Shown here piece by piece: positions 1-64,000 of a stretch of 64,000 bases of DNA. Origin of the DNA: Synechococcus sp. WH 8020. Lineage in GTDB: Bacteria > Cyanobacteriota > Cyanobacteriia > PCC-6307 > Cyanobiaceae. The translations under genes were made by a program, and so were the position numbers. Location of the stretch: the NCBI RefSeq assembly GCF_001040845.1, contig NZ_CP011941.1:2548890-2612889 (forward strand), read 5' to 3'. The notes under the pieces were generated by a model, which was not told where the DNA came from, did no database searches, and worked only from the letters and a program-made list of their open reading frames with translations. How positions within the stretch are numbered: the stretch's first letter is position 1; the number at the start of each line of letters is the position of its first letter.

Positions 1-36
1 CAGCAAAGTGAAGAAGGAGTAGTGACTTGTTTAAAA

Positions 37-125
37 CGGAGAGGGAGGGATTCGAACCCTCGACAGAAGTTGCCTCCTGTAACTCCTTAGCAGGGAGCCG
101 CTTTCAACCACTCAGCCACCTCTCC
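37..125 (-). tRNA. tRNA-Ser (anticodon GCU)
   Basis: Read on the minus strand, the 7-bp acceptor stem GGAGAGG/CCTCTCC closes an 88-nt class II tRNA with a long variable arm, as expected for serine. The anticodon loop CTGCTAA gives anticodon GCT, reading AGC/AGU codons. The T arm carries GGTTCGAATCC. The discriminator base is G (position 37), normal for tRNA-Ser. No CCA is encoded. Confidence 0.95.
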
Positions 126-163
126 AGCAGCAAAGCCATCGTACCAAGAGGTCTGCCAAATGC

Positions 164-1345
164 TCAGATTACTAAGCGAGGCAAGCGATGTTTGAAACTG
201 CAGAGCACTTCCCAGGGGATTGAATCCGCAAGTGTTGCCCAGGATCTAGGGCTGATGGTTTGTTCGCCATCACGGCCCAGCAGGGTGACAACATCACCGC
301 TTTCCAAGCCCTTGTGTTCCGTTGCATCGAGGATTAGCTGATCCATGGTGATGGCTCCGACTTGAGGAAGCGTTTGGCCATCGTGTAGGGCATGGATGCG
401 TCCCGAGAGGCAGCGGCTCACTCCATCGGCATAGCCGATGCTGACAACGGCCAGGCGACTGGGGCGCTGGGTGACAAAGCGGTGCCCGTAGCTGACTCCC
501 ACCCCTGCTGGGACTTCGCGGATCAGGCTTACTTTGGCCTTCACGCTCATTGCAGGCTCCAGGTTGAGAATCCCATCGAGATGTTCGCTGGGGCAGTGTC
601 CATAAAGAGCTAGTCCCACACGCACTAGGTCGTGGTGAAGGCCCGGATCCCGCAGGGTTCCTGCTGAGTTTGCGAGATGCCGTTTCAGTGTTGGGCTGCG
701 TAGCTCGCGTGTGATGCTCTCGAAGCGGTCTTCTTGGAGCTTGGTCACTTGGGCTGCGTGTCCATCTCGCTCTCCGTCCGCTAAGGCCAAATGGCTGTAG
801 ATGCCGGAGAGGCTGAGTTGATCCAGCTGCTGGATGGCATGGGCCAGACGATTGCCATCCTTCCAGTCACATCCGAGGCGGGTCATCCCCGTATCCACCT
901 TCAGTTGAACGGGGAAACGACGCCCACTACTGTCGGCCAGGTTTTGACAGAGCAAGGCCTCACGCATGCTGCTGAGGGTGGGCATCAGCCGCCATTGCAG
1001 GCAGGCTCTGAGGTCGTCGGGTTGGGAAAGATGGCCCAACACAAGCACCGGCTGATCGAGCCCTGCATTCCTAAGGTCAATCCCCTCCTGGAGTGTTGCG
1101 ACACCGAAGCTCGTGGCGCCGCCACGAACAGAGGCTTTGGCCACAGTTTCTGCTCCGTGGCCATAACCGTCGGCCTTGACGACAGCCATCAGATCACAGG
1201 AAGGACCAAGGTGGCGTTTGAGGGAGCGGGCATTGGCTTCGATCGCTGAATCCGACACCTCCAGCCAGGCGCGCTGGCGAGGGTTGGCCTCCACTGGATT
1301 GTGAATCCAGGGGGCGTTTCGGTCGTCGGCGATCTGATCTCGCAT
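164..1345 (-). CDS. alr: Alanine racemase
   Basis: This PLP enzyme interconverts L- and D-alanine and so supplies D-Ala for peptidoglycan. The 393 residues fit the family. The N-terminal barrel has the PLP lysine in AVVKADGYGHG (K57), and the second catalytic base lies in VGVSYGHRF (Y286) near the C-terminal domain. The ATG at 1345 puts about 25 extra residues before the conserved core (RAWLEVSDSAI). It is divergent from the HNH gene across 74 bases and ends 38 bases from the tRNA-Ser gene, which runs in the same direction. Confidence 0.95.
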   Translation of the reverse strand: MRDQIADDRNAPWIHNPVEANPRQRAWLEVSDSAIEANARSLKRHLGPSCDLMAVVKADGYGHGAETVAKASVRGGATSFGVATLQEGIDLRNAGLDQPVLVLGHLSQPDDLRACLQWRLMPTLSSMREALLCQNLADSSGRRFPVQLKVDTGMTRLGCDWKDGNRLAHAIQQLDQLSLSGIYSHLALADGERDGHAAQVTKLQEDRFESITRELRSPTLKRHLANSAGTLRDPGLHHDLVRVGLALYGHCPSEHLDGILNLEPAMSVKAKVSLIREVPAGVGVSYGHRFVTQRPSRLAVVSIGYADGVSRCLSGRIHALHDGQTLPQVGAITMDQLILDATEHKGLESGDVVTLLGRDGEQTISPRSWATLADSIPWEVLCSFKHRLPRLVI

Positions 1346-1419
1346 GCGAGCAGGGTAGTGAAGATCACAGTGATGTCCCTGTGATTCTCGATAGCATGAC
1401 TGTTATTGAGGGGGCTTGC

Positions 1420-1920
1420 ATGGGCCAAGTTCTCGTTCTCAACGCCTCCTACGAGCCACTGAACATCACGACTTGGCGGAGAGCCATGGTGATGTTGATG
1501 AAAGGTAAAGCGGAAGGATTGGAGCATGACCAAAACAAGTTGATCCGACAAGGCACGCATCTTCCGACCGTGATCCGTCTTGTTCAGTTCGTCAGGGTGC
1601 CTTTTCGCCAGCTCCCCCTAACGCGTCGCAACGTATTTCAGCGGGATAATCATTGCTGTCAGTACTGTGGCTCGCGCACTGAACAGCTCTCCATCGATCA
1701 CGTCATGCCCCGCAGTCGGGGTGGCGGCGACAGTTGGGACAACATCACGACTGCTTGCTTGAGCTGCAATGTACGGAAGGGAAGCCGTACGCCTGAGGAG
1801 GCTGGGATGCCCTTAAATCGTGTGCCACGGCGTCCGCACAGCAGTCTCAGTTTTGAGGCTGTACGCCAGATCGATTCTGGTCGCTATTTGGAATGGGCCA
1901 AGTATGTGATCGGCGCTTAG
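1420..1920 (+). CDS. HNH endonuclease family protein
   Basis: A 166-residue protein with a complete HNH/zinc core: C80-x2-C83, then IDHV (H94), N108 and C113-x2-C116, so both zinc knuckles and the HNH catalytic residues are present. The N-terminal segment (QVLVLNASYEPLNI) is typical of the compact HNH proteins conserved in nearly all cyanobacteria, which are chromosomal housekeeping proteins of unproven role, not intron enzymes. In-frame starts lie upstream at 1381 and 1396; 1420 was chosen because the conserved sequence begins there. It converges on prfA with a 10-nt gap. Confidence 0.85.
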   Translation: MGQVLVLNASYEPLNITTWRRAMVMLMKGKAEGLEHDQNKLIRQGTHLPTVIRLVQFVRVPFRQLPLTRRNVFQRDNHCCQYCGSRTEQLSIDHVMPRSRGGGDSWDNITTACLSCNVRKGSRTPEEAGMPLNRVPRRPHSSLSFEAVRQIDSGRYLEWAKYVIGA

Positions 1921-1930
1921 TCGACCTCTG

Positions 1931-3025
1931 TCAATCAGCCTGCTCGCTGAGATCGGCCAGTTTGCCTCGTTGTTCTTCAGCGATACAGGCATCGATGACA
2001 TCATCCATTTGCCCCTCCAGAACGGGATCAAGGCTGAAGTTGCGGCCGAGGCGGTGATCTGTCATCCGGTTGTCTTTGGCGTTGTAGGTGCGGATTTTTT
2101 CGCTGCGATCCCCCGTGCCTACTTGGGCTCGTCGAGCTGATCGTTCGCTTGCATTCGCCTCAGCGAGTTGGCGCTCATAGAGCTTGGCGCGGAGAATTTC
2201 AAGGGCGCGTTCGCGGTTTTGCATTTGCGAGCGCTCTTGGGTGCAAAACACCCTGATCCCGGTTGGTTTGTGCATGAGGTCAACCGCCGTCTCGACTTTG
2301 TTGACGTTCTGGCCACCGGCACCGCCCGACCTGGCGGTGCTGATGTCCAGGTCGCGGGGGTCGATCTGCACTTCAACCGGATCAGCCTCTGGCATCACGG
2401 CCACCGTTGCCGTTGAAGTGTGAACGCGCCCTTGGGATTCTGTAGAGGGCACCCGTTGCACCCGATGGACTCCAGCTTCAAATTTCAGCTCGCTGAAGAC
2501 GGCATCCCCCTTGACCGAAAGAATCAATTCTTTGTAGCCACCTAAATCAGCTTCGCTAGCACTGACCGGTTTCACATCCCATCCCCGTCGGCTGCTGAAG
2601 CGTTCATACATTCGCGCTAAGTCTCCAGCCCAAAGACAGGCTTCATCCCCCCCGGCACCAGCTCTGATTTCCAGCATCACGCTGCGTTCGTCTCTGGGGT
2701 CTTTTGGCAACAAAGCCAAGGTGATCCTTTGAATCAGATCGGCATGGTGGCGATCGAGTTCTTCAAGTTCCTGTTGGGCTAACTCCTCCATGGCGGCATC
2801 GCCACGGCTTTCTTTGAGCAGATTTTTGGCTTGCACCTGTTCTGCTTCTACTTTTTGAAGGCTGGCGTAATCGAGGACCAGAGGTTCAAGGCGTGATCGC
2901 TCTCGGGCAATTTTTTCCAGGCGCTGTGGATCAGCTGCCACATCTGGATCTGCTAACTGTTGCTCCAAATTGTGGAAGCTGCTGCTGGCCGCTTCCAGGC
3001 GACTGATCAGAGTAGTTGTGTCCAT
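1931..3025 (-). CDS. prfA: Peptide chain release factor 1
   Basis: RF1 recognises UAA/UAG and triggers peptide release. At 364 residues it is the usual length. The stop-codon recognition element reads P193-S-T195 in RVPSTESQG, the RF1 pattern rather than the SPF of RF2. The catalytic GGQ loop is at residues 237-239 ([11 protein letters not shown]). It is the last gene of the leftward ribosomal block but is separated from rpmE by hairpins at 3049-3108, so it probably depends on read-through or its own promoter. Confidence 0.97.
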
Positions 3026-3048
3026 CCCCTCAGGGAGCAGTAATTAAA

Positions 3049-3108
3049 AAACCTCCAAGCGCAGACAAAATCCGCGAGAGGAGGTTTGGGCTCCCGGATT
3101 CCGGGAGC
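3049..3108 (-). terminator. Compound hairpin terminator after rpmE
   Basis: On the minus strand, an 8-bp stem AAACCTCC/GGAGGTTT (3080-3087 with 3049-3056) is followed directly by a T-rich run, the pattern of a Rho-independent terminator. Just upstream is a second perfect 8-bp stem with a 3-nt loop (GCTCCCGG/CCGGGAGC, 3090-3108). Together they fill the rpmE-prfA gap and most likely end the main ribosomal transcript. Confidence 0.7.
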
Positions 3109-3127
3109 TTATGGGCGCTTCAAGCAA

Positions 3128-3394
3128 TCAGGACTCTTTGGAAGTCTCGTCTTTCGCTGCCTTCGTGTCAGACGAGGCAGTGTCAACACTTCCCATGCCG
3201 TACTTACGCATGAAACGATCCACGCGACCTTCGGTGTCGAGGATCTTCTGCGTGCCAGTGAAGAAGGGATGGTTCCCACTCCAGACATCGACATTGATTT
3301 CAGGCTGAGTGGAGCCAGTGGTCATCACAACTTCGCCGTTGCAAATGACCTTCGCGTCCGGATACCAGGTTGGATGAATGTCGGGTTTAGGCAT
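3128..3394 (-). CDS. rpmE: Large ribosomal subunit protein L31 (bL31)
   Basis: An 88-residue bL31. The N-terminus (MPKPDIHPTWYPDAKVICNG) and the central NHPFFTGTQ segment are diagnostic. Only one cysteine is present, so the zinc-binding CxxC pairs are missing and this is the zinc-independent form. A polar, acidic tail rich in Ser/Asp/Lys ends the protein. It follows rpsI by 32 nt in the same direction and precedes a strong hairpin. Confidence 0.95.
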   Translation of the reverse strand: MPKPDIHPTWYPDAKVICNGEVVMTTGSTQPEINVDVWSGNHPFFTGTQKILDTEGRVDRFMRKYGMGSVDTASSDTKAAKDETSKES

Positions 3395-3426
3395 GGCTCA
3401 CAGAAAAGTGGGTGATGAGGTGAAAA

Positions 3427-3834
3427 TCAGCGCTTGGAGAACTGAGGCGCTTTACGTGCCTTCTTGAGTCCGTATTTGCGACGTTCCTTTGCACGGGGAT
3501 CTCGGCTGAGATGACCTTCGGTTTTGAGTGGCTTGCGGTTATCAACAGAAAGTTCGCAGAGCGCGCGAGCAGCACCTTGCTTGATCGCATCAGCTTGACC
3601 GGTGAGGCCACCACCACGCACGTTGACGAGGACGTCATATTCGGTGCTGAGCCCCAGAGTCTGCAGAGGCGCTTTCACCGCAGCTAAGTAGGCAGGGTTG
3701 TAATTCAGATAGTTATCGCCAGGACGTCCATTAATGGTGATCGTGCCATTGCCGGGAACTAAGCGAACACGAGCAACCGAGGTCTTACGGCGACCTGTGC
3801 CCCAATAAACGACAGTGTTGTTTGAGCTACTCAT
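3427..3834 (-). CDS. rpsI: Small ribosomal subunit protein S9 (uS9)
   Basis: A 135-residue uS9. It has the family signature [12 protein letters not shown] near the N-terminus and the basic C-terminal tail ending in KAPQFSKR, which reaches toward the P-site tRNA. Its first codons overlap the rplM stop by 4 nt (3831-3834), so the two are translationally coupled, the conserved L13-S9 pair. Confidence 0.97.
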
Positions 3835-4283
3835 TGTGCGGAAGCGGCAGGGTCAAGCTGGAGGGTCGTGGGTTGCTGTGCGGCATGGGGATGCTCGGTG
3901 CCCTTATAAACCTTAAGTTTGCGGAACAACTGCCGGCCCAAGGCATTGTGAGGAAGCATCCCTTTGATGGCTTTCTCAACGATGCGTTCTGGGAGACGTT
4001 CCTGGAGGTGCTCGAAGGTTTCAACCTTCATGCCACCTGGACGCCCTGAGTGACGGCGATACAGCTTCTGCTGAGGCTTCTTGCCTGAAACTCGGATCTT
4101 GTCGGCGTTCACCACAATCACAAAATCGCCAGTGTCGAGATGTGGAGTGAAGCTGGCTTTGTTTTTTCCACGAAGCACGGAAGCCACTTCGGTCGCTAAG
4201 CGACCGAGGGTTTGATTCTCTGCGTCTACCAGGTACCACTGGCGGTCGATCGAATCAATGGAGGGAACGGAGGTCTTGTTCAT
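3831..4283 (-). CDS. rplM: Large ribosomal subunit protein L13 (uL13)
   Basis: A 150-residue uL13, an early-assembly protein of the 50S subunit. Conserved stretches are [15 protein letters not shown] and [19 protein letters not shown]. The 169-base gap to the upstream truA gene is one of the widest in the block and could hold a promoter for rplM-rpsI-rpmE; I see no clear -10/-35 pair in it. Confidence 0.97.
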
Positions 4284-4452
4284 CGCGCCGGCATGCCGGT
4301 TCTCGTATACCCCGTCGCAAGCGGCGGAGCTGGTCAGGGAGCATCAGACCACCTTGGTGATCTGATCAAAAGCTCAAAGATCGAGTTTACCTTGTCACTG
4401 GTCTTGGCTTTTGATTCCTAAACCAGGGAGCGGGCTCACTCAGCCAATGGGC

Positions 4453-5352
4453 TTATTGGTGTTGCGGCCAAGGCGGTGGATCCGGAGGGGGATCACACGT
4501 CGCCAAAGCAAACCGCGGTTGGCAATCGTACCAGCCACCTTTGCTGAATAGATCCTCCGGGTATCCTGCTCTGAGAAGGCAAAGCCCATGGGGTGGGGCG
4601 GCTTCTCTCACCTCATCTCGACGACGTTCTTGCCAGCGTTGTTCAAATCTTTGCGGGGTGAGGCGATGTTCTCCGACAGCAATGAGCTGCCCTATCAAGA
4701 GCCGAACCATTCCATACAAAAAGCCACTGGCTTGAATCTCTACGCTTAAGAGATCTCCATCACGTTCGATATTGACATCTTGGATCGTTGTTCTGGAGTG
4801 GGAGCGACGACTGCCTGCGCGTTGAAAGGCCGCGAAATCATGTTCTCCCATTAATGCTGAGAGGGCTTGCGCCATCGCTTGTTCATCGAGTCGCTTGTGG
4901 TACCGATGCCAACTCCAGGGAGCCAGAAATAAATTGGGACGGCGGCCGTTGTAAATCGTGTATCGGTATCGCCGATAGCTTGCTGAATAGCAGGCATGCC
5001 AGCTCAGGGGACGTTCGATCGCTTCTCTTACGCGAATGCTTGCAGGAAGGCGCCCGTTGAGCGCTGGTGCCCATCGACTTGCAGGTATCGGCCCGCTGCA
5101 GTCAAAGTGCACGACTTGTCCTGACGCATGCACTCCAGAATCTGTTCTCCCAGCGGCGATTGCCTTGATGGGTCGGTGTGGATCGAGGGCCGCAATGGCC
5201 TTTTCCAGCACTGCTTGCACGCTCTGACCACGCCCCTGAGTCTGGCGCTGCCAACCACAAAAAAAAGATCCCTCGTACTGCAAGCTGATCGCAATTCTCT
5301 GAAGAATTGGGCGTTCAGCCTCAGACGAGGGATTTTGAACCACAGGCAACAA
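4453..5352 (-). CDS. truA: tRNA pseudouridine(38-40) synthase TruA
   Basis: Converts uridines 38-40 in the anticodon stem-loop of many tRNAs to pseudouridine. The catalytic aspartate is D71 in [26 protein letters not shown] marks the start of the fold and [11 protein letters not shown] the C-terminal half. The start shown is TTG at 5352; GTG at 5343 is equally possible and the fold only begins near residue 19. It sits 26 nt after rplQ, the usual alpha-operon neighbour in cyanobacteria. Confidence 0.95.
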
Positions 5353-5378
5353 GGATGAAACTGTGCCGATTGGATGAA

Positions 5379-5729
5379 TCAGACCAGTTCGATGATGGCC
5401 ATCTCAGCATTGTCACCACGACGGGGAACCGTACGGGTAATGCGGGTGTATCCGCCGTTGCGATCTCCGTAGCGCGTTGGGGCCTTGTCAAAGAGGGCGT
5501 GGACCAGCTGCTTGTCGTAGACGTAGCCCAACACTCGGCGTCTAGAGGCGAGACTGCCGTTCTTGGCCAACGTGATCATCCGTTCGGCTTCATCACGCAG
5601 AGCTTTGGCTCGCGCTTTTGTTGTTGTCACCCTGCCTTCGCGGATGAGCTGTGTTGTGAGTCCGCGAAGCAACGCCTTGCGTTGGTCAGCCGGGCGGCCC
5701 AGCAATGGAACACGACATTGGTGGCGCAT
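5379..5729 (-). CDS. rplQ: Large ribosomal subunit protein L17 (bL17)
   Basis: A 116-residue bL17 with the conserved N-terminus [20 protein letters not shown] and the [10 protein letters not shown] segment. It lies 31 nt downstream of rpoA, the standard end of the bacterial alpha operon. Confidence 0.97.
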
Positions 5730-5760
5730 GGTTCTAAGAGAAGACTGAAGGACGTAAGGA

Positions 5761-6699
5761 TCAGACGCTGGTGCGACTTTGGGGGATCGAAATGCCGATG
5801 CGCTCGAGAGCTTCGATCACTTCATCAGCTGACTTCGAGCCAAAGTTCTTGATCTCGAGAAGATCTTCGTAACTGAAACCCATCAGGTCAGAGACTGAAT
5901 TCACCTGTGCGCGCTTAAGACAGTTGTAAGCCCGAACAGAAAGATTAAGCTCTTCGAGTGGAATTTGAGCTTCAGCAGAAGGCTCAGGTTCGATGCCTGG
6001 CTCTTCCACCATGGTCACGGTGGCTAAGGGCTGGAATAGCTCAATGAGCTGATTGGCAGCCTGTGCAATCGCGTCATCCGGGGTCATAGACCCATCGGTC
6101 ACAACCTCCATGCGGAGTCGTTCGCGAGCTGATCCACCCTCCGCAACAGCTGTTTCATCCGTCGTGAAATTAACGCGGTGAACAGGCATAAACACTGCAT
6201 CGATCTGCAGCAGATCAATGGCACTCGTGTCTTCGTTGTGGCGATCAACGGGGCGATAACCAACGCCGCGTTCAACATGGACTTCAAGCTCGAGGCTGTG
6301 ACCCTCGCTAACAGTGGCAATCGGACGCTCACCATCCACCACTTGGACCTGTGATGAGAACTGGAGATCCTTGGCTTTGACCGTTGCAGGCCCAGAGACG
6401 ATCAGACGACCGATTTCCAGCTCGTCTGTACGGCTGGTGACAGTGAGCTGCTTGCAGTTGAGAAGAATGTCAAGCACGTCTTCGCGCACACCTGGAATGG
6501 TGGCGTACTCGTGATTAACTCCAGCAATGCGGACAGCAGTGACGGCTGTTCCCTCGAGGTTGCCCATGAGCATCCTTCGGAGGGAATTCCCGAGAGTGGT
6601 TGCTTGACCACGCTCCAAGGGACCGATGAGAAAGACACCGGTCTGGGAGCGATCATCTGTGATCTGATGCTCGATACGATCGATCTGGTATTGCAACAC
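5761..6699 (-). CDS. rpoA: RNA polymerase subunit alpha
   Basis: A 312-residue alpha subunit. The N-terminal dimerisation domain (about 1-230) carries [10 protein letters not shown]. After an acidic linker the C-terminal domain (about 245-312) contains [19 protein letters not shown] and the helix-hairpin-helix part [15 protein letters not shown], which contacts UP-element DNA and activators. It lies between rpsK (50 nt) and rplQ (31 nt). Confidence 0.98.
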
Positions 6700-6749
6700 G
6701 GGCTGAAGCGGAGAGAGTGAGGTGGGCCTGGACTAATTCGCTGAGATCT

Positions 6750-7142
6750 TCAGACACGACGCCGCTTAGAGCGGCGGCACCCGTTGTGGGGTAAGGGAGT
6801 GACGTCGCGGATCAAAGTGATCTCTAGGCCAGCAACTTGAAGAGCGCGAATGGCTGTTTCCCGTCCTGAGCCTGGACCACGAACAAGAACTTCAATTTGG
6901 CGCATGCCTTGCTCGAGAGCGCGGCGAGCGGCAGCTTCTGCAGCGGTTTGAGCAGCAAAAGGTGTGCCCTTACGAGCCCCTTTAAACCCACTGGCTCCAG
7001 CTGATGACCAGGAGATGACTTCTCCGGTGGTGTCGGTAATGGACACGATCGTGTTGTTGAACGTGCTTTGGATGTGGGCAACTCCGTTGGGGACGTTGCG
7101 TTTGGCCTTCTTGGGGCCTGATTTCTTTGCTGGCTTGGCCAT
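6750..7142 (-). CDS. rpsK: Small ribosomal subunit protein S11 (uS11)
   Basis: A 130-residue uS11 of the 30S platform. Recognisable segments are [27 protein letters not shown] and the C-terminus [18 protein letters not shown]. The N-terminus is lysine-rich. It lies 66 nt after rpsM and 50 nt before rpoA in the alpha operon. Confidence 0.98.
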
Positions 7143-7208
7143 GGGCTAGAGCCTGAGGGGGGTAGGGCTGTAATGAATGAAGAGTGAGACCGATGGAATC
7201 GGGCAGGC

Positions 7209-7574
7209 TTATTTCTTCTTGCCGGCCACGGTCTTCCTGGCGCCACGGCGGGTGCGGGCGTTGGTGCGGGTGCGTTGACCGCGCACAGGAAGGCTCATCC
7301 GATGACGACGCCCACGCAGGCAACCAATGTCTTGCAGACGCTTAAGGGCCATGCCCTCTTGCCGCCGCAGATCTCCCTCGATCGTGAAGGACTCAGTGGC
7401 GTTGCGCAATTTCTGGACATCGTTGTCCTCGAGATCCTTCACACGGATATCAGGGTTGACTCCGGCTTTGGTGAGGATGGTCTTGGCCCGAGTTGAGCCG
7501 ATTCCGTAGATGTAAGTAAGTGCGACTTCGATCCGCTTGTCGCGGGGAATGTCAACACCAGCAATCCTTGCCAC
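7209..7574 (-). CDS. rpsM: Small ribosomal subunit protein S13 (uS13)
   Basis: A 121-residue uS13 of the 30S head. The signature is [20 protein letters not shown], then YGIGSTRA. A helix-two-turn-helix core leads to [17 protein letters not shown] and a basic tail that touches tRNA. No infA lies between adk and rpmJ/rpsM, unlike some other bacteria. Confidence 0.98.
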
Positions 7575-7649
7575 TGAGCAAATAATCGAGGGGGGACAGT
7601 TGCCGCCAATAGGGCGGCGAATGATGCGGTCAGAGTGTGGAGCCGGGGA

Positions 7650-7763
7650 TCATCCCTGGCGCTGCTTGTGCTTAGGGTTTGGGCAGATCACCATGACCCG
7701 GCCGTGGCGACGAATCACCCGGCACTTTTCACACATTTTCTTGACCGAGGCGCGCACCTTCAT
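7650..7763 (-). CDS. rpmJ: Large ribosomal subunit protein L36 (bL36)
   Basis: A 37-residue protein. Read on the minus strand it begins [14 protein letters not shown] and ends KHKQRQG. The zinc site is complete: C11, C14, C27 and H32. This is the zinc-binding (C+) form, in contrast to the zinc-free L31 in the same cluster. It lies between adk (47 nt) and rpsM (75 nt), its conserved place at the start of the alpha operon. Confidence 0.96.
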
Positions 7764-7810
7764 GGGGTGTGGCTCTCCAAAATTCCAAACAGCGAATTTA
7801 CCACAGCGAG

Positions 7811-8362
7811 CTAAGCCAGAACAGCTTCAATGCGCTCGGTAATGGCTTCGATGCTGCCATGGGCTTCCACCGATTGCAGCAGACCGCGCTGCCGGTAATG
7901 CTCAATCAAGGGCTCTGTTTTGTCTGCATAGACCACCAGCCGATTTCGGATCACGGCTTCGTTATCGTCTTCACGCCCTCTGGAGAGCAAGCGTTCGATG
8001 AGGACGGCGTCATCCAGCTCAAGAAGCACCACGGCTTCGATGGGTTGGTTGAGCTCCTGCAGCAGTGGATCGAGAGCCTCAGCCTGGGCAACATTCCGGG
8101 GGAATCCATCCAATAGCCACCCTTGGCCATTCAGGGCTCCGAGCTGCGCTTTTACGATGGCCAGCACGAGTGAATCACTGACCAGCTCTCCACGATTCAT
8201 CACGCTTTCGGCTTCTTTGCCAAGGTCGCTTCCAGCAGAGACTTCAGCGCGTAAGAGGTCCCCTGTGGAGAGGTGACGTAAGCCATGACGATCACATAAC
8301 AGTGCCGCTTGGGTCCCCTTACCAGCACCGGGTGGGCCTAAAAAAAGCAGTCGTTGTTTCAT
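7811..8362 (-). CDS. adk: Adenylate kinase
   Basis: Catalyses ATP + AMP = 2 ADP. The P-loop GPPGAGKGT is at residues 9-17, and LLDGFPRN is the AMP-binding/core motif. At 183 residues it is the short form with a reduced lid and no zinc cysteines. ATG at 8362 gives the canonical [14 protein letters not shown] start; the frame stays open to 8404 but that extension is not conserved. It lies 28 nt downstream of secY, the usual arrangement. Confidence 0.97.
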
Positions 8363-8390
8363 GGAAATTGGGTTGACTGGTTGTCGTGCC

Positions 8391-9710
8391 TTATTGGCGA
8401 ACAAGTCCTTCGTAGCGCTGGGAAATCACGTAGGTCTGAACTTGTTTGGCGGTGTCGATCGCGACACCCACCAGGATCAGGAGTGAGGTGGCTCCTAGCC
8501 CTTGGAAGGTTGTCACTCCTGTGGCTCTCTCAACGGCTGAGGGGATAATGGCCACAGCTCCAAGGAACAGTCCGCCAAGAAGAGTCAATCTATTTTTGAC
8601 TCCCTCCAGATAGGCGGCTGTTGCACTACCGGGTCGGACTCCTGGTATGGCCACTCCGCCTCGTTTCAGGTTGGTGGCCATGTCACTCGGGTTGAGGGAA
8701 AGCGATGAATAGAAATAGGCGAACCCCAAAATGAGGGAGAAAAATAAAATTGCGTAAGGCCATGGATTGGCTGCACTCGGATTCAAGGCACTCGCCGCTC
8801 GAATCAGGATTGGGTTATTCGTGACGTTCGCGATTGTGATCGGCAAAAAGATCAGGGCTGACGCGAAAATGATCGGCATCACTCCACCAGCATTGAGCTT
8901 TAGGGGGAGATAGCTCTGACGACTTGGTAGGAGCGCTGTCCCTCCGACCTGGCGCTTGGCGCTGACAATTGGTAGGCGTCTCGCACCCTCCTGAACAAAG
9001 ATGATTCCAACAATGGTGATCAGGAAAACCAAGACCAGGACAATGATGCCAACGACATCTCCACGGTCTCCTGTCTGAGCCTTCTCAATCGTTGAACCCA
9101 GAGCCTTTGGAAGTGTGGCCACGATATTCAAAAAGATCACAAGGGATGCCCCCTGTCCGATGCCTCGCTCTGTGATGACTTCGCTGAGCCACATCACAAT
9201 CATCGATCCAGTCACCAAGGCCAGCGCCGTTTGGACGACAAAGACGACGTCGCTCAATCCATCAACGGCATATTGGCGGAGAATCATCGCAAAAATGACG
9301 CTTTGCACCGTTCCCCATCCGAGCGCCACATAGCGGGTGATTTGGGCGAGTTTTCGACGACCTGCTTCCCCTTCGTTTTTCTGTAAGTCCTCGAGCTGGG
9401 GGAGCGACGCTGTGAGCAATTGAATGATGATTGAGGCGTTAATGAAAGGCAGGATGCCCAGTGCAAAAACGCCCAGAGTGGAGATTCCGCCCCCGGTAAA
9501 AATGTCAAGGAACCCAATCAGTGTTCCGCCCTGCTCAATAAATTGCTCAAAAGCGACGCGATCGATCCCAGGCATGGGGATATAGATCCCCAGCCGGACC
9601 AACATGAGCAGCCCCAACGTTGTGAGAACCCGGCCGCGCAGCTCAGGGTTCTGCACCAACTGGGTAATCACTTCAGTGGCACTGGGGTTACGTCCCCGAC
9701 TGACAAGCAT
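8391..9710 (-). CDS. secY: Preprotein translocase subunit SecY
   Basis: The channel subunit of the SecYEG translocon, in plasma and thylakoid membranes. It has 439 residues and about ten hydrophobic helices. Marker segments are MPGIDRVAFEQFI and GFLDIFTGGGISTLGVFALG in the N-terminal half, and RPGSATAAYLE in the C-terminal half. The gap to the upstream rplO is 109 nt. Confidence 0.97.
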   Translation of the reverse strand: MLVSRGRNPSATEVITQLVQNPELRGRVLTTLGLLMLVRLGIYIPMPGIDRVAFEQFIEQGGTLIGFLDIFTGGGISTLGVFALGILPFINASIIIQLLTASLPQLEDLQKNEGEAGRRKLAQITRYVALGWGTVQSVIFAMILRQYAVDGLSDVVFVVQTALALVTGSMIVMWLSEVITERGIGQGASLVIFLNIVATLPKALGSTIEKAQTGDRGDVVGIIVLVLVFLITIVGIIFVQEGARRLPIVSAKRQVGGTALLPSRQSYLPLKLNAGGVMPIIFASALIFLPITIANVTNNPILIRAASALNPSAANPWPYAILFFSLILGFAYFYSSLSLNPSDMATNLKRGGVAIPGVRPGSATAAYLEGVKNRLTLLGGLFLGAVAIIPSAVERATGVTTFQGLGATSLLILVGVAIDTAKQVQTYVISQRYEGLVRQ

Positions 9711-9819
9711 GGAGAAGGAAGAAAAGAATGGGGCTGATGCAGCAAAGCCGTCCCCGGACCGGAATCCAGTGGGACGGCTCAGACCTTAGATCTGCACGGA
9801 ACAGATCGTATTGGTGAGA

Positions 9820-10272
9820 TCAGTCGAGAACCTCACAGGTCCCACCGGCGGCTTCGATTTTGGCGCGAGCAGAGGCAGTAAAGGCAGCAGCCTGAACGGT
9901 GAGCTTTGCTTTCAGTTCACCGTTGCCAAGAATCTTGAGGGGACTCTTAGGGCTGGTGATAATGCCATCTTTGACAAGAGAGTCGAGATTGACGGTACTA
10001 CCGGCCTTGATCTCGTTCAGTGCACTCACGTTGAGAACGGTGAATGACTTCGGATTGACCAGGGTGAAGTGCTTGAGCTTTGGCACCCGGCGATACAGGG
10101 GCATCTGACCGCCCTCAAATCCAGGACGGGTGGGACGGCCTGAGCGAGACTTTTGCCCGCGCATGCCGAAACCGCAGCTAGCACCTTGACCTGCTGCAAT
10201 GCCACGCCCCTTACGCAATTTGCGCCGACGAGCACCTTTGTTGGGTTTAAGAGAGTCGAGTCTGAGAGTCAT
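9820..10272 (-). CDS. rplO: Large ribosomal subunit protein L15 (uL15)
   Basis: A 150-residue uL15. The N-terminal glycine/basic extension ([26 protein letters not shown]) threads into 23S rRNA, and [14 protein letters not shown] follows. There is no rpmD (L30) between rpsE and rplO, as is normal for cyanobacteria. The rpsE stop lies only 8 nt upstream. Confidence 0.97.
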
Positions 10273-10280
10273 GGGGGAAA

Positions 10281-10928
10281 TCAGGAGTAGATCTGCTCGA
10301 GGGAGATCCCCCGTTCCTTGGCTGTCTCCTTGTGAGTGCGGAGCAGTTGTAGGGCCACCATGGCAGCCCGAGCGTTATTAAGAGGAGTTTTGCTTCCCAG
10401 GCGTTTCGCCAAGACATTTTTAATGCCTGCGAGCTCGAGCACCGTACGAATGGATCCACCGGCAATTACACCGGTACCAGGAGCGGCTGGACGGATGAGA
10501 ACACTCGCTGCGCCGTCACGACCATTCGACAGAGTCGGGATCGAGTTGTGGCGGGTTAGAGGGACTTTTACCAGGTGCTTTTTGCCATCAGCGACGCCCT
10601 TGCGTACGGCACCGATGACATCGCCGGCCTTGCCGACACCAACGCCGACCTGACCGCGCTCATTGCCGACAACAACGATGGCGCGAAAGCTCATCTTTTT
10701 GCCGCCTTTGACGGTTTTGGAGACCCTACGGATCTGTACAACGCGCTCCTGCCATTCGGAATCACGTTCTTGGCCGCGGCGACGGTCGCCACGACCTCCG
10801 CGACGGTCACCGCGGCCGCCACCGCGGCGCTGCTCCTGTTGTTGGCCTTGACCTTCAGCTGCTGCCGGAACGTCAGAAGCCGATGGCACGTCGTTGGAGG
10901 TGGTCTGGTTGTTGGGTTCGGTCGTCAT
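10281..10928 (-). CDS. rpsE: Small ribosomal subunit protein S5 (uS5)
   Basis: A 215-residue uS5. The core holds [19 protein letters not shown] and [18 protein letters not shown]. It is longer than the roughly 165-residue E. coli protein because of a low-complexity, Gln/Arg/Gly-rich N-terminal tail ([14 protein letters not shown]), typical of picocyanobacterial S5. The start was placed at ATG 10928 (MTTEPNNQ); upstream sequence in frame is not conserved in character. Confidence 0.96.
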
Positions 10929-10941
10929 AGTGAGAGCAGGA

Positions 10942-11310
10942 TCAGAACTGAAGGCCCGCTTCCCGGGCGGCATCGGCAAGAGCTTTCACTCGGCCGTGGT
11001 ACAGGTTGCCGCCTCGATCGAAGACAACTTGTTGAATGCCTTTGGCAATGGCACGTTTGGCCACTAAGTCGCCAACGGCAACGGACGCATCACAGCTGCA
11101 GCCATTCGCTTTGAGGCTGGATCGCAGGTCTTTGTCGAGGGTGGAAGCAGAACACAGAGTGTTCTGAGCTTCGTCGTCGATCAACTGAGCGTAGATGTGA
11201 CTGTTGGAGCGAAACACGGCCAGTCTGGGACGATTGGCAGTGCCACTGAGATGGCGACGCAGACGCCTGTGGCGTTTCTGGGTCTGCTGTTTGCGGGAGA
11301 GGGTCGACAT
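10942..11310 (-). CDS. rplR: Large ribosomal subunit protein L18 (uL18)
   Basis: A 122-residue uL18 that binds 5S rRNA in the central protuberance. Diagnostic stretches are [34 protein letters not shown] and, near the end, [20 protein letters not shown]. It lies 13 nt upstream of rpsE and 33 nt downstream of rplF. Confidence 0.97.
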
Positions 11311-11343
11311 GGTTGGTAAAGCTGAAGGGTGTCTGGCAGGGAA

Positions 11344-11883
11344 TTACTTCTTGCCCGACTTGCCTGCCTTACGCAGGATGCGCTCGCCCGCATACTTAAT
11401 TCCTTTGCCTTTGTAGGGCTCGGGAGGACGGATGGCGCGGATCTTGGCGGCTTCATTGCCAACCAATTCCTTGTCGGTGCCTGAGACGGTGACGTTGGTG
11501 TTGTTCTCAACCGTGAAAGTGATGCCTTCAGGGGGCACCACCTCCACTGGATGGCTGTAGCCAGCACTTACGACGAGGGTTTTGCCTTTGACCTGGGCTC
11601 GAGAGCCCACGCCAACGATCTCCAGCTTTTTGGAGTAGCCCTGACTCACTCCAATCACCATATTGGCGACGAGAGTTCTGCACAGGCCGTGACGTTCACG
11701 GGAACTGCGTTTTGTACTGGTGGGTTCGACCACGATGGAGTTATCCACCTGGTTGACACTCACACCAATAGGAAGGGTGCGTTTGAGCTCACCCTTGGGT
11801 CCCTTCACAGTGACGGCAAGACCGTTGAGTGTGACATTCACCTTGTCGGGAATGGGGACTGGGTTTTTACCAATACGTGACAT
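11344..11883 (-). CDS. rplF: Large ribosomal subunit protein L6 (uL6)
   Basis: A 179-residue uL6 with the usual two alpha/beta repeats. It opens [17 protein letters not shown] and the C-terminal repeat carries [16 protein letters not shown], the rRNA-binding loop. It lies between rpsH (15 nt upstream) and rplR (33 nt downstream). Confidence 0.97.
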
Positions 11884-11898
11884 GGTTCAGGTTCCGGG

Positions 11899-12300
11899 TC
11901 AATAGACGTAGCAGAGCACTTCGCCGCCCACGCCTTGCTTGCGGGCGTCGCGGTCGCTCATCACACCCTTAGAAGTGGAGATGATGGCTACCCCTAGTCC
12001 TCCGAGGACCTTGGGCAGGCCGCGCGTGTTTTTGTAAATGCGCAGGCCAGGCTTGCTGACCCGTTGCATGGAGCGAATGGTGGGTTGGCGGTGTTTGCCG
12101 CTGTACTTGAGTCCCAGCACTAATTCGGTGCTGACACCCTCGCCTTGCTCGCTGATTTCAGCGATAAAGCCCTCTTGTTGCAGCACTTTGGCAATGCTGC
12201 GGGACATGCGAGAGGCTGGAACTTTTGTGGACTCGTGACGTTTTTCACTCGCATTGCGGATACGAGTGAGCATGTCGGAAATTGGGTCGTGATTAGCCAT
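11899..12300 (-). CDS. rpsH: Small ribosomal subunit protein S8 (uS8)
   Basis: A 133-residue uS8, a primary 16S rRNA binder and the regulatory protein of spc operons in other bacteria. It opens [17 protein letters not shown] and ends with the conserved [29 protein letters not shown] lies before that. ATG at 12300 is supported by this N-terminus; the frame extends upstream into rplE. Whether S8 autoregulation occurs here cannot be judged from the sequence. Confidence 0.97.
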
Positions 12301-12319
12301 AGTGGTTTCCGAGGGGGGC

Positions 12320-12859
12320 TCAGTTGCTGCGGAATGGCATTCCCATCTCGCGGAGGAGGGCCCGGCCCTCTTCATCCGTGCGGGCTGACGTCACAATTGT
12401 GATGTCCATGCCTCTGATGGCGTCGATCTTGTCGAAAGAGATCTCTGGGAAGATGATTTGCTCTCTAACTCCCACTGTGTAATTCCCACGGCCATCGAAA
12501 CTTTTCGGGCTGACGCCTCGAAAATCGCGAATGCGGGGCAGCGCCAAGTTGATGAAGCGTTCTAAAAACGCATACATGCGATCACCGCGGAGGGTGACGG
12601 CACATCCAATCGGCATTCCCTGGCGGATTTTGAAAGCTGCAATCGCTTTCTTGGCTCTGGTGATAACAACTTTTTGGCCAGTGATTTGGGCCAATTCGTT
12701 CACCGAAGCCTCGAGGGACTTTGCATTGGTGGCTGCTTCGCCGAGTCCGCGATTAACGGTGACTTTCAGCACCTTGGGAACTTCATGAATGTTGGAGAGA
12801 CTCAAATCTTTCAGCAATTTTGGCTGAATGGTCTCCCGATAGCGCTGTTTTAGTGACAT
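12320..12859 (-). CDS. rplE: Large ribosomal subunit protein L5 (uL5)
   Basis: A 179-residue uL5, which binds 5S rRNA and contacts P-site tRNA. It includes [31 protein letters not shown] and [18 protein letters not shown]. It lies 49 nt after rplX. rpsN (S14), which follows L5 in many bacteria, is absent here and must be elsewhere on the chromosome. Confidence 0.97.
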
Positions 12860-12908
12860 GGCTGGGGGAAAGGACTTCTGGGCTTGGTCAGAAGAGCAAT
12901 TGAGGTGA

Positions 12909-13265
12909 TCAGTCGATCACTTCGCCTGTTTTCTTAAGGCGGCGCTTTTTGCTGCCGTCTTTTTCGGTAATCAGTTCAATACGACTGGCAACCTTTTTGG
13001 CGGTGGAATAGAACATCACATTGGAAGCATGCAGTGATGCTTCTTCAGTGACAATTCGTCCAGTTTCACCTTCCTGTGTGGGCTTGACGTGACGAGTTCT
13101 CATATTGAGTCCCTCCACGATCACTCGGTTTTCGTTAGGCAAGGTGCGCAGGACTTCTCCTGTTTTGCCTTTGTCTTTACCTGCAATCACCTGAACGGTG
13201 TCACCTTTACGAAGACGCATCTTGATGCGCTCAGCTGGGGCAGATTTGGATGTTGCGGTAGCCAT
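12909..13265 (-). CDS. rplX: Large ribosomal subunit protein L24 (uL24)
   Basis: A 118-residue uL24, an assembly initiator of the 50S subunit. The KOW motif is in [20 protein letters not shown], followed by [13 protein letters not shown]. The short N-terminal tail is Ala/Ser/Lys-rich. Only 1 nt separates it from the rplN stop, so the two are probably coupled. Confidence 0.96.
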
Positions 13266-13266
13266 T

Positions 13267-13632
13267 TCAGATCACCTCCGGAGCGAGGGACACGATTTTG
13301 GTGAAACTGCGTTCACGCAATTCACGGGCAACAGGTCCAAAGACCCGAGTGCCTTTGGGATTTTTGTCGTCGTTGATGATCACGGCTGCGTTGTCATCAA
13401 AACGAATGGAGTTCCCAGTATCTCGACGCATGGTGGCTTTGGTTCGAACCACAACGGCCTTGACGATGTCCGACTTTTTGACACCCATGTTTGGCATCGC
13501 ATCTTTGACGGTGGCAACGATCACGTCACCAACGTGTGCATAGCGGCGATTGGTGCCGAGAACACGAATGCATTGGATGCGTTTGGCGCCACTGTTGTCA
13601 GCAACAGTGAGGAATGTTTCCTGCTGAATCAT
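13267..13632 (-). CDS. rplN: Large ribosomal subunit protein L14 (uL14)
   Basis: A 121-residue uL14. It begins [20 protein letters not shown] and contains [13 protein letters not shown] near the end, both highly conserved. It overlaps the rpsQ stop by 4 nt (13629-13632). Confidence 0.98.
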
Positions 13633-13895
13633 TTAGACACCTCCTCAGCTTTGGGGCTTTGACTGAGGACTTCAGCAATCGCCCAGCGCTTGTGGCGGCT
13701 GAGTGGACGCGTTTCGGTAATCCGGACACGGTCACCAACACAGCAAGCGTTGTCTTCGTCGTGGGCTTTGTAGCGGGTGGTGCGGCTGACCGTCTTTTGA
13801 TAGATGGGGTGGGGGAAGCGGTTCTCCACCGCCACAACCACCGTTTTGTCCATCTTGTCGCTGACGACGGTGCCGACCCTTTCTTTGAGTGCCAT
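13629..13895 (-). CDS. rpsQ: Small ribosomal subunit protein S17 (uS17)
   Basis: An 88-residue uS17 that binds 16S rRNA near the 5' domain. Conserved parts are [25 protein letters not shown] and [18 protein letters not shown]. It lies 19 nt downstream of rpmC and overlaps rplN by 4 nt. Confidence 0.98.
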
Positions 13896-13914
13896 GGAAG
13901 GTTCTCCTTAAGGA

Positions 13915-14124
13915 TCAGGAAGCAGCGGAGCGCTTGCGCTCCGATTGCACCGTCAGCAACTGAGCCAGTTTGAGACGGCTCTCCTTGAAGCGGTGCGTGT
14001 TGCCCAGCTGGCGGGTGGCCTGCTGGAATCTGAGTTCGAACAATTCGCGGCGGAGGCCGTCGATTTGATCAGTGATATCTGCGTCAGACAATTGGCGCAG
14101 ATCTGTAGCAGTAGGACGTGCCAT
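13915..14124 (-). CDS. rpmC: Large ribosomal subunit protein L29 (uL29)
   Basis: A 69-residue, mostly helical uL29 next to the peptide exit tunnel. It includes [20 protein letters not shown], the family core. It lies 2 nt after rplP and 19 nt before rpsQ. Confidence 0.96.
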
Positions 14125-14126
14125 GG

Positions 14127-14594
14127 TCAGGACTCCACGGTTGAAGAGGCAGCAGCATTAGTGCCGGCTGGCTGTTCCTGTTCATCGAGAGTGATGAACT
14201 TGGTTTTTAGCGGGAGCTTGTATTGCGCAAGGCGCATTGCTTCCTTCGCAATCGCAGGGGTGATTTCATCACCGCCCATTTCGAACAGAATCCTGCCGGG
14301 CTTGATCACAGCAACCCAGAATTCTGGGTTGCCCTTACCTGAACCCATTCGGGTTTCGGCGGGGCGCATGGTGACGGGCTTGTCAGGAAAAATTCGAATC
14401 CAGATTTTTCCGCCACGTTTGACGTAGCGGGTCATGGCACGGCGGCTGGCTTCGATTTGACGCGAAGTGATCCAGCCGCATTCTTGGGCTTGCAACGCAA
14501 ACTGACCAAAGGCAATGGTGTTGCCTCTAGTGGCGACGCCGCGCATGCGACCTCGCTGTTGTTTGCGGAATTTGACTCTTTTGGGACTCAGCAT
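14127..14594 (-). CDS. rplP: Large ribosomal subunit protein L16 (uL16)
   Basis: A 155-residue uL16, needed for tRNA positioning at the A site. It begins [19 protein letters not shown], and RKGGKI-type and [16 protein letters not shown] segments follow. The C-terminus has a short polar extension. It lies 16 nt downstream of rpsC. Confidence 0.97.
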
Positions 14595-14610
14595 GATTTA
14601 GGCCTCCGGT

Positions 14611-15342
14611 TCAACCCTCGTTTGAGCGGTCTTCGAACTGTTGGGGCCTCCGACCGGCCCGACGGCGGGGATTCGCTCCCACCGGGATCTGCTGCTGGGA
14701 GTCGTCGCTCAAAACCTCTCCCTTGAAGACCCAAACCTTGATGCCCAGAACGCCATAGGTCGTGCTGGCCACTTTGGTGGCGTAATCAATTTCGGCGCGA
14801 AGGGTGTGCAAGGGCACACGTCCTTCACGAGTCCATTCAGTACGTGCGATTTCAGCACCATTCAGGCGTCCGCTGACTTGGATTTTCAGGCCAAGGACGC
14901 CGGCGCGTTGAGCGCGCTGTACGGCCATGCGGATGGTGCGGCGGAATGCCACGCGTTTCTCGAGTTGCTGAGCGATGTACTCAGCCAGAAGGAATGCGTC
15001 AGCATCCACACGCTCCACTTCAACCACGTTGATCCGGACCTGACGGCTCGAATCACCAACGGTTTTTTGGATGCCGCTGCGAAGATCTTCAATTCCGCTG
15101 CCTTGACGACCAACCAGCACACCGGGGCGCGCTGTTTTGAGCTCAACCTCAAGTTGATCAGCTTTGCGGGCGATCAGCACATCGCTGATGCCGGCTGAGC
15201 CGTACTTCTTGTGGATGAACTTGCGAATTCGATCGTCCTCTTGCAGGAGGGCGGGATAACTTTTGCTGGATGCGTACCAGCGTGACCGGTGCTCCTGGGT
15301 GATCCCCAGGCGTAAGCCGGTTGGATGGATTTTGTGTCCCAT
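14611..15342 (-). CDS. rpsC: Small ribosomal subunit protein S3 (uS3)
   Basis: A 243-residue uS3 at the mRNA entry. It begins [20 protein letters not shown]; the KH-type domain holds [11 protein letters not shown] and the C-terminal domain [14 protein letters not shown] basic tail with [10 protein letters not shown] follows. Confidence 0.98.
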
Positions 15343-15363
15343 TCAGACGGTGTGCTCGGGGGG

Positions 15364-15729
15364 TCAGGAGTCGGTCTGAGCTGCCACAGCAATGCTGATG
15401 TGGCAGGTCTGTTTTTTGATCGCGAAGGCGCGACCTTGAGCGCGGGGCCGGTACCGCTTCATGGATGGACCCATGTCAGCGCTGGCCTGGGAAATGACCA
15501 AGGTTGCTGGGTCAAGTCCAAGGTTGTGCTCGGCATTGGCTACGGCGGAGCGAAGCACTTTCGTGATCGGACCGGTTGAGCGGTAGGGCATGAACTCGAG
15601 CATGATCAGCGCGTCGCGGTAGGTGCGGCCACGGATTTGATCGAGTACACGACGCACCTTGGAAACGGAGCCGCGAATGAAGCGGCCGTGCGCTTGGGCA
15701 GTGGTTGCCGTTGGGGATGACGTTGTCAT
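15364..15729 (-). CDS. rplV: Large ribosomal subunit protein L22 (uL22)
   Basis: A 121-residue uL22 whose hairpin lines the exit tunnel. It includes [30 protein letters not shown] and the loop [18 protein letters not shown] at 15729 gives [12 protein letters not shown] before the fold. rpsS ends 4 nt upstream. Confidence 0.97.
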
Positions 15730-15733
15730 GGTC

Positions 15734-16009
15734 TCAGCGGCCTCCTTTCTTGTCTTTGATGTGGCCCTTAAAGGTGCGTGTGGGTGCGAATTCACCCAAT
15801 TTGTGCCCCACCATTTGCTCAGTCACGAAGACTGGTACGTGGGTTCTGCCGTTGTGAACGGCAATGGTATGGCCGATCATCATCGGCAAAATTGTGGAGG
15901 CCCTGGACCACGTCTTGATGACTGACTTGTCGTCAGCCGCGTTTTGCTTTTCAACCTTGCGAAGAAGGCTGTCAGCAATAAATGGGCCTTTTTTGAGAGA
16001 ACGTCCCAT
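15734..16009 (-). CDS. rpsS: Small ribosomal subunit protein S19 (uS19)
   Basis: A 91-residue uS19 of the 30S head. It begins [20 protein letters not shown] and contains [20 protein letters not shown] and [13 protein letters not shown]. It lies between rplB (35 nt) and rplV (4 nt). Confidence 0.98.
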
Positions 16010-16044
16010 GGCGGATTAAGCGAACTGCAAAGCGGTGAGTGACA

Positions 16045-16908
16045 TCAGGAATCGCGTCCGCCACGGCTCCGCTTGGACGTCTTGCGACGTTTCCGGAGGA
16101 CGAACTTGTTGCTGGGCTTGTTCCGCTTGCGGGTTTTGAGGCCCAAAGCGGGTTTGCCCCAAGGGGTGACAGGTCCCGAGCGCCCAATGGGTGCACGGCC
16201 TTCACCACCACCATGAGGGTGATCGCAAGGGTTCATCACGCTGCCTCGGACCTGAGGACGACGCCCCAGCCAACGGCGGCGACCAGCTTTGCCCAAGCTG
16301 GTGTTGCGAATTTCAGCGTTGCCCACTTCGCCAAGAGTGGCGAAGCACTCACGCCTCACGAGGCGCACCTCAGTGGAGGGGAGTTTGAGGGCGACGTAAT
16401 CGCCCTCTTTGGCCATGACCTGAGCACTTGCTCCTGCGGTTCGAACCATCTGACCACCGCGTCCGGCATAAAGCTCAACGCAATGAACGCTTGAACCGAG
16501 TGGGATGGCTGAGAGCGGCATGGCATTGCCGATCTCGATCGGCACCTCAGTGCCTGACACCACTGTTTGGCCGATGCTGATCCCAGCCGGAGCAAGGATG
16601 TAACGCTTTTCGCCATCAGCGTAAAAAAGCAGGGCCAACCGCGCATTGCGGTGTGGGTCGTAGTGGATCGCAGCCACCTTGGCGGTGACGCCATGCTTGT
16701 TGCGACGGAAGTCGACCAAGCGGTATTGGCGCTTATGACCACCTCCGCGATGACGGCAGGTGATCACACCACGATTGTTGCGTCCTTTGCGGCGGTGTTT
16801 CGACACCACCAAGGAGCGTTCCGGCTTGCGGCCGGTGACTTCACTGAAGTCTGTGACTACCCGGGTTCTGGTACCGGGGGTGTAGGGGCGGAAAGTACGA
16901 ATTGCCAT
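16045..16908 (-). CDS. rplB: Large ribosomal subunit protein L2 (uL2)
   Basis: A 287-residue uL2 close to the peptidyl-transferase centre. It includes the N-terminal [19 protein letters not shown] and the C-terminal signature [20 protein letters not shown], whose histidine is important for activity. It lies 15 nt downstream of rplW. Confidence 0.98.
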
Positions 16909-16923
16909 GACGATTCAGCCCCC

Positions 16924-17226
16924 TCAGGACTCAGGGAAGAGTTGGATGGAGTTGCCCTCGGCCAGGCGCACCACTGCTTTCTTCACTTGAGCGCGCTTAC
17001 CGGCAAAACGGCCGATGCGACGACTCCTGCGTGGAGGATTCATGGTGCTAATGCCCGTGACCTTGACATCGAAGAGCTGTTCGACTGCAGCCTTGATGTC
17101 GGGCTTGGCGGCTCGATGGTCCACCTCAAACGTGTACTGGTTTTGTTCCAGAGCACGGGTGGCCTTTTCAGTGATCAGCGGGCGGCGGATCACATCGGCC
17201 AGACGTCCGGTGAAGCGCTCAGTCAT
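16924..17226 (-). CDS. rplW: Large ribosomal subunit protein L23 (uL23)
   Basis: A 100-residue uL23, the docking site for trigger factor and SRP at the tunnel exit. It includes [20 protein letters not shown] and the C-terminal basic segment. ATG at 17226 overlaps the end of rplD by 8 nt; the longer frame up to 17271 lies within rplD and is not conserved. Confidence 0.96.
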
Positions 17227-17854
17227 CGCCGTAGACCTCCTGAATCTTTGCGAGTGCGTCCTCGCCCACAACCAGCTTGTTGGCGTGGAGCAGATCGAAG
17301 ACGTTGAGTTGGTCGGCTGCGATCAACTTCACGGTTTCCAAGTTCCGAATAGAGCGGCGCACCGCTTCGGAGGGATTGGTGAGGATGATCAAAACCTTGC
17401 TCGTGGCGGAAACGTCAAGTCTCCCCAGAGCATCGATGATCTCTTTGGTCTTCGGAGTCGTCAGAGTGGTTGCGAAATCCTTCACCACCACTAAATCCTC
17501 AATACGCGCCATCAGCGCAGTACGAAGGGCTGAACGACGTTCCTTGCGGTTCATCGCAAGGTTGTAGGACCTGGGCTTGGGTCCAAAAATGATGCCGCCA
17601 CCTGGACGCAGTGGAGTGCGGACGGAACCCTGACGCGCGCGGCCCGTACCTTTTTGCTTGTAAGGCTTGCGTCCACCACCTCTCACCTCTGATCGAGTGA
17701 GGGTGCTTGCGGTGCCTTGACGGCTGTGGGCCTGCTGACGCAACACTGCGCGATGCATCAGATCAAGGGCACTGGCTTCTTTCGCAACCTTTAAGTCAAG
17801 GCTTGCGTTGCCAGCTTCTTTCCCTTGCCAATCGCGAACGATGCAATTAGCCAT
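17219..17854 (-). CDS. rplD: Large ribosomal subunit protein L4 (uL4)
   Basis: A 211-residue uL4 whose long loop reaches into the exit tunnel. It includes [38 protein letters not shown] and VVKDF. Two ATG codons stand in tandem (17857 and 17854) over the rplC stop, so the start could be 3 nt earlier. The rplC/rplD overlap implies coupled translation. Confidence 0.97.
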
Positions 17855-18510
17855 CACTTACCTCCTTTAGCGGGCTTGGCGCCCACCCGGTTTGCGGGAC
17901 GAATGTTCAGCAGTGAACCAGGTTTGCCCGGAACAGAACCTTTCACCACGAGAAGGTTGCGATCGCTGTCAATTTTCAGGATCGTCAAACCACGGGTTGT
18001 GATTTTTTTGCCGCCGTAGCGACCGGACATCCGTTTGCCTGGATAAATCCTGCCTGGCGTAGTGCCGGCACCGATTGAACCGGGTTGGCGATGATTTTTG
18101 GAGCCGTGCGTCATTGGCCCACGACTGAAACCATGGCGCTTTTGCAGACCAGCAAAGCCACGACCCATGGTGTCGCCACTGACGTCTACTTTCTGACCAG
18201 CCGCGAAGTCACCGACGGTGACGGCGCCACCTAACTGAATCCCATCGAGGTCGTCGACGCGATATTCACAGAGGTGACGAACGAGGTCCTCGCCAGATTT
18301 GGCGAGATGACCTTTCGCTGGTTTGTTGATCAGCTTTTCGCGAATCTCGCCAAAACCGATCTGTACGGCTTGGTAGCCGTCAGTTTCTGAACTTTTGAGC
18401 TGGGTGATGCGGCAAGGACCCGCTTCGATCAATGTGACCGGAACGGCTTTGCCTTGCTCGTCGAAGAATTGGGACATGCCCAACTTCTTCCCAAGAATGC
18501 CGATAGACAT
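17854..18510 (-). CDS. rplC: Large ribosomal subunit protein L3 (uL3)
   Basis: A 218-residue uL3, the first gene of this S10-type cluster; rpsJ (S10) is not upstream, as is usual in cyanobacteria where it sits in the str operon. It includes [37 protein letters not shown] and [14 protein letters not shown]. The start at 18510 (MSIGILGKK) is canonical. Its promoter should lie in the 390-base spacer upstream. Confidence 0.98.
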
Positions 18511-18900
18511 GGAGGTAAGAACGCCAGCGTGAACAACCGCTTATTCACTAAAGGAATGAAGAGGCCTGAGAGGGCGCTGATCGTATTAACGCAGTCATGA
18601 CCGTCATCGTCTCGCTCGTGGCGAAGAAGAAGGCGGGTTGGAGCTAGCGAGCGAATCAGCTGGCTGAGACTTTCCGTGCAAAGGATTGCTCGGTGAGTTT
18701 CTCGGCAGTCACACCAACGAATTGATGAGACGGCGCTGGCCTGGGGATTCGGCGCATACGCCGAACCTGCTCTGCGATCTGGAGGCCCGGCTAGCGGACG
18801 GGCACAGTTCAACAGTGCAAACAAAGACACTACAGCATTGCGATCAAGTCCCTAACTGACGACGTTTAACTGCCAGAATCTCGTTATTCGATCCAATTTC
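18511..18900. other. Divergent intergenic region between rplC and ndhN
   Basis: A 390-base spacer that should hold the promoter of the ribosomal block (leftward) and that of ndhN-ldpA (rightward). A minus-strand frame runs through much of it but has no family features and reads into rplC. I see a small CGGCG-CATA-CGCCG hairpin near 18753-18766 and no convincing -10/-35 pair, RNA gene or protein gene. A long 5' leader for the ribosomal transcript is possible. Confidence 0.6.
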
Positions 18901-19362
18901 ATGCCGCTGCTGCTGTCTGGTCGTGGTTTCCGCCGTGAGCTGGAGTCGGCAGGTTGTATGGCAGTTTTTGCGCCCCTCGAGGGTGGTGCTGAAACGCGTT
19001 TGTTACGCCGATTGCGTGGTGCTGGCTACCGCACACAGCTTTCGTCTGCGCGCGGTTTGGGCGATCCAGAGGTGTTTTTGTTTCAAAAACATGGGATCCG
19101 CCCCCCCCATCTTGGACATCAAAGTGTTGGCCGTGGTGCCGCTGTGGGCGAGGTCCAGGAGGTGATGCCACTGCTCGGTGAGTTGATGTTGGGGGCTAAG
19201 CCTGTTGTCCTATGGCTTCTTGAAGGTCAGGTGTTATCCCGCTCCGAGTTGTCGGCACTGTGTGATCTTTGTCGCCGAGAGCCCCGTTTAAAAGTGGTTG
19301 TGGAAATGGGTGGCGCTCGAAGCCTTCGCTGGCAACCCATGAAGAAGCTTTTGAGCAACTGA
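18901..19362 (+). CDS. ndhN: NAD(P)H-quinone oxidoreductase subunit N
   Basis: A cyanobacterial/chloroplast-specific subunit of the thylakoid NDH-1 complex, on the stromal/cytoplasmic arm; it serves cyclic electron flow and respiration. The 153 residues match the family. Diagnostic segments are [47 protein letters not shown] and [19 protein letters not shown]. ldpA starts 8 nt after its stop, implying co-transcription. Confidence 0.95.
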
Positions 19363-19370
19363 ATCTCACT

Positions 19371-20402
19371 GTGAAGGCTGCTCCTCAGAGAGCGGATGCC
19401 GGAGAGCAGGCTCTGGCGAACGGATCCTGGGTCAAGTTGATTTGTGGCGCCAGTAATCAAGACTTGGCGACCATCGGCGATCTTTGTGCGCTCTTTGCGG
19501 TTGCAGGAGTTCATTGCGTGGATGTGGCAGCTGATCTTGCTGTTGTGCGTGCTGCCCGCGAAGGACTCGATTGGGCCTGGGAGCGCATAGGGCGCCGCCC
19601 TTGGTTGATGGTGAGTGTGAGTGATGGACATGATGCCCATTTCCGTAAGGCAGTTTTCGATCCAGGCCTTTGCCCTCCCGATTGTTCGCGGCCTTGTGAG
19701 CGGGTCTGTCCAGCCGATGCCATCCGTGCCTCTGTGGGCGTTGATGAACAGCTTTGCTACGGGTGCGGTCGCTGTTGGCCTGCCTGCCCGCCCCAACTGA
19801 TCCAATCCTTGGATCGTCGGGTGGGCCTGAATGATTTGGCTTCCCTGCTTCACGACTTACGTCCCGATGCTTTGGAAATACACACGGCCCCCGGTCGCCT
19901 GAATGCTTTTCAGGCCACTCTTGAACAGGTTCGTCTTGCCGATGTTCCCCTTCGGCGGCTGTCCGTGAGTTGTGGCCTTGAAGGCCATCAGGTCACGGTG
20001 GAGTCGCTTTCCAAGGAACTGTGGCAGCGCCATCAGGCCTTGCGTGCGTTTCAACAACGCCCGCTTTGGCAGCTTGATGGTCGGCCCATGAGTGGAGATC
20101 TTGGCGTTGGAACTGCCCGGGCAGCAGTTGGTCTGTGGGAGCGGCTCAATCGCTTGGCACCGCCCGGTCCATTGCAGTTGGCCGGTGGAACCAACACAGC
20201 AACACTTGGTTTGCTCTTCCAAGACGGCAGGGCGATGGGACCTGCTGGTGTTGCTTTTGGTGGGGTGGCCAGGACGCTCGTTCAACCCTTTTTTCAAGCG
20301 GCGCAAGACCGGGGATGTCGTTTGCGCGACTGGCCGGATGGCTGGGCTCAGTCACTTCGAGCTGCTCGCACGTTGATTGCGCCTTGGTTGCGTCGTAGCT
20401 GA
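19371..20402 (+). CDS. ldpA: LdpA-like iron-sulphur protein (light-dependent period)
   Basis: Known LdpA of Synechococcus elongatus is an Fe-S protein that conveys redox state to the circadian clock. Here 343 residues contain two ferredoxin-like cysteine quartets, C101/C105/C109/C113 and C129/C132/C135/C139, after a conserved SWVKLICGASNQ N-terminus, with the LdpA-type C-terminal half following. Start: the frame opens at 19269 inside ndhN, but GTG at 19371, 8 nt after ndhN, is the likely start because the conserved region begins about 19 codons later. The link to the clock is by homology only. Confidence 0.85.
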   Translation: MKAAPQRADAGEQALANGSWVKLICGASNQDLATIGDLCALFAVAGVHCVDVAADLAVVRAAREGLDWAWERIGRRPWLMVSVSDGHDAHFRKAVFDPGLCPPDCSRPCERVCPADAIRASVGVDEQLCYGCGRCWPACPPQLIQSLDRRVGLNDLASLLHDLRPDALEIHTAPGRLNAFQATLEQVRLADVPLRRLSVSCGLEGHQVTVESLSKELWQRHQALRAFQQRPLWQLDGRPMSGDLGVGTARAAVGLWERLNRLAPPGPLQLAGGTNTATLGLLFQDGRAMGPAGVAFGGVARTLVQPFFQAAQDRGCRLRDWPDGWAQSLRAARTLIAPWLRRS

Positions 20403-20468
20403 TCGGACACCGACCCAGTGTTCCTCTTGCTATGAATGTTTGCGGTCCGACTGCTGGCCGAGTGAGCC

Positions 20469-22106
20469 ATGACGACCGAGCGCATTACCGACGACTTAAA
20501 CCGACTCGTCTCTTTGCTTCCTGCAGAGCTCCAAGCCTCGTTGGCCTCAACGAAGTCAAGAGATCAACTTCTCGAGGTTGTGCTCGACCTTGGACGTGTC
20601 CCTGAAGCTCGTTATTCCGGTTGGTCCACCGCTCTCGGAAGCACCAGCGTGACCCATGCTGATCTGCAGGCCATGGTGGAACGTCTGGGCCAGTTTGGTT
20701 CCGACAACAGGGCGGGCATTGAGCGAACCTTGCATCGCATCAGTGCCATTCGTAATCGTCGAGGTGAGGTCGTGGGTCTGACCTGCCGAGTAGGGCGTGC
20801 TGTTTTTGGGACGGTGGCGATGGTGCGCGATCTTCTCGATAGTGGCGAATCGTTGCTGCTGATGGGCCGGCCCGGTGTCGGTAAAACCACGGCCTTACGC
20901 GAGATCGCTCGCGTTCTTGCCGATGACCTGGGAAAGCGGGTCGTTGTGATTGATACCAGCAATGAAATTGCGGGGGATGGTGATATTCCCCATCCCGCCA
21001 TTGGCCGAGCGCGGCGCATGCAGGTGGCTCGGCCAGAGCTTCAGCATCAAGTGATGATTGAGGCAGTGGAAAACCATATGCCCGAGGTGATCGTTATTGA
21101 CGAAATCGGCACCGAATTGGAAGCGCGTGCAGCCCGCACGATTGCTGAACGGGGGGTGACCTTGGTGGCGACAGCGCACGGAAATGCCCTGTCCAACCTC
21201 ATTAAAAATCCAACCTTGTGCGACCTCATTGGTGGCATTGAATCCGTCACCCTTGGCGACGATGAGGCTCGCCGTCGACGCAGCCAGAAAACGGTGCTCG
21301 AACGGGCGGCTGAACCCACTTTTTCAATGGCCGTGGAGATGCACAGCCGCAGTCGCTGGGCTGTGTATCGAGAGGTGGGACGGGCGGTTGATGCATTGCT
21401 ACGCGGCCAAGTGCCCAGTCCTGAAGAGCGGAAGATGGCTGCAGATGGACGCGTTCTTCGGGTTGAACCCCAGTTGTCTTCCTCGCTCCTAAGGCGCCCA
21501 TCCTTGGCGCCGGTTCCGTTACCAAACCCCCTTGAGCCCACTTCATTGCAACCCGCAGCAATGGGTTCTGCGCAGTTAGAGCTGAAGCCGTCTCAGGCCC
21601 CTCCCAAGATGTTTCAGGTTCTTTGTTGTGGTCTGAGCGAGCAACGTCTTGATGAAGCGGTTCGACGTCATGACTGGTCTGTTCAGGCGGTGGATGATCT
21701 CGTGCAGGCCGATGTGGTGTTGAGCGTTCGCCAAGGACTCGGTCGTCAACCTGAACTCCGTCGTCAAGCGAGAGAAGCTGGCGTGCCGATTTTGGTGATT
21801 AAATCCGACACTCTTCCGCAAGTGGAGAGGGCATTGGAGCGTTTGTTGATGCGCCGAGATAGTGATTTGCCCCATCGAGACTCAGCGGACTCTGGTGATG
21901 GTGATCAGTCCGACGCCTCTGCCGCTCTGGAGGAATGCCGTCTGGCCATCGAGCAGGTGGTGGTTCCGCAAGGCCGTCCCGTGGAGCTTCTTCCTCGCAC
22001 CGAAGACGTGCGCCAAATGCAAGCAGACCTTGTGACTCGCTACCGCCTTCGCAGCGATGTGTATGGCACGAGTGGCCAGCGGCGATTGAGAGTGTTTCCA
22101 CCCTGA
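20469..22106 (+). CDS. Ycf45-like AAA ATPase (R3H-type single-stranded nucleic acid-binding family)
   Basis: A 545-residue soluble ATPase similar to plastid Ycf45 and to SpoIIIAA-like ATPases. The P-loop GRPGVGKT is at 133-140, the Walker B stretch VIVIDEIGTE at 207-216, and VTLVATAHGNALSNL follows. The last 30 residues resemble the family's R3H domain, but the R-x3-H motif reads R515-QMQ-A519, so the histidine is missing. A variable Pro/Ser-rich linker (about 345-375) and a second alpha/beta segment (about 375-450) lie between. The cellular role is unknown. Confidence 0.8.
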   Translation: MTTERITDDLNRLVSLLPAELQASLASTKSRDQLLEVVLDLGRVPEARYSGWSTALGSTSVTHADLQAMVERLGQFGSDNRAGIERTLHRISAIRNRRGEVVGLTCRVGRAVFGTVAMVRDLLDSGESLLLMGRPGVGKTTALREIARVLADDLGKRVVVIDTSNEIAGDGDIPHPAIGRARRMQVARPELQHQVMIEAVENHMPEVIVIDEIGTELEARAARTIAERGVTLVATAHGNALSNLIKNPTLCDLIGGIESVTLGDDEARRRRSQKTVLERAAEPTFSMAVEMHSRSRWAVYREVGRAVDALLRGQVPSPEERKMAADGRVLRVEPQLSSSLLRRPSLAPVPLPNPLEPTSLQPAAMGSAQLELKPSQAPPKMFQVLCCGLSEQRLDEAVRRHDWSVQAVDDLVQADVVLSVRQGLGRQPELRRQAREAGVPILVIKSDTLPQVERALERLLMRRDSDLPHRDSADSGDGDQSDASAALEECRLAIEQVVVPQGRPVELLPRTEDVRQMQADLVTRYRLRSDVYGTSGQRRLRVFPP

Positions 22107-22120
22107 ATCAGGGATTCGTT

Positions 22121-22234
22121 GTGAGAGGTGGATTGACGAAGGTCACTGTGTTGTGGGTAACTATGTATGCGCTAGCAGGGATCACCAGTTTGGTGGTGCT
22201 GAGCTGGAGTCAATGGGCCGTCGCCAAGCGGTAA
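22121..22234 (+). CDS. Possible 37-residue membrane peptide overlapping tRNA-Gln
   Basis: A GTG-initiated frame (TTG at 22133 is another option) in the gap between the Ycf45-like gene and tRNA-Gln. It encodes one hydrophobic helix (VTVLWVTMYALAGITSLVVL) followed by a basic end. Its last seven codons lie inside the tRNA gene. I do not recognise it. The tRNA overlap argues against a real gene; the tidy transmembrane character argues for a look. Confidence 0.2.
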   Translation: MRGGLTKVTVLWVTMYALAGITSLVVLSWSQWAVAKR

Positions 22235-22285
22235 GGCAGCGGGTTTTGGTCTCGCCATTCCTAGGTTCGAATCCTAGCGGCCCAG
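22214..22285 (+). tRNA. tRNA-Gln (anticodon UUG)
   Basis: The acceptor stem is TGGGCCG/CGGCCCA with discriminator G. The anticodon stem is GCGGG/CTCGC around loop TTTTGGT, giving anticodon TTG. The T arm is CTAGGTTCGAATCCTAG. The 72 nt encode no CCA. It is the probable sole glutamine tRNA here, reading CAA and, by wobble, CAG. Confidence 0.95.
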
Positions 22286-22301
22286 TTTTTCCGGATTCCC
22301 G

Positions 22302-23066
22302 GTGTCGTTGCAACCCCTCCTCGTTTTCGATTTCGACGGGGTGATCCTCGACGGGATGGATGAATACTGGTCGAGTTCTCGAGCAGCTTGTCGATCCCTG
22401 CTTCAGGGGGTGTTATTGCCGGAGCAAACACCGACCAGTTTTCGTCACTTGCGCCCCTGGGTGCATCACGGCTGGGAGATGGTTCTGATCGCTGCATTGC
22501 TTCAAGAGTCAGACGGACCCTTGCAGCGTCTTGGTGTTGATGCTTTCGCCGCTGACTATGACCAACAGCTTCGAGCTGGTCTCGATCGGTTTGGATGGCA
22601 CTCGTCGCAGCTACAAGACTCCCTTGAGCGGGTTCGTCGTCAGGCCGTGTCTGACGATCGTGCTGGCTGGGTGGCATTGCATCGGCCATTTGATGGGGTG
22701 CCTGAGCGTTTGTCGCGCTTGGAGGACGAGGGTGTGGCTTGGTCTGTGCTCACAACAAAAGGGCGTGATTTCACGGCTGAGTTGCTTGAGGCTTTTCAGC
22801 TTCGCCCCATGCGTCTTGATGGCAGAGAGTCCGGCCCAAAGCCTGAGGTCTTACTTCGCTTGTGCCGCGAATGGGCGCTGAAGGGTTTTGTGGAAGATCG
22901 TCGGGCGACTCTTGAAGCTGTGTTGGAGACACCTGGGCTTGAAGGGCTGAAGTGCTTTTTGGCCGATTGGGGTTATCTGCGTCCAGCGGACCGAGAGGGT
23001 TTGCCGGATGGACTTGATTTGCTCTCGACCAGCAAATTTGCATCCCCCTTGGCGATCTGGCTCTGA
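22302..23066 (+). CDS. HAD-superfamily hydrolase
   Basis: A 254-residue phosphatase-type protein. Motif I is FDFDGVILDG with D10 (nucleophile) and D12; motif II threonines are in SVLTTKG; the motif III lysine is probably in RESGPKPEVL; and the C-terminal acidic motif is degenerate (FLADWGYL). An alpha-helical cap lies between motifs I and II. The substrate cannot be told. The gene starts 16 nt after tRNA-Gln and is conserved in picocyanobacteria by character. Confidence 0.75.
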   Translation: MSLQPLLVFDFDGVILDGMDEYWSSSRAACRSLLQGVLLPEQTPTSFRHLRPWVHHGWEMVLIAALLQESDGPLQRLGVDAFAADYDQQLRAGLDRFGWHSSQLQDSLERVRRQAVSDDRAGWVALHRPFDGVPERLSRLEDEGVAWSVLTTKGRDFTAELLEAFQLRPMRLDGRESGPKPEVLLRLCREWALKGFVEDRRATLEAVLETPGLEGLKCFLADWGYLRPADREGLPDGLDLLSTSKFASPLAIWL

Positions 23067-23074
23067 TTCGATAA

Positions 23075-23088
23075 CGTACATGTGTACT
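23075..23088. promoter_or_regulatory. LexA-type SOS box upstream of recA
   Basis: The sequence CGTACATGTGTACT contains the palindromic half-sites GTAC and GTAC separated by 4 nt, matching the cyanobacterial LexA consensus (RGTACNNNDGTWCB) at all defined positions except the first. It lies about 130 nt before the recA start and just after the HAD gene stop, a sensible operator position. Confidence 0.65.
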
Positions 23089-23219
23089 AGATGAGACAAG
23101 TGGCGCCGGCCGGGGCACTGGATGATCTGTCCAGTGTTGATTCGACTTCAGTTTGCGGAGCTCCCGCCGGCTGTATCGGCGACCTGCGGCACCTGTTTGC
23201 TCCTTAACTGTTCATTGCT

Positions 23220-24368
23220 ATGCCAGCCGACGTGAAAGCCGCTCAATCCTCTGCAGGAGATTCCCGTCCGGGCGAGAGGGACAAGGCCTTAGACCTTGTG
23301 CTCGGTCAAATCGAGCGAAATTTTGGAAAGGGCTCGATCATGCGTTTGGGGGATGCCTCCCGAATGCGGGTGGAAACCATCTCTACGGGGGCCCTCACTC
23401 TTGATCTCGCCCTTGGCGGCGGGTATCCCAAGGGGCGAGTGGTTGAGGTCTACGGGCCTGAGAGTTCAGGTAAGACCACGCTCACCCTTCATGCCATCGC
23501 TGAGGTCCAAAAGCGTGGAGGAGTGGCGGCATTCGTTGATGCTGAGCATGCCCTTGATCCTGTTTATGCGGCCTCTCTCGGCGTCGATATCGAGAATCTG
23601 CTGGTCTCCCAGCCGGATACGGGTGAGATGGCGCTTGAGATCGTCGATCAGCTGGTTCGTTCTGCTGCGGTCGACATTGTGGTGGTCGACTCTGTTGCTG
23701 CGCTGACGCCAAGAGCGGAGATTGAGGGAGAGATGGGGGATTTGGCTGTTGGAGCCCAAGCTCGCTTGATGAGCCAGGCGATGCGCAAGATCACTGGCAA
23801 CATTGGTAAGTCCGGTTGCACGGTGATTTTCCTGAACCAGCTTCGACTGAAGATCGGAGTGACCTATGGCAATCCGGAGACCACAACTGGCGGCAATGCG
23901 CTCAAGTTCTACGCCTCGGTACGGCTTGATATTCGTCGGATCCAAACCCTCAAGCGTGGCACTGAGGAGTACGGCATTCGGGCGAAGGTGAAAGTGGCGA
24001 AAAATAAGGTGGCACCTCCGTTTCGCATTGCTGAGTTCGACATTTTGTTTGGGCGTGGGATCAGCACACTCGGCTGTGTTCTCGACTTGGCCGAGGAAAC
24101 CGGTGTGGTGACGCGCAAAGGGGCCTGGTACAGCTATGAGGGCGACAACATTGGCCAAGGCCGTGACAACACCATCGGTTGGCTCGAGCAAAACCCTGAG
24201 GCCAAGGACGCCATCGAAGTGCTGGTGCGTCAAAAGTTGACCGAAGGATCGGAGGTGACGTCGAATTCGATGCGCCCTTTGGCTGCTGCAGCCCGCTCAG
24301 CTGCTGCCAAGCCTTCGGCTAAAACTGCTGACACAGTTAAAAAGTCAGTCGCTGATGGAGCCGCTTAG
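23220..24368 (+). CDS. recA: Recombinase RecA
   Basis: The strand-exchange protein and SOS co-protease. It has 382 residues, with the P-loop GPESSGKTT at 79-87, [16 protein letters not shown] (loop L1 region) and [12 protein letters not shown] with [16 protein letters not shown] (L2 and beyond). The C-terminal tail is Ala/Ser/Lys-rich instead of acidic. The upstream LexA-like box suggests damage induction. It converges on the DUF1815 gene, sharing stop-codon bases. Confidence 0.98.
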
Positions 24369-24374
24369 CGGCTC
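24358..24374. terminator. Palindrome over both convergent stop codons (recA / DUF1815)
   Basis: A perfect 7-bp stem with a 3-nt loop (GAGCCGC-TTA-GCGGCTC). The recA stop TAG (24366-24368) and the opposite-strand TAA (24365-24367) overlap by two bases within it. There is no good T-run on either side, so it may end transcripts weakly in both directions or protect 3' ends. Confidence 0.4.
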
Positions 24375-24715
24375 GCAATTTCAGGGGTGCTGCCCGTTGC
24401 GGAGCGCTCCTGTATGGAGCTGGCGATTCGTTGAAGTTCTTGAATGGCTTCTGCACCCTCAAATTTCACGAGTTCTCGTCCATTGCGGGATTCGACCCAA
24501 CTGATCCCGAAGTCGGACACTAGAAAACGCACGAGATGTTGATCGCCGAGTTCGGCTACGAACGATGCGGTGTTGCCGTCGCGGCCATCTCCCTCATCGC
24601 AGCTGTAGCAGGTGGCAACGATCTCTTGTTTTTGCAGGCTTGAGGCAAGGGCATGAAGGCTCATGACCAAGTCTTGGACGACGGAGCGGTACTGAGCGGC
24701 AAGGCGTGAAAACAT
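24365..24715 (-). CDS. DUF1815 family protein
   Basis: A 116-residue protein of a cyanobacteria-restricted family of unknown function. It begins [20 protein letters not shown] and contains [20 protein letters not shown] and [16 protein letters not shown]. No signal peptide or membrane helix is present. The frame runs on to 24907 but that part is not conserved in character; ATG 24715 gives the family start. It follows the DUF2839 gene by 91 nt on the same strand. Confidence 0.75.
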
Positions 24716-24806
24716 CACGGACGCCCGGAAAACCTTTAGGGATCCTAAAGGTTTTGGCCTGTCCCAGGTCGAGCGGTTTGTTGATGTCCCTCTTTTGGTC
24801 TGATGG

Positions 24807-25046
24807 TTAAGGCGTGTCGGCCAGCGTCCACCAGCCGGCCGCGGGGCCAATGAAGCGCACCACGATCCAAAACACCACCAAGGCTCCGATGCCGATCCAG
24901 GCTCCACGGGTTGTTAAAGCAACGAATTGCTGGGATTGACTTCTGGTTAATGGCAGCCAAGCAACGATTCGCTCGCTGTCCTTGGGGTCTGGTTTGCGTT
25001 GCTTGGGGGGCAGTCCCTGGCTGTTGCGGCGTCGAGCTTCTCCCAT
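24807..25046 (-). CDS. DUF2839 family small membrane protein
   Basis: A 79-residue protein with a positively charged N-terminus (MGEARRRNSQGLPPKQRK), then WLPLTRSQSQQFVALTTRGA, one transmembrane helix (about 48-67) and a short tail. The family is cyanobacterial and of unknown function. Longer upstream frames are rejected because MGEARRR is the typical start. It lies 41 nt downstream of the helicase-like gene on the same strand. Confidence 0.75.
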   Translation of the reverse strand: MGEARRRNSQGLPPKQRKPDPKDSERIVAWLPLTRSQSQQFVALTTRGAWIGIGALVVFWIVVRFIGPAAGWWTLADTP

Positions 25047-25087
25047 CGAGGCAGACTGATTGGCTTCCATCAAGACTAGGGACGGTG

Positions 25088-26542
25088 TCAGTCCGGCAAC
25101 AGTCGCTGGAGTGGAGACCAGGGCTCGAGGGCGCGTAGGACCTGCTTGCCCCAGCTTCGTCCGCGCACCCTTCCATCCAAAATGGCGAGCCGTCCGCCGC
25201 TCTGCCGTAGGGGAACGACCGCTGGCACCAGCTTCGCTAGAGCTTCCGGCAGAAGCAGATCGCGGAACCAATCTTTCCCCAGCTTTTTCAGCGACTCCAC
25301 TCGAGCCGCGGTGAGCGGATCTTCCAAGCTGGACACAGGAAGTAAGGCGACGATGAGCTGATCTAGGGCCGGTAGCTGGTTCTGATGCTCCATCCACCAC
25401 GACCAACTACAGCAGATCACTCCGTTGACTTCTGGAGCTGTGTCTTGATGAATCACCCTGCTACCAAATTCTCCGGCGAGTTCGGTGGTGAGTTTTTGCC
25501 TTAGCCCTCGATCGTCCAGCAACACAAGGGTCAGTCCACGACGGCCAAGAATCAGGCGTCGACATTGATCAAGCAGATGCTCCGCATAGATCGCTGTATT
25601 CGGCAAGGGTTGTCGCCTGGGTGCAAACAGGCGCAGCGGCTCCGTACGGATTCGATCGTGGAGCTGGATGTCAACCTTGGCCCCTGACTGCGTCGACCGT
25701 TCACCGGTGCGCCTGTTCCGCTCCAGGGATACGCCATCCGTTTGGAGAAGAATCCAGGGGTGTTGCTCCAGCAGACAATGAAGCTGTTGGAGTGGTTCCA
25801 AGGGTTGAAGAGTCCAGGTCCATTGCAGCAGGTTTTGGTCGAGGTGCGCCCAGCTGGCCCATTGCGAACTCTGAAGGGTTAGCAATTCAGCCCAGGGCTC
25901 TGGTGCCGGACCAAGCAGACCGATTAAGTCGCGCAGGCTCACCAACGCGCTGCTTGGCATTGGGAGGTCGTAAGTGGATCGGCTTGAGGCGGCGAATAAT
26001 TGGCGGCTGAGGCGTTCGTGCAGATCGAGGAGAGCAGGACCTGCTGTTGGGTAGGCCTGACGCAACCGATCCCAATCCTGGGTTTCGATGCTGAGTTCCA
26101 TCGCTTGACGCAGATGGTGCGCCAACGATTCCGCTTCGGGAATAATCAACTGATGCGAACGTTTGAAGCCGCGGCGGCGGTGAACGTTGACCAGTTCTGC
26201 GGGAGAGAGCAACCACAGTTGCGAGCCGGGAGGAGCAGTGCTGCCGCTCCAACAGGCAAGCCTTAACCCCCCTTGGCGAAGGCGAGGCAGTTCGACTTGA
26301 AGGAAGCGTTGCCGTTGGCGTTCATCAAGCACCAGCACGCAGTCTTGGGATTGCAGGCAAAGAGGAACAAGCAAGCCCAGCCACCAGCGATCCCGCTCTC
26401 CTGCAGATAATCGGATTCGGGTGCGGTCTTGTCTGCGCAAGCTGCGACCGATCAGGCGGCTGAGCGTTAGATGGTGCTCCCATGGCATCTCCTCGAGATG
26501 GAGAAGCTGCTTGAGTTGCTGATGGGCTTGGACTTCCAACAT
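25088..26542 (-). CDS. Degenerate DinG/XPD-like helicase protein
   Basis: A 484-residue protein that looks like an SF2 helicase of the DinG type whose catalytic motifs have decayed. No GKT P-loop exists where motif I is expected (about residues 45-60), and the Walker B position reads PEAE (135-138). The C-terminal part keeps a DinG-like motif VI region, LRQSGGRLAILDGR from 445, then GRSWGKQVLRAL. An ATPase is therefore unlikely; a structural or DNA-binding role is possible. Related proteins are annotated as helicases in cyanobacteria. It is divergent from tyrA. Confidence 0.6.
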   Translation of the reverse strand: MLEVQAHQQLKQLLHLEEMPWEHHLTLSRLIGRSLRRQDRTRIRLSAGERDRWWLGLLVPLCLQSQDCVLVLDERQRQRFLQVELPRLRQGGLRLACWSGSTAPPGSQLWLLSPAELVNVHRRRGFKRSHQLIIPEAESLAHHLRQAMELSIETQDWDRLRQAYPTAGPALLDLHERLSRQLFAASSRSTYDLPMPSSALVSLRDLIGLLGPAPEPWAELLTLQSSQWASWAHLDQNLLQWTWTLQPLEPLQQLHCLLEQHPWILLQTDGVSLERNRRTGERSTQSGAKVDIQLHDRIRTEPLRLFAPRRQPLPNTAIYAEHLLDQCRRLILGRRGLTLVLLDDRGLRQKLTTELAGEFGSRVIHQDTAPEVNGVICCSWSWWMEHQNQLPALDQLIVALLPVSSLEDPLTAARVESLKKLGKDWFRDLLLPEALAKLVPAVVPLRQSGGRLAILDGRVRGRSWGKQVLRALEPWSPLQRLLPD

Positions 26543-26608
26543 CAGAGGAGCCTAAGCAGGTCTCTGAACTGGTTTGGTTCAGGCGGATCGATCGATCAAC
26601 ATGGGCGA

Positions 26609-27505
26609 ATGAGCGAAATCGATCCGATGGATCAGGGGCAAGGGCCGCAGCCGTGGTCGATCGATCGTGTTGGCGTGGTGGGCATGGGGTTGATCGGCGG
26701 TTCGATTGCTCTTGACCTCACCCAGCAAGGGGTTGAGGTGCATGGCCTGGTTCACCGTGAAGTCACCGCCCAAAGAGCCCGTAGTAGAGGGCTTGCTTCA
26801 TTGATCAGTACGGATCCCAGCTGTCTTCAAGATTGTGATCTGGTTATCCTTGCCCTCCCATTGGAGTCATTGCTGACGCCAGCAGAGAGCCTGCTGAAGG
26901 CCCTTCCTGAGCAGGCGGTGGTCACTGACGTGGGCTCGGTTAAGGCAGAGGTTCTGGCGGTTTGGCGCGATCTTCATCCGCGTTTTGTGGGGAGTCATCC
27001 CATGGCGGGAACGGCTCAGGCAGGGGTTGATGCCGGCCTGACGGGACTTTTTCGTGACCGTCCCTGGGTGTCGACACCTGAGTCGACGACGGATTCTTCA
27101 GCGCTTGAAGTGATTCATCAACTGGCCGTGCGTCTCGGGAGCCATTGGCTGACAGCTGATGCGGCCCGTCATGATCAGGCTGTGGCGCTGATCTCCCATC
27201 TGCCCGTCATCGTCAGTGCTGCCCTGTTGCGAGCGGTAGGGGAAGAGCGTGATCCTGCCGTGCTCGATCTCGCGAGGACTTTGGCATCGAGTGGCTTTGC
27301 CGACACCAGCCGTGTGGGGGGCGGCAACCCGGCTCTCGGGACTGCAATGGCGTCACGCAACACGCAAGCGGTGCTCCGCTCATTAGCAGCGTATCGCTGG
27401 AGTTTGGAGCAGCTCGAGGAAGCGATTCTTGAGGGGCATTGGGCTCAGCTTGAGCAAGAGCTGGAAAAAACGCAGTTGCTACGACCCCAGTTCCTGTCGG
27501 ATTAG
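26609..27505 (+). CDS. tyrA: Prephenate/arogenate dehydrogenase
   Basis: Catalyses the NAD(P)-dependent oxidative decarboxylation leading to tyrosine; cyanobacterial enzymes usually prefer arogenate and NADP. 298 residues with a Rossmann GMGLIGGS at 25-32, then VTDVGSVKAEV and GSHPMAGTAQAGVDAG, the substrate-binding part. ATG 26609 was chosen; ATG 26627 is possible, and the frame upstream to 26471 overlaps the opposite gene. It converges on crtD with a 9-nt gap. Confidence 0.92.
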   Translation: MSEIDPMDQGQGPQPWSIDRVGVVGMGLIGGSIALDLTQQGVEVHGLVHREVTAQRARSRGLASLISTDPSCLQDCDLVILALPLESLLTPAESLLKALPEQAVVTDVGSVKAEVLAVWRDLHPRFVGSHPMAGTAQAGVDAGLTGLFRDRPWVSTPESTTDSSALEVIHQLAVRLGSHWLTADAARHDQAVALISHLPVIVSAALLRAVGEERDPAVLDLARTLASSGFADTSRVGGGNPALGTAMASRNTQAVLRSLAAYRWSLEQLEEAILEGHWAQLEQELEKTQLLRPQFLSD

Positions 27506-27514
27506 CTGGGTGCT

Positions 27515-29044
27515 TCAACTGTGCAGCTGAAGGGTTTGGCCGCGTTGCGCTAGCAACTGTCTGCAGGCCATGAGGGCAGACAGAGTGACGCCAGCTGTTC
27601 CCTCACCTGGATGAATGGAATCTCCACAGAGCCAGAGCCCAGGCATGGGCGTGCGGCTCGCCAGCCCAAAGGGGCCGAAACGACTGGGAGATTGCCCCAA
27701 ACCGCCGACAATGCCATTGGGCCGTCCGGTCCAGCGGAGAAAGCCCCGTGGTGTTGCTAACTCCTGATGTCGCCAGGTGTGGTCAGACAAGCTCAAGGCG
27801 GCTTCTACTTCCTTGCGAATTTTGGCTTGACAGGCTTTCTTTTTGCTTTGGTACTCGGGTTCTGAGCCTGAGAACCAACCCTTAGGGGTTGTAAACACAC
27901 TGGCAATCACTGTGGCTTGCCCTTTCGGCGCCCTGCCATCTCCCTCACGGCTGATCGAGATAAACACTGAGCCAGGATCGCTTGCATCCCGTTGGCAATG
28001 GCCTGGACAATCGTCCGGTAGAGAGTCCCTGTCGATGGCGCCATAGAACACCAGGGCCCCACTGGGAGCCTCGAGCTCCCTGAGATGTTGGCGATAGGGC
28101 GCCGGCATGGGGTTCTGGTCAGCGCTGCCTTCAGGAGCCATGAGTTCAGGGAGGCACTGAGGAGGGAGCGAGCAGATGACATCGTCAGCTCGAAAGATCT
28201 GCTCCTTTCGGCCTGGTCCTTCAACGCGCAGTTGCCAGCCCGAACCATCGGCGTTGTGTTGCAGCTGCTGCACGCGGTGACCAAGAAGCAGGCTTCCTCC
28301 ATCGCGCTTCAACCCAGACGCCAGCAGTTCACTCAGCACCTGCATCGATCCATGAAGATGCCAGAGGCCAAGAGGGGCTTGGGTCATTTGCAACACCGTC
28401 GCTCCATAAAGCGCTGCGGTTTGATCGGCGGGTTGTTGGGAGTAGAGCCTGAGCTGTAGATCGAGAAAGCGACGCAGGCGTTGATCACTGCCGCAGCCAG
28501 TCAGGGTTAAAAGGTCTGTGACTGTGCAGAGACTTAGAGGGGCGCTGAGCAGATTTCCTGGATTGATCGCAGCAAGCGTTTGCTGGAAATCCCAGCCATT
28601 GCGAATCGGTAAAACAGGGTCGGAAGCCGCAAATCGCCAATTGCTTCGGTGCAGAAAACTGCAGAGCTGCCAGAACCTTTCGCTGCCTGGAAATTGCTGT
28701 TGTCGTTCCTGCTGCCAGCGCAGGGGGGCGTGCCAAAGGCGCACTGGGGTGGTTCCATCGGCCAGGTCGACCACGCAGCCTGGATCAAGCAGCTCGGCCT
28801 CAGGTAAGGGCAGATCTAGATGTTGAAAGATGCGGGCGTGGCTGCCACCAGGCTCGAGGCCTGCCACTTGGGTGGCTCCGACATCAAAGGTGTAATCACC
28901 GCGACGGAAGGTCCCTGCACAACCACCCGGCTGAGAATGCGCCTCTAAAAGAGTGACTGAAACACCGTCGCGTGCCAGCAGGGCCGCTGCAGTGAGTCCA
29001 GCGATGCCCCCGCCGACCACGATTACGTCGTCGCGTTTTTGCAT
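27515..29044 (-). CDS. crtD: CrtD-like carotenoid C-3',4' desaturase (FAD amine oxidase family)
   Basis: A 509-residue flavoprotein. The dinucleotide-binding motif VIVVGGGIAGLTAA is at 7-20 and is followed by GGCAGTFRRGDYTFDVGATQ, typical of the CrtI/CrtD/CrtH group; the C-terminal FAD motif is GLWLCGDSIHPGEGTAG. The GATQVAGLEPGG stretch points to CrtD. Marine Synechococcus do not make typical myxoxanthophyll, so the true substrate is uncertain. ATG 29044 is used rather than 29092. Divergent from the kinase-like gene, 36 nt apart. Confidence 0.8.
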   Translation of the reverse strand: MQKRDDVIVVGGGIAGLTAAALLARDGVSVTLLEAHSQPGGCAGTFRRGDYTFDVGATQVAGLEPGGSHARIFQHLDLPLPEAELLDPGCVVDLADGTTPVRLWHAPLRWQQERQQQFPGSERFWQLCSFLHRSNWRFAASDPVLPIRNGWDFQQTLAAINPGNLLSAPLSLCTVTDLLTLTGCGSDQRLRRFLDLQLRLYSQQPADQTAALYGATVLQMTQAPLGLWHLHGSMQVLSELLASGLKRDGGSLLLGHRVQQLQHNADGSGWQLRVEGPGRKEQIFRADDVICSLPPQCLPELMAPEGSADQNPMPAPYRQHLRELEAPSGALVFYGAIDRDSLPDDCPGHCQRDASDPGSVFISISREGDGRAPKGQATVIASVFTTPKGWFSGSEPEYQSKKKACQAKIRKEVEAALSLSDHTWRHQELATPRGFLRWTGRPNGIVGGLGQSPSRFGPFGLASRTPMPGLWLCGDSIHPGEGTAGVTLSALMACRQLLAQRGQTLQLHS

Positions 29045-29080
29045 CGAGTCATGCTGACAGCTGAGTGAGGAGGATCGTGA

Positions 29081-29953
29081 ATGCGAACGCAACTGCTTGA
29101 GGCGTTGCAGAACGATTGGGGTCCGCTGCAGGGCTGCCAGTGCAAGACCCTCGAGCCTGTTGGTAGTGCCTCGACTTGGCGTGCTGACTTGTCAGATGGG
29201 AGATCGTTATTTCTCAAGCTGGCATCGCCAGCCATGCTCAATGCTGAAGCCCGGGGGCTCCGCTCCTTACAGCAATGGGCTGACTCCACGCTTCTGTTGA
29301 TCCCGGATCCGCTTGGGATTGTCCCGGTGGGAGAGCTTGCTGCTTTGATCTTGCCTTGGCTGGAGTCTGGGCGAGGGGATCAATACGACCTTGGTCGAGG
29401 CTTGGCCCTCCTTCATCGAAGGTCTGCGGACGCAGGGATCGATCGATTTGGTTGGGATGAAGAAGGATTTATCGGCTTAGGTCCGCAACCAGCTGGGTGG
29501 TTGACGTCTTGGGGTCACGCTTTTGTGACCTTGCGGCTCACCCCCCAACTTCAGCTGGCATCAACATGGGGCGTGGCTCTGGATCAACTCGAACCTTTGC
29601 TTGCTGCAACACAGGTTTGGTTGGATCAACATGAGCCCCATCCCTGTCTCGTTCATGGTGACCTGTGGGGAGGAAATGCCTCAGTGCTCGCAGATGGACG
29701 GGGAGTTTTGATTGATCCAGCCTGTTGGTGGGCTGACCGGGAGGTTGACTTGGCGATGACTCGCTTGTTTGGAGGATTCAGCGCCCGATTTTACGAGGGC
29801 TATCAACTGGAATGGCCCTTAAACCCTAGTTATAACGAGCGAATTGAGGTCTATAACCTCTATCACTTGCTGAATCATGCCAACATTTTTGGTGGTGCCT
29901 ATAAACAACAATGCCTCACGGCATTGAATGCCATGAGGTCATTGTTGTTGTGA
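29081..29953 (+). CDS. Fructosamine kinase family protein
   Basis: A 290-residue protein of the fructosamine-3-kinase/aminoglycoside-kinase fold. The catalytic loop is VHGDLWGGN (191-199), followed by the magnesium-binding IDPACWWADREVDLAM. Family members phosphorylate sugar adducts on proteins, so a deglycation role is plausible. Its last 28 nt form the left end of the 385-bp tandem repeat, and a copy of those bases lies at 30311-30338. Confidence 0.88.
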   Translation: MRTQLLEALQNDWGPLQGCQCKTLEPVGSASTWRADLSDGRSLFLKLASPAMLNAEARGLRSLQQWADSTLLLIPDPLGIVPVGELAALILPWLESGRGDQYDLGRGLALLHRRSADAGIDRFGWDEEGFIGLGPQPAGWLTSWGHAFVTLRLTPQLQLASTWGVALDQLEPLLAATQVWLDQHEPHPCLVHGDLWGGNASVLADGRGVLIDPACWWADREVDLAMTRLFGGFSARFYEGYQLEWPLNPSYNERIEVYNLYHLLNHANIFGGAYKQQCLTALNAMRSLLL

Positions 29954-30310
29954 CTGAGAGAGACAATGAAGCAGGCTTCAGCCGAGGTATTCACTGCGCA
30001 TGGTTTGAACGCGATTCATTAATGCGGTTCTCTTTTCACTTGTGGTCAGATTTTCCCAGCTCCATTGGCCAACCACGACAACGCCGAGCAGCTCAAGTAG
30101 TCCTGGCACGACAGGAAGAAGAGCAATGGTATCGAGAATGCCTTTAATCAGAATTTGGGCAACGATGACCGCTGCAAAAATTCCAACGACTTTGCCGATA
30201 AGACTGGCTTTGCTCCAGTCCATCTTGCCTAAGGTCTCGTTGACTTTCCCGAGAATCTCGCTGTAGAACTCAGAGAAGTTAGTGGTTTCTGCGCTGTTGG
30301 ATGGTTCGCT
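29926..30310. repeat. Direct repeat, copy 1 (385 bp)
   Basis: Aligns base for base and without gaps to 30311-30695, with roughly 30 mismatches (about 92% identity by eye). It spans the last 28 nt of the fructosamine-kinase gene, the short spacer and nearly all of the first CAAD gene. Confidence 0.9.
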
Positions 30311-30319
30311 GAATGCCAT
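29978..30319 (-). CDS. CAAD-domain membrane protein, duplicate copy
   Basis: A 113-residue CAAD (cyanobacterial aminoacyl-tRNA synthetase appended domain) protein. Such domains anchor proteins in thylakoids; stand-alone forms resemble plant CURT1. An amphipathic helix (about 13-32) precedes two hydrophobic segments (41-62 and 64-84), then WSWENLTTSEKR. Compared with the upstream copy it lacks the first 17 residues and begins MAF, encoded by the antisense of duplicated fructosamine-kinase 3' sequence. A GTG at 30379 is an alternative start. Confidence 0.8.
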   Translation of the reverse strand: MAFSEPSNSAETTNFSEFYSEILGKVNETLGKMDWSKASLIGKVVGIFAAVIVAQILIKGILDTIALLPVVPGLLELLGVVVVGQWSWENLTTSEKRTALMNRVQTMRSEYLG

Positions 30320-30695
30320 GAGGTCAATGGTGTTGTGACTGAGAGAGGAAATGAAGCAGGCTTTAGCCGAGGTATTCACTACGCATGGTCTGAACGCGAT
30401 TGACTAATGCGGTTCTCTTTTCACTTGTGGTCAGATTTTTCCAGCTCCATTGGCCAACCACTACAACGCCGAGCAGCTCAAGCAGTCCTGGTACGACAGG
30501 AAGAAGATTGATGGTGTCGAGAATGCCCTTAATCAGAATTTGAGCAACGATGACCGCTGCAAAAATTCCAACGACTTTGCCGATACGACCGGCTTTGCTC
30601 CAGTCCACCTTGTCTAGGGTCTCGTTGACTTTCCCGAGAATCTCGCTGTAGCGCTCAGAAAAGTTAGCGGTCTCTGCGCTGGTGGATGGTTCGCT
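30311..30695. repeat. Direct repeat, copy 2 (385 bp)
   Basis: Immediately abuts copy 1. Its left 28 nt are a displaced copy of the fructosamine-kinase gene end; its right edge lies inside codon-level sequence shared by both CAAD genes (SEPS). Beyond 30695 the ancestral CAAD 5' end continues uniquely. Confidence 0.9.
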
Positions 30696-30749
30696 GGTGT
30701 CAGCGGTCCAAGTTGAATCACTCGTCGGGGTGGTGGACTCCTCGCTCAT
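30363..30749 (-). CDS. CAAD-domain membrane protein, ancestral copy
   Basis: A 128-residue CAAD protein. A polar Ser/Thr-rich N-terminus (MSEESTTPTSDSTW) is followed by the helix FSERYSEILGKVNETLD, two hydrophobic segments with a VVPG turn, and the conserved SWKNLTTSEKRTALVNRV. ATG 30749 was preferred over the TTG at 30809. It keeps a full N-terminus, so it is probably the parent of the copy downstream. No synthetase gene adjoins it. Confidence 0.82.
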   Translation of the reverse strand: MSEESTTPTSDSTWTADTSEPSTSAETANFSERYSEILGKVNETLDKVDWSKAGRIGKVVGIFAAVIVAQILIKGILDTINLLPVVPGLLELLGVVVVGQWSWKNLTTSEKRTALVNRVQTMRSEYLG

Positions 30750-30772
30750 GTAACTAATGCCTAAGGCAGATT

Positions 30773-31384
30773 TTGGCTGAGAGTATCGGTCTTTCTTCAC
30801 AAGCGCCATCCCAGTTGCTCATTGGTGCGGAATGTCTGATGGTTCTCCGTCATGATCTTCTGGCGCAAGCACCTGCGGAAGGCTGTGCCTTGTTGCTCGG
30901 GCAACGCCATGACGCTCCCGATTCAGCTTCAGACGAATGGCGCGTGCAGTTGATCTGGCCTTGCCGAAACATGGTGGAGCAGCAAAACCATGATCGTTTT
31001 GAGCTGGATCCTCGCGAGCAAATTGCTGCGCAACGGTGGGCCCGCTCGCGCTCATTCAAAGTACTTGGCAGTGCCCATTCCCATCCGACAGCTTCCCTTG
31101 TTCCCAGTCGCAGAGATCGTCTCTGGGCTGTGAGTTCTGGACTGATGCTGATTATGGGAAATAACCATGAGGTAGCGGCTTGGTGGCTGGAGGTGGAGGC
31201 TCCCCGTTGCGCTCTCGCCGAGGTGCATCCACTGTCAATTCAGGTCATGGGTGAGACTCCTCTGAAGTCCTTCCCAGGAGAACTGGGGATTCGCCATGAC
31301 GGAAGCGGGGGGTACTCCTCAGCTCAGTGGAGAGGAAAAGACCAGATATGCCCGCCACATCACGCTCCCAGAGGTGGGCGTTGA
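30773..31384 (+). CDS. JAMM/MPN metallopeptidase (M67 family)
   Basis: A 203-residue protein with a full JAMM zinc site: E36 (PAEGC), H102-S-H104-P and S112-x2-D115. Bacterial relatives remove C-terminal residues from ubiquitin-like sulphur carriers (for example Mec+ acting on CysO). The start is uncertain: TTG at 30773 is shown; ATG at 30839 is possible but would begin only 14 residues before the catalytic glutamate. The last 30 codons overlap the downstream E1-like gene by 89 nt and read as low-complexity sequence, so the C-terminus may be extended. Confidence 0.75.
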   Translation: MAESIGLSSQAPSQLLIGAECLMVLRHDLLAQAPAEGCALLLGQRHDAPDSASDEWRVQLIWPCRNMVEQQNHDRFELDPREQIAAQRWARSRSFKVLGSAHSHPTASLVPSRRDRLWAVSSGLMLIMGNNHEVAAWWLEVEAPRCALAEVHPLSIQVMGETPLKSFPGELGIRHDGSGGYSSAQWRGKDQICPPHHAPRGGR

Positions 31385-32459
31385 GGGACAGCAGCGTTTA
31401 AAAGCTGCCTCCGTGTTGTGTATTGGTGCAGGTGGGCTTGGGTCTCCACTTCTTCTTTATTTGGCGGCCGCTGGGGTTGGTCGCATTGGGGTTGTGGATG
31501 ACGACATTGTTGAGCCCTCCAACCTGCAACGTCAGGTGATCCATGGCACTGGAACGGTGGGGCAGACCAAAACGTCATCAGCGCGCTCTCGAATTGAAGA
31601 CCTCAATCCTTTGTGTCGGGTAGAGGACCATTGCGTTCGCTTGTCCGCGAACAATGCACTTGAGCTCTTTGCTGCGTATGACGTGGTGGTTGATGGAACG
31701 GATAATTTCGCCAGTCGGTATTTGATTAACGACGCCTGTGTCTTGACCAAGCGACCATTTGTTTATGGCTCAGTCCAGCGCTTTGAAGGACAGGTGAGTG
31801 TGTTCAATCTCGGGAGTCAGTCACCGGATTATCGAGACCTGGTGCCAGAGCCGCCGCCGCAAGGACTTGTGCCCTCCTGCGCTGACGGTGGAGTGATGGG
31901 CGTGATGCCTGGCTTGATTGGCCTGATTCAGGCCGCTGAGGTCATCAAGCTGATTGCTGGGATTGGAACTCCTCTGGATGGTCGGTTGCTGTTAGTGGAT
32001 GGCTTATCGATGCGTTTTCGAGAGCTCACGTTGAAACGAAGGCCCAGTCGCGCCCCAATCGAAAAGCTGATTGACTACCAAGCGTTCTGCACGGCCGGAT
32101 GCTCGATCTCCGGGGGGAATTCAAAGGTGATGACAAGTATTTCTGTGGTGGAGCTCAAGGCACTGCTTGATCAGGACCATGCTTTGGCTTTGATCGATGT
32201 CCGAAATCCAGCAGAAGCAGAGGTTGCTGTGATTGCTGGCTCTGAATTGATCCCCTTGGCCACTCTGGAGAGTGAGGAGGTGATCGAGCGAATCAAGGCC
32301 ATCGCAGCGAGCAAAACGGTTTATGTGCACTGCAAACTTGGAGGACGTTCGGCCAAGGCCGTGGAACTTCTCGCAACCCACGGCATTGATGCAGTCAACG
32401 TGCAAGGTGGGATTGATGCCTGGTCAGAGCAGATTGACCCCTCCGTTCCGCGCTACTGA
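31296..32459 (+). CDS. moeB: MoeB/ThiF-type E1 adenylyltransferase with C-terminal rhodanese domain
   Basis: A 387-residue two-domain enzyme (MoeZ/MOCS3 layout). The E1 domain (about 1-265) has the ATP site GAGGLGSPLL at 44-53, SNLQRQ and the CADGG loop. The rhodanese domain (about 280-387) has its active cysteine at C346 in HCKLGGRS. It would adenylate the C-terminal glycine of MoaD/ThiS-like carriers and load sulphur on them. ATG 31296 has AGGAGA upstream. The overlapping JAMM gene suggests a joint sulphur-carrier function; no carrier gene is adjacent. Confidence 0.9.
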   Translation: MTEAGGTPQLSGEEKTRYARHITLPEVGVEGQQRLKAASVLCIGAGGLGSPLLLYLAAAGVGRIGVVDDDIVEPSNLQRQVIHGTGTVGQTKTSSARSRIEDLNPLCRVEDHCVRLSANNALELFAAYDVVVDGTDNFASRYLINDACVLTKRPFVYGSVQRFEGQVSVFNLGSQSPDYRDLVPEPPPQGLVPSCADGGVMGVMPGLIGLIQAAEVIKLIAGIGTPLDGRLLLVDGLSMRFRELTLKRRPSRAPIEKLIDYQAFCTAGCSISGGNSKVMTSISVVELKALLDQDHALALIDVRNPAEAEVAVIAGSELIPLATLESEEVIERIKAIAASKTVYVHCKLGGRSAKAVELLATHGIDAVNVQGGIDAWSEQIDPSVPRY

Positions 32460-32481
32460 GCCCAACGATTAAGGGCGCTGA

Positions 32482-33675
32482 TTAATAGTCAACACCGCGC
32501 TTGAGATCAACGCCCTGCTCGGCGTAGTGCTTGTGGCACACCATCTCTGAATGGACGCTCGCAAGGTCGAAATAGGCTGGTTGATGTTTGCACCGGCCGG
32601 TAATGATCACCTCCGTCTCTGTTGGCTTACGGAGCAAGGCCTGAACGATGGGCTCCACCGGAAGAAGTTCGAGATCCACGGTGGGATTCAACTCATCGAG
32701 GATTACGGTTTTGTAGAGGCCACTCGCGATTGCAGCCCGCGCGATTTCCCAGGCCCGTTCTGCTTCCACGTAGTCGATGGGTTGTTGCTGTCCACGCCAC
32801 ACGATGGCATCACGTCCTGAGCGAAGGTGATCGACCAAGTGGGGATAACTTTCACGCAAGGCTGCGATCGCTGCGTCTTCGGTGTACCCACTGCCTCCTT
32901 TGAGCCATTGGAGGATCAGAACGCGATGGCTCTTGTCTTGGCTAATTCCTCTGCCAATCGCTTGAAGAGCTTTCCCGAGGGCACTGGTGGATTTCCCTTT
33001 CCCTTCACCGGTGTAAATCTCGATGCCGCCTGGCGTTAGAAACGACAGCGCGGCGTTGTTATCGACCTCCGGGCGTCGGTGAGCGCGCATCTCAGAATGA
33101 AGATCTGCGATCTCCACTAATGGGCGTGGAGCTCCTCGCCCGGTGACGATGATTTCCATGCCTTCAGGGCGGCTCTTCAGGGACCGGATCACGTCTTCGG
33201 TTTCTAGTAAGCCGAGATCCAGCACTGGATTGAGTTCATCGAGAACGACAACGGAATACAAAGCACTCGCAATGGCTCCTTTGGCGATATCCCAGCCCCG
33301 TTGAGCTTCCTGTAGGTCGAAGCGTTTCACCTCATCCACACTGAAATAGTCTCCCCTTCCTGTTCGAACCTGATCAATCAAGTGGGGGAAACCCTGCTGC
33401 AGCGCTTCGATCGCGGCATCTTCGTCGTACGCCCGTCCCGGACCTTTGAGGAATCGAAGCAAGAGAACTCGGGTGCGTCTTTGCTCGCAGATCCCAAGCC
33501 CGATGGTGCGCAGTACAACACCTAGGGCTGCTTGGCTTTTGCCCTTGCCCTCTCCGTCATAAACATGAAGCTGACCAAGGCTGCGCTCGCGGCTGTCTGC
33601 AGCGGTGACGATTCCCACGCCGCGGTTGCTGCGTGCACGGTTGGTTTGTGATGTACCGGATGAGACTGCATCCAT
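32482..33675 (-). CDS. cobO: Double-domain cob(I)yrinic acid a,c-diamide adenosyltransferase
   Basis: A 397-residue protein made of two complete CobO/BtuR domains in tandem. Each has a P-loop (GEGKGKS at 41-47 and 223-229), a DELNP motif (146-150 and 327-331) and a TGR motif (178-180 and 359-361). CobO transfers the adenosyl group to cobalt in corrinoid biosynthesis; marine Synechococcus make pseudocobalamin. Single-domain relatives have about 200 residues. ATG 33675 is preferred to TTG 33684. It is divergent from larE. Confidence 0.85.
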   Translation of the reverse strand: MDAVSSGTSQTNRARSNRGVGIVTAADSRERSLGQLHVYDGEGKGKSQAALGVVLRTIGLGICEQRRTRVLLLRFLKGPGRAYDEDAAIEALQQGFPHLIDQVRTGRGDYFSVDEVKRFDLQEAQRGWDIAKGAIASALYSVVVLDELNPVLDLGLLETEDVIRSLKSRPEGMEIIVTGRGAPRPLVEIADLHSEMRAHRRPEVDNNAALSFLTPGGIEIYTGEGKGKSTSALGKALQAIGRGISQDKSHRVLILQWLKGGSGYTEDAAIAALRESYPHLVDHLRSGRDAIVWRGQQQPIDYVEAERAWEIARAAIASGLYKTVILDELNPTVDLELLPVEPIVQALLRKPTETEVIITGRCKHQPAYFDLASVHSEMVCHKHYAEQGVDLKRGVDY

Positions 33676-33735
33676 TGACAGCAAAAGGATGAGTCTTCTT
33701 ACGCTGGGAGCATACAGAGATTTGAAGCGAAGGCA

Positions 33736-34575
33736 GTGACCAACGTGATGTTCCGACAGCTCGAATCTTTGTCAGAGCTGGAACATGACGTCTTGGAGCG
33801 TTTGCGTGATTCCTTGGCGTCTCAGCAGCACGTGTGTGTGGCCTATTCGGGAGGTGTCGACAGCAGCCTTGTCGCAGCGATTGCTCATGAACAGCTTGGT
33901 GAGCAGGCCTTAGCGATTACAGGCGTTTCGCCCTCCCTAGCGCCCCATCTCCTCTTGGAAGCGCGCCAGCAGGCGGCCTGGCTTGGGATGCGACATCAGG
34001 AGGTGTCTACCCTTGAGCTTGAGGATCCTGATTACTCCAGTAATCCTCGGGATCGTTGCTATGCCTGCAAGCGAGAGCTGCATCGCCATCTCGCTCCGAT
34101 TGCTGCTGAAGCCAATGGCGCCCTTGTCCTTGATGGAGTTAATCAGGATGATCTTGGAGATCATCGCCCTGGGATTGCGGCAGCGAAGGAAGCTGGTGTT
34201 CGCTCCCCTCTAGCTGAACTTGGCATCACGAAGGCGACCGTTCGCCGTTTGTCTTGGGCGCTGGGTTTCCCTTGGTGGGATAAGCCTGCGCAGCCTTGCC
34301 TTGCCTCCCGCTTCCCCTACGGAGAATCAATCAGTCGTGAACGTCTACAGCGGGTTGGACAGGCAGAAGCCTGGTTGATTCAGCAGGGATTCGATCAGGT
34401 TCGGGTGCGTAGCCAAGGACTGGCCGCTCGGGTGGAGGTTCCAGAGGAGCGAATGACCGATCTTTTGCAGCCCTCGCTGCGGCGAGAGCTGGTGAAAACC
34501 CTTCTCAGTTTTGGTTTCACCTCGGTGAGTGTGGATGTGGAGGGCCTGGTGAGCGGCAAGCTCAATCGCGTGTAG
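33736..34575 (+). CDS. larE: LarE-type ATP-dependent sulphur transferase
   Basis: LarE activates a pyridinium dinucleotide with ATP and inserts sulphur during nickel-pincer cofactor synthesis. 279 residues: PP-loop SGGVDS at 38-43, C108-x2-C111 in RCYACK, and C187 in QPCLASRFPYG at the position of the sacrificial cysteine. Three cysteines in this pattern suggest the cluster-containing, catalytic form, not the sacrificial one. The start is GTG 33736 or ATG 33748. No larB, larC or larA lies in the window. Confidence 0.82.
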   Translation: MTNVMFRQLESLSELEHDVLERLRDSLASQQHVCVAYSGGVDSSLVAAIAHEQLGEQALAITGVSPSLAPHLLLEARQQAAWLGMRHQEVSTLELEDPDYSSNPRDRCYACKRELHRHLAPIAAEANGALVLDGVNQDDLGDHRPGIAAAKEAGVRSPLAELGITKATVRRLSWALGFPWWDKPAQPCLASRFPYGESISRERLQRVGQAEAWLIQQGFDQVRVRSQGLAARVEVPEERMTDLLQPSLRRELVKTLLSFGFTSVSVDVEGLVSGKLNRV

Positions 34576-34659
34576 TCGATCGATCAGTCGTTCACTTCGT
34601 TACGACTGTGGCGCTGGTTGCTCACTCTGAATAGTTTTTATCAAGACGAATACTGTTTT

Positions 34660-36054
34660 GTGGCACTGCATCAATCCCGTCATCATCTCCGTGACAGTGA
34701 GGAGCAGGCGATGGTTGATGCCATGCTCACCCCTCTGCCAAAGCATCATTTTCCTGGAGCAGGGCGCGAAGGGAATTCCACAGTGCAACTTTTGAAAGAG
34801 GAGTTGCTTCTTGATGGCAATAGTAAGCAGAACTTAGCCACGTTTTGTCAGACCTATCAAGCGCAAAGTGCGATGGAGTTGATGACCATTGGGGTGGACA
34901 AGAATTTGATTGATAAAGATGAATATCCTCAGACTGCTGAGCTTGAGAGTCGTTGCGTCTCGATGATGGCCGACTTGTGGAATGCGCCTGGCGCCGCAGT
35001 TGGATGCTCCACGATTGGCAGCAGTGAAGCAGCCATGCTTGGCGGGATGGCCGCCAAATGGCGTTGGCGCAAACGTCGCGAGGCTGCAGGCTTGCCAACA
35101 GATAAGCCCAATATGGTGTGTGGAAGTGTGCAGATCTGCTGGAAGAAGTTTGCGCGTTATTGGGATATTGAAATGCGTGAATTAGAGATGCTTGCTGGTG
35201 AACTGTGCATCAGCCCTGAGCGCGTTCTTGAGGCTGTGGATGAGAACACGATTTTTGTTGTACCCACGCTTGGTGTGACCTATCACGGCCTCTATGAGGA
35301 CATTGAGTCGATTAGCAAGGCGTTGGACGATCTTCAGGCACGTACGGGTCTTGATGTACCGATTCACGTGGATGCGGCAAGTGGTGGCTTTTTGGCTCCG
35401 TTCTGCGCACCGGATCTCCCCCTTTGGGATTTTCGCTTGGAACGCGTGAAATCCATTAATGCTTCAGGTCATAAGTTTGGGTTGGCGCCCCTTGGTGTTG
35501 GCTGGGTTCTCTGGCGCAGCAAGGAAGATCTGCCTGAAGAGCTTGTCTTTCATGTGACGTATCTGGGTGGGGACATGCCGACATTCCAGATCAATTTTTC
35601 AAGACCCGCTGGTCAGGTGATTGCTCAATATCACGAATTTGTGCGTTTAGGTCGAGAGGGCTATCGAATGCTGCACATGGCCAGTCATGCCAATGCGCAG
35701 TATTTCGCGGAACAATTAAAGGAGATTGATCTTTTCAGAATCATTCATGACGGTGCCCCAGACCAGGGTATTCCCACTGTGGTTTGGACTCTGGATGACA
35801 ATCCGAAGCATGGATTCAACTTGTATGACTTCGCTGATCGCTTGCGAATGCGGGGATGGCAGGTGCCTGCCTATCCCTTCACGGGCGAACTTGAATCAAC
35901 CGCATTCCAGAGGATTTTGGTGAAGCGAGATTTCACTCGCGATATGGCAGACCTGCTGCTGGAAGACATTAGGCAAGCCATTCAACATTTCCAAAAACAT
36001 CCGATTACGAGCAATCTTGCCGCCGCAGAGGGGGCTTCTTACAACCACCTCTGA
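34660..36054 (+). CDS. gad: Glutamate decarboxylase
   Basis: A PLP enzyme converting glutamate to GABA and CO2; it feeds the GABA shunt or acid resistance. PLP lysine in NASGHKFGLAPLGVGW; GCSTIGSSEAAMLGGMAAKW and HVDAASGGFLAPFC are the cofactor-binding parts. GTG 34660 yields 464 residues, matching the usual 460-466; the frame opens at TTG 34618. The C-terminus is less conserved than the E. coli autoinhibitory tail. It converges on speD with a 15-nt gap. Confidence 0.9.
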   Translation: MALHQSRHHLRDSEEQAMVDAMLTPLPKHHFPGAGREGNSTVQLLKEELLLDGNSKQNLATFCQTYQAQSAMELMTIGVDKNLIDKDEYPQTAELESRCVSMMADLWNAPGAAVGCSTIGSSEAAMLGGMAAKWRWRKRREAAGLPTDKPNMVCGSVQICWKKFARYWDIEMRELEMLAGELCISPERVLEAVDENTIFVVPTLGVTYHGLYEDIESISKALDDLQARTGLDVPIHVDAASGGFLAPFCAPDLPLWDFRLERVKSINASGHKFGLAPLGVGWVLWRSKEDLPEELVFHVTYLGGDMPTFQINFSRPAGQVIAQYHEFVRLGREGYRMLHMASHANAQYFAEQLKEIDLFRIIHDGAPDQGIPTVVWTLDDNPKHGFNLYDFADRLRMRGWQVPAYPFTGELESTAFQRILVKRDFTRDMADLLLEDIRQAIQHFQKHPITSNLAAAEGASYNHL

Positions 36055-36069
36055 ACTCAGGTCAGGCAC

Positions 36070-36591
36070 TTAGGCAGCGATCGGGATGGCCGGCATTCGC
36101 TCGGTAGTTCCTAGCGCTGCCGGTGTTTCCCGTAGGAAGCTGCGCAGTGCATGACGACCAGCCGATAGTTCTTCGGACAGCACTTCACAGGCTTTCTCCG
36201 GCATCGTGTGGTCTCCACAGGTGAAAACATCCACGGCTGCATATCCGTTTTCAGGCCAGGTGTGGATCGAGATGTGGGATTCAGCCAGAAGAGCCAGACC
36301 CGTGACCCCTTGGGGTTCGAAGCGGTGTGTGATCAGGTTGAGCAGAGTTGCACCAGCACGTTGGGCTGCTGTCGTGATGGTGTCTCTCAGAAAAGTTTCG
36401 TCGTCGAGCTTTGAGGGATCGCAGTCATAGAGCTCGAGAATGCAGTGTTTGCCAACCATGTCGGTTGCACTGGTGTCGGTTGCACCGCTTTGGGTCGCGC
36501 AGCTGTTCGCAGCAACAGAGCTGATGTTTGTCGTGCGCTCTGTAGTCGCCCATCCCGGGTTGGGGTGCAGGCTGGACAAGGACTGCTCCAT
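36070..36591 (-). CDS. speD: S-adenosylmethionine decarboxylase proenzyme
   Basis: Makes decarboxylated SAM for spermidine synthesis; the pyruvoyl cofactor arises by self-cleavage. The cleavage site is E104/S105 in [24 protein letters not shown] follows. The first 45 residues from ATG 36591 are a Ser/Thr-rich leader absent from short bacterial SpeD proteins, so a start nearer [11 protein letters not shown] (ATG 36459) is possible. It lies 30 nt downstream of recF. Confidence 0.9.
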
Positions 36592-36621
36592 CAAGATTCT
36601 TGATGCAAATGGCCCGCGACC

Positions 36622-37719
36622 CTACCGCGCCTCGGACTGTGATCTCAAGTTGTCGGCATTGAGAATCTGCGACTGCTCAAGCCAGCCACCCTCAAATGCG
36701 TCGAGATGCGTTGCACTGACTAGGCATTGATGGTTTTCTCCAACGGCCTCTAAGAGGGCCAGTTGCCGGGTGGGATCTAGTTCAGCCAAGACATCATCGA
36801 GCAGAAGAAGGGGCGGCTCGCCGCAGAGTTCATCGACCAGTTGTAATTCCGCCATTTTTAAGGCCAGGACCAGGGTGCGTTGTTGGCCAGCTGAGCCGAA
36901 GCGTCTTGCGGCTGTTCCATTAATCCGCATTTCGATTTCATCGCGATGAGGACCAACCCGGCAGCTCCCTAAACGCTCTTCTTCGCTGCGCTGTTCTCTG
37001 AGCTGTTGCTCAATCGCAAGTCGCCAGGCTTCCTCTTGCTCTTCTCCGATCAGTGCACTGCCGGGGGTGTAACAAAGCTGGAGATGTTCACGTCCCTCGC
37101 TCAACCTGTCTTGCCACACCGCTGCTAAGGGCTCTAATCGTGCAAGGGCTCTGAGACGCCTGCGATGAATGCGTGTGCTCACCAAAGCCATTTGGGTATC
37201 AAAGCTTTCGAGGAGCGCCTGAGGTTCCATCCCGGAGGACAGACCTCCCCGACGCCAGAATTGTGCGCGTTGTCTCAGCAAGCGCCCGTAGCGACTGATG
37301 AGATCGGCGTAAACAGGCTCCAGTTGAAGGACGACACGATCGAGCCACTGGCGGCGCAGGGCTGGTTCGCCTCTCACGAGATGCAGGTCGAGAGCGCTAA
37401 AACCCACGCATCTCAGCGGACCAATTAAGTCCAGTTGTCGTTGGAGTGGTTTCCCATTGCGCTTGGCTTGGCGTCCGCCTCGGCGACGCAGTTCAAGCTC
37501 AAGGATCTGCTGGTCTGCGCACGTTGCCTTCAAAAGTGCACTGCTGGCGTCCCAGTGGATAAGGTCCCCATCCTGGCTGGAGCGATGTGAGCGCAGGCTT
37601 CCGAGGAGCTCCACCGATTCCAGCAGGTTTGACTTGCCCACACCGTTGCTACCGATCACGAGAAGGCGTGGTGCTTCAATCTCCAGCTGCAGGTTGCTGT
37701 GGTTGCGAAAGCCCTGCAT
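36622..37719 (-). CDS. recF: DNA replication and repair protein RecF
   Basis: An SMC-like ATPase that loads RecA at gaps with RecO/RecR. 365 residues from ATG 37719: P-loop GSNGVGKS at 23-30, RRQWLD in the lobe II region, a signature motif [16 protein letters not shown] and Walker [13 protein letters not shown]. The usual first strand (MxLxxLxLxxFRN) is only complete if translation begins at the in-frame ATT at 37738-37740, seven codons earlier. Upstream is tRNA-Arg on the other strand. Confidence 0.92.
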
Positions 37720-37823
37720 TTGAAGCTGGAGAAGCCGAATTGGTCCTAATGCGTCGTGTCGCTAAGGTACTTGGATCGGCTGGTTTTGCCGATCAATACC
37801 GGCAGCTGTTGCGGCAGCCGCAG

Positions 37824-37897
37824 GGGCATGTAGCTCAGTTGGATAGAGCATCAGATTCCGGTTCTGAGGGTCGGGGGTTCGAGTCCCTCCATGCTCG
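37824..37897 (+). tRNA. tRNA-Arg (anticodon CCG)
   Basis: The acceptor stem is GGGCATG/CATGCTC with one G-U pair, discriminator G. The D arm is GCTC..GAGC, the anticodon stem TCAGA/TCTGA encloses TTCCGGT with anticodon CCG, and the T arm is GGGGGTTCGAGTCCCTC. The length is 74 nt, with no encoded CCA. It lies between divergently placed recF and convergent acetyltransferase genes. Confidence 0.95.
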
Positions 37898-37918
37898 TCA
37901 AAGATCAGGCTCCAGCCT

Positions 37919-38380
37919 TCATCGGAGCCTCAAGCCCATGGCTCGAATCCCGCCAGGGTCAAGAATAAAACCTTGTTTTTTTAATCCCTGAAGCGCAATT
38001 GCGGGTGCGGAGATTGAAATGCTGCACCCTGGTAATTCTTTTTTCAAGCGTGCAAGCGAGTGATGCAGCAAGGCGTTCAATAGCAAGTCCTGATCGTCAC
38101 CAGGACAGGCGGCGAGGTTCCAGAGATTGGCATTCAGTGCCAGGTCGCTTGTCGCTCGAATAAAACCAACAAGAGCTTGATCGCGCTCGTCGATGATGCT
38201 GAGCTGCCAGAGGCTGCGACTGAGAGCCAAGGACCAACGCTCCAGGGGATGGGCGGGCTCACCGCAGGAGATCAGCAGAGCATTAATCGCCTCACCGCTG
38301 GGATCGGGGGCGGTTTGTAGCCGGTAATGGGCAGGCAGTCGTGGTGCCGCGGCCTGCTGTCGGAATGGAAGCGGTGACAC
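37919..38380 (-). CDS. GNAT-family acetyltransferase
   Basis: A 153-residue protein with the outline of a GNAT fold: ALVGFIRATSDLALNANLWN is beta4/5-like, and the C-terminal LKKQGFIL matches the usual 'GF' end strand. The acetyl-CoA loop Q/RxxGxG/A is poorly conserved (PGDDQDLL occupies that place), so activity is uncertain. GTG at 38380 directly abuts the ppc stop, the end of the trpE-gshA-ppc chain. Confidence 0.6.
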   Translation of the reverse strand: MSPLPFRQQAAAPRLPAHYRLQTAPDPSGEAINALLISCGEPAHPLERWSLALSRSLWQLSIIDERDQALVGFIRATSDLALNANLWNLAACPGDDQDLLLNALLHHSLARLKKELPGCSISISAPAIALQGLKKQGFILDPGGIRAMGLRLR

Positions 38381-41300
38381 TCAGCCTGTATTGCGCATGC
38401 CTGCAGCGATTCCGTTAATGGTTAGAAGTGCACCGCGCAGAAGCTCGCTACGGCTGTAAGTGCGTCCATCTACATCGCTGCTGGGCGATTCACTCATGGG
38501 TGGTTGCCGGTTTTGATCTCTCAGTCGCCGCAACAGAGCGACTTGAAGAAAACCAAGCGGAACGATCGTGCGATTGCGTAGATCAACCGAGAGCTGCAGG
38601 GCTGGATCGGCATCTAGGAGTCTCTCCTGGCCTGTGATGGCCAAGACAAGCCCCTTGGTTCGGGCGTATTCCTCAGCCACCGTCGCGTAAATCTTCTCAA
38701 ATGCCTCGTGGTGTTCAGCACTGCCCAAACTGGTCACGTAATGACGCGCCAGGTCGAGATCCACTTTGGAGAGGGTCATCTCCACTTTGGAGATCAGCAT
38801 GCGGAAGAAAGGCCAGCGCTGATGCAAGATGCGCAACAACGTGAGTTGGTCTGGATCCGCCTCCAGCTCTTCACTGAGAGCCGAACCAACCCCAAACCAG
38901 CTGGGGAGTAAAAAGCGGCTCTGAGTCCAGCCGAACACCCAGGGAATGGCCCTCAGGCTGGAGAGGTCTCGAGTCCCTGTTTTCCTTCGTGCGGGGCGAC
39001 TGGAAATCTGCAGTTTGCTGATTTCTTCGATGGGAGTGACCTGTTGGAAAAAGGCCACAAGATCAGGGTTGTCGTGCACCAAGGCTCGGTAATGGCGGCG
39101 TGAGCTCTTGGCGACCCGGGACATCAATTCATTCCAGCTGGGTGTCGCATCGAGTTGGTTGGTCACCAGGCTGTTTTGGACAACTGCGGTGGTCACTGTT
39201 TCCAGGTTGTACAAAGCCAGCTCAGGCAAGCTGTACTTCGAGGCCAGAACTTCGCCTTGCTCCGTAATTTTGATGCGTCCCTGCAGGGTGCCACTGGGCT
39301 GAGCCAAGATCGCTTGATAGGCCGGACCACCACCACGTCCGACAGAGCCACCACGCCCGTGAAAGAGACGAAGGGCAATGCCCTGACGAGAAGCCAAATC
39401 TTGCAAGGCAATTTGGGCTTGATGGATCTCCCAGTTGCTGGAGAGAAATCCTGAATCCTTATTGCTATCGGAGTACCCGAGCATGAGCTCTTGCAGCAGT
39501 AGCCCCTGGGTGCCGACCTGAGGCAGTAAATCTCGATAGAGCGGGGTCTCGAACAGTTGCTCCATCACCTCAGGCGCCCTTTGGAGGTCCTCCACGGTCT
39601 CGAATAGTGGGACGACAAGGAGGTCTGCATGGCGAGCCGAAGGATCCACCAATCCCGCTTCTTTTGCGAGTAGAAGCACCTCGAGTAGATCCGAGACGCT
39701 GTGACTCATCGAGATCACGTAGGTCCCGCAAATACGGCTGCCGAATTCATCCTGCAAACGGTGCAGCATCCGGAACACGTCTACCGTTTCCGCTGTGGCC
39801 GCAGACCAGCTCACAGCGGGAGGAATCAAAGGGCGCCGCGTTTGCAATTCCTCCATCAACCAGGCCACACGCTCGGCCTCGTCCATCTCTCCGTAGGCTC
39901 GATCTGGATTGATGTAGCGGCTTAGTTCGTCAAGTGCATCACTGTGTCGCGTGCTTTCTTGGCGGATGTCGAGACCTGCGAGTGAAAACCCGAAGATGTG
40001 CACCTGGGTGAGCAGGGTGTCGAGAGGTTCACAGCTCAGATCAGTGTTGACCAAACTGGTTCGGATTAGTTCAAGTTCGCTGCGGAACTCAGCGATCGAG
40101 CCGTAGTGGAGCGCATCACCTGGTGCGTTGCCTGGTGCACAGGACGGCAATCCTTCAGGAGGGGTTCGCCAGCCCGCATCTGCTAGTTGCTGGTTGCGCA
40201 ACTGGGTGAGACGTAGGCGCTCAAGCACAAAGCTGAGCTTGAGGCGATAGGGCTCAAGCCGGTATCGGGTCGCGCGCTCCTCGTAGACATCTGGGAAGCG
40301 CAGGCGGTCCATTTCCAACGATTCGAGCAGTGGAGCACTCACCTGGCTCCATTGCATGGAAATGCTGAGTTGATTGCGAAGGTGTTGAACGGCACTGACG
40401 TACCGGTCGAGCATTAATTGGCGCTGATAACAGGCTGTACGCCAGGTGATCTCAGTGGTGACTGACGGGTTCCCATCCCTGTCGGATCCCACCCATGATC
40501 CAAATGTGCAAAACGATGAAGAGGGAACCTTGACGTCTGGATAGCTCGCAGCAAGGGAAGCGACGATCCTGCGCCGCAGCTGCGGCATGGCATTGAACAG
40601 AACCTGCTGGAAATAATGGAGGGCGTAGTCCACTTCATCCAGAACTGATGGCTTGAACTGATGGAGCTCATCGGTTCTCCACCAAAGTCGGATCTCTTCT
40701 TCAAGCTGAAGTCGCACGCTGTCAGTAGCCCCTGAGGGTGTCATTGGCTGCGTCTCAAGTTGCTGCAGGAGACTGGCAACGCGCCGCTGTTTATGGCGCA
40801 CGGTATGTCGCACGATCTCCGTGGGGTGTGCCGTGAAGACCAAACGGATATCAAGTTCTTGGAGCAAAGACTCCAGCTGTGCTGGGGGAACGTTGAGACG
40901 TCTCAGGCGCTCAAATAATTCTCTAAACGTTGCCGGTTCGGTCTGGGTCGCCAGAGGCGGAGCAAATGGATCCACTTGCTCTGCTTGGTCCTGTGATCGA
41001 TTAATACTCTCGAGATACGTGTCCTCTTCGATGCGTTGTTCCAGGATGTTGACAAGCTGGAAATACAACGAGAATGCTCTTGCTGCAGCGATGGCCTCGG
41101 CAAGATCCATCTCCTTGATGAGATCAATCAGTGCATCGGTTCCAGCGGGATGCTCGCCAGGAAGGACCGGATCACTGAGCTGCTTCATGAGCAGGAGTCT
41201 CTCGGCCTGCTCCGGTGGACATTCGCTGCGCAGAACGGTTTGCCAAAGGTCTTCAACAAGAGCAAGGCGTTGTTGCAGGAGCTGACCATCAGCGGCTTCA

Positions 41301-41392
41301 TTGCCATCAGCCCTGGGCTGTGTGCTCTCAGGAATCAGGGCTGAGGACGAAGGCATCGATGGGAAACCGCTATCAGATGGAGTCATGATCAT
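38381..41392 (-). CDS. ppc: Phosphoenolpyruvate carboxylase
   Basis: Fixes bicarbonate onto PEP to make oxaloacetate, the main anaplerotic step in cyanobacteria. 1003 residues: catalytic H189 in [29 protein letters not shown], the glycine-rich loop [13 protein letters not shown] and the conserved C-terminus [13 protein letters not shown]. No plant-type phosphorylatable serine motif is seen at the N-terminus. It overlaps gshA by 4 nt, so the two are coupled. Confidence 0.97.
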
Positions 41393-42534
41393 CCCAAAGC
41401 ATCAGCCAGGGATCTGTCGATCAGCTGTTCTTCCTGTTCCATCGCAAGAATTCCAGTGCGGAATTCCTCTTCAAGGCTGCGTCCGCTCTCGATCCCTTTG
41501 AGCCAACGCATGGCTTGATTCCCTTCCGCAAGAACGGATTCGAGAGGGAGCAGGCAGGACGCCATTTCAAGCTCATGCGCTACGGGCATCACGGCATTGA
41601 TCAGGTCCCTCAGCCAGTCGCGACATAAACGTTGGCGACCATCACGCCAATCCAGCAACTGCGCATCGAGGCTATGCCTAGCCGCAGCGGTGTCGTTGTT
41701 ATCACTGAGCACCATGAGCTGATCGGCGCTCAGGTCACTTGCCTTGAAGGGGTCGAGTTGATCGGGCTTCCGCAGCAACATCATCACTCGCAGTTCCATC
41801 AGGGCTGTTATCGCCAGCAGCAGATCTGGATTGGTGACTAAATCGCAGATTCGTAGCTCGAGCCGATTGAGGTCAAAGGGCCGTTTTGGACCATTGGGAC
41901 GGACTGATGTCCAGAGATGGCGCACGTTGTGCATGCGCCCTTCCATCAGTTGAGTGTCAGTCCATTCCACGAAATGCTCTAGATCGCGAAACAGGGGAAC
42001 GTGTTTGGGAGTGAGGGGGAATTGCAGCCAACGTTGTGAATGGACGCCAGTGATCTGGCCGTTGAGAAAGGGTGAACTGGCGCTCAGAGCCAGCAGAAGG
42101 GCGGCTTCACAACGCACAAGCCGAAGAGCTGCAAATAAATCGGCCGGTTCACTGATCCCCAGGTTGATATGAATGCTGGCCGTGACGACAGTGGTGCCGT
42201 AGGTGGCTTCGATGAGGTCGTGATAAGGGTCATTTGGATTGGATCGTTCAAATCGCGTGGCATCTCCCAACGTGAGAGTGCTGCCTGGGAGCAAGGTGAG
42301 ATCTCGTTCTTCAAGCCATGTCCGTAGGCGCCGGCGCGGGGCCAGAAGGGCCTCTTTGAGTTTTCCGTAATCGGATTCAGGCTCTGTGATGTATTCCAGA
42401 TTGCGGTGATCGGGTTCAACGCAAAATTCAGTCAGATCCTGCTTGACCAGCTCTGCTACACCAACATTTTCACCGGTTCTCCGACCGGTGAACAGCTCCA
42501 CTTCAAACCCTTTGAGTCTGAGCTTTTGGATCAT
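41389..42534 (-). CDS. gshA: Glutamate-cysteine ligase, cyanobacterial type
   Basis: First enzyme of glutathione synthesis. 381 residues begin [20 protein letters not shown], typical of the cyanobacterial GshA family (related to the carboxylate-amine ligase group), with [20 protein letters not shown] and TASIHINLG as active-site segments. It overlaps trpE and ppc by 4 nt at each end. Confidence 0.92.
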
Positions 42535-44063
42535 GTCCCTGAATCCTCAAGGCAAGCGAGAGCTGTGAGCATGGCGCGGGCCTTGTTCAGGGTTTCTTGA
42601 TACTCAGACGCGGGGTCGGAATCGGCGACGACGCCAGCGCCGGCCTGTACTTGAATCTTCCATCCCCCTTCAGGGTGAGGACGGACCACCATCGTTCGAA
42701 TTGTAATAGCCGTGTTGAGAGCGCCGGCTAGATCTACAGAACCGTAGACGCCAGAGTAAGGCCCTCGAGCATCGGGTTCGAGCTGATGAATGAGCTGCAT
42801 GGCCCTGATTTTTGGTGCGCCGCTCACTGTTCCTGCCGGGAACGAGGCCATCAGTAAATCCCAGATGTCTCGACCTTGGGCCAATCGTCCTTCAACTTGG
42901 CTCACGATGTGCATGACATGGGAGTAGCGCTCGATCACCATCAGCTCCTTGACATCCACCGTGCCCGCAGTGCAAACCCTGCCTAAGTCATTGCGGCCAA
43001 GGTCAACCAACATCACGTGCTCAGCCCGTTCTTTGGGATCAGCAAGCAGATCGACTTCAAAATTTCGATCTTCTAACTCATTGCGCCCGCGAGGGCGTGT
43101 GCCGGCGATGGGTCTCAGGCTGGCACGAATACCCCCCTGGTCTGGTTCTGCTTTGACCATGACTTCAGGGCTTGAACCAATCAGGTACCAATCTCCGAAA
43201 TCAAAGAAGGCCATGTAGGGAGATGGATTGACCATCCTCAAGCTTCGGTAGACCTCTAAGGGGGGATGAGAAACGCGTGTTTCCAGTCGTTGGCTGATGA
43301 CGAGCTGGAAGGCATCTCCTGCGGCGATGTGTTCTTGGGCCGTGGCAACGGCTTGTTGATAGTTCTCAGGAGATCGATTGCTTTCAGTTTCTGGTGTGGG
43401 CCTTGCCGCAGGTTTCCAGCCCAGAGGACGGACCTGCGGCAGAGGCGAAGCCATGCGGTTCTCAAGCATCTGGATGCGACCCATGGCACCATCCCAGGCT
43501 TGATCTGCGGTCTTGGCCGCGGCCCTGGTGCTGCTCAAATCCCCGTAAGCGACTGCAGTGATCAGACGCTTCACTTGATCGATGATCAAGATGCTGTCCA
43601 TCAACATCCAAACGCCGTCAGGTGGGGCGTTTTCGTCGGCTTGATGGACGGGAACGCTGGGTTCGATCCAACGGATGAGCTCATATCCCCACATCCCATA
43701 CAACTGCCCTAGGGGTGGAAGCCCTGGGAGAGAGACGGGCTTATAGGCATTCGTGCATTCACGAAGAACCTCGAGTGGATTGCCTTGAAAGCTCTCTTCG
43801 TAGCCATCTCTCCAGCGGCGCGTCAGAACGTCCCCTCTGGCTGAGAGCGTCCACAAAGGATCACAGGCAATCACACTCCAGCGTCCAAGGTTCTCGCCAC
43901 CTTCGACGGATTCGAGTAAGACCCCAGGCGGGTGGCCCTCACCGACCTTCAACCAGGTGGTGAGAGGGGTTTCTAGATCAGCGGGCCAGCTATGGGCTAC
44001 GGGGATAAACGTTGCACCGCAGCGAGCTGCTTCAAAAAAGGCGGAGCGGTCGGGGCTGAGCAT
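42531..44063 (-). CDS. trpE: Anthranilate synthase component I
   Basis: Makes anthranilate from chorismate with a TrpG partner (not here). 510 residues: LLESVEGGENLGRWS is the tryptophan feedback-site element near the N-terminus; chorismate-binding motifs include GTRPRGR, DLGRNDLGRV, SHVMHIVSQVEG and MASFPAGTVSGAPKIRAM. It starts 47 nt after psaD on the same strand and may be partly transcribed from the psaD promoter. Confidence 0.95.
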   Translation of the reverse strand: MLSPDRSAFFEAARCGATFIPVAHSWPADLETPLTTWLKVGEGHPPGVLLESVEGGENLGRWSVIACDPLWTLSARGDVLTRRWRDGYEESFQGNPLEVLRECTNAYKPVSLPGLPPLGQLYGMWGYELIRWIEPSVPVHQADENAPPDGVWMLMDSILIIDQVKRLITAVAYGDLSSTRAAAKTADQAWDGAMGRIQMLENRMASPLPQVRPLGWKPAARPTPETESNRSPENYQQAVATAQEHIAAGDAFQLVISQRLETRVSHPPLEVYRSLRMVNPSPYMAFFDFGDWYLIGSSPEVMVKAEPDQGGIRASLRPIAGTRPRGRNELEDRNFEVDLLADPKERAEHVMLVDLGRNDLGRVCTAGTVDVKELMVIERYSHVMHIVSQVEGRLAQGRDIWDLLMASFPAGTVSGAPKIRAMQLIHQLEPDARGPYSGVYGSVDLAGALNTAITIRTMVVRPHPEGGWKIQVQAGAGVVADSDPASEYQETLNKARAMLTALACLEDSGT

Positions 44064-44110
44064 GAGGAGATTGTTGCAGCCGACCGCTGGGCATCATGGC
44101 CGAACTTTGG

Positions 44111-44542
44111 TCAGGAGTCGTAGGTGTTGCGACCGCTGAACTTGATATTGGCAGGATTGCCGTTCGCTCCGATACTTCTTGGGTTGTGTCCAACAATCGG
44201 ACGTCCCTCGTTGACTTTCTCGGGGAAGACGCCATCCGCTGGATGCAGGAACTCGGTGTCGCCACCAGGGAAGATCCGATAGATCTTGAAGTCCTCGATC
44301 CGAGGCTTGAATTTGGTGCGGAGTTGGGTGCCCAAAGCCAAGCACTGTTCCTTACGTGCGAAATACATGATGTTTTCGCCAGAAGACATCATGGCGGCTC
44401 CACCTGTGGGGAGCTCGAAGGCTTGCTCGCTCGTGCTGGTCCAGGTGATCGCGTACTTCTCTTCAGTTTCCGCGGAGTTGAGCAGGCCGCCGGTGCTGCC
44501 GATGTACTGGGGAAGCTGACCGGTTAAGGCGGATGCTGTCAT
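44111..44542 (-). CDS. psaD: Photosystem I reaction centre subunit II
   Basis: The peripheral stromal subunit that docks ferredoxin and stabilises PsaC. 143 residues begin [20 protein letters not shown], with [14 protein letters not shown] and [23 protein letters not shown] 44542 gives the standard length. The 94-base gap to the upstream kinase gene should hold its promoter, since PSI genes are strongly expressed; I see no unambiguous -10. Confidence 0.97.
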
Positions 44543-44636
44543 AGCTGACCTCGAAATTCGGCATGCCGTGATGTCCAGAAAATTAGCATTGGGCATCGGG
44601 CCTGATCGCCGTTCTGGCCTGGAATCTTCACACCCG

Positions 44637-46049
44637 TCAACAATGCGGGGCCAAAGGGAAAAACACGGTTAAACCCCGATCCCGTCGCTGGGTGAGCCGG
44701 CCACCCAGTCGGGCGAGTAAGCGCCGCGTCGCGGTCTGACTGAGCTGCAAACTTCCCGTGTCTGGATTCCAGCTCAGCACGGGACCAAGCTGGGCGATTG
44801 GTTCTGGACTGGCGAGCCCCTCTCCACGTTCTGCAGGATTTTGGCCGTGAAGTTGCAACTTGAGACGAGCTCCCGCGGGTTGAAGGGTGAGAACGAGCTG
44901 GCTTCCGCTGGGAAGCCCTCGACTGCAGCGATCCACCAAGCCTCCCAGCATTGGTTCCAGGCGACTTGGATCGCTAAGAACGGATGGAAGATTGCTGGCG
45001 ATTGCAAGGCTCAGTTCAATGCCCCGCCGCTGGAGCTGCTGTTCCCAGGAGGGCGTCAACAGGCCGATCATGCTGCCTAGATCAGTCTGAGCCAGAACAG
45101 AGGGACTTTCTGGCTGGCGCTGTAGTTCTGCCGCCTGAAAGATCAGGCCGAACCGGTCAATTTGTTCGCTGCATTCGGTGTCGATCATTTCAAGGCGCTT
45201 GATGGCGGTCTTGGGCAAGTCATTGCGCCGGAGCAAAGATCGGATCAGGGTGCGAATCGTTGAGAGAGGTGTGCGCACTTCATGGGCGATTGCCTCAAGC
45301 AAGGACAACTCTTCATCGGCCTTGCTCGCCGCCAATCCCTGTTCAATCGTCGTTTGTGGCTGCTGATGGCTCTGGGCGGGAGCTGATGTCGACGCCTGCA
45401 ACGTCACGGTGGGTGCCATGCTCGCAAGTCTTACGGCCAGGCTTGGCCAAAACGTTTGCCCCAGGGCACTGCTGCTTTCCAGCGGGCCAAGCGCCTCGAG
45501 GGCTTGATGAAGAGCCAGGGCTTGATCGGGGGCATCCAGTTTCAGCCTCTGTTCAATGAGGCCAAGCACGCTGCCAAGGGTTTCAGGCTCACTGCGCATG
45601 AGCAGCTGACGTTGGCTTGGGCCTCCATGAAGGGCTAGGGCGATTTGCACTTTGGCCGTGATGACAACCAAGAGCGGGTCATGGCTGTCGTCTTCGTGGA
45701 GCGGTAGACGTCTGAAGGTCGATGCTTTCAACGACTGGGTTGCTCCTCCTTGGCTCTGGCGAGCTCTTAAGAGGTCTGGAGGGAGGAGGCTTGTGCTGGG
45801 TGATGTCAGCGCTCCGAGTGCCTGAGGTGCCCAGACCCACCCCTGCAGGCTGTTCAGAAGTTGGGGTGCATAGAGGGCCGGTAGGGGGGCCGCAAGCCAC
45901 ACTCCAGCTGGTGTTTCTTCGTTCAGTAGGAGCGTTTCCTGAAGCGTTTCCAACGCAGCCCACCACATGCGCCGAGCCGTCGAGTCATCGGAGCCTCCCG
46001 AGCTCACTCCCTGCGCCATCTGTTGGTGAATGGTTTGGAGCAACATCAC
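44637..46049 (-). CDS. Histidine-kinase-like protein with degenerate ATPase domain
   Basis: A 470-residue protein with a GAF-like or novel N-terminal region (about 1-200), a HisKA helix pair with H256 in [14 protein letters not shown], and an HATPase-like C-terminal domain. The N-box asparagine is not evident ([15 protein letters not shown]) and no DxGxG G1 box is seen ([14 protein letters not shown]), so ATP binding is doubtful. No transmembrane helix or response regulator is adjacent. It follows rodA by 4 nt and precedes psaD. Confidence 0.7.
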
Positions 46050-46053
46050 TGGC

Positions 46054-47325
46054 TCATCGGTTTAGGGCCCGTTTGGAGCGCCTCGATACCGAAAGACATA
46101 GCCCCAGAGCTATGAAATTCACGACCATTGCACTTCGGCCGTAACTCATAAATGGAAGGGGAATACCCGTGACAGGACCCAGGCCAATGGTCATGAAGAT
46201 GTTCACGACAACTTGAAACATCAGCATGGTGGCGACGCCAATCACCACGAGCGATTCGAAGTCAGAACGGCTTTGCCCAGCCACCTGAAGCAGGCGACCC
46301 ATCAAGAGTGCAAATCCGATAACAACCAACATCGTGCCTAAGAATCCTGTTTCTTCTCCGAGAGCACTGAAGATGAAGTCTGTGTGCTGCTCAGGAATAA
46401 AGCGCAATTTCGTGAGTTGCCCTTGTAGGAGCCCCATCCCGAACAATCCTCCCGAGCCAATTCCAACGGTGCTTTGCAGCAGGTGGTAGCCGCCTCCCAG
46501 GGGATCTTTCGCTGGGTCGAGAAACAGCACGAGGCGATCACGTTGATAGTCCTGCAAGCCGTGCATCCACATCCATGGGGTGATGAGGGCCGCAGCAGAT
46601 TGCACGATCATCACGAGTGCAAGTGCCACCCGTTTCCATGGCAACGATCGGTAGGAAATGATCATGGTTAACGGGATCCAGGCAGCCAGTCCCCAGGGGA
46701 ACAGTCCAGCGAGCAAGGCCGTAGCCAAGGGTGAGAGCAGCAGCACGAGCCACTCAATCGGCATGCCAGACCAATAGAGCATCGTGAGCAGCAGCGCTCC
46801 AAAGACGAGCGATGTTCCGAGGTCGGGCTGGATAAACACCAGCAACCAAGGAATCGAGATGATCCCCAGTGGACGCAGCAGATCGACGGGCCTTTCGACA
46901 GGGTGCCGATCGAGTACCGCAGCCAGCAACAGAATGGCCGACAATTTTGCGAACTCCGACGGTTGCACGTGCACCCCGCCGATGCTGATCCAGCGTTGAG
47001 CGCCCAGAGCAGTGGTGCCGATCAGGCGAACGGCGACCAGGCTGATCACAGTGATGGCATAGATCGGAATCAGCAGTGGTTTTAGCCGCAGCAATGGCAG
47101 CCTCGCTGTTACGAGAGCGATCACAACGCCGACAGCGGCCGTGATCCAGTGGTGATACCAATCGGCGTAATCAGCTTGGCGCTGGGTGCTTGCGATTAAG
47201 AGACCCGCCACCATCACCATGGCGAGGGGGACACCCCACAACACCGGTTCCTTGAGTTGCCAGCCTTTGCGTCGCCGGTTGAGGGTGAACAGGCTGTGTT
47301 CACGACTCATCGGGCCAATTTTCAT
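46054..47325 (-). CDS. rodA: Rod-shape/elongation SEDS protein RodA
   Basis: A peptidoglycan glycosyltransferase of the SEDS family working with a class B PBP. 423 residues, about ten membrane helices. Conserved segments are WISIGGVHVQPSEFAKL, FIQPDLGTSLVFGALLL, EQHTDFIFSALGEETGFLG and GIPLPFMSYGRSAM. It follows mrp by 2 nt. FtsW is the alternative assignment; the LP(F)MSYG end and length fit RodA. Confidence 0.9.
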   Translation of the reverse strand: MKIGPMSREHSLFTLNRRRKGWQLKEPVLWGVPLAMVMVAGLLIASTQRQADYADWYHHWITAAVGVVIALVTARLPLLRLKPLLIPIYAITVISLVAVRLIGTTALGAQRWISIGGVHVQPSEFAKLSAILLLAAVLDRHPVERPVDLLRPLGIISIPWLLVFIQPDLGTSLVFGALLLTMLYWSGMPIEWLVLLLSPLATALLAGLFPWGLAAWIPLTMIISYRSLPWKRVALALVMIVQSAAALITPWMWMHGLQDYQRDRLVLFLDPAKDPLGGGYHLLQSTVGIGSGGLFGMGLLQGQLTKLRFIPEQHTDFIFSALGEETGFLGTMLVVIGFALLMGRLLQVAGQSRSDFESLVVIGVATMLMFQVVVNIFMTIGLGPVTGIPLPFMSYGRSAMVVNFIALGLCLSVSRRSKRALNR

Positions 47326-47327
47326 GC

Positions 47328-48404
47328 TCAGCTGATCGCTTGAAGGCTGTTGCCAACTGTCTCAGCCAACTCTTTGAAGGCTTGAGCACTGGCGGAGTCG
47401 GGATGGCTGATGCTGATGGGCTGGCCTTGATCGCCGCCCTCCTGCACTGACATTTCCATCGGAATCTGGGCCAAGAGAGGAACGTCGAAGGCGTCTGCCA
47501 AGGTCTTCCCTCCTCCCGATCCAAACAAGGCATAGCTCCTGTCGGGCTGATCTGGTGGGATGAAGGCACTCATGTTCTCGACGACGCCAAGAACCGGAAC
47601 CCCCATCTGAAGGAACATGGCCAAGCCACGCCTGGCATCTTGTAAAGCCACCTTTTGTGGTGTGGTCACGATCACCACTCCGGCCATCGGCACGGCCTGG
47701 GCCAGGGACAGTTGGGCATCGCCAGTTCCGGGAGGAAGATCCACGATCAGGACATCGCGCTCGGTCCAGTCCACTTGGTAGAGAAATTGTCGAATAATCC
47801 CGTTCAGCATTGGTCCGCGCCAGATCACGGGTTGGTTTTCTTCGATCAATAACCCCATCGAGACCACGGCGACCCCGCAGCTTTCCAGTGGGATCATTCG
47901 CTGATCTTCACCAGAGCCACTGACCTCAGGGCTTTGATCGGCAACACCAAACATGATCGGGGCGTTGGGCCCGTAGATATCGGCATCGAGCAAGCCAACA
48001 CGAAGTCCCTGTTTTGCTAGTGAGCAAGCAAGATTGACCGCCACTGTGCTTTTGCCGACCCCTCCTTTTCCACTGCTAACGGCAATCACCTGTTTGACAC
48101 CAGGGATGGGCTGGCGTTCGGCTGGTTGGCCATGGCCGGCTTGACCAATGCCACCTTGAGACGGTGGGGTGCCAACTTCAATTTGAACGTCCTGAATGGC
48201 TTCAAGGGCTAGCAGGCGTTCCCGTGCTTCAGCGACGATGCGGTCCCGTTGACCTTGGGCAAAGCCAGGGAGATTGAGGCGGAGCACTGCCCGGGGTGGA
48301 TCAATGCGTACGCGATCGAGCCAACCGAGATCCACAACAGACCGATTGCTGCCTGAATCCACAATCCCTTTCAGCAACTCAGCTGCCTGTTCTGCTGTGG
48401 CCAT
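47328..48404 (-). CDS. mrp: Mrp/NBP35 iron-sulphur carrier ATPase
   Basis: A cytosolic P-loop ATPase that carries Fe-S clusters to target proteins. 358 residues: an N-terminal DUF59 domain (about 1-80) and a ParA-like domain with the deviant Walker A GKGGVGKS at 112-119, DADIYGPNAP and VDLPPGTGDAQLSL. The C-terminal CxxC found in some relatives is not seen. It is divergent from hemF by 114 nt and heads mrp-rodA-kinase. Confidence 0.92.
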   Translation of the reverse strand: MATAEQAAELLKGIVDSGSNRSVVDLGWLDRVRIDPPRAVLRLNLPGFAQGQRDRIVAEARERLLALEAIQDVQIEVGTPPSQGGIGQAGHGQPAERQPIPGVKQVIAVSSGKGGVGKSTVAVNLACSLAKQGLRVGLLDADIYGPNAPIMFGVADQSPEVSGSGEDQRMIPLESCGVAVVSMGLLIEENQPVIWRGPMLNGIIRQFLYQVDWTERDVLIVDLPPGTGDAQLSLAQAVPMAGVVIVTTPQKVALQDARRGLAMFLQMGVPVLGVVENMSAFIPPDQPDRSYALFGSGGGKTLADAFDVPLLAQIPMEMSVQEGGDQGQPISISHPDSASAQAFKELAETVGNSLQAIS

Positions 48405-48518
48405 GCAACTGTTGCTTTGGTGTGGATCCTAGGGGCGCTGCCCATGACAGTCCTTCACACATGCTTGTCGGGACCTCTGTCAGGCTGAAAGGGTCGATTG
48501 ATCGTTGATCGCCAGTTC

Positions 48519-49604
48519 ATGGTTCGCTCCCTACTCAAGCGCCTCAAGGGCAAGATCTTGCTCTCCTCGGATGCCACGGGCGAGCGACCGCCGTCCGATT
48601 CCCGCACGCGAGCCCGCGCGCTGGTGCAAGGCCTCCAAAATGAAATTTGCGCTGGTCTGGAGCAACTGGATGGCAGCGCTCAATTCCAAGAAGAAAGTTG
48701 GGATCGTCCGGAAGGTGGTGGTGGGCGCTCGAGGGTGATGACCGAGGGACGGGTGTTTGAGCAGGGAGGGGTGAATTTTTCCGAGGTTCACGGCAAAGAA
48801 TTGCCACCATCGATCCTCAAGCAGCGACCTGACGCGAAAGGTCATCCCTGGTTCGCAACGGGAACGTCGATGGTCTTGCATCCGCGCAATCCCTTCATCC
48901 CGACCGTTCATTTGAACTATCGCTACTTCGAGGCGGGCCCTGTTTGGTGGTTTGGAGGTGGTGCTGATCTCACGCCTTTTTATCCGTTTCTTGAGGACGC
49001 CCGACACTTCCATCGCGAGCACAAGCGGGCCTGTGATTCCATCGATCCCAAGCTTTACACCGTGTTTAAACCTTGGTGCGACGAATATTTTTTCCTGAAG
49101 CATCGCAAGGAGACAAGAGGCATCGGAGGGATTTTTTACGACTACCAAGATGGGAGTGGTCGCCTGTATCGGGGGCAGGATCCTGACGGACCTGCGGCGC
49201 GTCAAGCCGCTGAGATCGGCTCACTCCGCCTTGGCTGGGATCAGCTGCACGATCTCGCTCGCGCTTGTGGACAAGCCTTCTTGCCTGCCTATATACCGAT
49301 TGTGGAGAAGCGCAATCCGCTTCCCTATGGAGAGAGAGAGCGTCAATTCCAGCTCTACCGACGTGGCCGCTATGTGGAATTCAATTTGGTCTGGGATCGG
49401 GGCACGATTTTTGGACTGCAGACCAATGGACGTACCGAATCGATCTTGATGTCTCTTCCGCCGATGGCACGTTGGCAGTACGGCTATCGAGCCCCAGAAG
49501 GATCCCGAGAAGAATTGCTGACAGATCTCTTTACCTGTCCGCAGGATTGGTTTGGGGATCCGACCCTTGAGGACCGTTGTCGCCCCCATCAGGCGATCGA
49601 TTGA
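48519..49604 (+). CDS. hemF: Coproporphyrinogen III oxidase, oxygen-dependent
   Basis: Converts coproporphyrinogen III to protoporphyrinogen IX in haem and chlorophyll synthesis. 361 residues with [45 protein letters not shown] and [23 protein letters not shown] 48519 is preferred over TTG 48498. Its last 74 nt overlap the convergent amidase gene. Confidence 0.95.
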
Positions 49605-50430
49605 CGCCCTGCTCCAAAGCATCCACAACGCGCAGCGCCAAACAATCGATCGTTTGGCGTTGGGTGTTGGGATTGCGGAGCTTCTGCTCGAGCGGTGGTT
49701 CCAGCATTCCAATTTCGAGAATGCCGATTCCCCGTCGGGGCCCGCCTAATCCACCTCGGAACAGTCTCGGGAAGCGCCCAAAGGCCTTTCCCAGACTTTC
49801 GTCAATCGTGTTGAGAGGTCTATTGATGGCTGGGATTAAGCCTGAGCCGAATCCATAGGGGCTATAGGCATCGAAATGAATTTCGAGGATGTATTCGCCT
49901 TTGGCTGAGCGCATCCTCGCTTGCGACCAGTTGGTCTTGGGGTGGTTGTCATTGCGGATCGTGAGAGCTGGTGGGTTGTAGGCGCTGATATTGAGAGATC
50001 GAGCTTTCCCAAGGCGAACGACCGCCTTTTGAACCTTCAAATTCCAGTACAGCTCGTCGCGCATTCGTGCATCCATCGGCGCTTGCTTTTTCACGCCAAC
50101 GGCAAACCCAGGGGTGCCTGCACTGTCCATCCCTTGGGAGTCGGCATGACCTGCCATGACCACGATGGGAGAGTCTTTCGCCATAGGGGTGGTTCCCACC
50201 CAGCGGCCAGGCTTACGGGTCCTGGCTCCCAGTAATGGGTCAGGGTTGGCTGGAGCTGGGCAGACCGGTTGTTTAGGGAGAGTGCTGTCCGACTTTCCAG
50301 CGGCACTGGCTTGAATCGAGAGGCTGTGCTCTTTGGCCTGAGTGAGAACCAGGGCGACCATGGACAGCAGGGTGACGCTGATCGGGATGGTGCCCCGTTT
50401 GCGTTGCATCCAGGCCGGAATGAGAGGCAT
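49531..50430 (-). CDS. Probable N-acetylmuramoyl-L-alanine amidase (Amidase_3-like)
   Basis: A 299-residue exported or membrane-anchored protein: a hydrophobic signal anchor at about 16-31, then a domain with [11 protein letters not shown] (candidate zinc histidine), [12 protein letters not shown] and [10 protein letters not shown], the order expected for Amidase_3 ligands and catalytic glutamate. Such enzymes trim peptidoglycan. The match is distant, so the call is moderate. The C-terminus is encoded antisense to the end of hemF (74-nt overlap). Confidence 0.6.
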
Positions 50431-50441
50431 GGGTTTCAGTT

Positions 50442-50996
50442 TCAGATGGGGGAGGAGAGCAAGGAGCCATCGCTGGCAAGTTCAAGCGGTTCTCCTAGGG
50501 CAAGCTCAAGGGCGATCAATTCATCGCGGTGCGCCCGAAGCCTGAGGGTGCTCCCCTCTTGGGGTGCTGGTTCGATCAAACGGATTTGGATCCCCTCCTG
50601 ACGGGCAGCCCGTTGGCTGTAAACCCATCCGGCGAGAGGTCCTAGGAGGACGATCGAGACCGGCCACCATCCAAGCGATGGGTTGAGCTCACGCAGCACA
50701 AGTCCAAGGCAACCTGCTCCAACCCCGCCGAGAAGAGAAAGCAGCACTGCTAAGGGGTTGCTAGAGGCCACACGCCCCCGATATTCGAGCAAACAGCGCT
50801 CTGCATCGCCGCCATCGCGAATCCAACCGCGACTCTCGAGCCACGTGCAGAGCCCTTCCATGACTTCGAGCGCTGGTTTAGGGGAGTGCACCTCCACCAC
50901 TGTGGTGCGATCTTTGCTGGCAGCCCGTAGAAAAAAAACGAGTCCGATCGCCAACAGCAGAGTCAGCAACAATGTGGATGTCTGTGTGGTTGGCAT
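50442..50996 (-). CDS. Cofactor assembly of complex C subunit B (CCB2/CCB4-like)
   Basis: A 184-residue membrane protein: one N-terminal helix (7-24), a soluble part, then a helical pair (about 80-100 and 111-127) with ELNPSLGWWPVSIVLLGPLA, ending in LRAHRDELIALELALGEPL. This layout resembles the CCB proteins needed to attach haem c(i) to cytochrome b6. It lies 11 nt upstream of the amidase on the same strand. Assigned from general likeness, not from a catalytic motif. Confidence 0.6.
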   Translation of the reverse strand: MPTTQTSTLLLTLLLAIGLVFFLRAASKDRTTVVEVHSPKPALEVMEGLCTWLESRGWIRDGGDAERCLLEYRGRVASSNPLAVLLSLLGGVGAGCLGLVLRELNPSLGWWPVSIVLLGPLAGWVYSQRAARQEGIQIRLIEPAPQEGSTLRLRAHRDELIALELALGEPLELASDGSLLSSPI

Positions 50997-51027
50997 CCGC
51001 CGCGTTTGGTTTTTTAGTCCACCTGTT

Positions 51028-51411
51028 CTAGGTGGTCACGGTTTCATGTTCGAGGAGCCAGCGATGCCATGGTTCCATCAACCGCTCAGCCTCGGCTCTG
51101 GCTTCTTCATGAAGATGGAGCATTCGGCGAGGACGGCCGCGGCTCGGGCAACGCTTGCTATAGCAATCGAGCAGTTCTTGCTGATTCAGGAAATCAACGG
51201 CTTGGTGCAGAACGGTTTCAGAGACGCGCAACTGAGGATGTTCCCGTTGAAGTCTCTGAAGCAGTCCAGAGGGGTAGCTGTCGTGTTGGAGCAGGCAGTC
51301 CACGATCCAGCACACCGCAAGTTCGAGATCTAAGAACAGTGGCGGTGGTTGCTGAAAATAATGCTCGATATCGGCCAGGCAGTTTTGAGTGGCGGTGCGA
51401 CGGTGGAGCAT
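51028..51411 (-). CDS. PadR-like winged-helix regulator
   Basis: A 127-residue DNA-binding protein. Helices around VDCLLQHDSYPSGLLQRLQ and SETVLHQAVDFLNQQELLD form the winged helix, and RGRPRRMLHLH is the basic wing. The domain resembles PadR regulators and the clock-related Pex protein of cyanobacteria. No effector domain follows. It lies 31 nt upstream of the CCB-like gene; its targets are unknown. Confidence 0.65.
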   Translation of the reverse strand: MLHRRTATQNCLADIEHYFQQPPPLFLDLELAVCWIVDCLLQHDSYPSGLLQRLQREHPQLRVSETVLHQAVDFLNQQELLDCYSKRCPSRGRPRRMLHLHEEARAEAERLMEPWHRWLLEHETVTT

Positions 51412-51536
51412 AAAGCCGATCGATCTCAGATTGGTCTAGCTCGGTCTCGGTTTGATTTTCAAGCTGCGAATAGGAAAACATTCCGGGTGCGGACAAGCGG
51501 TCAAAGTGGAGAGCTGCGTCCAACCTCTCTGTTGCC

Positions 51537-52181
51537 ATGACTGACATTTCCGCACAGCCTCGAGCGTTTGCTGTTTTTGATGGCGATCTTGATGCGGACT
51601 GGGCGGAGCGCTACAGCCATGCCACCGCTCTCGCTGTGGATACGGAAGCCATGGGCTTAATTCATGGACGGGATCGTCTCTGCCTGGTTCAAATTTGTGA
51701 TGGTGAAGACCAGGTGTCCTGCGTTCGTATTGCGCTGGGGCAAACCGAGGCTCCACGCCTTAAAGAGTTGATGGAGCGGGCTTCCATTGAAAAAGTGTTT
51801 CATTTCGCCCGCTTTGATGTTGCGGCACTGGCCACCGGGCTGGGGATCAGGGTGAACCCCATTTTCTGCACGAAGGTGGGGAGCCGATTGGCGCGCACCT
51901 ACAGCCCTCGACATGGACTCAAGGAGGTGGTGATGGAGTTGGTGGGTGTAGAGCTGGATAAACAGGCCCAAAGCAGTGATTGGGGGCGTGTGGATGAACT
52001 CAGCGAGACACAGCTCGCCTATGCGGCCAACGATGCCCGCTATCTATTACCCGCTAGAGACCGACTGAAGGAGATGTTGCAGCGTGAGGGGCGTTGGGAC
52101 CTTGCAGAGCGTTGCTTTGCGTGCATTCCGGTGATGTCCGATCTCGATCGCTTCCGCTTCAATCAAACGTTTGAACATTGA
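51537..52181 (+). CDS. rnd: Ribonuclease D-like 3'-5' exonuclease
   Basis: A 214-residue DEDDy exonuclease. Exo I is VDTEAMG, Exo II FHFARFDVAAL and Exo III YAANDARYLL with Y and D four residues apart. It lacks the HRDC domains of full-length E. coli RNase D, as is usual for cyanobacterial versions. It probably trims tRNA or other structured RNA 3' ends. Divergent from the PadR-like gene. Confidence 0.88.
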   Translation: MTDISAQPRAFAVFDGDLDADWAERYSHATALAVDTEAMGLIHGRDRLCLVQICDGEDQVSCVRIALGQTEAPRLKELMERASIEKVFHFARFDVAALATGLGIRVNPIFCTKVGSRLARTYSPRHGLKEVVMELVGVELDKQAQSSDWGRVDELSETQLAYAANDARYLLPARDRLKEMLQREGRWDLAERCFACIPVMSDLDRFRFNQTFEH

Positions 52182-52217
52182 TGGCCTCAACGCTCTCGAG
52201 TTCTGTTGACCTGGACC

Positions 52218-52487
52218 TCAATCCTCCACCATGAATTTCTGATCCAGGGGCTCTGCTTCCAGTAAGTGGTCGAGGACTTGTCCCTGATCGTGCTCGCCCT
52301 TGGCTCGTTCGTTTTGTGCATCCGCTAGCAGGGTTGTGGCCACCTCTTTGCGTGACGTCAAATCTTTCGCGCCAATTTTGTTGGCGGCGAGTTCAACTCT
52401 GCGGCGTGCTGATGACTGGCTGATGCCCAGTTCTGTGGCCAGTTCCGCGCAGAGCCTGAGGTAGTCATGGTCCTGAATCGCGGGCAT
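52218..52487 (-). CDS. Conserved-looking small hypothetical protein
   Basis: An 89-residue acidic protein. A helix-turn-helix-like stretch LATELGISQSSARRRVELA (about 16-34) is followed by charged helices and an acidic end. I do not recognise a family. The good spacing (20 nt) to the next leftward gene upstream and the lack of an overlapping better frame support it as real. It converges on the RNase D gene. Confidence 0.55.
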   Translation of the reverse strand: MPAIQDHDYLRLCAELATELGISQSSARRRVELAANKIGAKDLTSRKEVATTLLADAQNERAKGEHDQGQVLDHLLEAEPLDQKFMVED

Positions 52488-52507
52488 GGCTGAAGGACGA
52501 TTGCCTT

Positions 52508-53737
52508 TCAGTATCCGTGGCCGAGCGGCAGTTGGATCAGAATGCGCTTAGCGATGGCTTCGCTACCGCCGGCAGGGCCCATGCGTTGGCGCCCTCTTCG
52601 ACCCATTTGCAATCTCAGAGACGGATCCTCGAGAAGCTGTTTCAGGCGTGTGTTGAGCTCATGGCTGGATGGACATGGACGCACTGCTCCGCCGAGCAAG
52701 CGACTTTGGCGTTTTGCGAATCCTTGGGTGAACTGAGGCCCTTTCCCAGGAAGTGAGAGAGCGGGAATACCCAGGCCTACAAGTTGCTCGGTGGCTGTTC
52801 CTGCCGTTGCCACGCCCACTTCAGCCCATGGAGCCCAGTGTTCAAGCTGACCAGGTCCCAAGAGGACAAGGACATGTCCCTTGAGCCAGCAGGCTCCTGC
52901 CTGCAAGGCCTCACTCGGTGGCGGACTGGATCGAAACCCCTGGCGCTTGAGTTCTGCACCAAGGGCTGGAAGGCCTGGAGTGCTGCCAAGCGCGACCAGC
53001 ACGGCAATTGGTCGGTCGCTGGGCAACGGTGTCAAACCAAGCAGCAAACGGCTGAAGTTCCGTTCTGCTTCAGGTATTCGGCTTCCGCATAGCAAGAGGA
53101 TGCGCCTGCACCGACTCAGACTTGCAGGCGCGGTTGCGTTGCTCAGTCCATCCATCATCGGATTGCCAGGGGCTTCGGCACGGACCCCATGTCGTCGTAG
53201 CCCTCGAGCCGTTAAACGGTCACGGGTGACCACCAAATGGCAGCGTTTGTGGCGCATGAGCAGCCACTCCCATGGATCCCATTCGCTTCCCTTAATGGCG
53301 TGATACTTGTCGCTGAGGTCGCGTCCAGGGCCGCTACGCCACGTGTAATCGCTTTTCGGGGTGCCGACGAAGCCGAAGGGCCGTCCCGAGCCCCAAGCCA
53401 TCAACAGCGGGAGCAGGTCTCCCACGGCAAGGACAGCATCGACCTGAGACCGTTGCTTGCGCAGGCATCGCCATTGCTGCCAAGTGAGCAGGGGTAGCCC
53501 GGCGATGACATCCGCTAGGAGGCCCCGCAGACTTTGATTGCTAAAGCCGCCGCTTGGCAGCGGCGCGGAGGGTCCGATTTGTTGAACCCAGCCTTGTTCC
53601 GTGGCGGTCCTGAAGCTTCCCCCTTTCCCAACGAGCGGCAACACCTTCAGCGTTAGTTGCGGACGTTGGTTTCGAAGCGCCTCGATGATCTTCAAGGCGA
53701 TGAGGTCTTCCCCGTGACCATTGCTGATGAGCAGCAA
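52508..53737 (-). CDS. Lipid-A-disaccharide synthase-related protein
   Basis: A 409-residue protein of the GT-B-like family annotated as lipid-A-disaccharide-synthase-related in cyanobacteria; it is not LpxB itself. It opens LLLISNGHGEDLIALKI and contains VGDLLPLLMAWGSGRPFGFVGT and GVATAGTATEQLVGLGIPALSLPG, a sugar-nucleotide-site-like region. Start: the frame is open to 53932 but runs through tRNA-Cys, so a start after that is required; TTG 53737 gives the conserved beginning. No ATG or GTG is available between. Confidence 0.7.
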   Translation of the reverse strand: MLLISNGHGEDLIALKIIEALRNQRPQLTLKVLPLVGKGGSFRTATEQGWVQQIGPSAPLPSGGFSNQSLRGLLADVIAGLPLLTWQQWRCLRKQRSQVDAVLAVGDLLPLLMAWGSGRPFGFVGTPKSDYTWRSGPGRDLSDKYHAIKGSEWDPWEWLLMRHKRCHLVVTRDRLTARGLRRHGVRAEAPGNPMMDGLSNATAPASLSRCRRILLLCGSRIPEAERNFSRLLLGLTPLPSDRPIAVLVALGSTPGLPALGAELKRQGFRSSPPPSEALQAGACWLKGHVLVLLGPGQLEHWAPWAEVGVATAGTATEQLVGLGIPALSLPGKGPQFTQGFAKRQSRLLGGAVRPCPSSHELNTRLKQLLEDPSLRLQMGRRGRQRMGPAGGSEAIAKRILIQLPLGHGY

Positions 53738-53791
53738 GGAACCAGAACCCTCGCTGATACGATCCGCTAGTGGAGTTAACGCTCCCTCAAC

Positions 53792-53862
53792 GGCGGCATG
53801 GCCAAGTGGTAAGGCAGAGGATTGCAAATCCTTTATCCCCAGTTCGAATCTGGGTGCCGCCT
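53792..53862 (+). tRNA. tRNA-Cys (anticodon GCA)
   Basis: The acceptor stem is GGCGGCA/TGCCGCC, discriminator T, as tRNA-Cys requires. The anticodon loop TTGCAAA gives GCA, and the T arm is CCCAGTTCGAATCTGGG. The length is 71 nt, no encoded CCA. Confidence 0.95.
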
Positions 53863-53873
53863 TTGATCTCAAC

Positions 53874-53893
53874 AGGCTCGAAAGAGCTTTTTT
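53874..53893 (+). terminator. Intrinsic terminator after tRNA-Cys
   Basis: A stem AGGCTC/GAGCTT around GAAA, followed by six T residues, 11 nt after the tRNA end. Confidence 0.7.
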
Positions 53894-54179
53894 GATTGCT
53901 TTGCGTCTCCCCACGCTACGCAAAATCCTCAAATTCTTTGCTCAGAGTGTGTCTCATTTGAGATGAGTCGTGGTCTTGTTGTTGAAGGGCTTTTAAGGAG
54001 CTTGCGCTTGCTCTCCCCTTGAGGCATCTTCCCAGATCTCCGTTATCTGAGGGTTTTGATCATGCGATTGGTTTGTGTCTGAGAGAAGCCTGCGATTGAG
54101 GTCAGGAATGAGCGTTGCGTCTTGGAGGGCCGTTCTTCTGAATGTCCCGCTCAAGGTCAAGGGAGGTCAAGGGTGAAGT
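53894..54179. other. Intergenic stretch without recognisable genes
   Basis: I find only very short frames on both strands. There is an imperfect repeat of AGGTCAAGGG, two adjacent copies at about 54156-54175. No RNA gene or promoter is convincing. Confidence 0.5.
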
Positions 54180-54213
54180 AAAAAAGCCCCAGGAGAGTTC
54201 GATCTCCTGGGGC
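54180..54213 (-). terminator. Strong intrinsic terminator of a leftward transcript
   Basis: A perfect 11-bp stem (54186-54196 with 54203-54213; GCCCCAGGAGA) and 6-nt loop. On the minus strand it is followed by TTTTTT, the classic Rho-independent form. No T-run follows on the plus strand. Confidence 0.8.
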
Positions 54214-54370
54214 CTGAGTGGTTCTCATGCGACTACGCCGTTCTACGTGAGCTCCTGGGTATTTGTGCTTACGGGATGCCGTCGGTTGAGGTTCGGTTGT
54301 CCATGGCCTCTTCTTTTCGCGCGCAGTGCGTCTGCGCTTGGGTGGCGATGAAGGGCTTTTGGCATCAAGA
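54214..54370 (-). ncRNA. Candidate small RNA or short-peptide gene
   Basis: A leftward terminator at 54180-54213 has no gene upstream of it before the divergent channel gene at 54397, so a transcript of under about 220 nt is implied. It contains a 40-codon frame (54243-54365, MPKALHRHPSADALRAKRRG start) without a clear ribosome-binding site, and a second, basic frame with no ATG start in the region (KRRRTAREKKRPW). Either an sRNA or a small protein is possible. The 5' end is only a guess. Confidence 0.35.
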
Positions 54371-54396
54371 TAAATGCACTTTGATGGGTAGATTGG

Positions 54397-55170
54397 GTGA
54401 AAAATATTAGAAATAAGCTTCTTGTTTTGCTTGGGGAAGACCAAAGTGGTCGAAAAAGTACGTTTGTTGTTAAGGCTATTGGGGCTTTGATTGTCCTGTC
54501 AATTCTTTTGGCGATTCTTGCTACGGAGCCAGTGATTCGTGGGCCTCATCTTGATCTTTTGGCGAAACTAGATCTGGTTGTGGCGATCTTGTTCCTGGCA
54601 GAATATCTTTCTCGTTTATGGATTGCGCCCTTAAGGGTTGGAGCTCGTAAAGGAGTGCGAGGTGCTTTGGACTTCGCGATCACCCCCATGGCGATTCTTG
54701 ATCTTGTTGCAATTGCGCCAACGATTCTTGGTTTTATTACTCCTGAGCTTTACCTCCTTCGAATTATTCGTCTTGCGCGAATTGGAAGAGTAGGCCGGTC
54801 TAAGCGTTTTCAGAAAAGCGTGAGGCATTTCAATCGTGCCATTACTTCGAAGAAGGAGGAGCTGCAAATTTCCGCAATTTATTCGGCTGTTGTTATTAGT
54901 ATTAGCAGTGCTTTGATGTATTTAGTTGAAGGAGGTGTTCAGTCTGAGCAGTTTGGCTCCATTCCTAGATGTCTTTGGTGGGCGGTGATTACCGTCACAA
55001 CTGTTGGCTACGGAGATGTGTCTCCGGAGACTGCGGCGGGAAAGATTGTTGCTGCTATGACAGCATTGTTTGGGATTGCTGTGATCGCTATTCCTATCGG
55101 GATTATTTCTTCTGGTTTTACTGATTCTCTTAGTTTAGAGAAAGCAGGCTTAGGCTCAAAGAATAGTTAA
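54397..55170 (+). CDS. Voltage-gated potassium channel family protein
   Basis: A 257-residue six-helix Kv-type channel. S4 carries spaced arginines (YLLRIIRLARIGRVGRSKR), and the pore has the potassium selectivity filter TVGYGD in VITVTTVGYGDVSPE. S1 is about 25-45. The short C-terminus has no cyclic-nucleotide or RCK domain. GTG start at 54397. The gene and flanks are visibly more A/T-rich than the neighbours, consistent with acquisition or relaxed composition. Confidence 0.9.
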   Translation: MKNIRNKLLVLLGEDQSGRKSTFVVKAIGALIVLSILLAILATEPVIRGPHLDLLAKLDLVVAILFLAEYLSRLWIAPLRVGARKGVRGALDFAITPMAILDLVAIAPTILGFITPELYLLRIIRLARIGRVGRSKRFQKSVRHFNRAITSKKEELQISAIYSAVVISISSALMYLVEGGVQSEQFGSIPRCLWWAVITVTTVGYGDVSPETAAGKIVAAMTALFGIAVIAIPIGIISSGFTDSLSLEKAGLGSKNS

Positions 55171-55290
55171 TCTTTGGCTGTATTTTGGATAAGGATTCTC
55201 GATTGAGACGTCTTCGGGAGGGCGCAATTGGATTGCTTGATGATGCAGGTTGTCGTTGTTTAATGCAGTCAAATAAATGAGTTTTTAAGT

Positions 55291-55800
55291 TTAGAGATAG
55301 GCCTCGGCTTTGTAAATCTCACCATTGAAGTGCAAAGCGCTGCAGCGTAGAACTCGGTTTTTCAAGCTACATTCTCCCTTTTTAGCGGCCCAAGCCTTGG
55401 GTAAGCCCATTGCAATTCCATTGGAGTTGAAGGATGCCTCGGCCACGCTTGAGACCGTGCTTTGCCAGGAAGCGGCGTCTAAGCGACAGGCTCCAGTGCT
55501 GCATTTCAGAGGCGATTCTCCTTGCTTTGTGAAGGTTACAAAGGTGAGTTGTCTACGGGAATTTTTGCTGGTTCCATGACCAATGAAACGCACGGCTGCG
55601 ACGGATGGACTCCGCCCTTTTAGCTGCAAGGTGATGCAGGCAACGCTGTCTTGCGTGCTGTCGATGAAGGAACACCTCTTTGTATCGGTTTCGTAGCGGC
55701 CAATCTTGAGATTCGGATCGGCAGCCCCTTTCGTCTGAAAGATGAGCATGCTGCTCAGCAGGACCAAGCTGCTTAATCGCAGATAGGGAGAGCAATCCAT
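55291..55800 (-). CDS. Secreted hypothetical protein
   Basis: A 169-residue protein with a signal peptide (LSSLVLLSSMLIFQTKGAA, probable cleavage near residue 27). The mature part has six cysteines in pairs, suggesting disulphides outside the cytoplasm. No family is recognised. It starts 7 nt after the zinc-ribbon-like small gene, so they likely share a transcript. Confidence 0.65.
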   Translation of the reverse strand: MDCSPYLRLSSLVLLSSMLIFQTKGAADPNLKIGRYETDTKRCSFIDSTQDSVACITLQLKGRSPSVAAVRFIGHGTSKNSRRQLTFVTFTKQGESPLKCSTGACRLDAASWQSTVSSVAEASFNSNGIAMGLPKAWAAKKGECSLKNRVLRCSALHFNGEIYKAEAYL

Positions 55801-55807
55801 GATCCGT

Positions 55808-55987
55808 TTAGTAATCGTTATCGGCTACGCAGATGCCCATGCACCGGATGCCGTTGGAGGCCGTACGACGGCAGTGGGGGCATAGGACCTTTTCGCTTTG
55901 GCCAGATGTCATGCCATCCCCTGCTCCATTGGACTCATCCACGGATCGTTTGCTCGTGCTGATGATGGATTCTGCATTCGATGCCAT
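55808..55987 (-). CDS. Small zinc-ribbon-like protein (59 residues)
   Basis: A 59-residue frame from ATG 55987 to TAA 55808. After a polar Ser-rich N-terminus come C36-P-H-C39 and then C49 and C53 in the end GIRCMGICVADNDY, a likely zinc or metal site. The tidy cysteine pattern and tight spacing to the secreted-protein gene (7 nt) support a real gene. Function unknown. Confidence 0.65.
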   Translation of the reverse strand: MASNAESIISTSKRSVDESNGAGDGMTSGQSEKVLCPHCRRTASNGIRCMGICVADNDY

Positions 55988-56036
55988 GGCGAGCGCTGCT
56001 TTACGGCGATCATGGCGTGCAGAGTGAAAGGCCGGC

Positions 56037-56996
56037 GTGACGGGAATCGGATTTGGGACTTGGGCCTGGGGTAACCAACTGCTGTGGGGTTACCAGCCGG
56101 AGCGAGATGATCCCGATCTTGCGGCCACCCTAAGTGCAGCTGTTCAAGGCGGACTCTCTCTTGTGGATACCGCCGATTCCTACGGCACGGGGCGTCTCAA
56201 TGGGCGTAGCGAGCTGTTGCTGGGTCAGTTTCTCCGCGCCATGGAGCCGGCTCAGTCCCAACAGCTCAAGGTGGCAACCAAGCTCGCTCCATTCCCTTGG
56301 CGGTTGGGGCGCGCTGGCTTTAAGCGTGCATTCGATGCCAGTAAACAGCGTTTGGGAGGGCATCTGGATCGCATCCAATTGCATTGGAGCACTGCTCGGT
56401 ATGCCCCTTGGCAAGAATTGCCTTTGCTCGATGGGCTCGGTGACCTGGTCGAGCAAGGCTTGGTGCCAGAACTTGGCTTGTCCAATGTGGGACCGAAGCG
56501 TCTTCGCTTCCTTCATGGACATCTTTTGACCAGAGGAATCCGCCTTCAGAGCGTTCAAGTTCAGCTCTCTCTGCTCGCACCTGAACCGGTCCTCAATGGC
56601 CAGTTGGCGCAAGTGTGCCAGGAGCTCGGTGTTGAGTTGTTGGCCTACAGCCCCTTGGCCCTTGGAGTTTTGGCGATTCCTCCGGGACTGCAGGGCACCA
56701 GCTCAACGATGCTGCGTTCACGGTTGTTTCAGCGTTTGCTGCCAGCCAGTGAGGACTTGCGCTCAGTGATGGTTGAGATCGCAATCCAACGAAGTGCCTC
56801 GATGGCACAAGTTGCTTTGAATTGGTGCCGGGCCCATGGAGCTTGCCCGATTCCTGGACTCAGGCGCCCAATCCAAGCCCATGATGCGGCCAAGGCTTTG
56901 CGTTGGTCACTAAGTGCTACCGAAAGGCAAGCGTTGGATCAACTTAGTCAACGAACATCGGCGCGCATGCCCGCTAATCCATTTCAGAGTGCTTGA
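56037..56996 (+). CDS. Aldo/keto reductase
   Basis: A 319-residue NADPH-dependent oxidoreductase of the TIM-barrel family. GFGTWAWGNQ near the start, D41 and Y46 in DTADSYGTG, the catalytic lysine in KVATKLAPFPW, and IQLHWS in place of the usual H-W pair. The end (PIPGLRRPIQAHDAAKAL) binds cofactor. GTG start at 56037. The last 13 nt overlap the opposite gene. Confidence 0.88.
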   Translation: MTGIGFGTWAWGNQLLWGYQPERDDPDLAATLSAAVQGGLSLVDTADSYGTGRLNGRSELLLGQFLRAMEPAQSQQLKVATKLAPFPWRLGRAGFKRAFDASKQRLGGHLDRIQLHWSTARYAPWQELPLLDGLGDLVEQGLVPELGLSNVGPKRLRFLHGHLLTRGIRLQSVQVQLSLLAPEPVLNGQLAQVCQELGVELLAYSPLALGVLAIPPGLQGTSSTMLRSRLFQRLLPASEDLRSVMVEIAIQRSASMAQVALNWCRAHGACPIPGLRRPIQAHDAAKALRWSLSATERQALDQLSQRTSARMPANPFQSA

Positions 56997-57610
56997 TCAG
57001 CAGGATCGGGGTCTGGACTCACGACCACAGGCAAGGATGATGATTTGCCTTGAAATGGAATGACCTTGACCGGGGATGGATTGGAACTTTCTTCTTGAAC
57101 CTTGGATTGTTCGCAGGCATTCAAAGCTTCTTGAAGCAGGGAATCGAACGTGGCCCCTGGTAAACGATGCCTGGCGATTTCGAGAAATGTTCTTGGTAGG
57201 GACTCTCCCGCTGCACTCAGGACTGCTGGGTTCTCACGGCGCTGCTGTTGCTCGTCCTCAATCGCACGAAGAAAGCGATGGGTCACATCCCGCTTGGTAC
57301 AAGCTTTGATTAAAGTGTCACGATCGGCAATCGGCTGATCAGCAATCTCTTCAAGTTCAACAATCCTGCGCTCGAGGCTTTCAAGAACTTCGGTAGCTTC
57401 TTTTGTGATGTTTGCGAGTTGACCGTCCGATAGGAACGGCATATCTGCAACAAAAACTTTCCCGTGATCTTTGAGGGCTAAAAACGTAGGCCTGGGACCT
57501 TGGCGATGAGCTGAACCACGGTCATAATTTCCGCCTAGAGGACGACGTGGAGGCGTAGGACCAGCAGAAGATCGTCTACGAGTCGTTCTTTGAATTCTAT
57601 CGAAAGCCAT
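56984..57610 (-). CDS. Conserved hypothetical cyanobacterial protein
   Basis: A 208-residue soluble protein: a basic N-terminal tail (RIQRTTRRRSSAGPTPPRRP), then FLALKDHGKVFVADMPFLSD, a charged helical region with coiled-coil character (about 68-130), and a Ser/Pro-rich C-terminus. I recognise no domain. It converges with the aldo/keto reductase, overlapping 13 nt. Confidence 0.6.
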   Translation of the reverse strand: MAFDRIQRTTRRRSSAGPTPPRRPLGGNYDRGSAHRQGPRPTFLALKDHGKVFVADMPFLSDGQLANITKEATEVLESLERRIVELEEIADQPIADRDTLIKACTKRDVTHRFLRAIEDEQQQRRENPAVLSAAGESLPRTFLEIARHRLPGATFDSLLQEALNACEQSKVQEESSNPSPVKVIPFQGKSSSLPVVVSPDPDPADQAL

Positions 57611-57748
57611 TTCTAGTTAAAGATTTAACGCTCTACTTGCGGCGAATGCCGAAGTGCCATACCAACACTAACGATTAAAACCCTAAAAAGGTTTCAGAGT
57701 CCAGCCAGTTTCAGGAGCTGACGCAATCCATGGAATAGGGAGCAGATC

Positions 57749-58789
57749 TCATGCTGGGAGTCCTAAGACAGACCCTTTCCCCACGTCGCCTGATGACTCC
57801 TCGATGCGTCCGATAGTCCAGGCCTGAATTCCCTCCGATTCGCATGCTTTCTCAGCGATTGATACCCCGTCTTCAGGGACGATCAGGCAGTAGCCAATCC
57901 CGAGATTAAACGTATGCCAGAGGTCCCGTTCTGGGATGTCGCCGTGGGACTGAAGCCAGTCATAGACAGCCGGGCGTGTCCAGCTGGAGGGGTCCACGAT
58001 TGCTTGTAGGCCCTCTGGAAGGCAGCGAGGCAGGTTTTCAGGTAGCCCTCCTCCGGTGATGTGAGCCATTCCATGGGTGGGTGTACCTGCGTCGAGCACG
58101 GCTTTCACAACGCGCCCATAGAGATGTGTGGGGGTGAGCAAGGACTCGATCAAAGGTTGATTGTCGGGGCCGAAGGTGGTTTCAGCATTGGCTCCAGCTT
58201 CTGTGAGCACCCTGCGCACCAGGCTGAAGCCATTGCTGTGAATGCCGCTGCTGGCAATGCCCAGAATGCGATCGTTCGCGCGGATTTGTCGACCGTCGAT
58301 GAGTTGCTCCTCCTCGACAACGGCCACGCAGAAGCCGGCTAAGTCGTAACGCCCTGGTGGATAGAACCCGGGCATTTCAGCGGTTTCGCCACCCAATAGG
58401 GCGCATCCACTCATGCGACAGCCCTCGGCAATGCCCTCCACCACGGTGGCCATGGCCTCAGGGCTCAAGGCTCCCGTGGCCATGTAGTCGAGGAAAAAGA
58501 GAGGTTCAGCGCCACTGGTGATCACATCGTTGACACACATGGCCACGAGGTCGATCCCCACGTTGTGATGACCGCCATGGTCTTGAGCGAGTTCAAGCTT
58601 GGTGCCAACGCCATCGGTCCCTGATACCAATAGAGGTTTGTTCAGGCCTGCCGGAAGGCGCATCAGGCCGCCAAAGCCACCGAGTCCGCCCACGACCTCT
58701 GGTCGGTGTGTTGCTTCTACGCTCTTGCGGATTCTGTTGACGAAGGCGCGCCCCGCCTCCACATCGACCCCAGCGGTTTTGTAGTCCAT
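57749..58789 (-). CDS. purM: Phosphoribosylformylglycinamidine cyclo-ligase
   Basis: AIR synthetase, fifth step of purine synthesis. 346 residues: [20 protein letters not shown] start, [37 protein letters not shown] and [21 protein letters not shown] 58789 is canonical. It is transcribed alone, with a 138-base gap to the next leftward gene's start. Confidence 0.96.
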
Positions 58790-59122
58790 TCAAGAATGCT
58801 TCAGTTCACTAATCCTCCTCTTTCGCGGCACGTGGTGTGCCTGGCATGGGACCGTCCAATGCTCTCATGAGTTTGGCTTGTTGGTGGGATCAGGTTTCCT
58901 GATGCGCTGTCCCTTCGATGGCCTCGCTTAGCCCTGTGCCGGTATGACATCTCAGGGTTGTGTCGTTGATCTCGGCCAAAGGAGCTGTCCAAAAGTGCCT
59001 CAACAAGATTGAAAAAGGTTTTTAGCTTGATGAAACCTTGAAACGAGAGATCATTCGGAGGAGACAACCAAGTCCGCTTTTCGGACATTGCTGGCTGTCT
59101 CGAGGCTGAATGATCGATTTGT
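58790..59122. other. Divergent intergenic region between purM and rlpA
   Basis: 333 bases that should hold promoters for purM and for the rlpA-panC/cmk pair. A minus-strand frame crosses it but looks like chance sequence. One imperfect hairpin is AAGGTTT/AAACCTT at 59015-59039. I see no RNA gene or known riboswitch core. Confidence 0.5.
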
Positions 59123-59632
59123 ATGCACCGATCTTTCCCTTTTGCGACTTGTGCCACCGGGCTTTTTGCTACGGGTTTTGCATTGTTTCCAGTTTTGGCG
59201 CGTGACGTAGCCACCACTGAGTTCTACGACCCTTTTGAGCCCTTGGCTCCCAAGACTGAACAGGCGGCTGCGCCAAAAGCTCCTGTGGTTGTTCCGCCCC
59301 CTGTCGTGGCTGAGCCAAAACCTGCAAAGACGTTGGTTGTCTCCACTTCAACGGGAGAAGCAAGTTGGTACGGACCTGGTTTTTTTGGCAATCGCACGGC
59401 CAATGGAGAGGTGTTTAGGCCTGGAACCATGACGGCAGCACACCGAACGTTGCCCTTCGGAACCAAGGTGAAAGTGACGAATCTCAGAAACGGTAAGGAA
59501 ACGATTGTTCGTATCAACGACAGAGGACCATTCAGTGGCCATCGAGTGATTGATATTGCTCACGGTGCAGCTCATCACCTTGGATTGGTGTCCAGTGGAA
59601 TTGCACAAGTTCGCCTCGAGGTGCTGCGCTGA
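59123..59632 (+). CDS. rlpA: RlpA-family septal ring lytic transglycosylase
   Basis: A 169-residue exported protein: a signal peptide (about 1-26), a Pro/Ala/Val-rich linker, and a C-terminal double-psi beta-barrel with GEASWYGPGFFGNRTANGE and the catalytic aspartate in RINDRGPF. There is no SPOR domain. RlpA cleaves denuded glycan strands. Its TGA overlaps the likely start of panC. Confidence 0.88.
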   Translation: MHRSFPFATCATGLFATGFALFPVLARDVATTEFYDPFEPLAPKTEQAAAPKAPVVVPPPVVAEPKPAKTLVVSTSTGEASWYGPGFFGNRTANGEVFRPGTMTAAHRTLPFGTKVKVTNLRNGKETIVRINDRGPFSGHRVIDIAHGAAHHLGLVSSGIAQVRLEVLR

Positions 59633-61185
59633 GCATTCAGGTTCTTCGTTCTCTGCACGACCTTCAACGCTGGCGACACTCATCTGATGCCAGTGTGCAT
59701 TTTGTTCCAACGATGGGTGGCCTCCATCACGGCCACGCAAGTTTGATCTCAGCCGCCTCCTGCCCTCAGTCAGGTGAGGCTGAGACGTTGGTCAGCGTGT
59801 TCGTCAATCCGCTGCAGTTTGGTCCGGATGAGGATTTTGCTCGCTATCCGCGCACCTTTGACGATGACTGTGAATTAGCAGAGTTGTCTGGAGCCTCTGC
59901 GATCTGGTGTCCGGACGAGTCGCAGATTTACCCCGGTGGCTCGGTTGAATCTTGGCGGATCCAGGCGCCGAAATCGTTGCAGTCGACATTGTGCGGATCC
60001 ATGAGGCCGGGGCACTTTGATGGTGTGGTCACGGTGGTCTGCCGTCTTTTGGCGCTAGCCAAACCGCATCAATTGTTTCTGGGTGAAAAGGATTGGCAGC
60101 AACTCACCATTCTTCGCCGAATGGTGTTGGACCTTGGCTTGGCCGTCCGGGTACGCAGTGTTCCCACCGTGAGGGATGGTGATGGGCTGGCCAGCAGTTC
60201 ACGAAACCGCTACCTCAATGCTCAGGAGAGGCAACAAGGGGTTCTGTTTGCCCAGGTTTTAAGCGATGCGAGGTCTGCTTGCTTGCATGGCGGTACAGCC
60301 TTGAATCCTGTTGAGGTGCGGCGTCGGCTGGAAGAGGTTGGCCTCAGTGTGGAGTACGTCGACGTTGTTGATCCCTGGTTGCTGCAGCCTTCCAAGTCCA
60401 ATCAGTCATCACTTACCTTGCTCGCAGCTGCTGTTCGCTGTGGCAGCACCCGCCTGATTGACCATGCTTTTTTAATGACGCGTTCTCCCCTTGTTGCGAT
60501 CGACGGTCCCGCTGGTGCTGGCAAAAGCACGGTGACCAGAGCCTTTGCTGAGCGGCTCGGGCTTGTGTATCTCGATACGGGAGCGATGTATCGGGCCGTG
60601 ACGTGGTTGGTTCTGGAACAGGGGTTTGATCCTGCTGATTCTGAGGCTGTGGAAGGGGTGTTGAGCGATCTTGAGGTGCAGCTTGATCCCTTGCAGCAAG
60701 GTGTCCAAGCGGTGCGTGTGAATGGCCATGAGGTCACCGACGCGATTCGTGATCCGCGGGTGACGGCATCCGTATCTGCGGTCGCGGCCCATGGTTGCGT
60801 CCGTGCTGCCATGACGGCCCAGCAGCAGCGAATGGGCGAGGCGGGCGGTCTCGTCGCTGAGGGCCGTGATATTGGAACCGCTGTGTTCCCGGATGCAGAG
60901 CTCAAAGTGTTCCTGACGGCGACTCCGAAAGAGAGAGCCCGACGCCGTGCTCTCGATTTAGAAGCAAGAGGACACGAAGTGCCAGCTCTCCCCGAGCTGG
61001 AAGCACAGATTGTGGAACGCGATCGGCTTGATAGCACCCGTGAGGTGGCGCCTCTGCTTCAGGCGGATGATGCAATTGAGCTGATCAGTGATGGGATGAG
61101 CATCGACCAGGTGATTGATGCGCTTGAGGATCTGTTCCGGCGTCGCGTCGGCGAAGAGGTTTGGCCAACACCCTCTTCCCGCTAG
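59629..61185 (+). CDS. panC/cmk: Bifunctional pantothenate synthetase / cytidylate kinase
   Basis: The cyanobacterial fusion. The PanC half (about 1-275) makes pantothenate from pantoate and beta-alanine: PTMGGLHHGH (with HxGH), FVNPLQFGP, LFLGEKDWQQ and SSRNRYL. The Cmk half (about 285-518) phosphorylates CMP/dCMP: P-loop DGPAGAGKST, LDTGAMYRAVTW and EGRDIGTAVFPD. The N-terminal strand of PanC is only encoded upstream of the first conventional start (GTG 59695); CTG 59629, overlapping the rlpA stop as CTGA, is proposed. ATT 59635 is another option. Confidence 0.9.
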   Translation: MSIQVLRSLHDLQRWRHSSDASVHFVPTMGGLHHGHASLISAASCPQSGEAETLVSVFVNPLQFGPDEDFARYPRTFDDDCELAELSGASAIWCPDESQIYPGGSVESWRIQAPKSLQSTLCGSMRPGHFDGVVTVVCRLLALAKPHQLFLGEKDWQQLTILRRMVLDLGLAVRVRSVPTVRDGDGLASSSRNRYLNAQERQQGVLFAQVLSDARSACLHGGTALNPVEVRRRLEEVGLSVEYVDVVDPWLLQPSKSNQSSLTLLAAAVRCGSTRLIDHAFLMTRSPLVAIDGPAGAGKSTVTRAFAERLGLVYLDTGAMYRAVTWLVLEQGFDPADSEAVEGVLSDLEVQLDPLQQGVQAVRVNGHEVTDAIRDPRVTASVSAVAAHGCVRAAMTAQQQRMGEAGGLVAEGRDIGTAVFPDAELKVFLTATPKERARRRALDLEARGHEVPALPELEAQIVERDRLDSTREVAPLLQADDAIELISDGMSIDQVIDALEDLFRRRVGEEVWPTPSSR

Positions 61186-61670
61186 CGCTTAGTACCTGAA
61201 GCCAAGAGGTCCTCAATCAGTCCTTCACAGGCATCTTCGAGAAGATCGAGTACATGCTCGAAGCCCTGATCCCCTCCGTAGTAGGGATCTGGAACTTCAA
61301 GCGTGTCCGCGCGACGCGCATGGCTGAGCATCAGGCGAATCTTTGCCGTACTACGGGGGCCCAATTCGTTGGCCATGCTGCTCACGTTGCGCAGGTTGTC
61401 CTGATCCATAACGAGGATGTAATCAAAACTCTCTAAATCGCCGAGTTCGATTTGGCGTGCTCGACTGGGTAGATGAATTCCGCGCCGTCTGGCGGCTGCT
61501 TGCATGCGCCGATCGGCTGGATTGCCCACGTGCCAGCCCCCTGTACCCGCGGAATCAACAAGGAACTGGTCCGTGAGTTGTCGTTGCTCGATGAGGTGAA
61601 GAAACACACCCTCTGCGGCGGGTGACCGGCAGATGTTGCCGAGACAGACAAACAACAACTTTGTCGTCAT
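61182..61670 (-). CDS. Low-molecular-weight protein-tyrosine phosphatase
   Basis: A 162-residue LMW-PTP. The P-loop is FVCLGNICRSP with C9 and R15, and the general acid aspartate lies in VPDPYYGG. Such phosphatases border the phycobilisome rod region in marine Synechococcus. Its start overlaps the rpcF stop by 4 nt, so it probably belongs to the rpc transcript. The substrate is unknown; it converges on panC/cmk. Confidence 0.9.
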   Translation of the reverse strand: MTTKLLFVCLGNICRSPAAEGVFLHLIEQRQLTDQFLVDSAGTGGWHVGNPADRRMQAAARRRGIHLPSRARQIELGDLESFDYILVMDQDNLRNVSSMANELGPRSTAKIRLMLSHARRADTLEVPDPYYGGDQGFEHVLDLLEDACEGLIEDLLASGTKR

Positions 61671-62296
61671 GAGGAAGCTAGGCGTTGTAAAGCCAGCTTG
61701 GCGCGTAAGCGAATCACCTTGATGGACTCAGAATCAGAGCTGAGTTGTTTTAAAGCCAAGATGCAATGATTTTTGTTGTTGGGATTATATCTACGCAAGT
61801 GCAGTTCAATCCCGAAGATGACGGCATAGCGCACAACCCACTCATCGTCTTTGATTGCGGCGAGCAGGGCTAATAGACATCGCTCTAGCTTTGAACGGTC
61901 CTCAGGGTAAATGAGATTTAGCTCTGCCAGCCCACGTGCGGCAGAGCGCCGCACACTCGGTGCAATATCTGTTGCTAAAGCGTGTTCAAGTAAGTCGAGA
62001 CTTCTGGGGTCGCGAATCGAGGCAAGGGCTCGTACAACCCAGGCGCGAGAACCGTAATTCTTTTCATCAAGGCTGACTAAGAGTGAGGGCACAGCCTGAC
62101 TGCCAAGTTCGATTAATCCACTTGTTGCAACTGATGCGACTGCTGGATTATTAAAACCTAGGCCCTCAATCAATATCGGAATGGCTTCAATCGTTCGAAG
62201 ATCACATAGATTTTTGGTGGCTCGAATTAATTCAGGTGTTGTTTTGGCCGCTTGAAAATCAGCGATGGCTACCTCTAGTGGGGATAGGTTATTCAC
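61667..62296 (-). CDS. rpcF: Phycocyanin alpha-subunit bilin lyase subunit RpcF
   Basis: A 209-residue HEAT-repeat protein, the CpcF-type half of the E/F lyase that attaches a bilin to Cys-84 of phycocyanin alpha. Repeats include TIEAIPILIEGLGFNNPAVA, SRAWVVRALASIRDPRSLD and SVRRSAARGLAELN. It overlaps rpcE by 4 nt and so the heterodimer halves are translationally coupled. Which bilin is attached (PCB or PEB) cannot be read from sequence by eye. Confidence 0.85.
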   Translation of the reverse strand: MNNLSPLEVAIADFQAAKTTPELIRATKNLCDLRTIEAIPILIEGLGFNNPAVASVATSGLIELGSQAVPSLLVSLDEKNYGSRAWVVRALASIRDPRSLDLLEHALATDIAPSVRRSAARGLAELNLIYPEDRSKLERCLLALLAAIKDDEWVVRYAVIFGIELHLRRYNPNNKNHCILALKQLSSDSESIKVIRLRAKLALQRLASS

Positions 62297-63090
62297 AACA
62301 GTGCGTCCATTGCATCAAGAACGGTTGTATCGTCGCTTTTTTCTGCAAGGCCACGTAAAGCTACGAGTTTGAGGCTATTTTCAACCGTTGCCGCCTTAAT
62401 GGCAGGCAGAGCAGGCATCCAACCTGTTGCACCTAGATCCAGGAGAGCACCCCTACGAATCAGTGGATCATCATGCTGCAAAAGCTCAATTAAGGGAGGT
62501 GCCCATGCCTGCTCACCGGTGAGTAAAAGCAATGCTCGCAAAGCTGAAGCCCGTATGAGCGGACGAGAATGTTTGGTGAAAGGCTTGATTATGGTGATCA
62601 CACTGCTTGACGCCACCCCAATCGATCCCAATGCCTCTAGTACAGATTCATAAGGCTCTTTGAGCTTGGCAGATCCTGATTGTGCTTGTTCTAACTCGTC
62701 TGGGGCTCCAGATAACAGCTCACAGAGATCTTGAACAGCAGCTTTTGCTTGAATCATTCCCAAACTTCTTGCTGACTCTTCACGGACTGAGTAGTCGTTG
62801 TTTTTCAGGAGGCTCCTGAGGTCTTCTTCTGCGCTTCTTGCCTGAAGGATTCCTAGAGCTCTGATTGCATTCAGTGCAACAGCGCGACGTTCATCATGAA
62901 TAGGATTGTCATGGAGAGGAGCTAACGCTGCCAGTAACAGAGGTAATGATTCCGGATGACGGCTGCGCATCCTCCCGAGCCACCATGCTGCGTAATATTG
63001 ATCAGAAAAGTCTTCTGTTTGGCGTAGATTCTCAATCACCTGCTCTTCTGTAAGAGGCGGCTGGGAGTTTTCAGCTGAAGGATTCTGCAT
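62293..63090 (-). CDS. rpcE: Phycocyanin alpha-subunit bilin lyase subunit RpcE
   Basis: A 265-residue HEAT-repeat (PBS lyase) protein, CpcE-type. It contains LTEEQVIENLRQTEDFSDQY, YAAWWLGRMR, and repeats such as SVREESARSLGMIQAKAAV and LIRRGALLDLGATG. ATG 63090 was chosen; the longer frame lies inside rpcT. E and F are separate genes here, unlike the fused lyase-isomerase RpcG of some oceanic strains. Confidence 0.85.
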   Translation of the reverse strand: MQNPSAENSQPPLTEEQVIENLRQTEDFSDQYYAAWWLGRMRSRHPESLPLLLAALAPLHDNPIHDERRAVALNAIRALGILQARSAEEDLRSLLKNNDYSVREESARSLGMIQAKAAVQDLCELLSGAPDELEQAQSGSAKLKEPYESVLEALGSIGVASSSVITIIKPFTKHSRPLIRASALRALLLLTGEQAWAPPLIELLQHDDPLIRRGALLDLGATGWMPALPAIKAATVENSLKLVALRGLAEKSDDTTVLDAMDALL

Positions 63091-63091
63091 T

Positions 63092-63682
63092 TTATAACCA
63101 CGTTTCAGGTATGTTTTCGGCCCAGTGGCTGATGCGCTGAAAGTGGAATTTACCAGCAATCGATCCCCAGCATCGGTCATGTGTTTGGGGGTCATGTCCA
63201 CGATCCAACGTGCTTAGTTCATCACCTTGGAGGTGAAAGCTGCTCACTAAATAGGTCTCTTTCCCGTCGCGACGAACGATGCAACGACATCCAGGTTCGA
63301 GTTCACCATGAAATCCATCGTCTAATTGACGTACTTGATAATGGCAATGATCGAGAAGAATGAGGTCTTCTTCTCGGATCTTTTCTCTGCAATCCTGATC
63401 AAATGTGGCGCTTGAAAAGCGGTCTGGCTCTTTAAATGTATGGTTCCATAGTTTGATGATTCCGGACGTCAATTCTTCGGCACGAATCACTCTAAGCCTG
63501 TAGGGATGCTTTGGATCGACTGCGTAGGTTTGTTCGAGAAGGATTGAGCCGGGTTGCAGATGCTCAATTGGCTTGTACCGTAAAAAAATATGTGCAAATA
63601 GCGGGGGGTTTTCAAATGCCTGTTTCTGGTTGCTGTATTCACCACAAAGATTTTGAAGAAAATGTCCAATCGTTGCTGTCAT
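63092..63682 (-). CDS. rpcT: CpcT/CpeT-type bilin lyase
   Basis: A 196-residue lyase of the T class, which attaches bilin at Cys-155 of phycocyanin beta. It includes FAHIFLRYKPIEHLQPGSIL, LEQTYAVDPKHPYRLRVIRA and the end CWGSIAGKFHFQR. It follows rpcA after a hairpin and ends 1 nt before rpcE. CpeT is the alternative label; the rpcA context favours RpcT. Confidence 0.85.
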   Translation of the reverse strand: MTATIGHFLQNLCGEYSNQKQAFENPPLFAHIFLRYKPIEHLQPGSILLEQTYAVDPKHPYRLRVIRAEELTSGIIKLWNHTFKEPDRFSSATFDQDCREKIREEDLILLDHCHYQVRQLDDGFHGELEPGCRCIVRRDGKETYLVSSFHLQGDELSTLDRGHDPQTHDRCWGSIAGKFHFQRISHWAENIPETWL

Positions 63683-63712
63683 TGAGGCAGTTTTCTCCTT
63701 GTGACATTGAAA

Positions 63713-63735
63713 AAGCCCCCATTTTAAGGGGGCTT
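63713..63735 (-). terminator. Hairpin terminator between rpcA and rpcT
   Basis: An 8-bp stem (AAGCCCCC/GGGGGCTT) with a 7-nt loop; on the minus strand it is followed by TTTTC. It would end most rpcBA transcripts and allow limited read-through into the lyase genes. Confidence 0.7.
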
Positions 63736-63769
63736 GGATGCGTTGACTAAACTGAGCCTTATTAGTGGA

Positions 63770-64000
63770 TCAGGTCAGTGCATTAATTGCATAGTTGATG
63801 TAGCTATTTGCTTCGGTCGCAGCATCGCCGGATAGGCCATGGTTGCTCTGAATATGCTTAAGAGCTTCGACGTACCATGAAGGGGAAAGCTCAAACGTGC
63901 GGTTGATCTCGTCAAGACCAGCGATGAGGTAGTCATCCATGGGGCCTGTGCCACCAGCGACCAAGCAATAAGTAATCATTCTCAAGTAATAGCCGATATC
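63770..64000 (-). CDS. rpcA: Phycocyanin alpha subunit, C-terminal part (cut by window edge)
   Basis: About 76 residues of the C-terminus: [40 protein letters not shown] and the end [18 protein letters not shown], all hallmarks of CpcA/RpcA. The Cys-84 bilin site lies near or just beyond the window edge. rpcB is expected further right. Confidence 0.93.

Follow-up and report, generated by a model that had tools for sequence, protein, structure and literature searches.

A lineage-specific tandem duplicate of a CAAD gene in Synechococcus sp. WH 8020 that appears to start within half of its parent's former terminator

Results and discussion

The window analysed here is a 64,000-nt stretch of contig NZ_CP011941.1 from Synechococcus sp. 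WH 8020, and all positions below are window coordinates unless a genome locus is named. Two CAAD genes lie head to tail on its minus strand. The upstream, parental gene (30363..30749; 128 aa, beginning MSEESTTPTS) is the orthologue of the single copy found in relatives, and the downstream daughter (29978..30319; 113 aa, beginning MAFSEPS) follows after a 43-nt spacer (30320..30362, minus strand), which runs from the parent stop to the daughter start and holds no remaining terminator. Both open reading frames score well above the curated cut-off of 30.7 bits for the CAAD family (Pfam PF14159), the daughter at 64.1 bits and the parent at 69.1 bits. Convergent with them, on the plus strand, is a fructosamine-kinase gene (29081..29953; PF03881, 229.5 bits), and a JAB-domain gene and a ThiF-rhodanese gene complete the Pfam-identified neighbourhood. 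Both copies contain a full CAAD domain, and by domain family and layout they can be likened to CurT (CURT1), with the same helix before two membrane spans and the same C-terminal helix; CurT itself functions in thylakoid shaping and in division (PMC12462475). Elsewhere the genome encodes two further stand-alone CAAD proteins, of 234 and 220 aa, each with a long extension at the N-terminus—at G000:C1:448410-448658 (L114 696-1400, minus strand) and at G000:C1:879307-879528 (L115 370-1032, plus strand), the latter shared by some but not all of the genus genomes.

The daughter copy occupies a left duplication unit (29926..30310) that directly adjoins a right unit (30311..30695) comprising the parent copy minus its first 18 codons. 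An initial annotation, made from the letters alone, had described abutting, gap-free 385-bp segments with about 30 mismatches, and alignment gives exactly 30, without gaps. A repeat finder and self-BLAST of the window agree on the pair (29925-30311 versus 30310-30696; 92.2% identity, E 7e-161), and self-BLAST returned no other duplication of this kind within the window. The first 28 nt of either unit are the final 28 nt of the kinase open reading frame, also as annotated; the left breakpoint falls in the loop of a hairpin within the 3' end of that gene, and the right breakpoint at codon 19 of CAAD. Translations bear out the proposed N-terminal replacement: the daughter reads MAF and then SEPSNSAE, and the parent reads TADTSEPS at the same place. 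The daughter ATG (30319) and MAF are encoded by bases antisense to the kinase gene, and the predicted daughter protein includes stretches specific to it, such as MAFSEPSNSAETTNFSEFYSEILGK. That an in-frame ATG arose here as a rare accident can be set aside: 21 of 98 nearby left breakpoints (about 21%) would have yielded one. No Shine-Dalgarno sequence was recognisable by eye upstream of either start, and a sigma-70 scan, which covers promoters of that type only, found no promoter-like site in the region.

The hairpin at the left breakpoint (29905..29948, minus strand with respect to CAAD) is probably the intrinsic terminator of the CAAD gene. Folded on the plus strand it reaches −25.5 kcal/mol (z −5.6), a stability matched by none of 200 shuffles, and a terminator scan classes it as terminator-like on the CAAD (minus) strand. 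It combines the stable stem and following U-rich tract (TTGTTTAT) that define an intrinsic terminator at the sequence level. Each of the eight nearest relatives has the same stem on the 3' side of CAAD, most with a U-rich tail and several with a U run of about 8. Across eight distinct sequences the stem is 94% paired. Two-sided changes occur in one pair only, which does not exceed what shuffles give, the stems being too conserved for covariation to be seen. The stem is therefore supported by pairing and position rather than by covariation. About 1% of window positions are no more than 2 nt from the midpoint of a perfect stem of at least 6. We also noted a daughter-side A-to-T change at 29942 (A in the parent copy and in all eight relatives), which lengthens the outer stem of this hairpin.

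One half of the terminator-like hairpin is lost at the junction between the units. When the junction is aligned with the terminators of relatives, a kept 5' arm, CCTCATGGCATT (30312..30323, minus strand), remains, and the in-frame daughter ATG lies within it. The fold itself is gone (−5.5 kcal/mol, z +0.67). With only the 5' arm left, the terminator of the parent seems to be gone, the daughter would lie 43 nt downstream of the parent in an operon, and the daughter start codon appears to be carried by the former terminator arm. This refines the earlier statement that the ATG came from the antisense of a neighbouring gene: the bases are indeed kinase antisense, but that description missed that they belong, as its 5' arm, to the terminator-like hairpin of CAAD itself; it also overlooked the parent's apparent loss of this hairpin and the template-switch mark at the breakpoint. 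A second, short hairpin, CGCTG-GTGT-CAGCG (30691-30704), has its apex about 3 nt from the right breakpoint and is imperfect in relatives; we rejected it as a signal, given that about 5% of positions are equally near one as good.

Beside the left breakpoint the hairpin bears a further mark. At 29920..29926 (plus strand) relatives read AGCAATC or close variants, which we took as the ancestral state, and the window genome reads GGCATTG, the exact reverse complement of the opposite hairpin arm. One template switch within the hairpin predicts precisely these three substitutions, as in quasipalindrome template switching, a known bacterial mutation process (PMC7202029) that can perfect RNA stems (PMC8794818). 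Described cases show the same multi-base change at the apex, making the arms more perfect (PMC7202029, PMC8794818), whereas here the change coincides with a duplication breakpoint; the template switch may have accompanied the duplication or preceded it. The order of changes bears on the breakpoint homology. The present sequence shares 2 bp (TG), as initially annotated. Base 29926, however, is G in the window genome, where the seven nearest relatives all have C, so the 2-bp homology existed only if the template switch preceded the duplication; a duplication that came before the change would have had 0 bp. The microhomology reading holds in the sense of short-homology breakpoints of 0-2 bp.

We then asked how the locus looks in other genomes, sampled at one genome per species. 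The gene is present in all 31 genomes of the genus, with two copies in the window genome and one in each of the other 30 (in one of these, G022, as a fragment at a contig end). A family-wide search of 400 genomes returned 368 matches, again with two copies only in the window genome and one in each of the other 367. In near relatives a lone copy is flanked by the same neighbours, and DNA alignments of these genomes to the window stop exactly at the junction (query 1231/1232). In a tree built from the coding region, daughter and parent are sisters (support 99/96), with end branches of 0.083 and 0.002, respectively, and 11 derived bases common to both copies are absent from the eight nearest relatives. 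The locus thus shows what is expected of a tandem gene duplication—an abutting direct repeat, copies that are mutual closest relatives, and a single copy at the same place in outgroups—and unit, junction, sister relationship and the lack of a second copy in relatives can all be read from the sequence itself. The initial annotation had predicted one CAAD gene in near relatives and had named two genes with unrelated flanks in all of them as a finding that would speak against it; relatives proved single-copy at the same locus, and the lineage-specific origin it proposed is upheld by the genus and family counts and by the tree. From the sister relationship and the shared derived bases it follows that the duplication postdates the split from every sampled relative. 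Synonymous divergence (dS) between daughter and parent is about 0.18, as against 0.37-0.39 between the parent and its two nearest orthologues, placing the duplication at roughly half the age of that split.

Divergence between the copies is lopsided. When the 30 differences were polarised, 24 were daughter-derived, 5 parent-derived and 1 unclear (24 versus 5, p 0.0005). Coding changes number 12 non-synonymous and 11 synonymous on the daughter branch, against none and 3 on the parent branch; the silent changes taken separately (11 versus 3) give p 0.057. Of the 55 positions conserved at 95% or more, the daughter retains 51 (residues numbered from the S of SEPS). It has lost R15 and N63, identical in every one of the 86 distinct homologues with coverage there, and has changed D28 and V30, at least 95% conserved; in these four residues, and in lacking the variable N-terminus of the parent, it departs from the CAAD family. 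Some substitutions are adjacent—three at 30123-30125 (N63A with a silent neighbour) and two at 30267-30268 (R15F)—and these runs may be multinucleotide mutations.

The rate comparison between copies that the initial annotation had proposed gives a whole-gene omega of 0.515, not distinguishable from 1 (p 0.14), with 0.057 for an orthologue. The annotation's term "gene birth" goes further than the data if taken to mean a functional new gene. These values, the near parity of 12 non-synonymous and 11 synonymous changes, and the loss of two otherwise invariant residues give some weight to a reading on which the daughter is a non-functional duplicate in neutral drift that only its short length and fairly young age have kept intact. 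Neutral simulation left the daughter stop-free in about half of runs, and in 4-7% of runs, indels uncounted, it combined no stop with 12 or fewer non-synonymous changes. Drift has to contend, however, with a Pfam CAAD score that is barely lowered, with the lack of any stop, frameshift or indel in the daughter's 385 bp despite the dS between copies, and with an omega of 0.145 for the transmembrane hairpin (p 0.011 versus 1) beside 1.08 for the rest of the protein, a split picked after seeing the data. The transmembrane hairpin of the daughter looks constrained on these figures, and we lean towards some constraint being left on the daughter; pure drift is the lesser prospect, yet one with a substantial share of the probability. 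Either the daughter is a nascent paralog or it is a gene still decaying.

The lopsided silent changes could also suggest that the second copy came from another strain, by recombination with a diverged allele rather than by duplication in place followed by divergence, and a few daughter bases do match some relatives. But the copies are sisters with derived bases in common, an imported working allele should not carry 12 non-synonymous changes at positions largely retained among orthologues (omega about 0.05), and no daughter-like allele was found in any genus or family genome searched. We rejected introgression as the main account on the sister relationship and common derived bases, and consider it very improbable. 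Tandem repeats are common sites of misassembly, but an assembly artefact is next to negligible here: it would yield near-identical copies, not 30 differing sites mostly polarised on one branch, and the genome is a single contig at 99.99% completeness.

Conclusions

The account we favour, at a probability of roughly 75%, is one illegitimate tandem duplication from the terminator loop to CAAD codon 19, giving a two-gene operon with a relaxed daughter. A single replication-associated event with 0-2 bp of homology would have copied 385 bp, from the loop of the CAAD terminator hairpin inside the convergent kinase gene end to that codon. The parent transcript would then read through into the daughter, making a two-gene operon that ends at the one intact hairpin. 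The daughter would be translated as a CAAD protein with MAF in place of the parent's first 18 residues, under constraint probably relaxed mostly in the soluble and amphipathic helices, with the transmembrane hairpin kept. On present sequence evidence the daughter is most likely a CAAD paralog of young age and relaxed constraint that owes its expression to read-through.

The event is of an ordinary kind with an unusually legible anatomy, in which a halved terminator has become leader and start codon. Spontaneous microhomology duplications with effects on expression are known in bacteria (PMC11111574), and the present case shares with bacterial short-homology tandem duplications the head-to-tail copy and the 0-2 bp at the ends; it differs from them in that the breakpoint halves a terminator and the remaining arm carries a new start codon. 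Among the titles listed by a literature search, none gave a precedent for terminator-halving duplications. A broader idea, which we regard as unlikely, is that replication errors at terminator loops are a general route to operonic paralogs: the upstream copy would lose its terminator, the former terminator arm would serve the new copy as leader and start codon, and that copy, expressed at once, would be free to evolve, here into a functional variant of CAAD whose amphipathic helices are altered.

The duplication at this locus took a single step and can be dated in relative terms. It affects a gene that is single-copy in the 367 other matching family genomes, and its mechanism is still readable in the loop breakpoint, the halved terminator and the start codon from the arm that was left. 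Two questions can be put to it directly: is a tandem duplicate expressed from birth when its parent loses the terminator, and can a family of thylakoid-shaping proteins accommodate a second copy that has changed?
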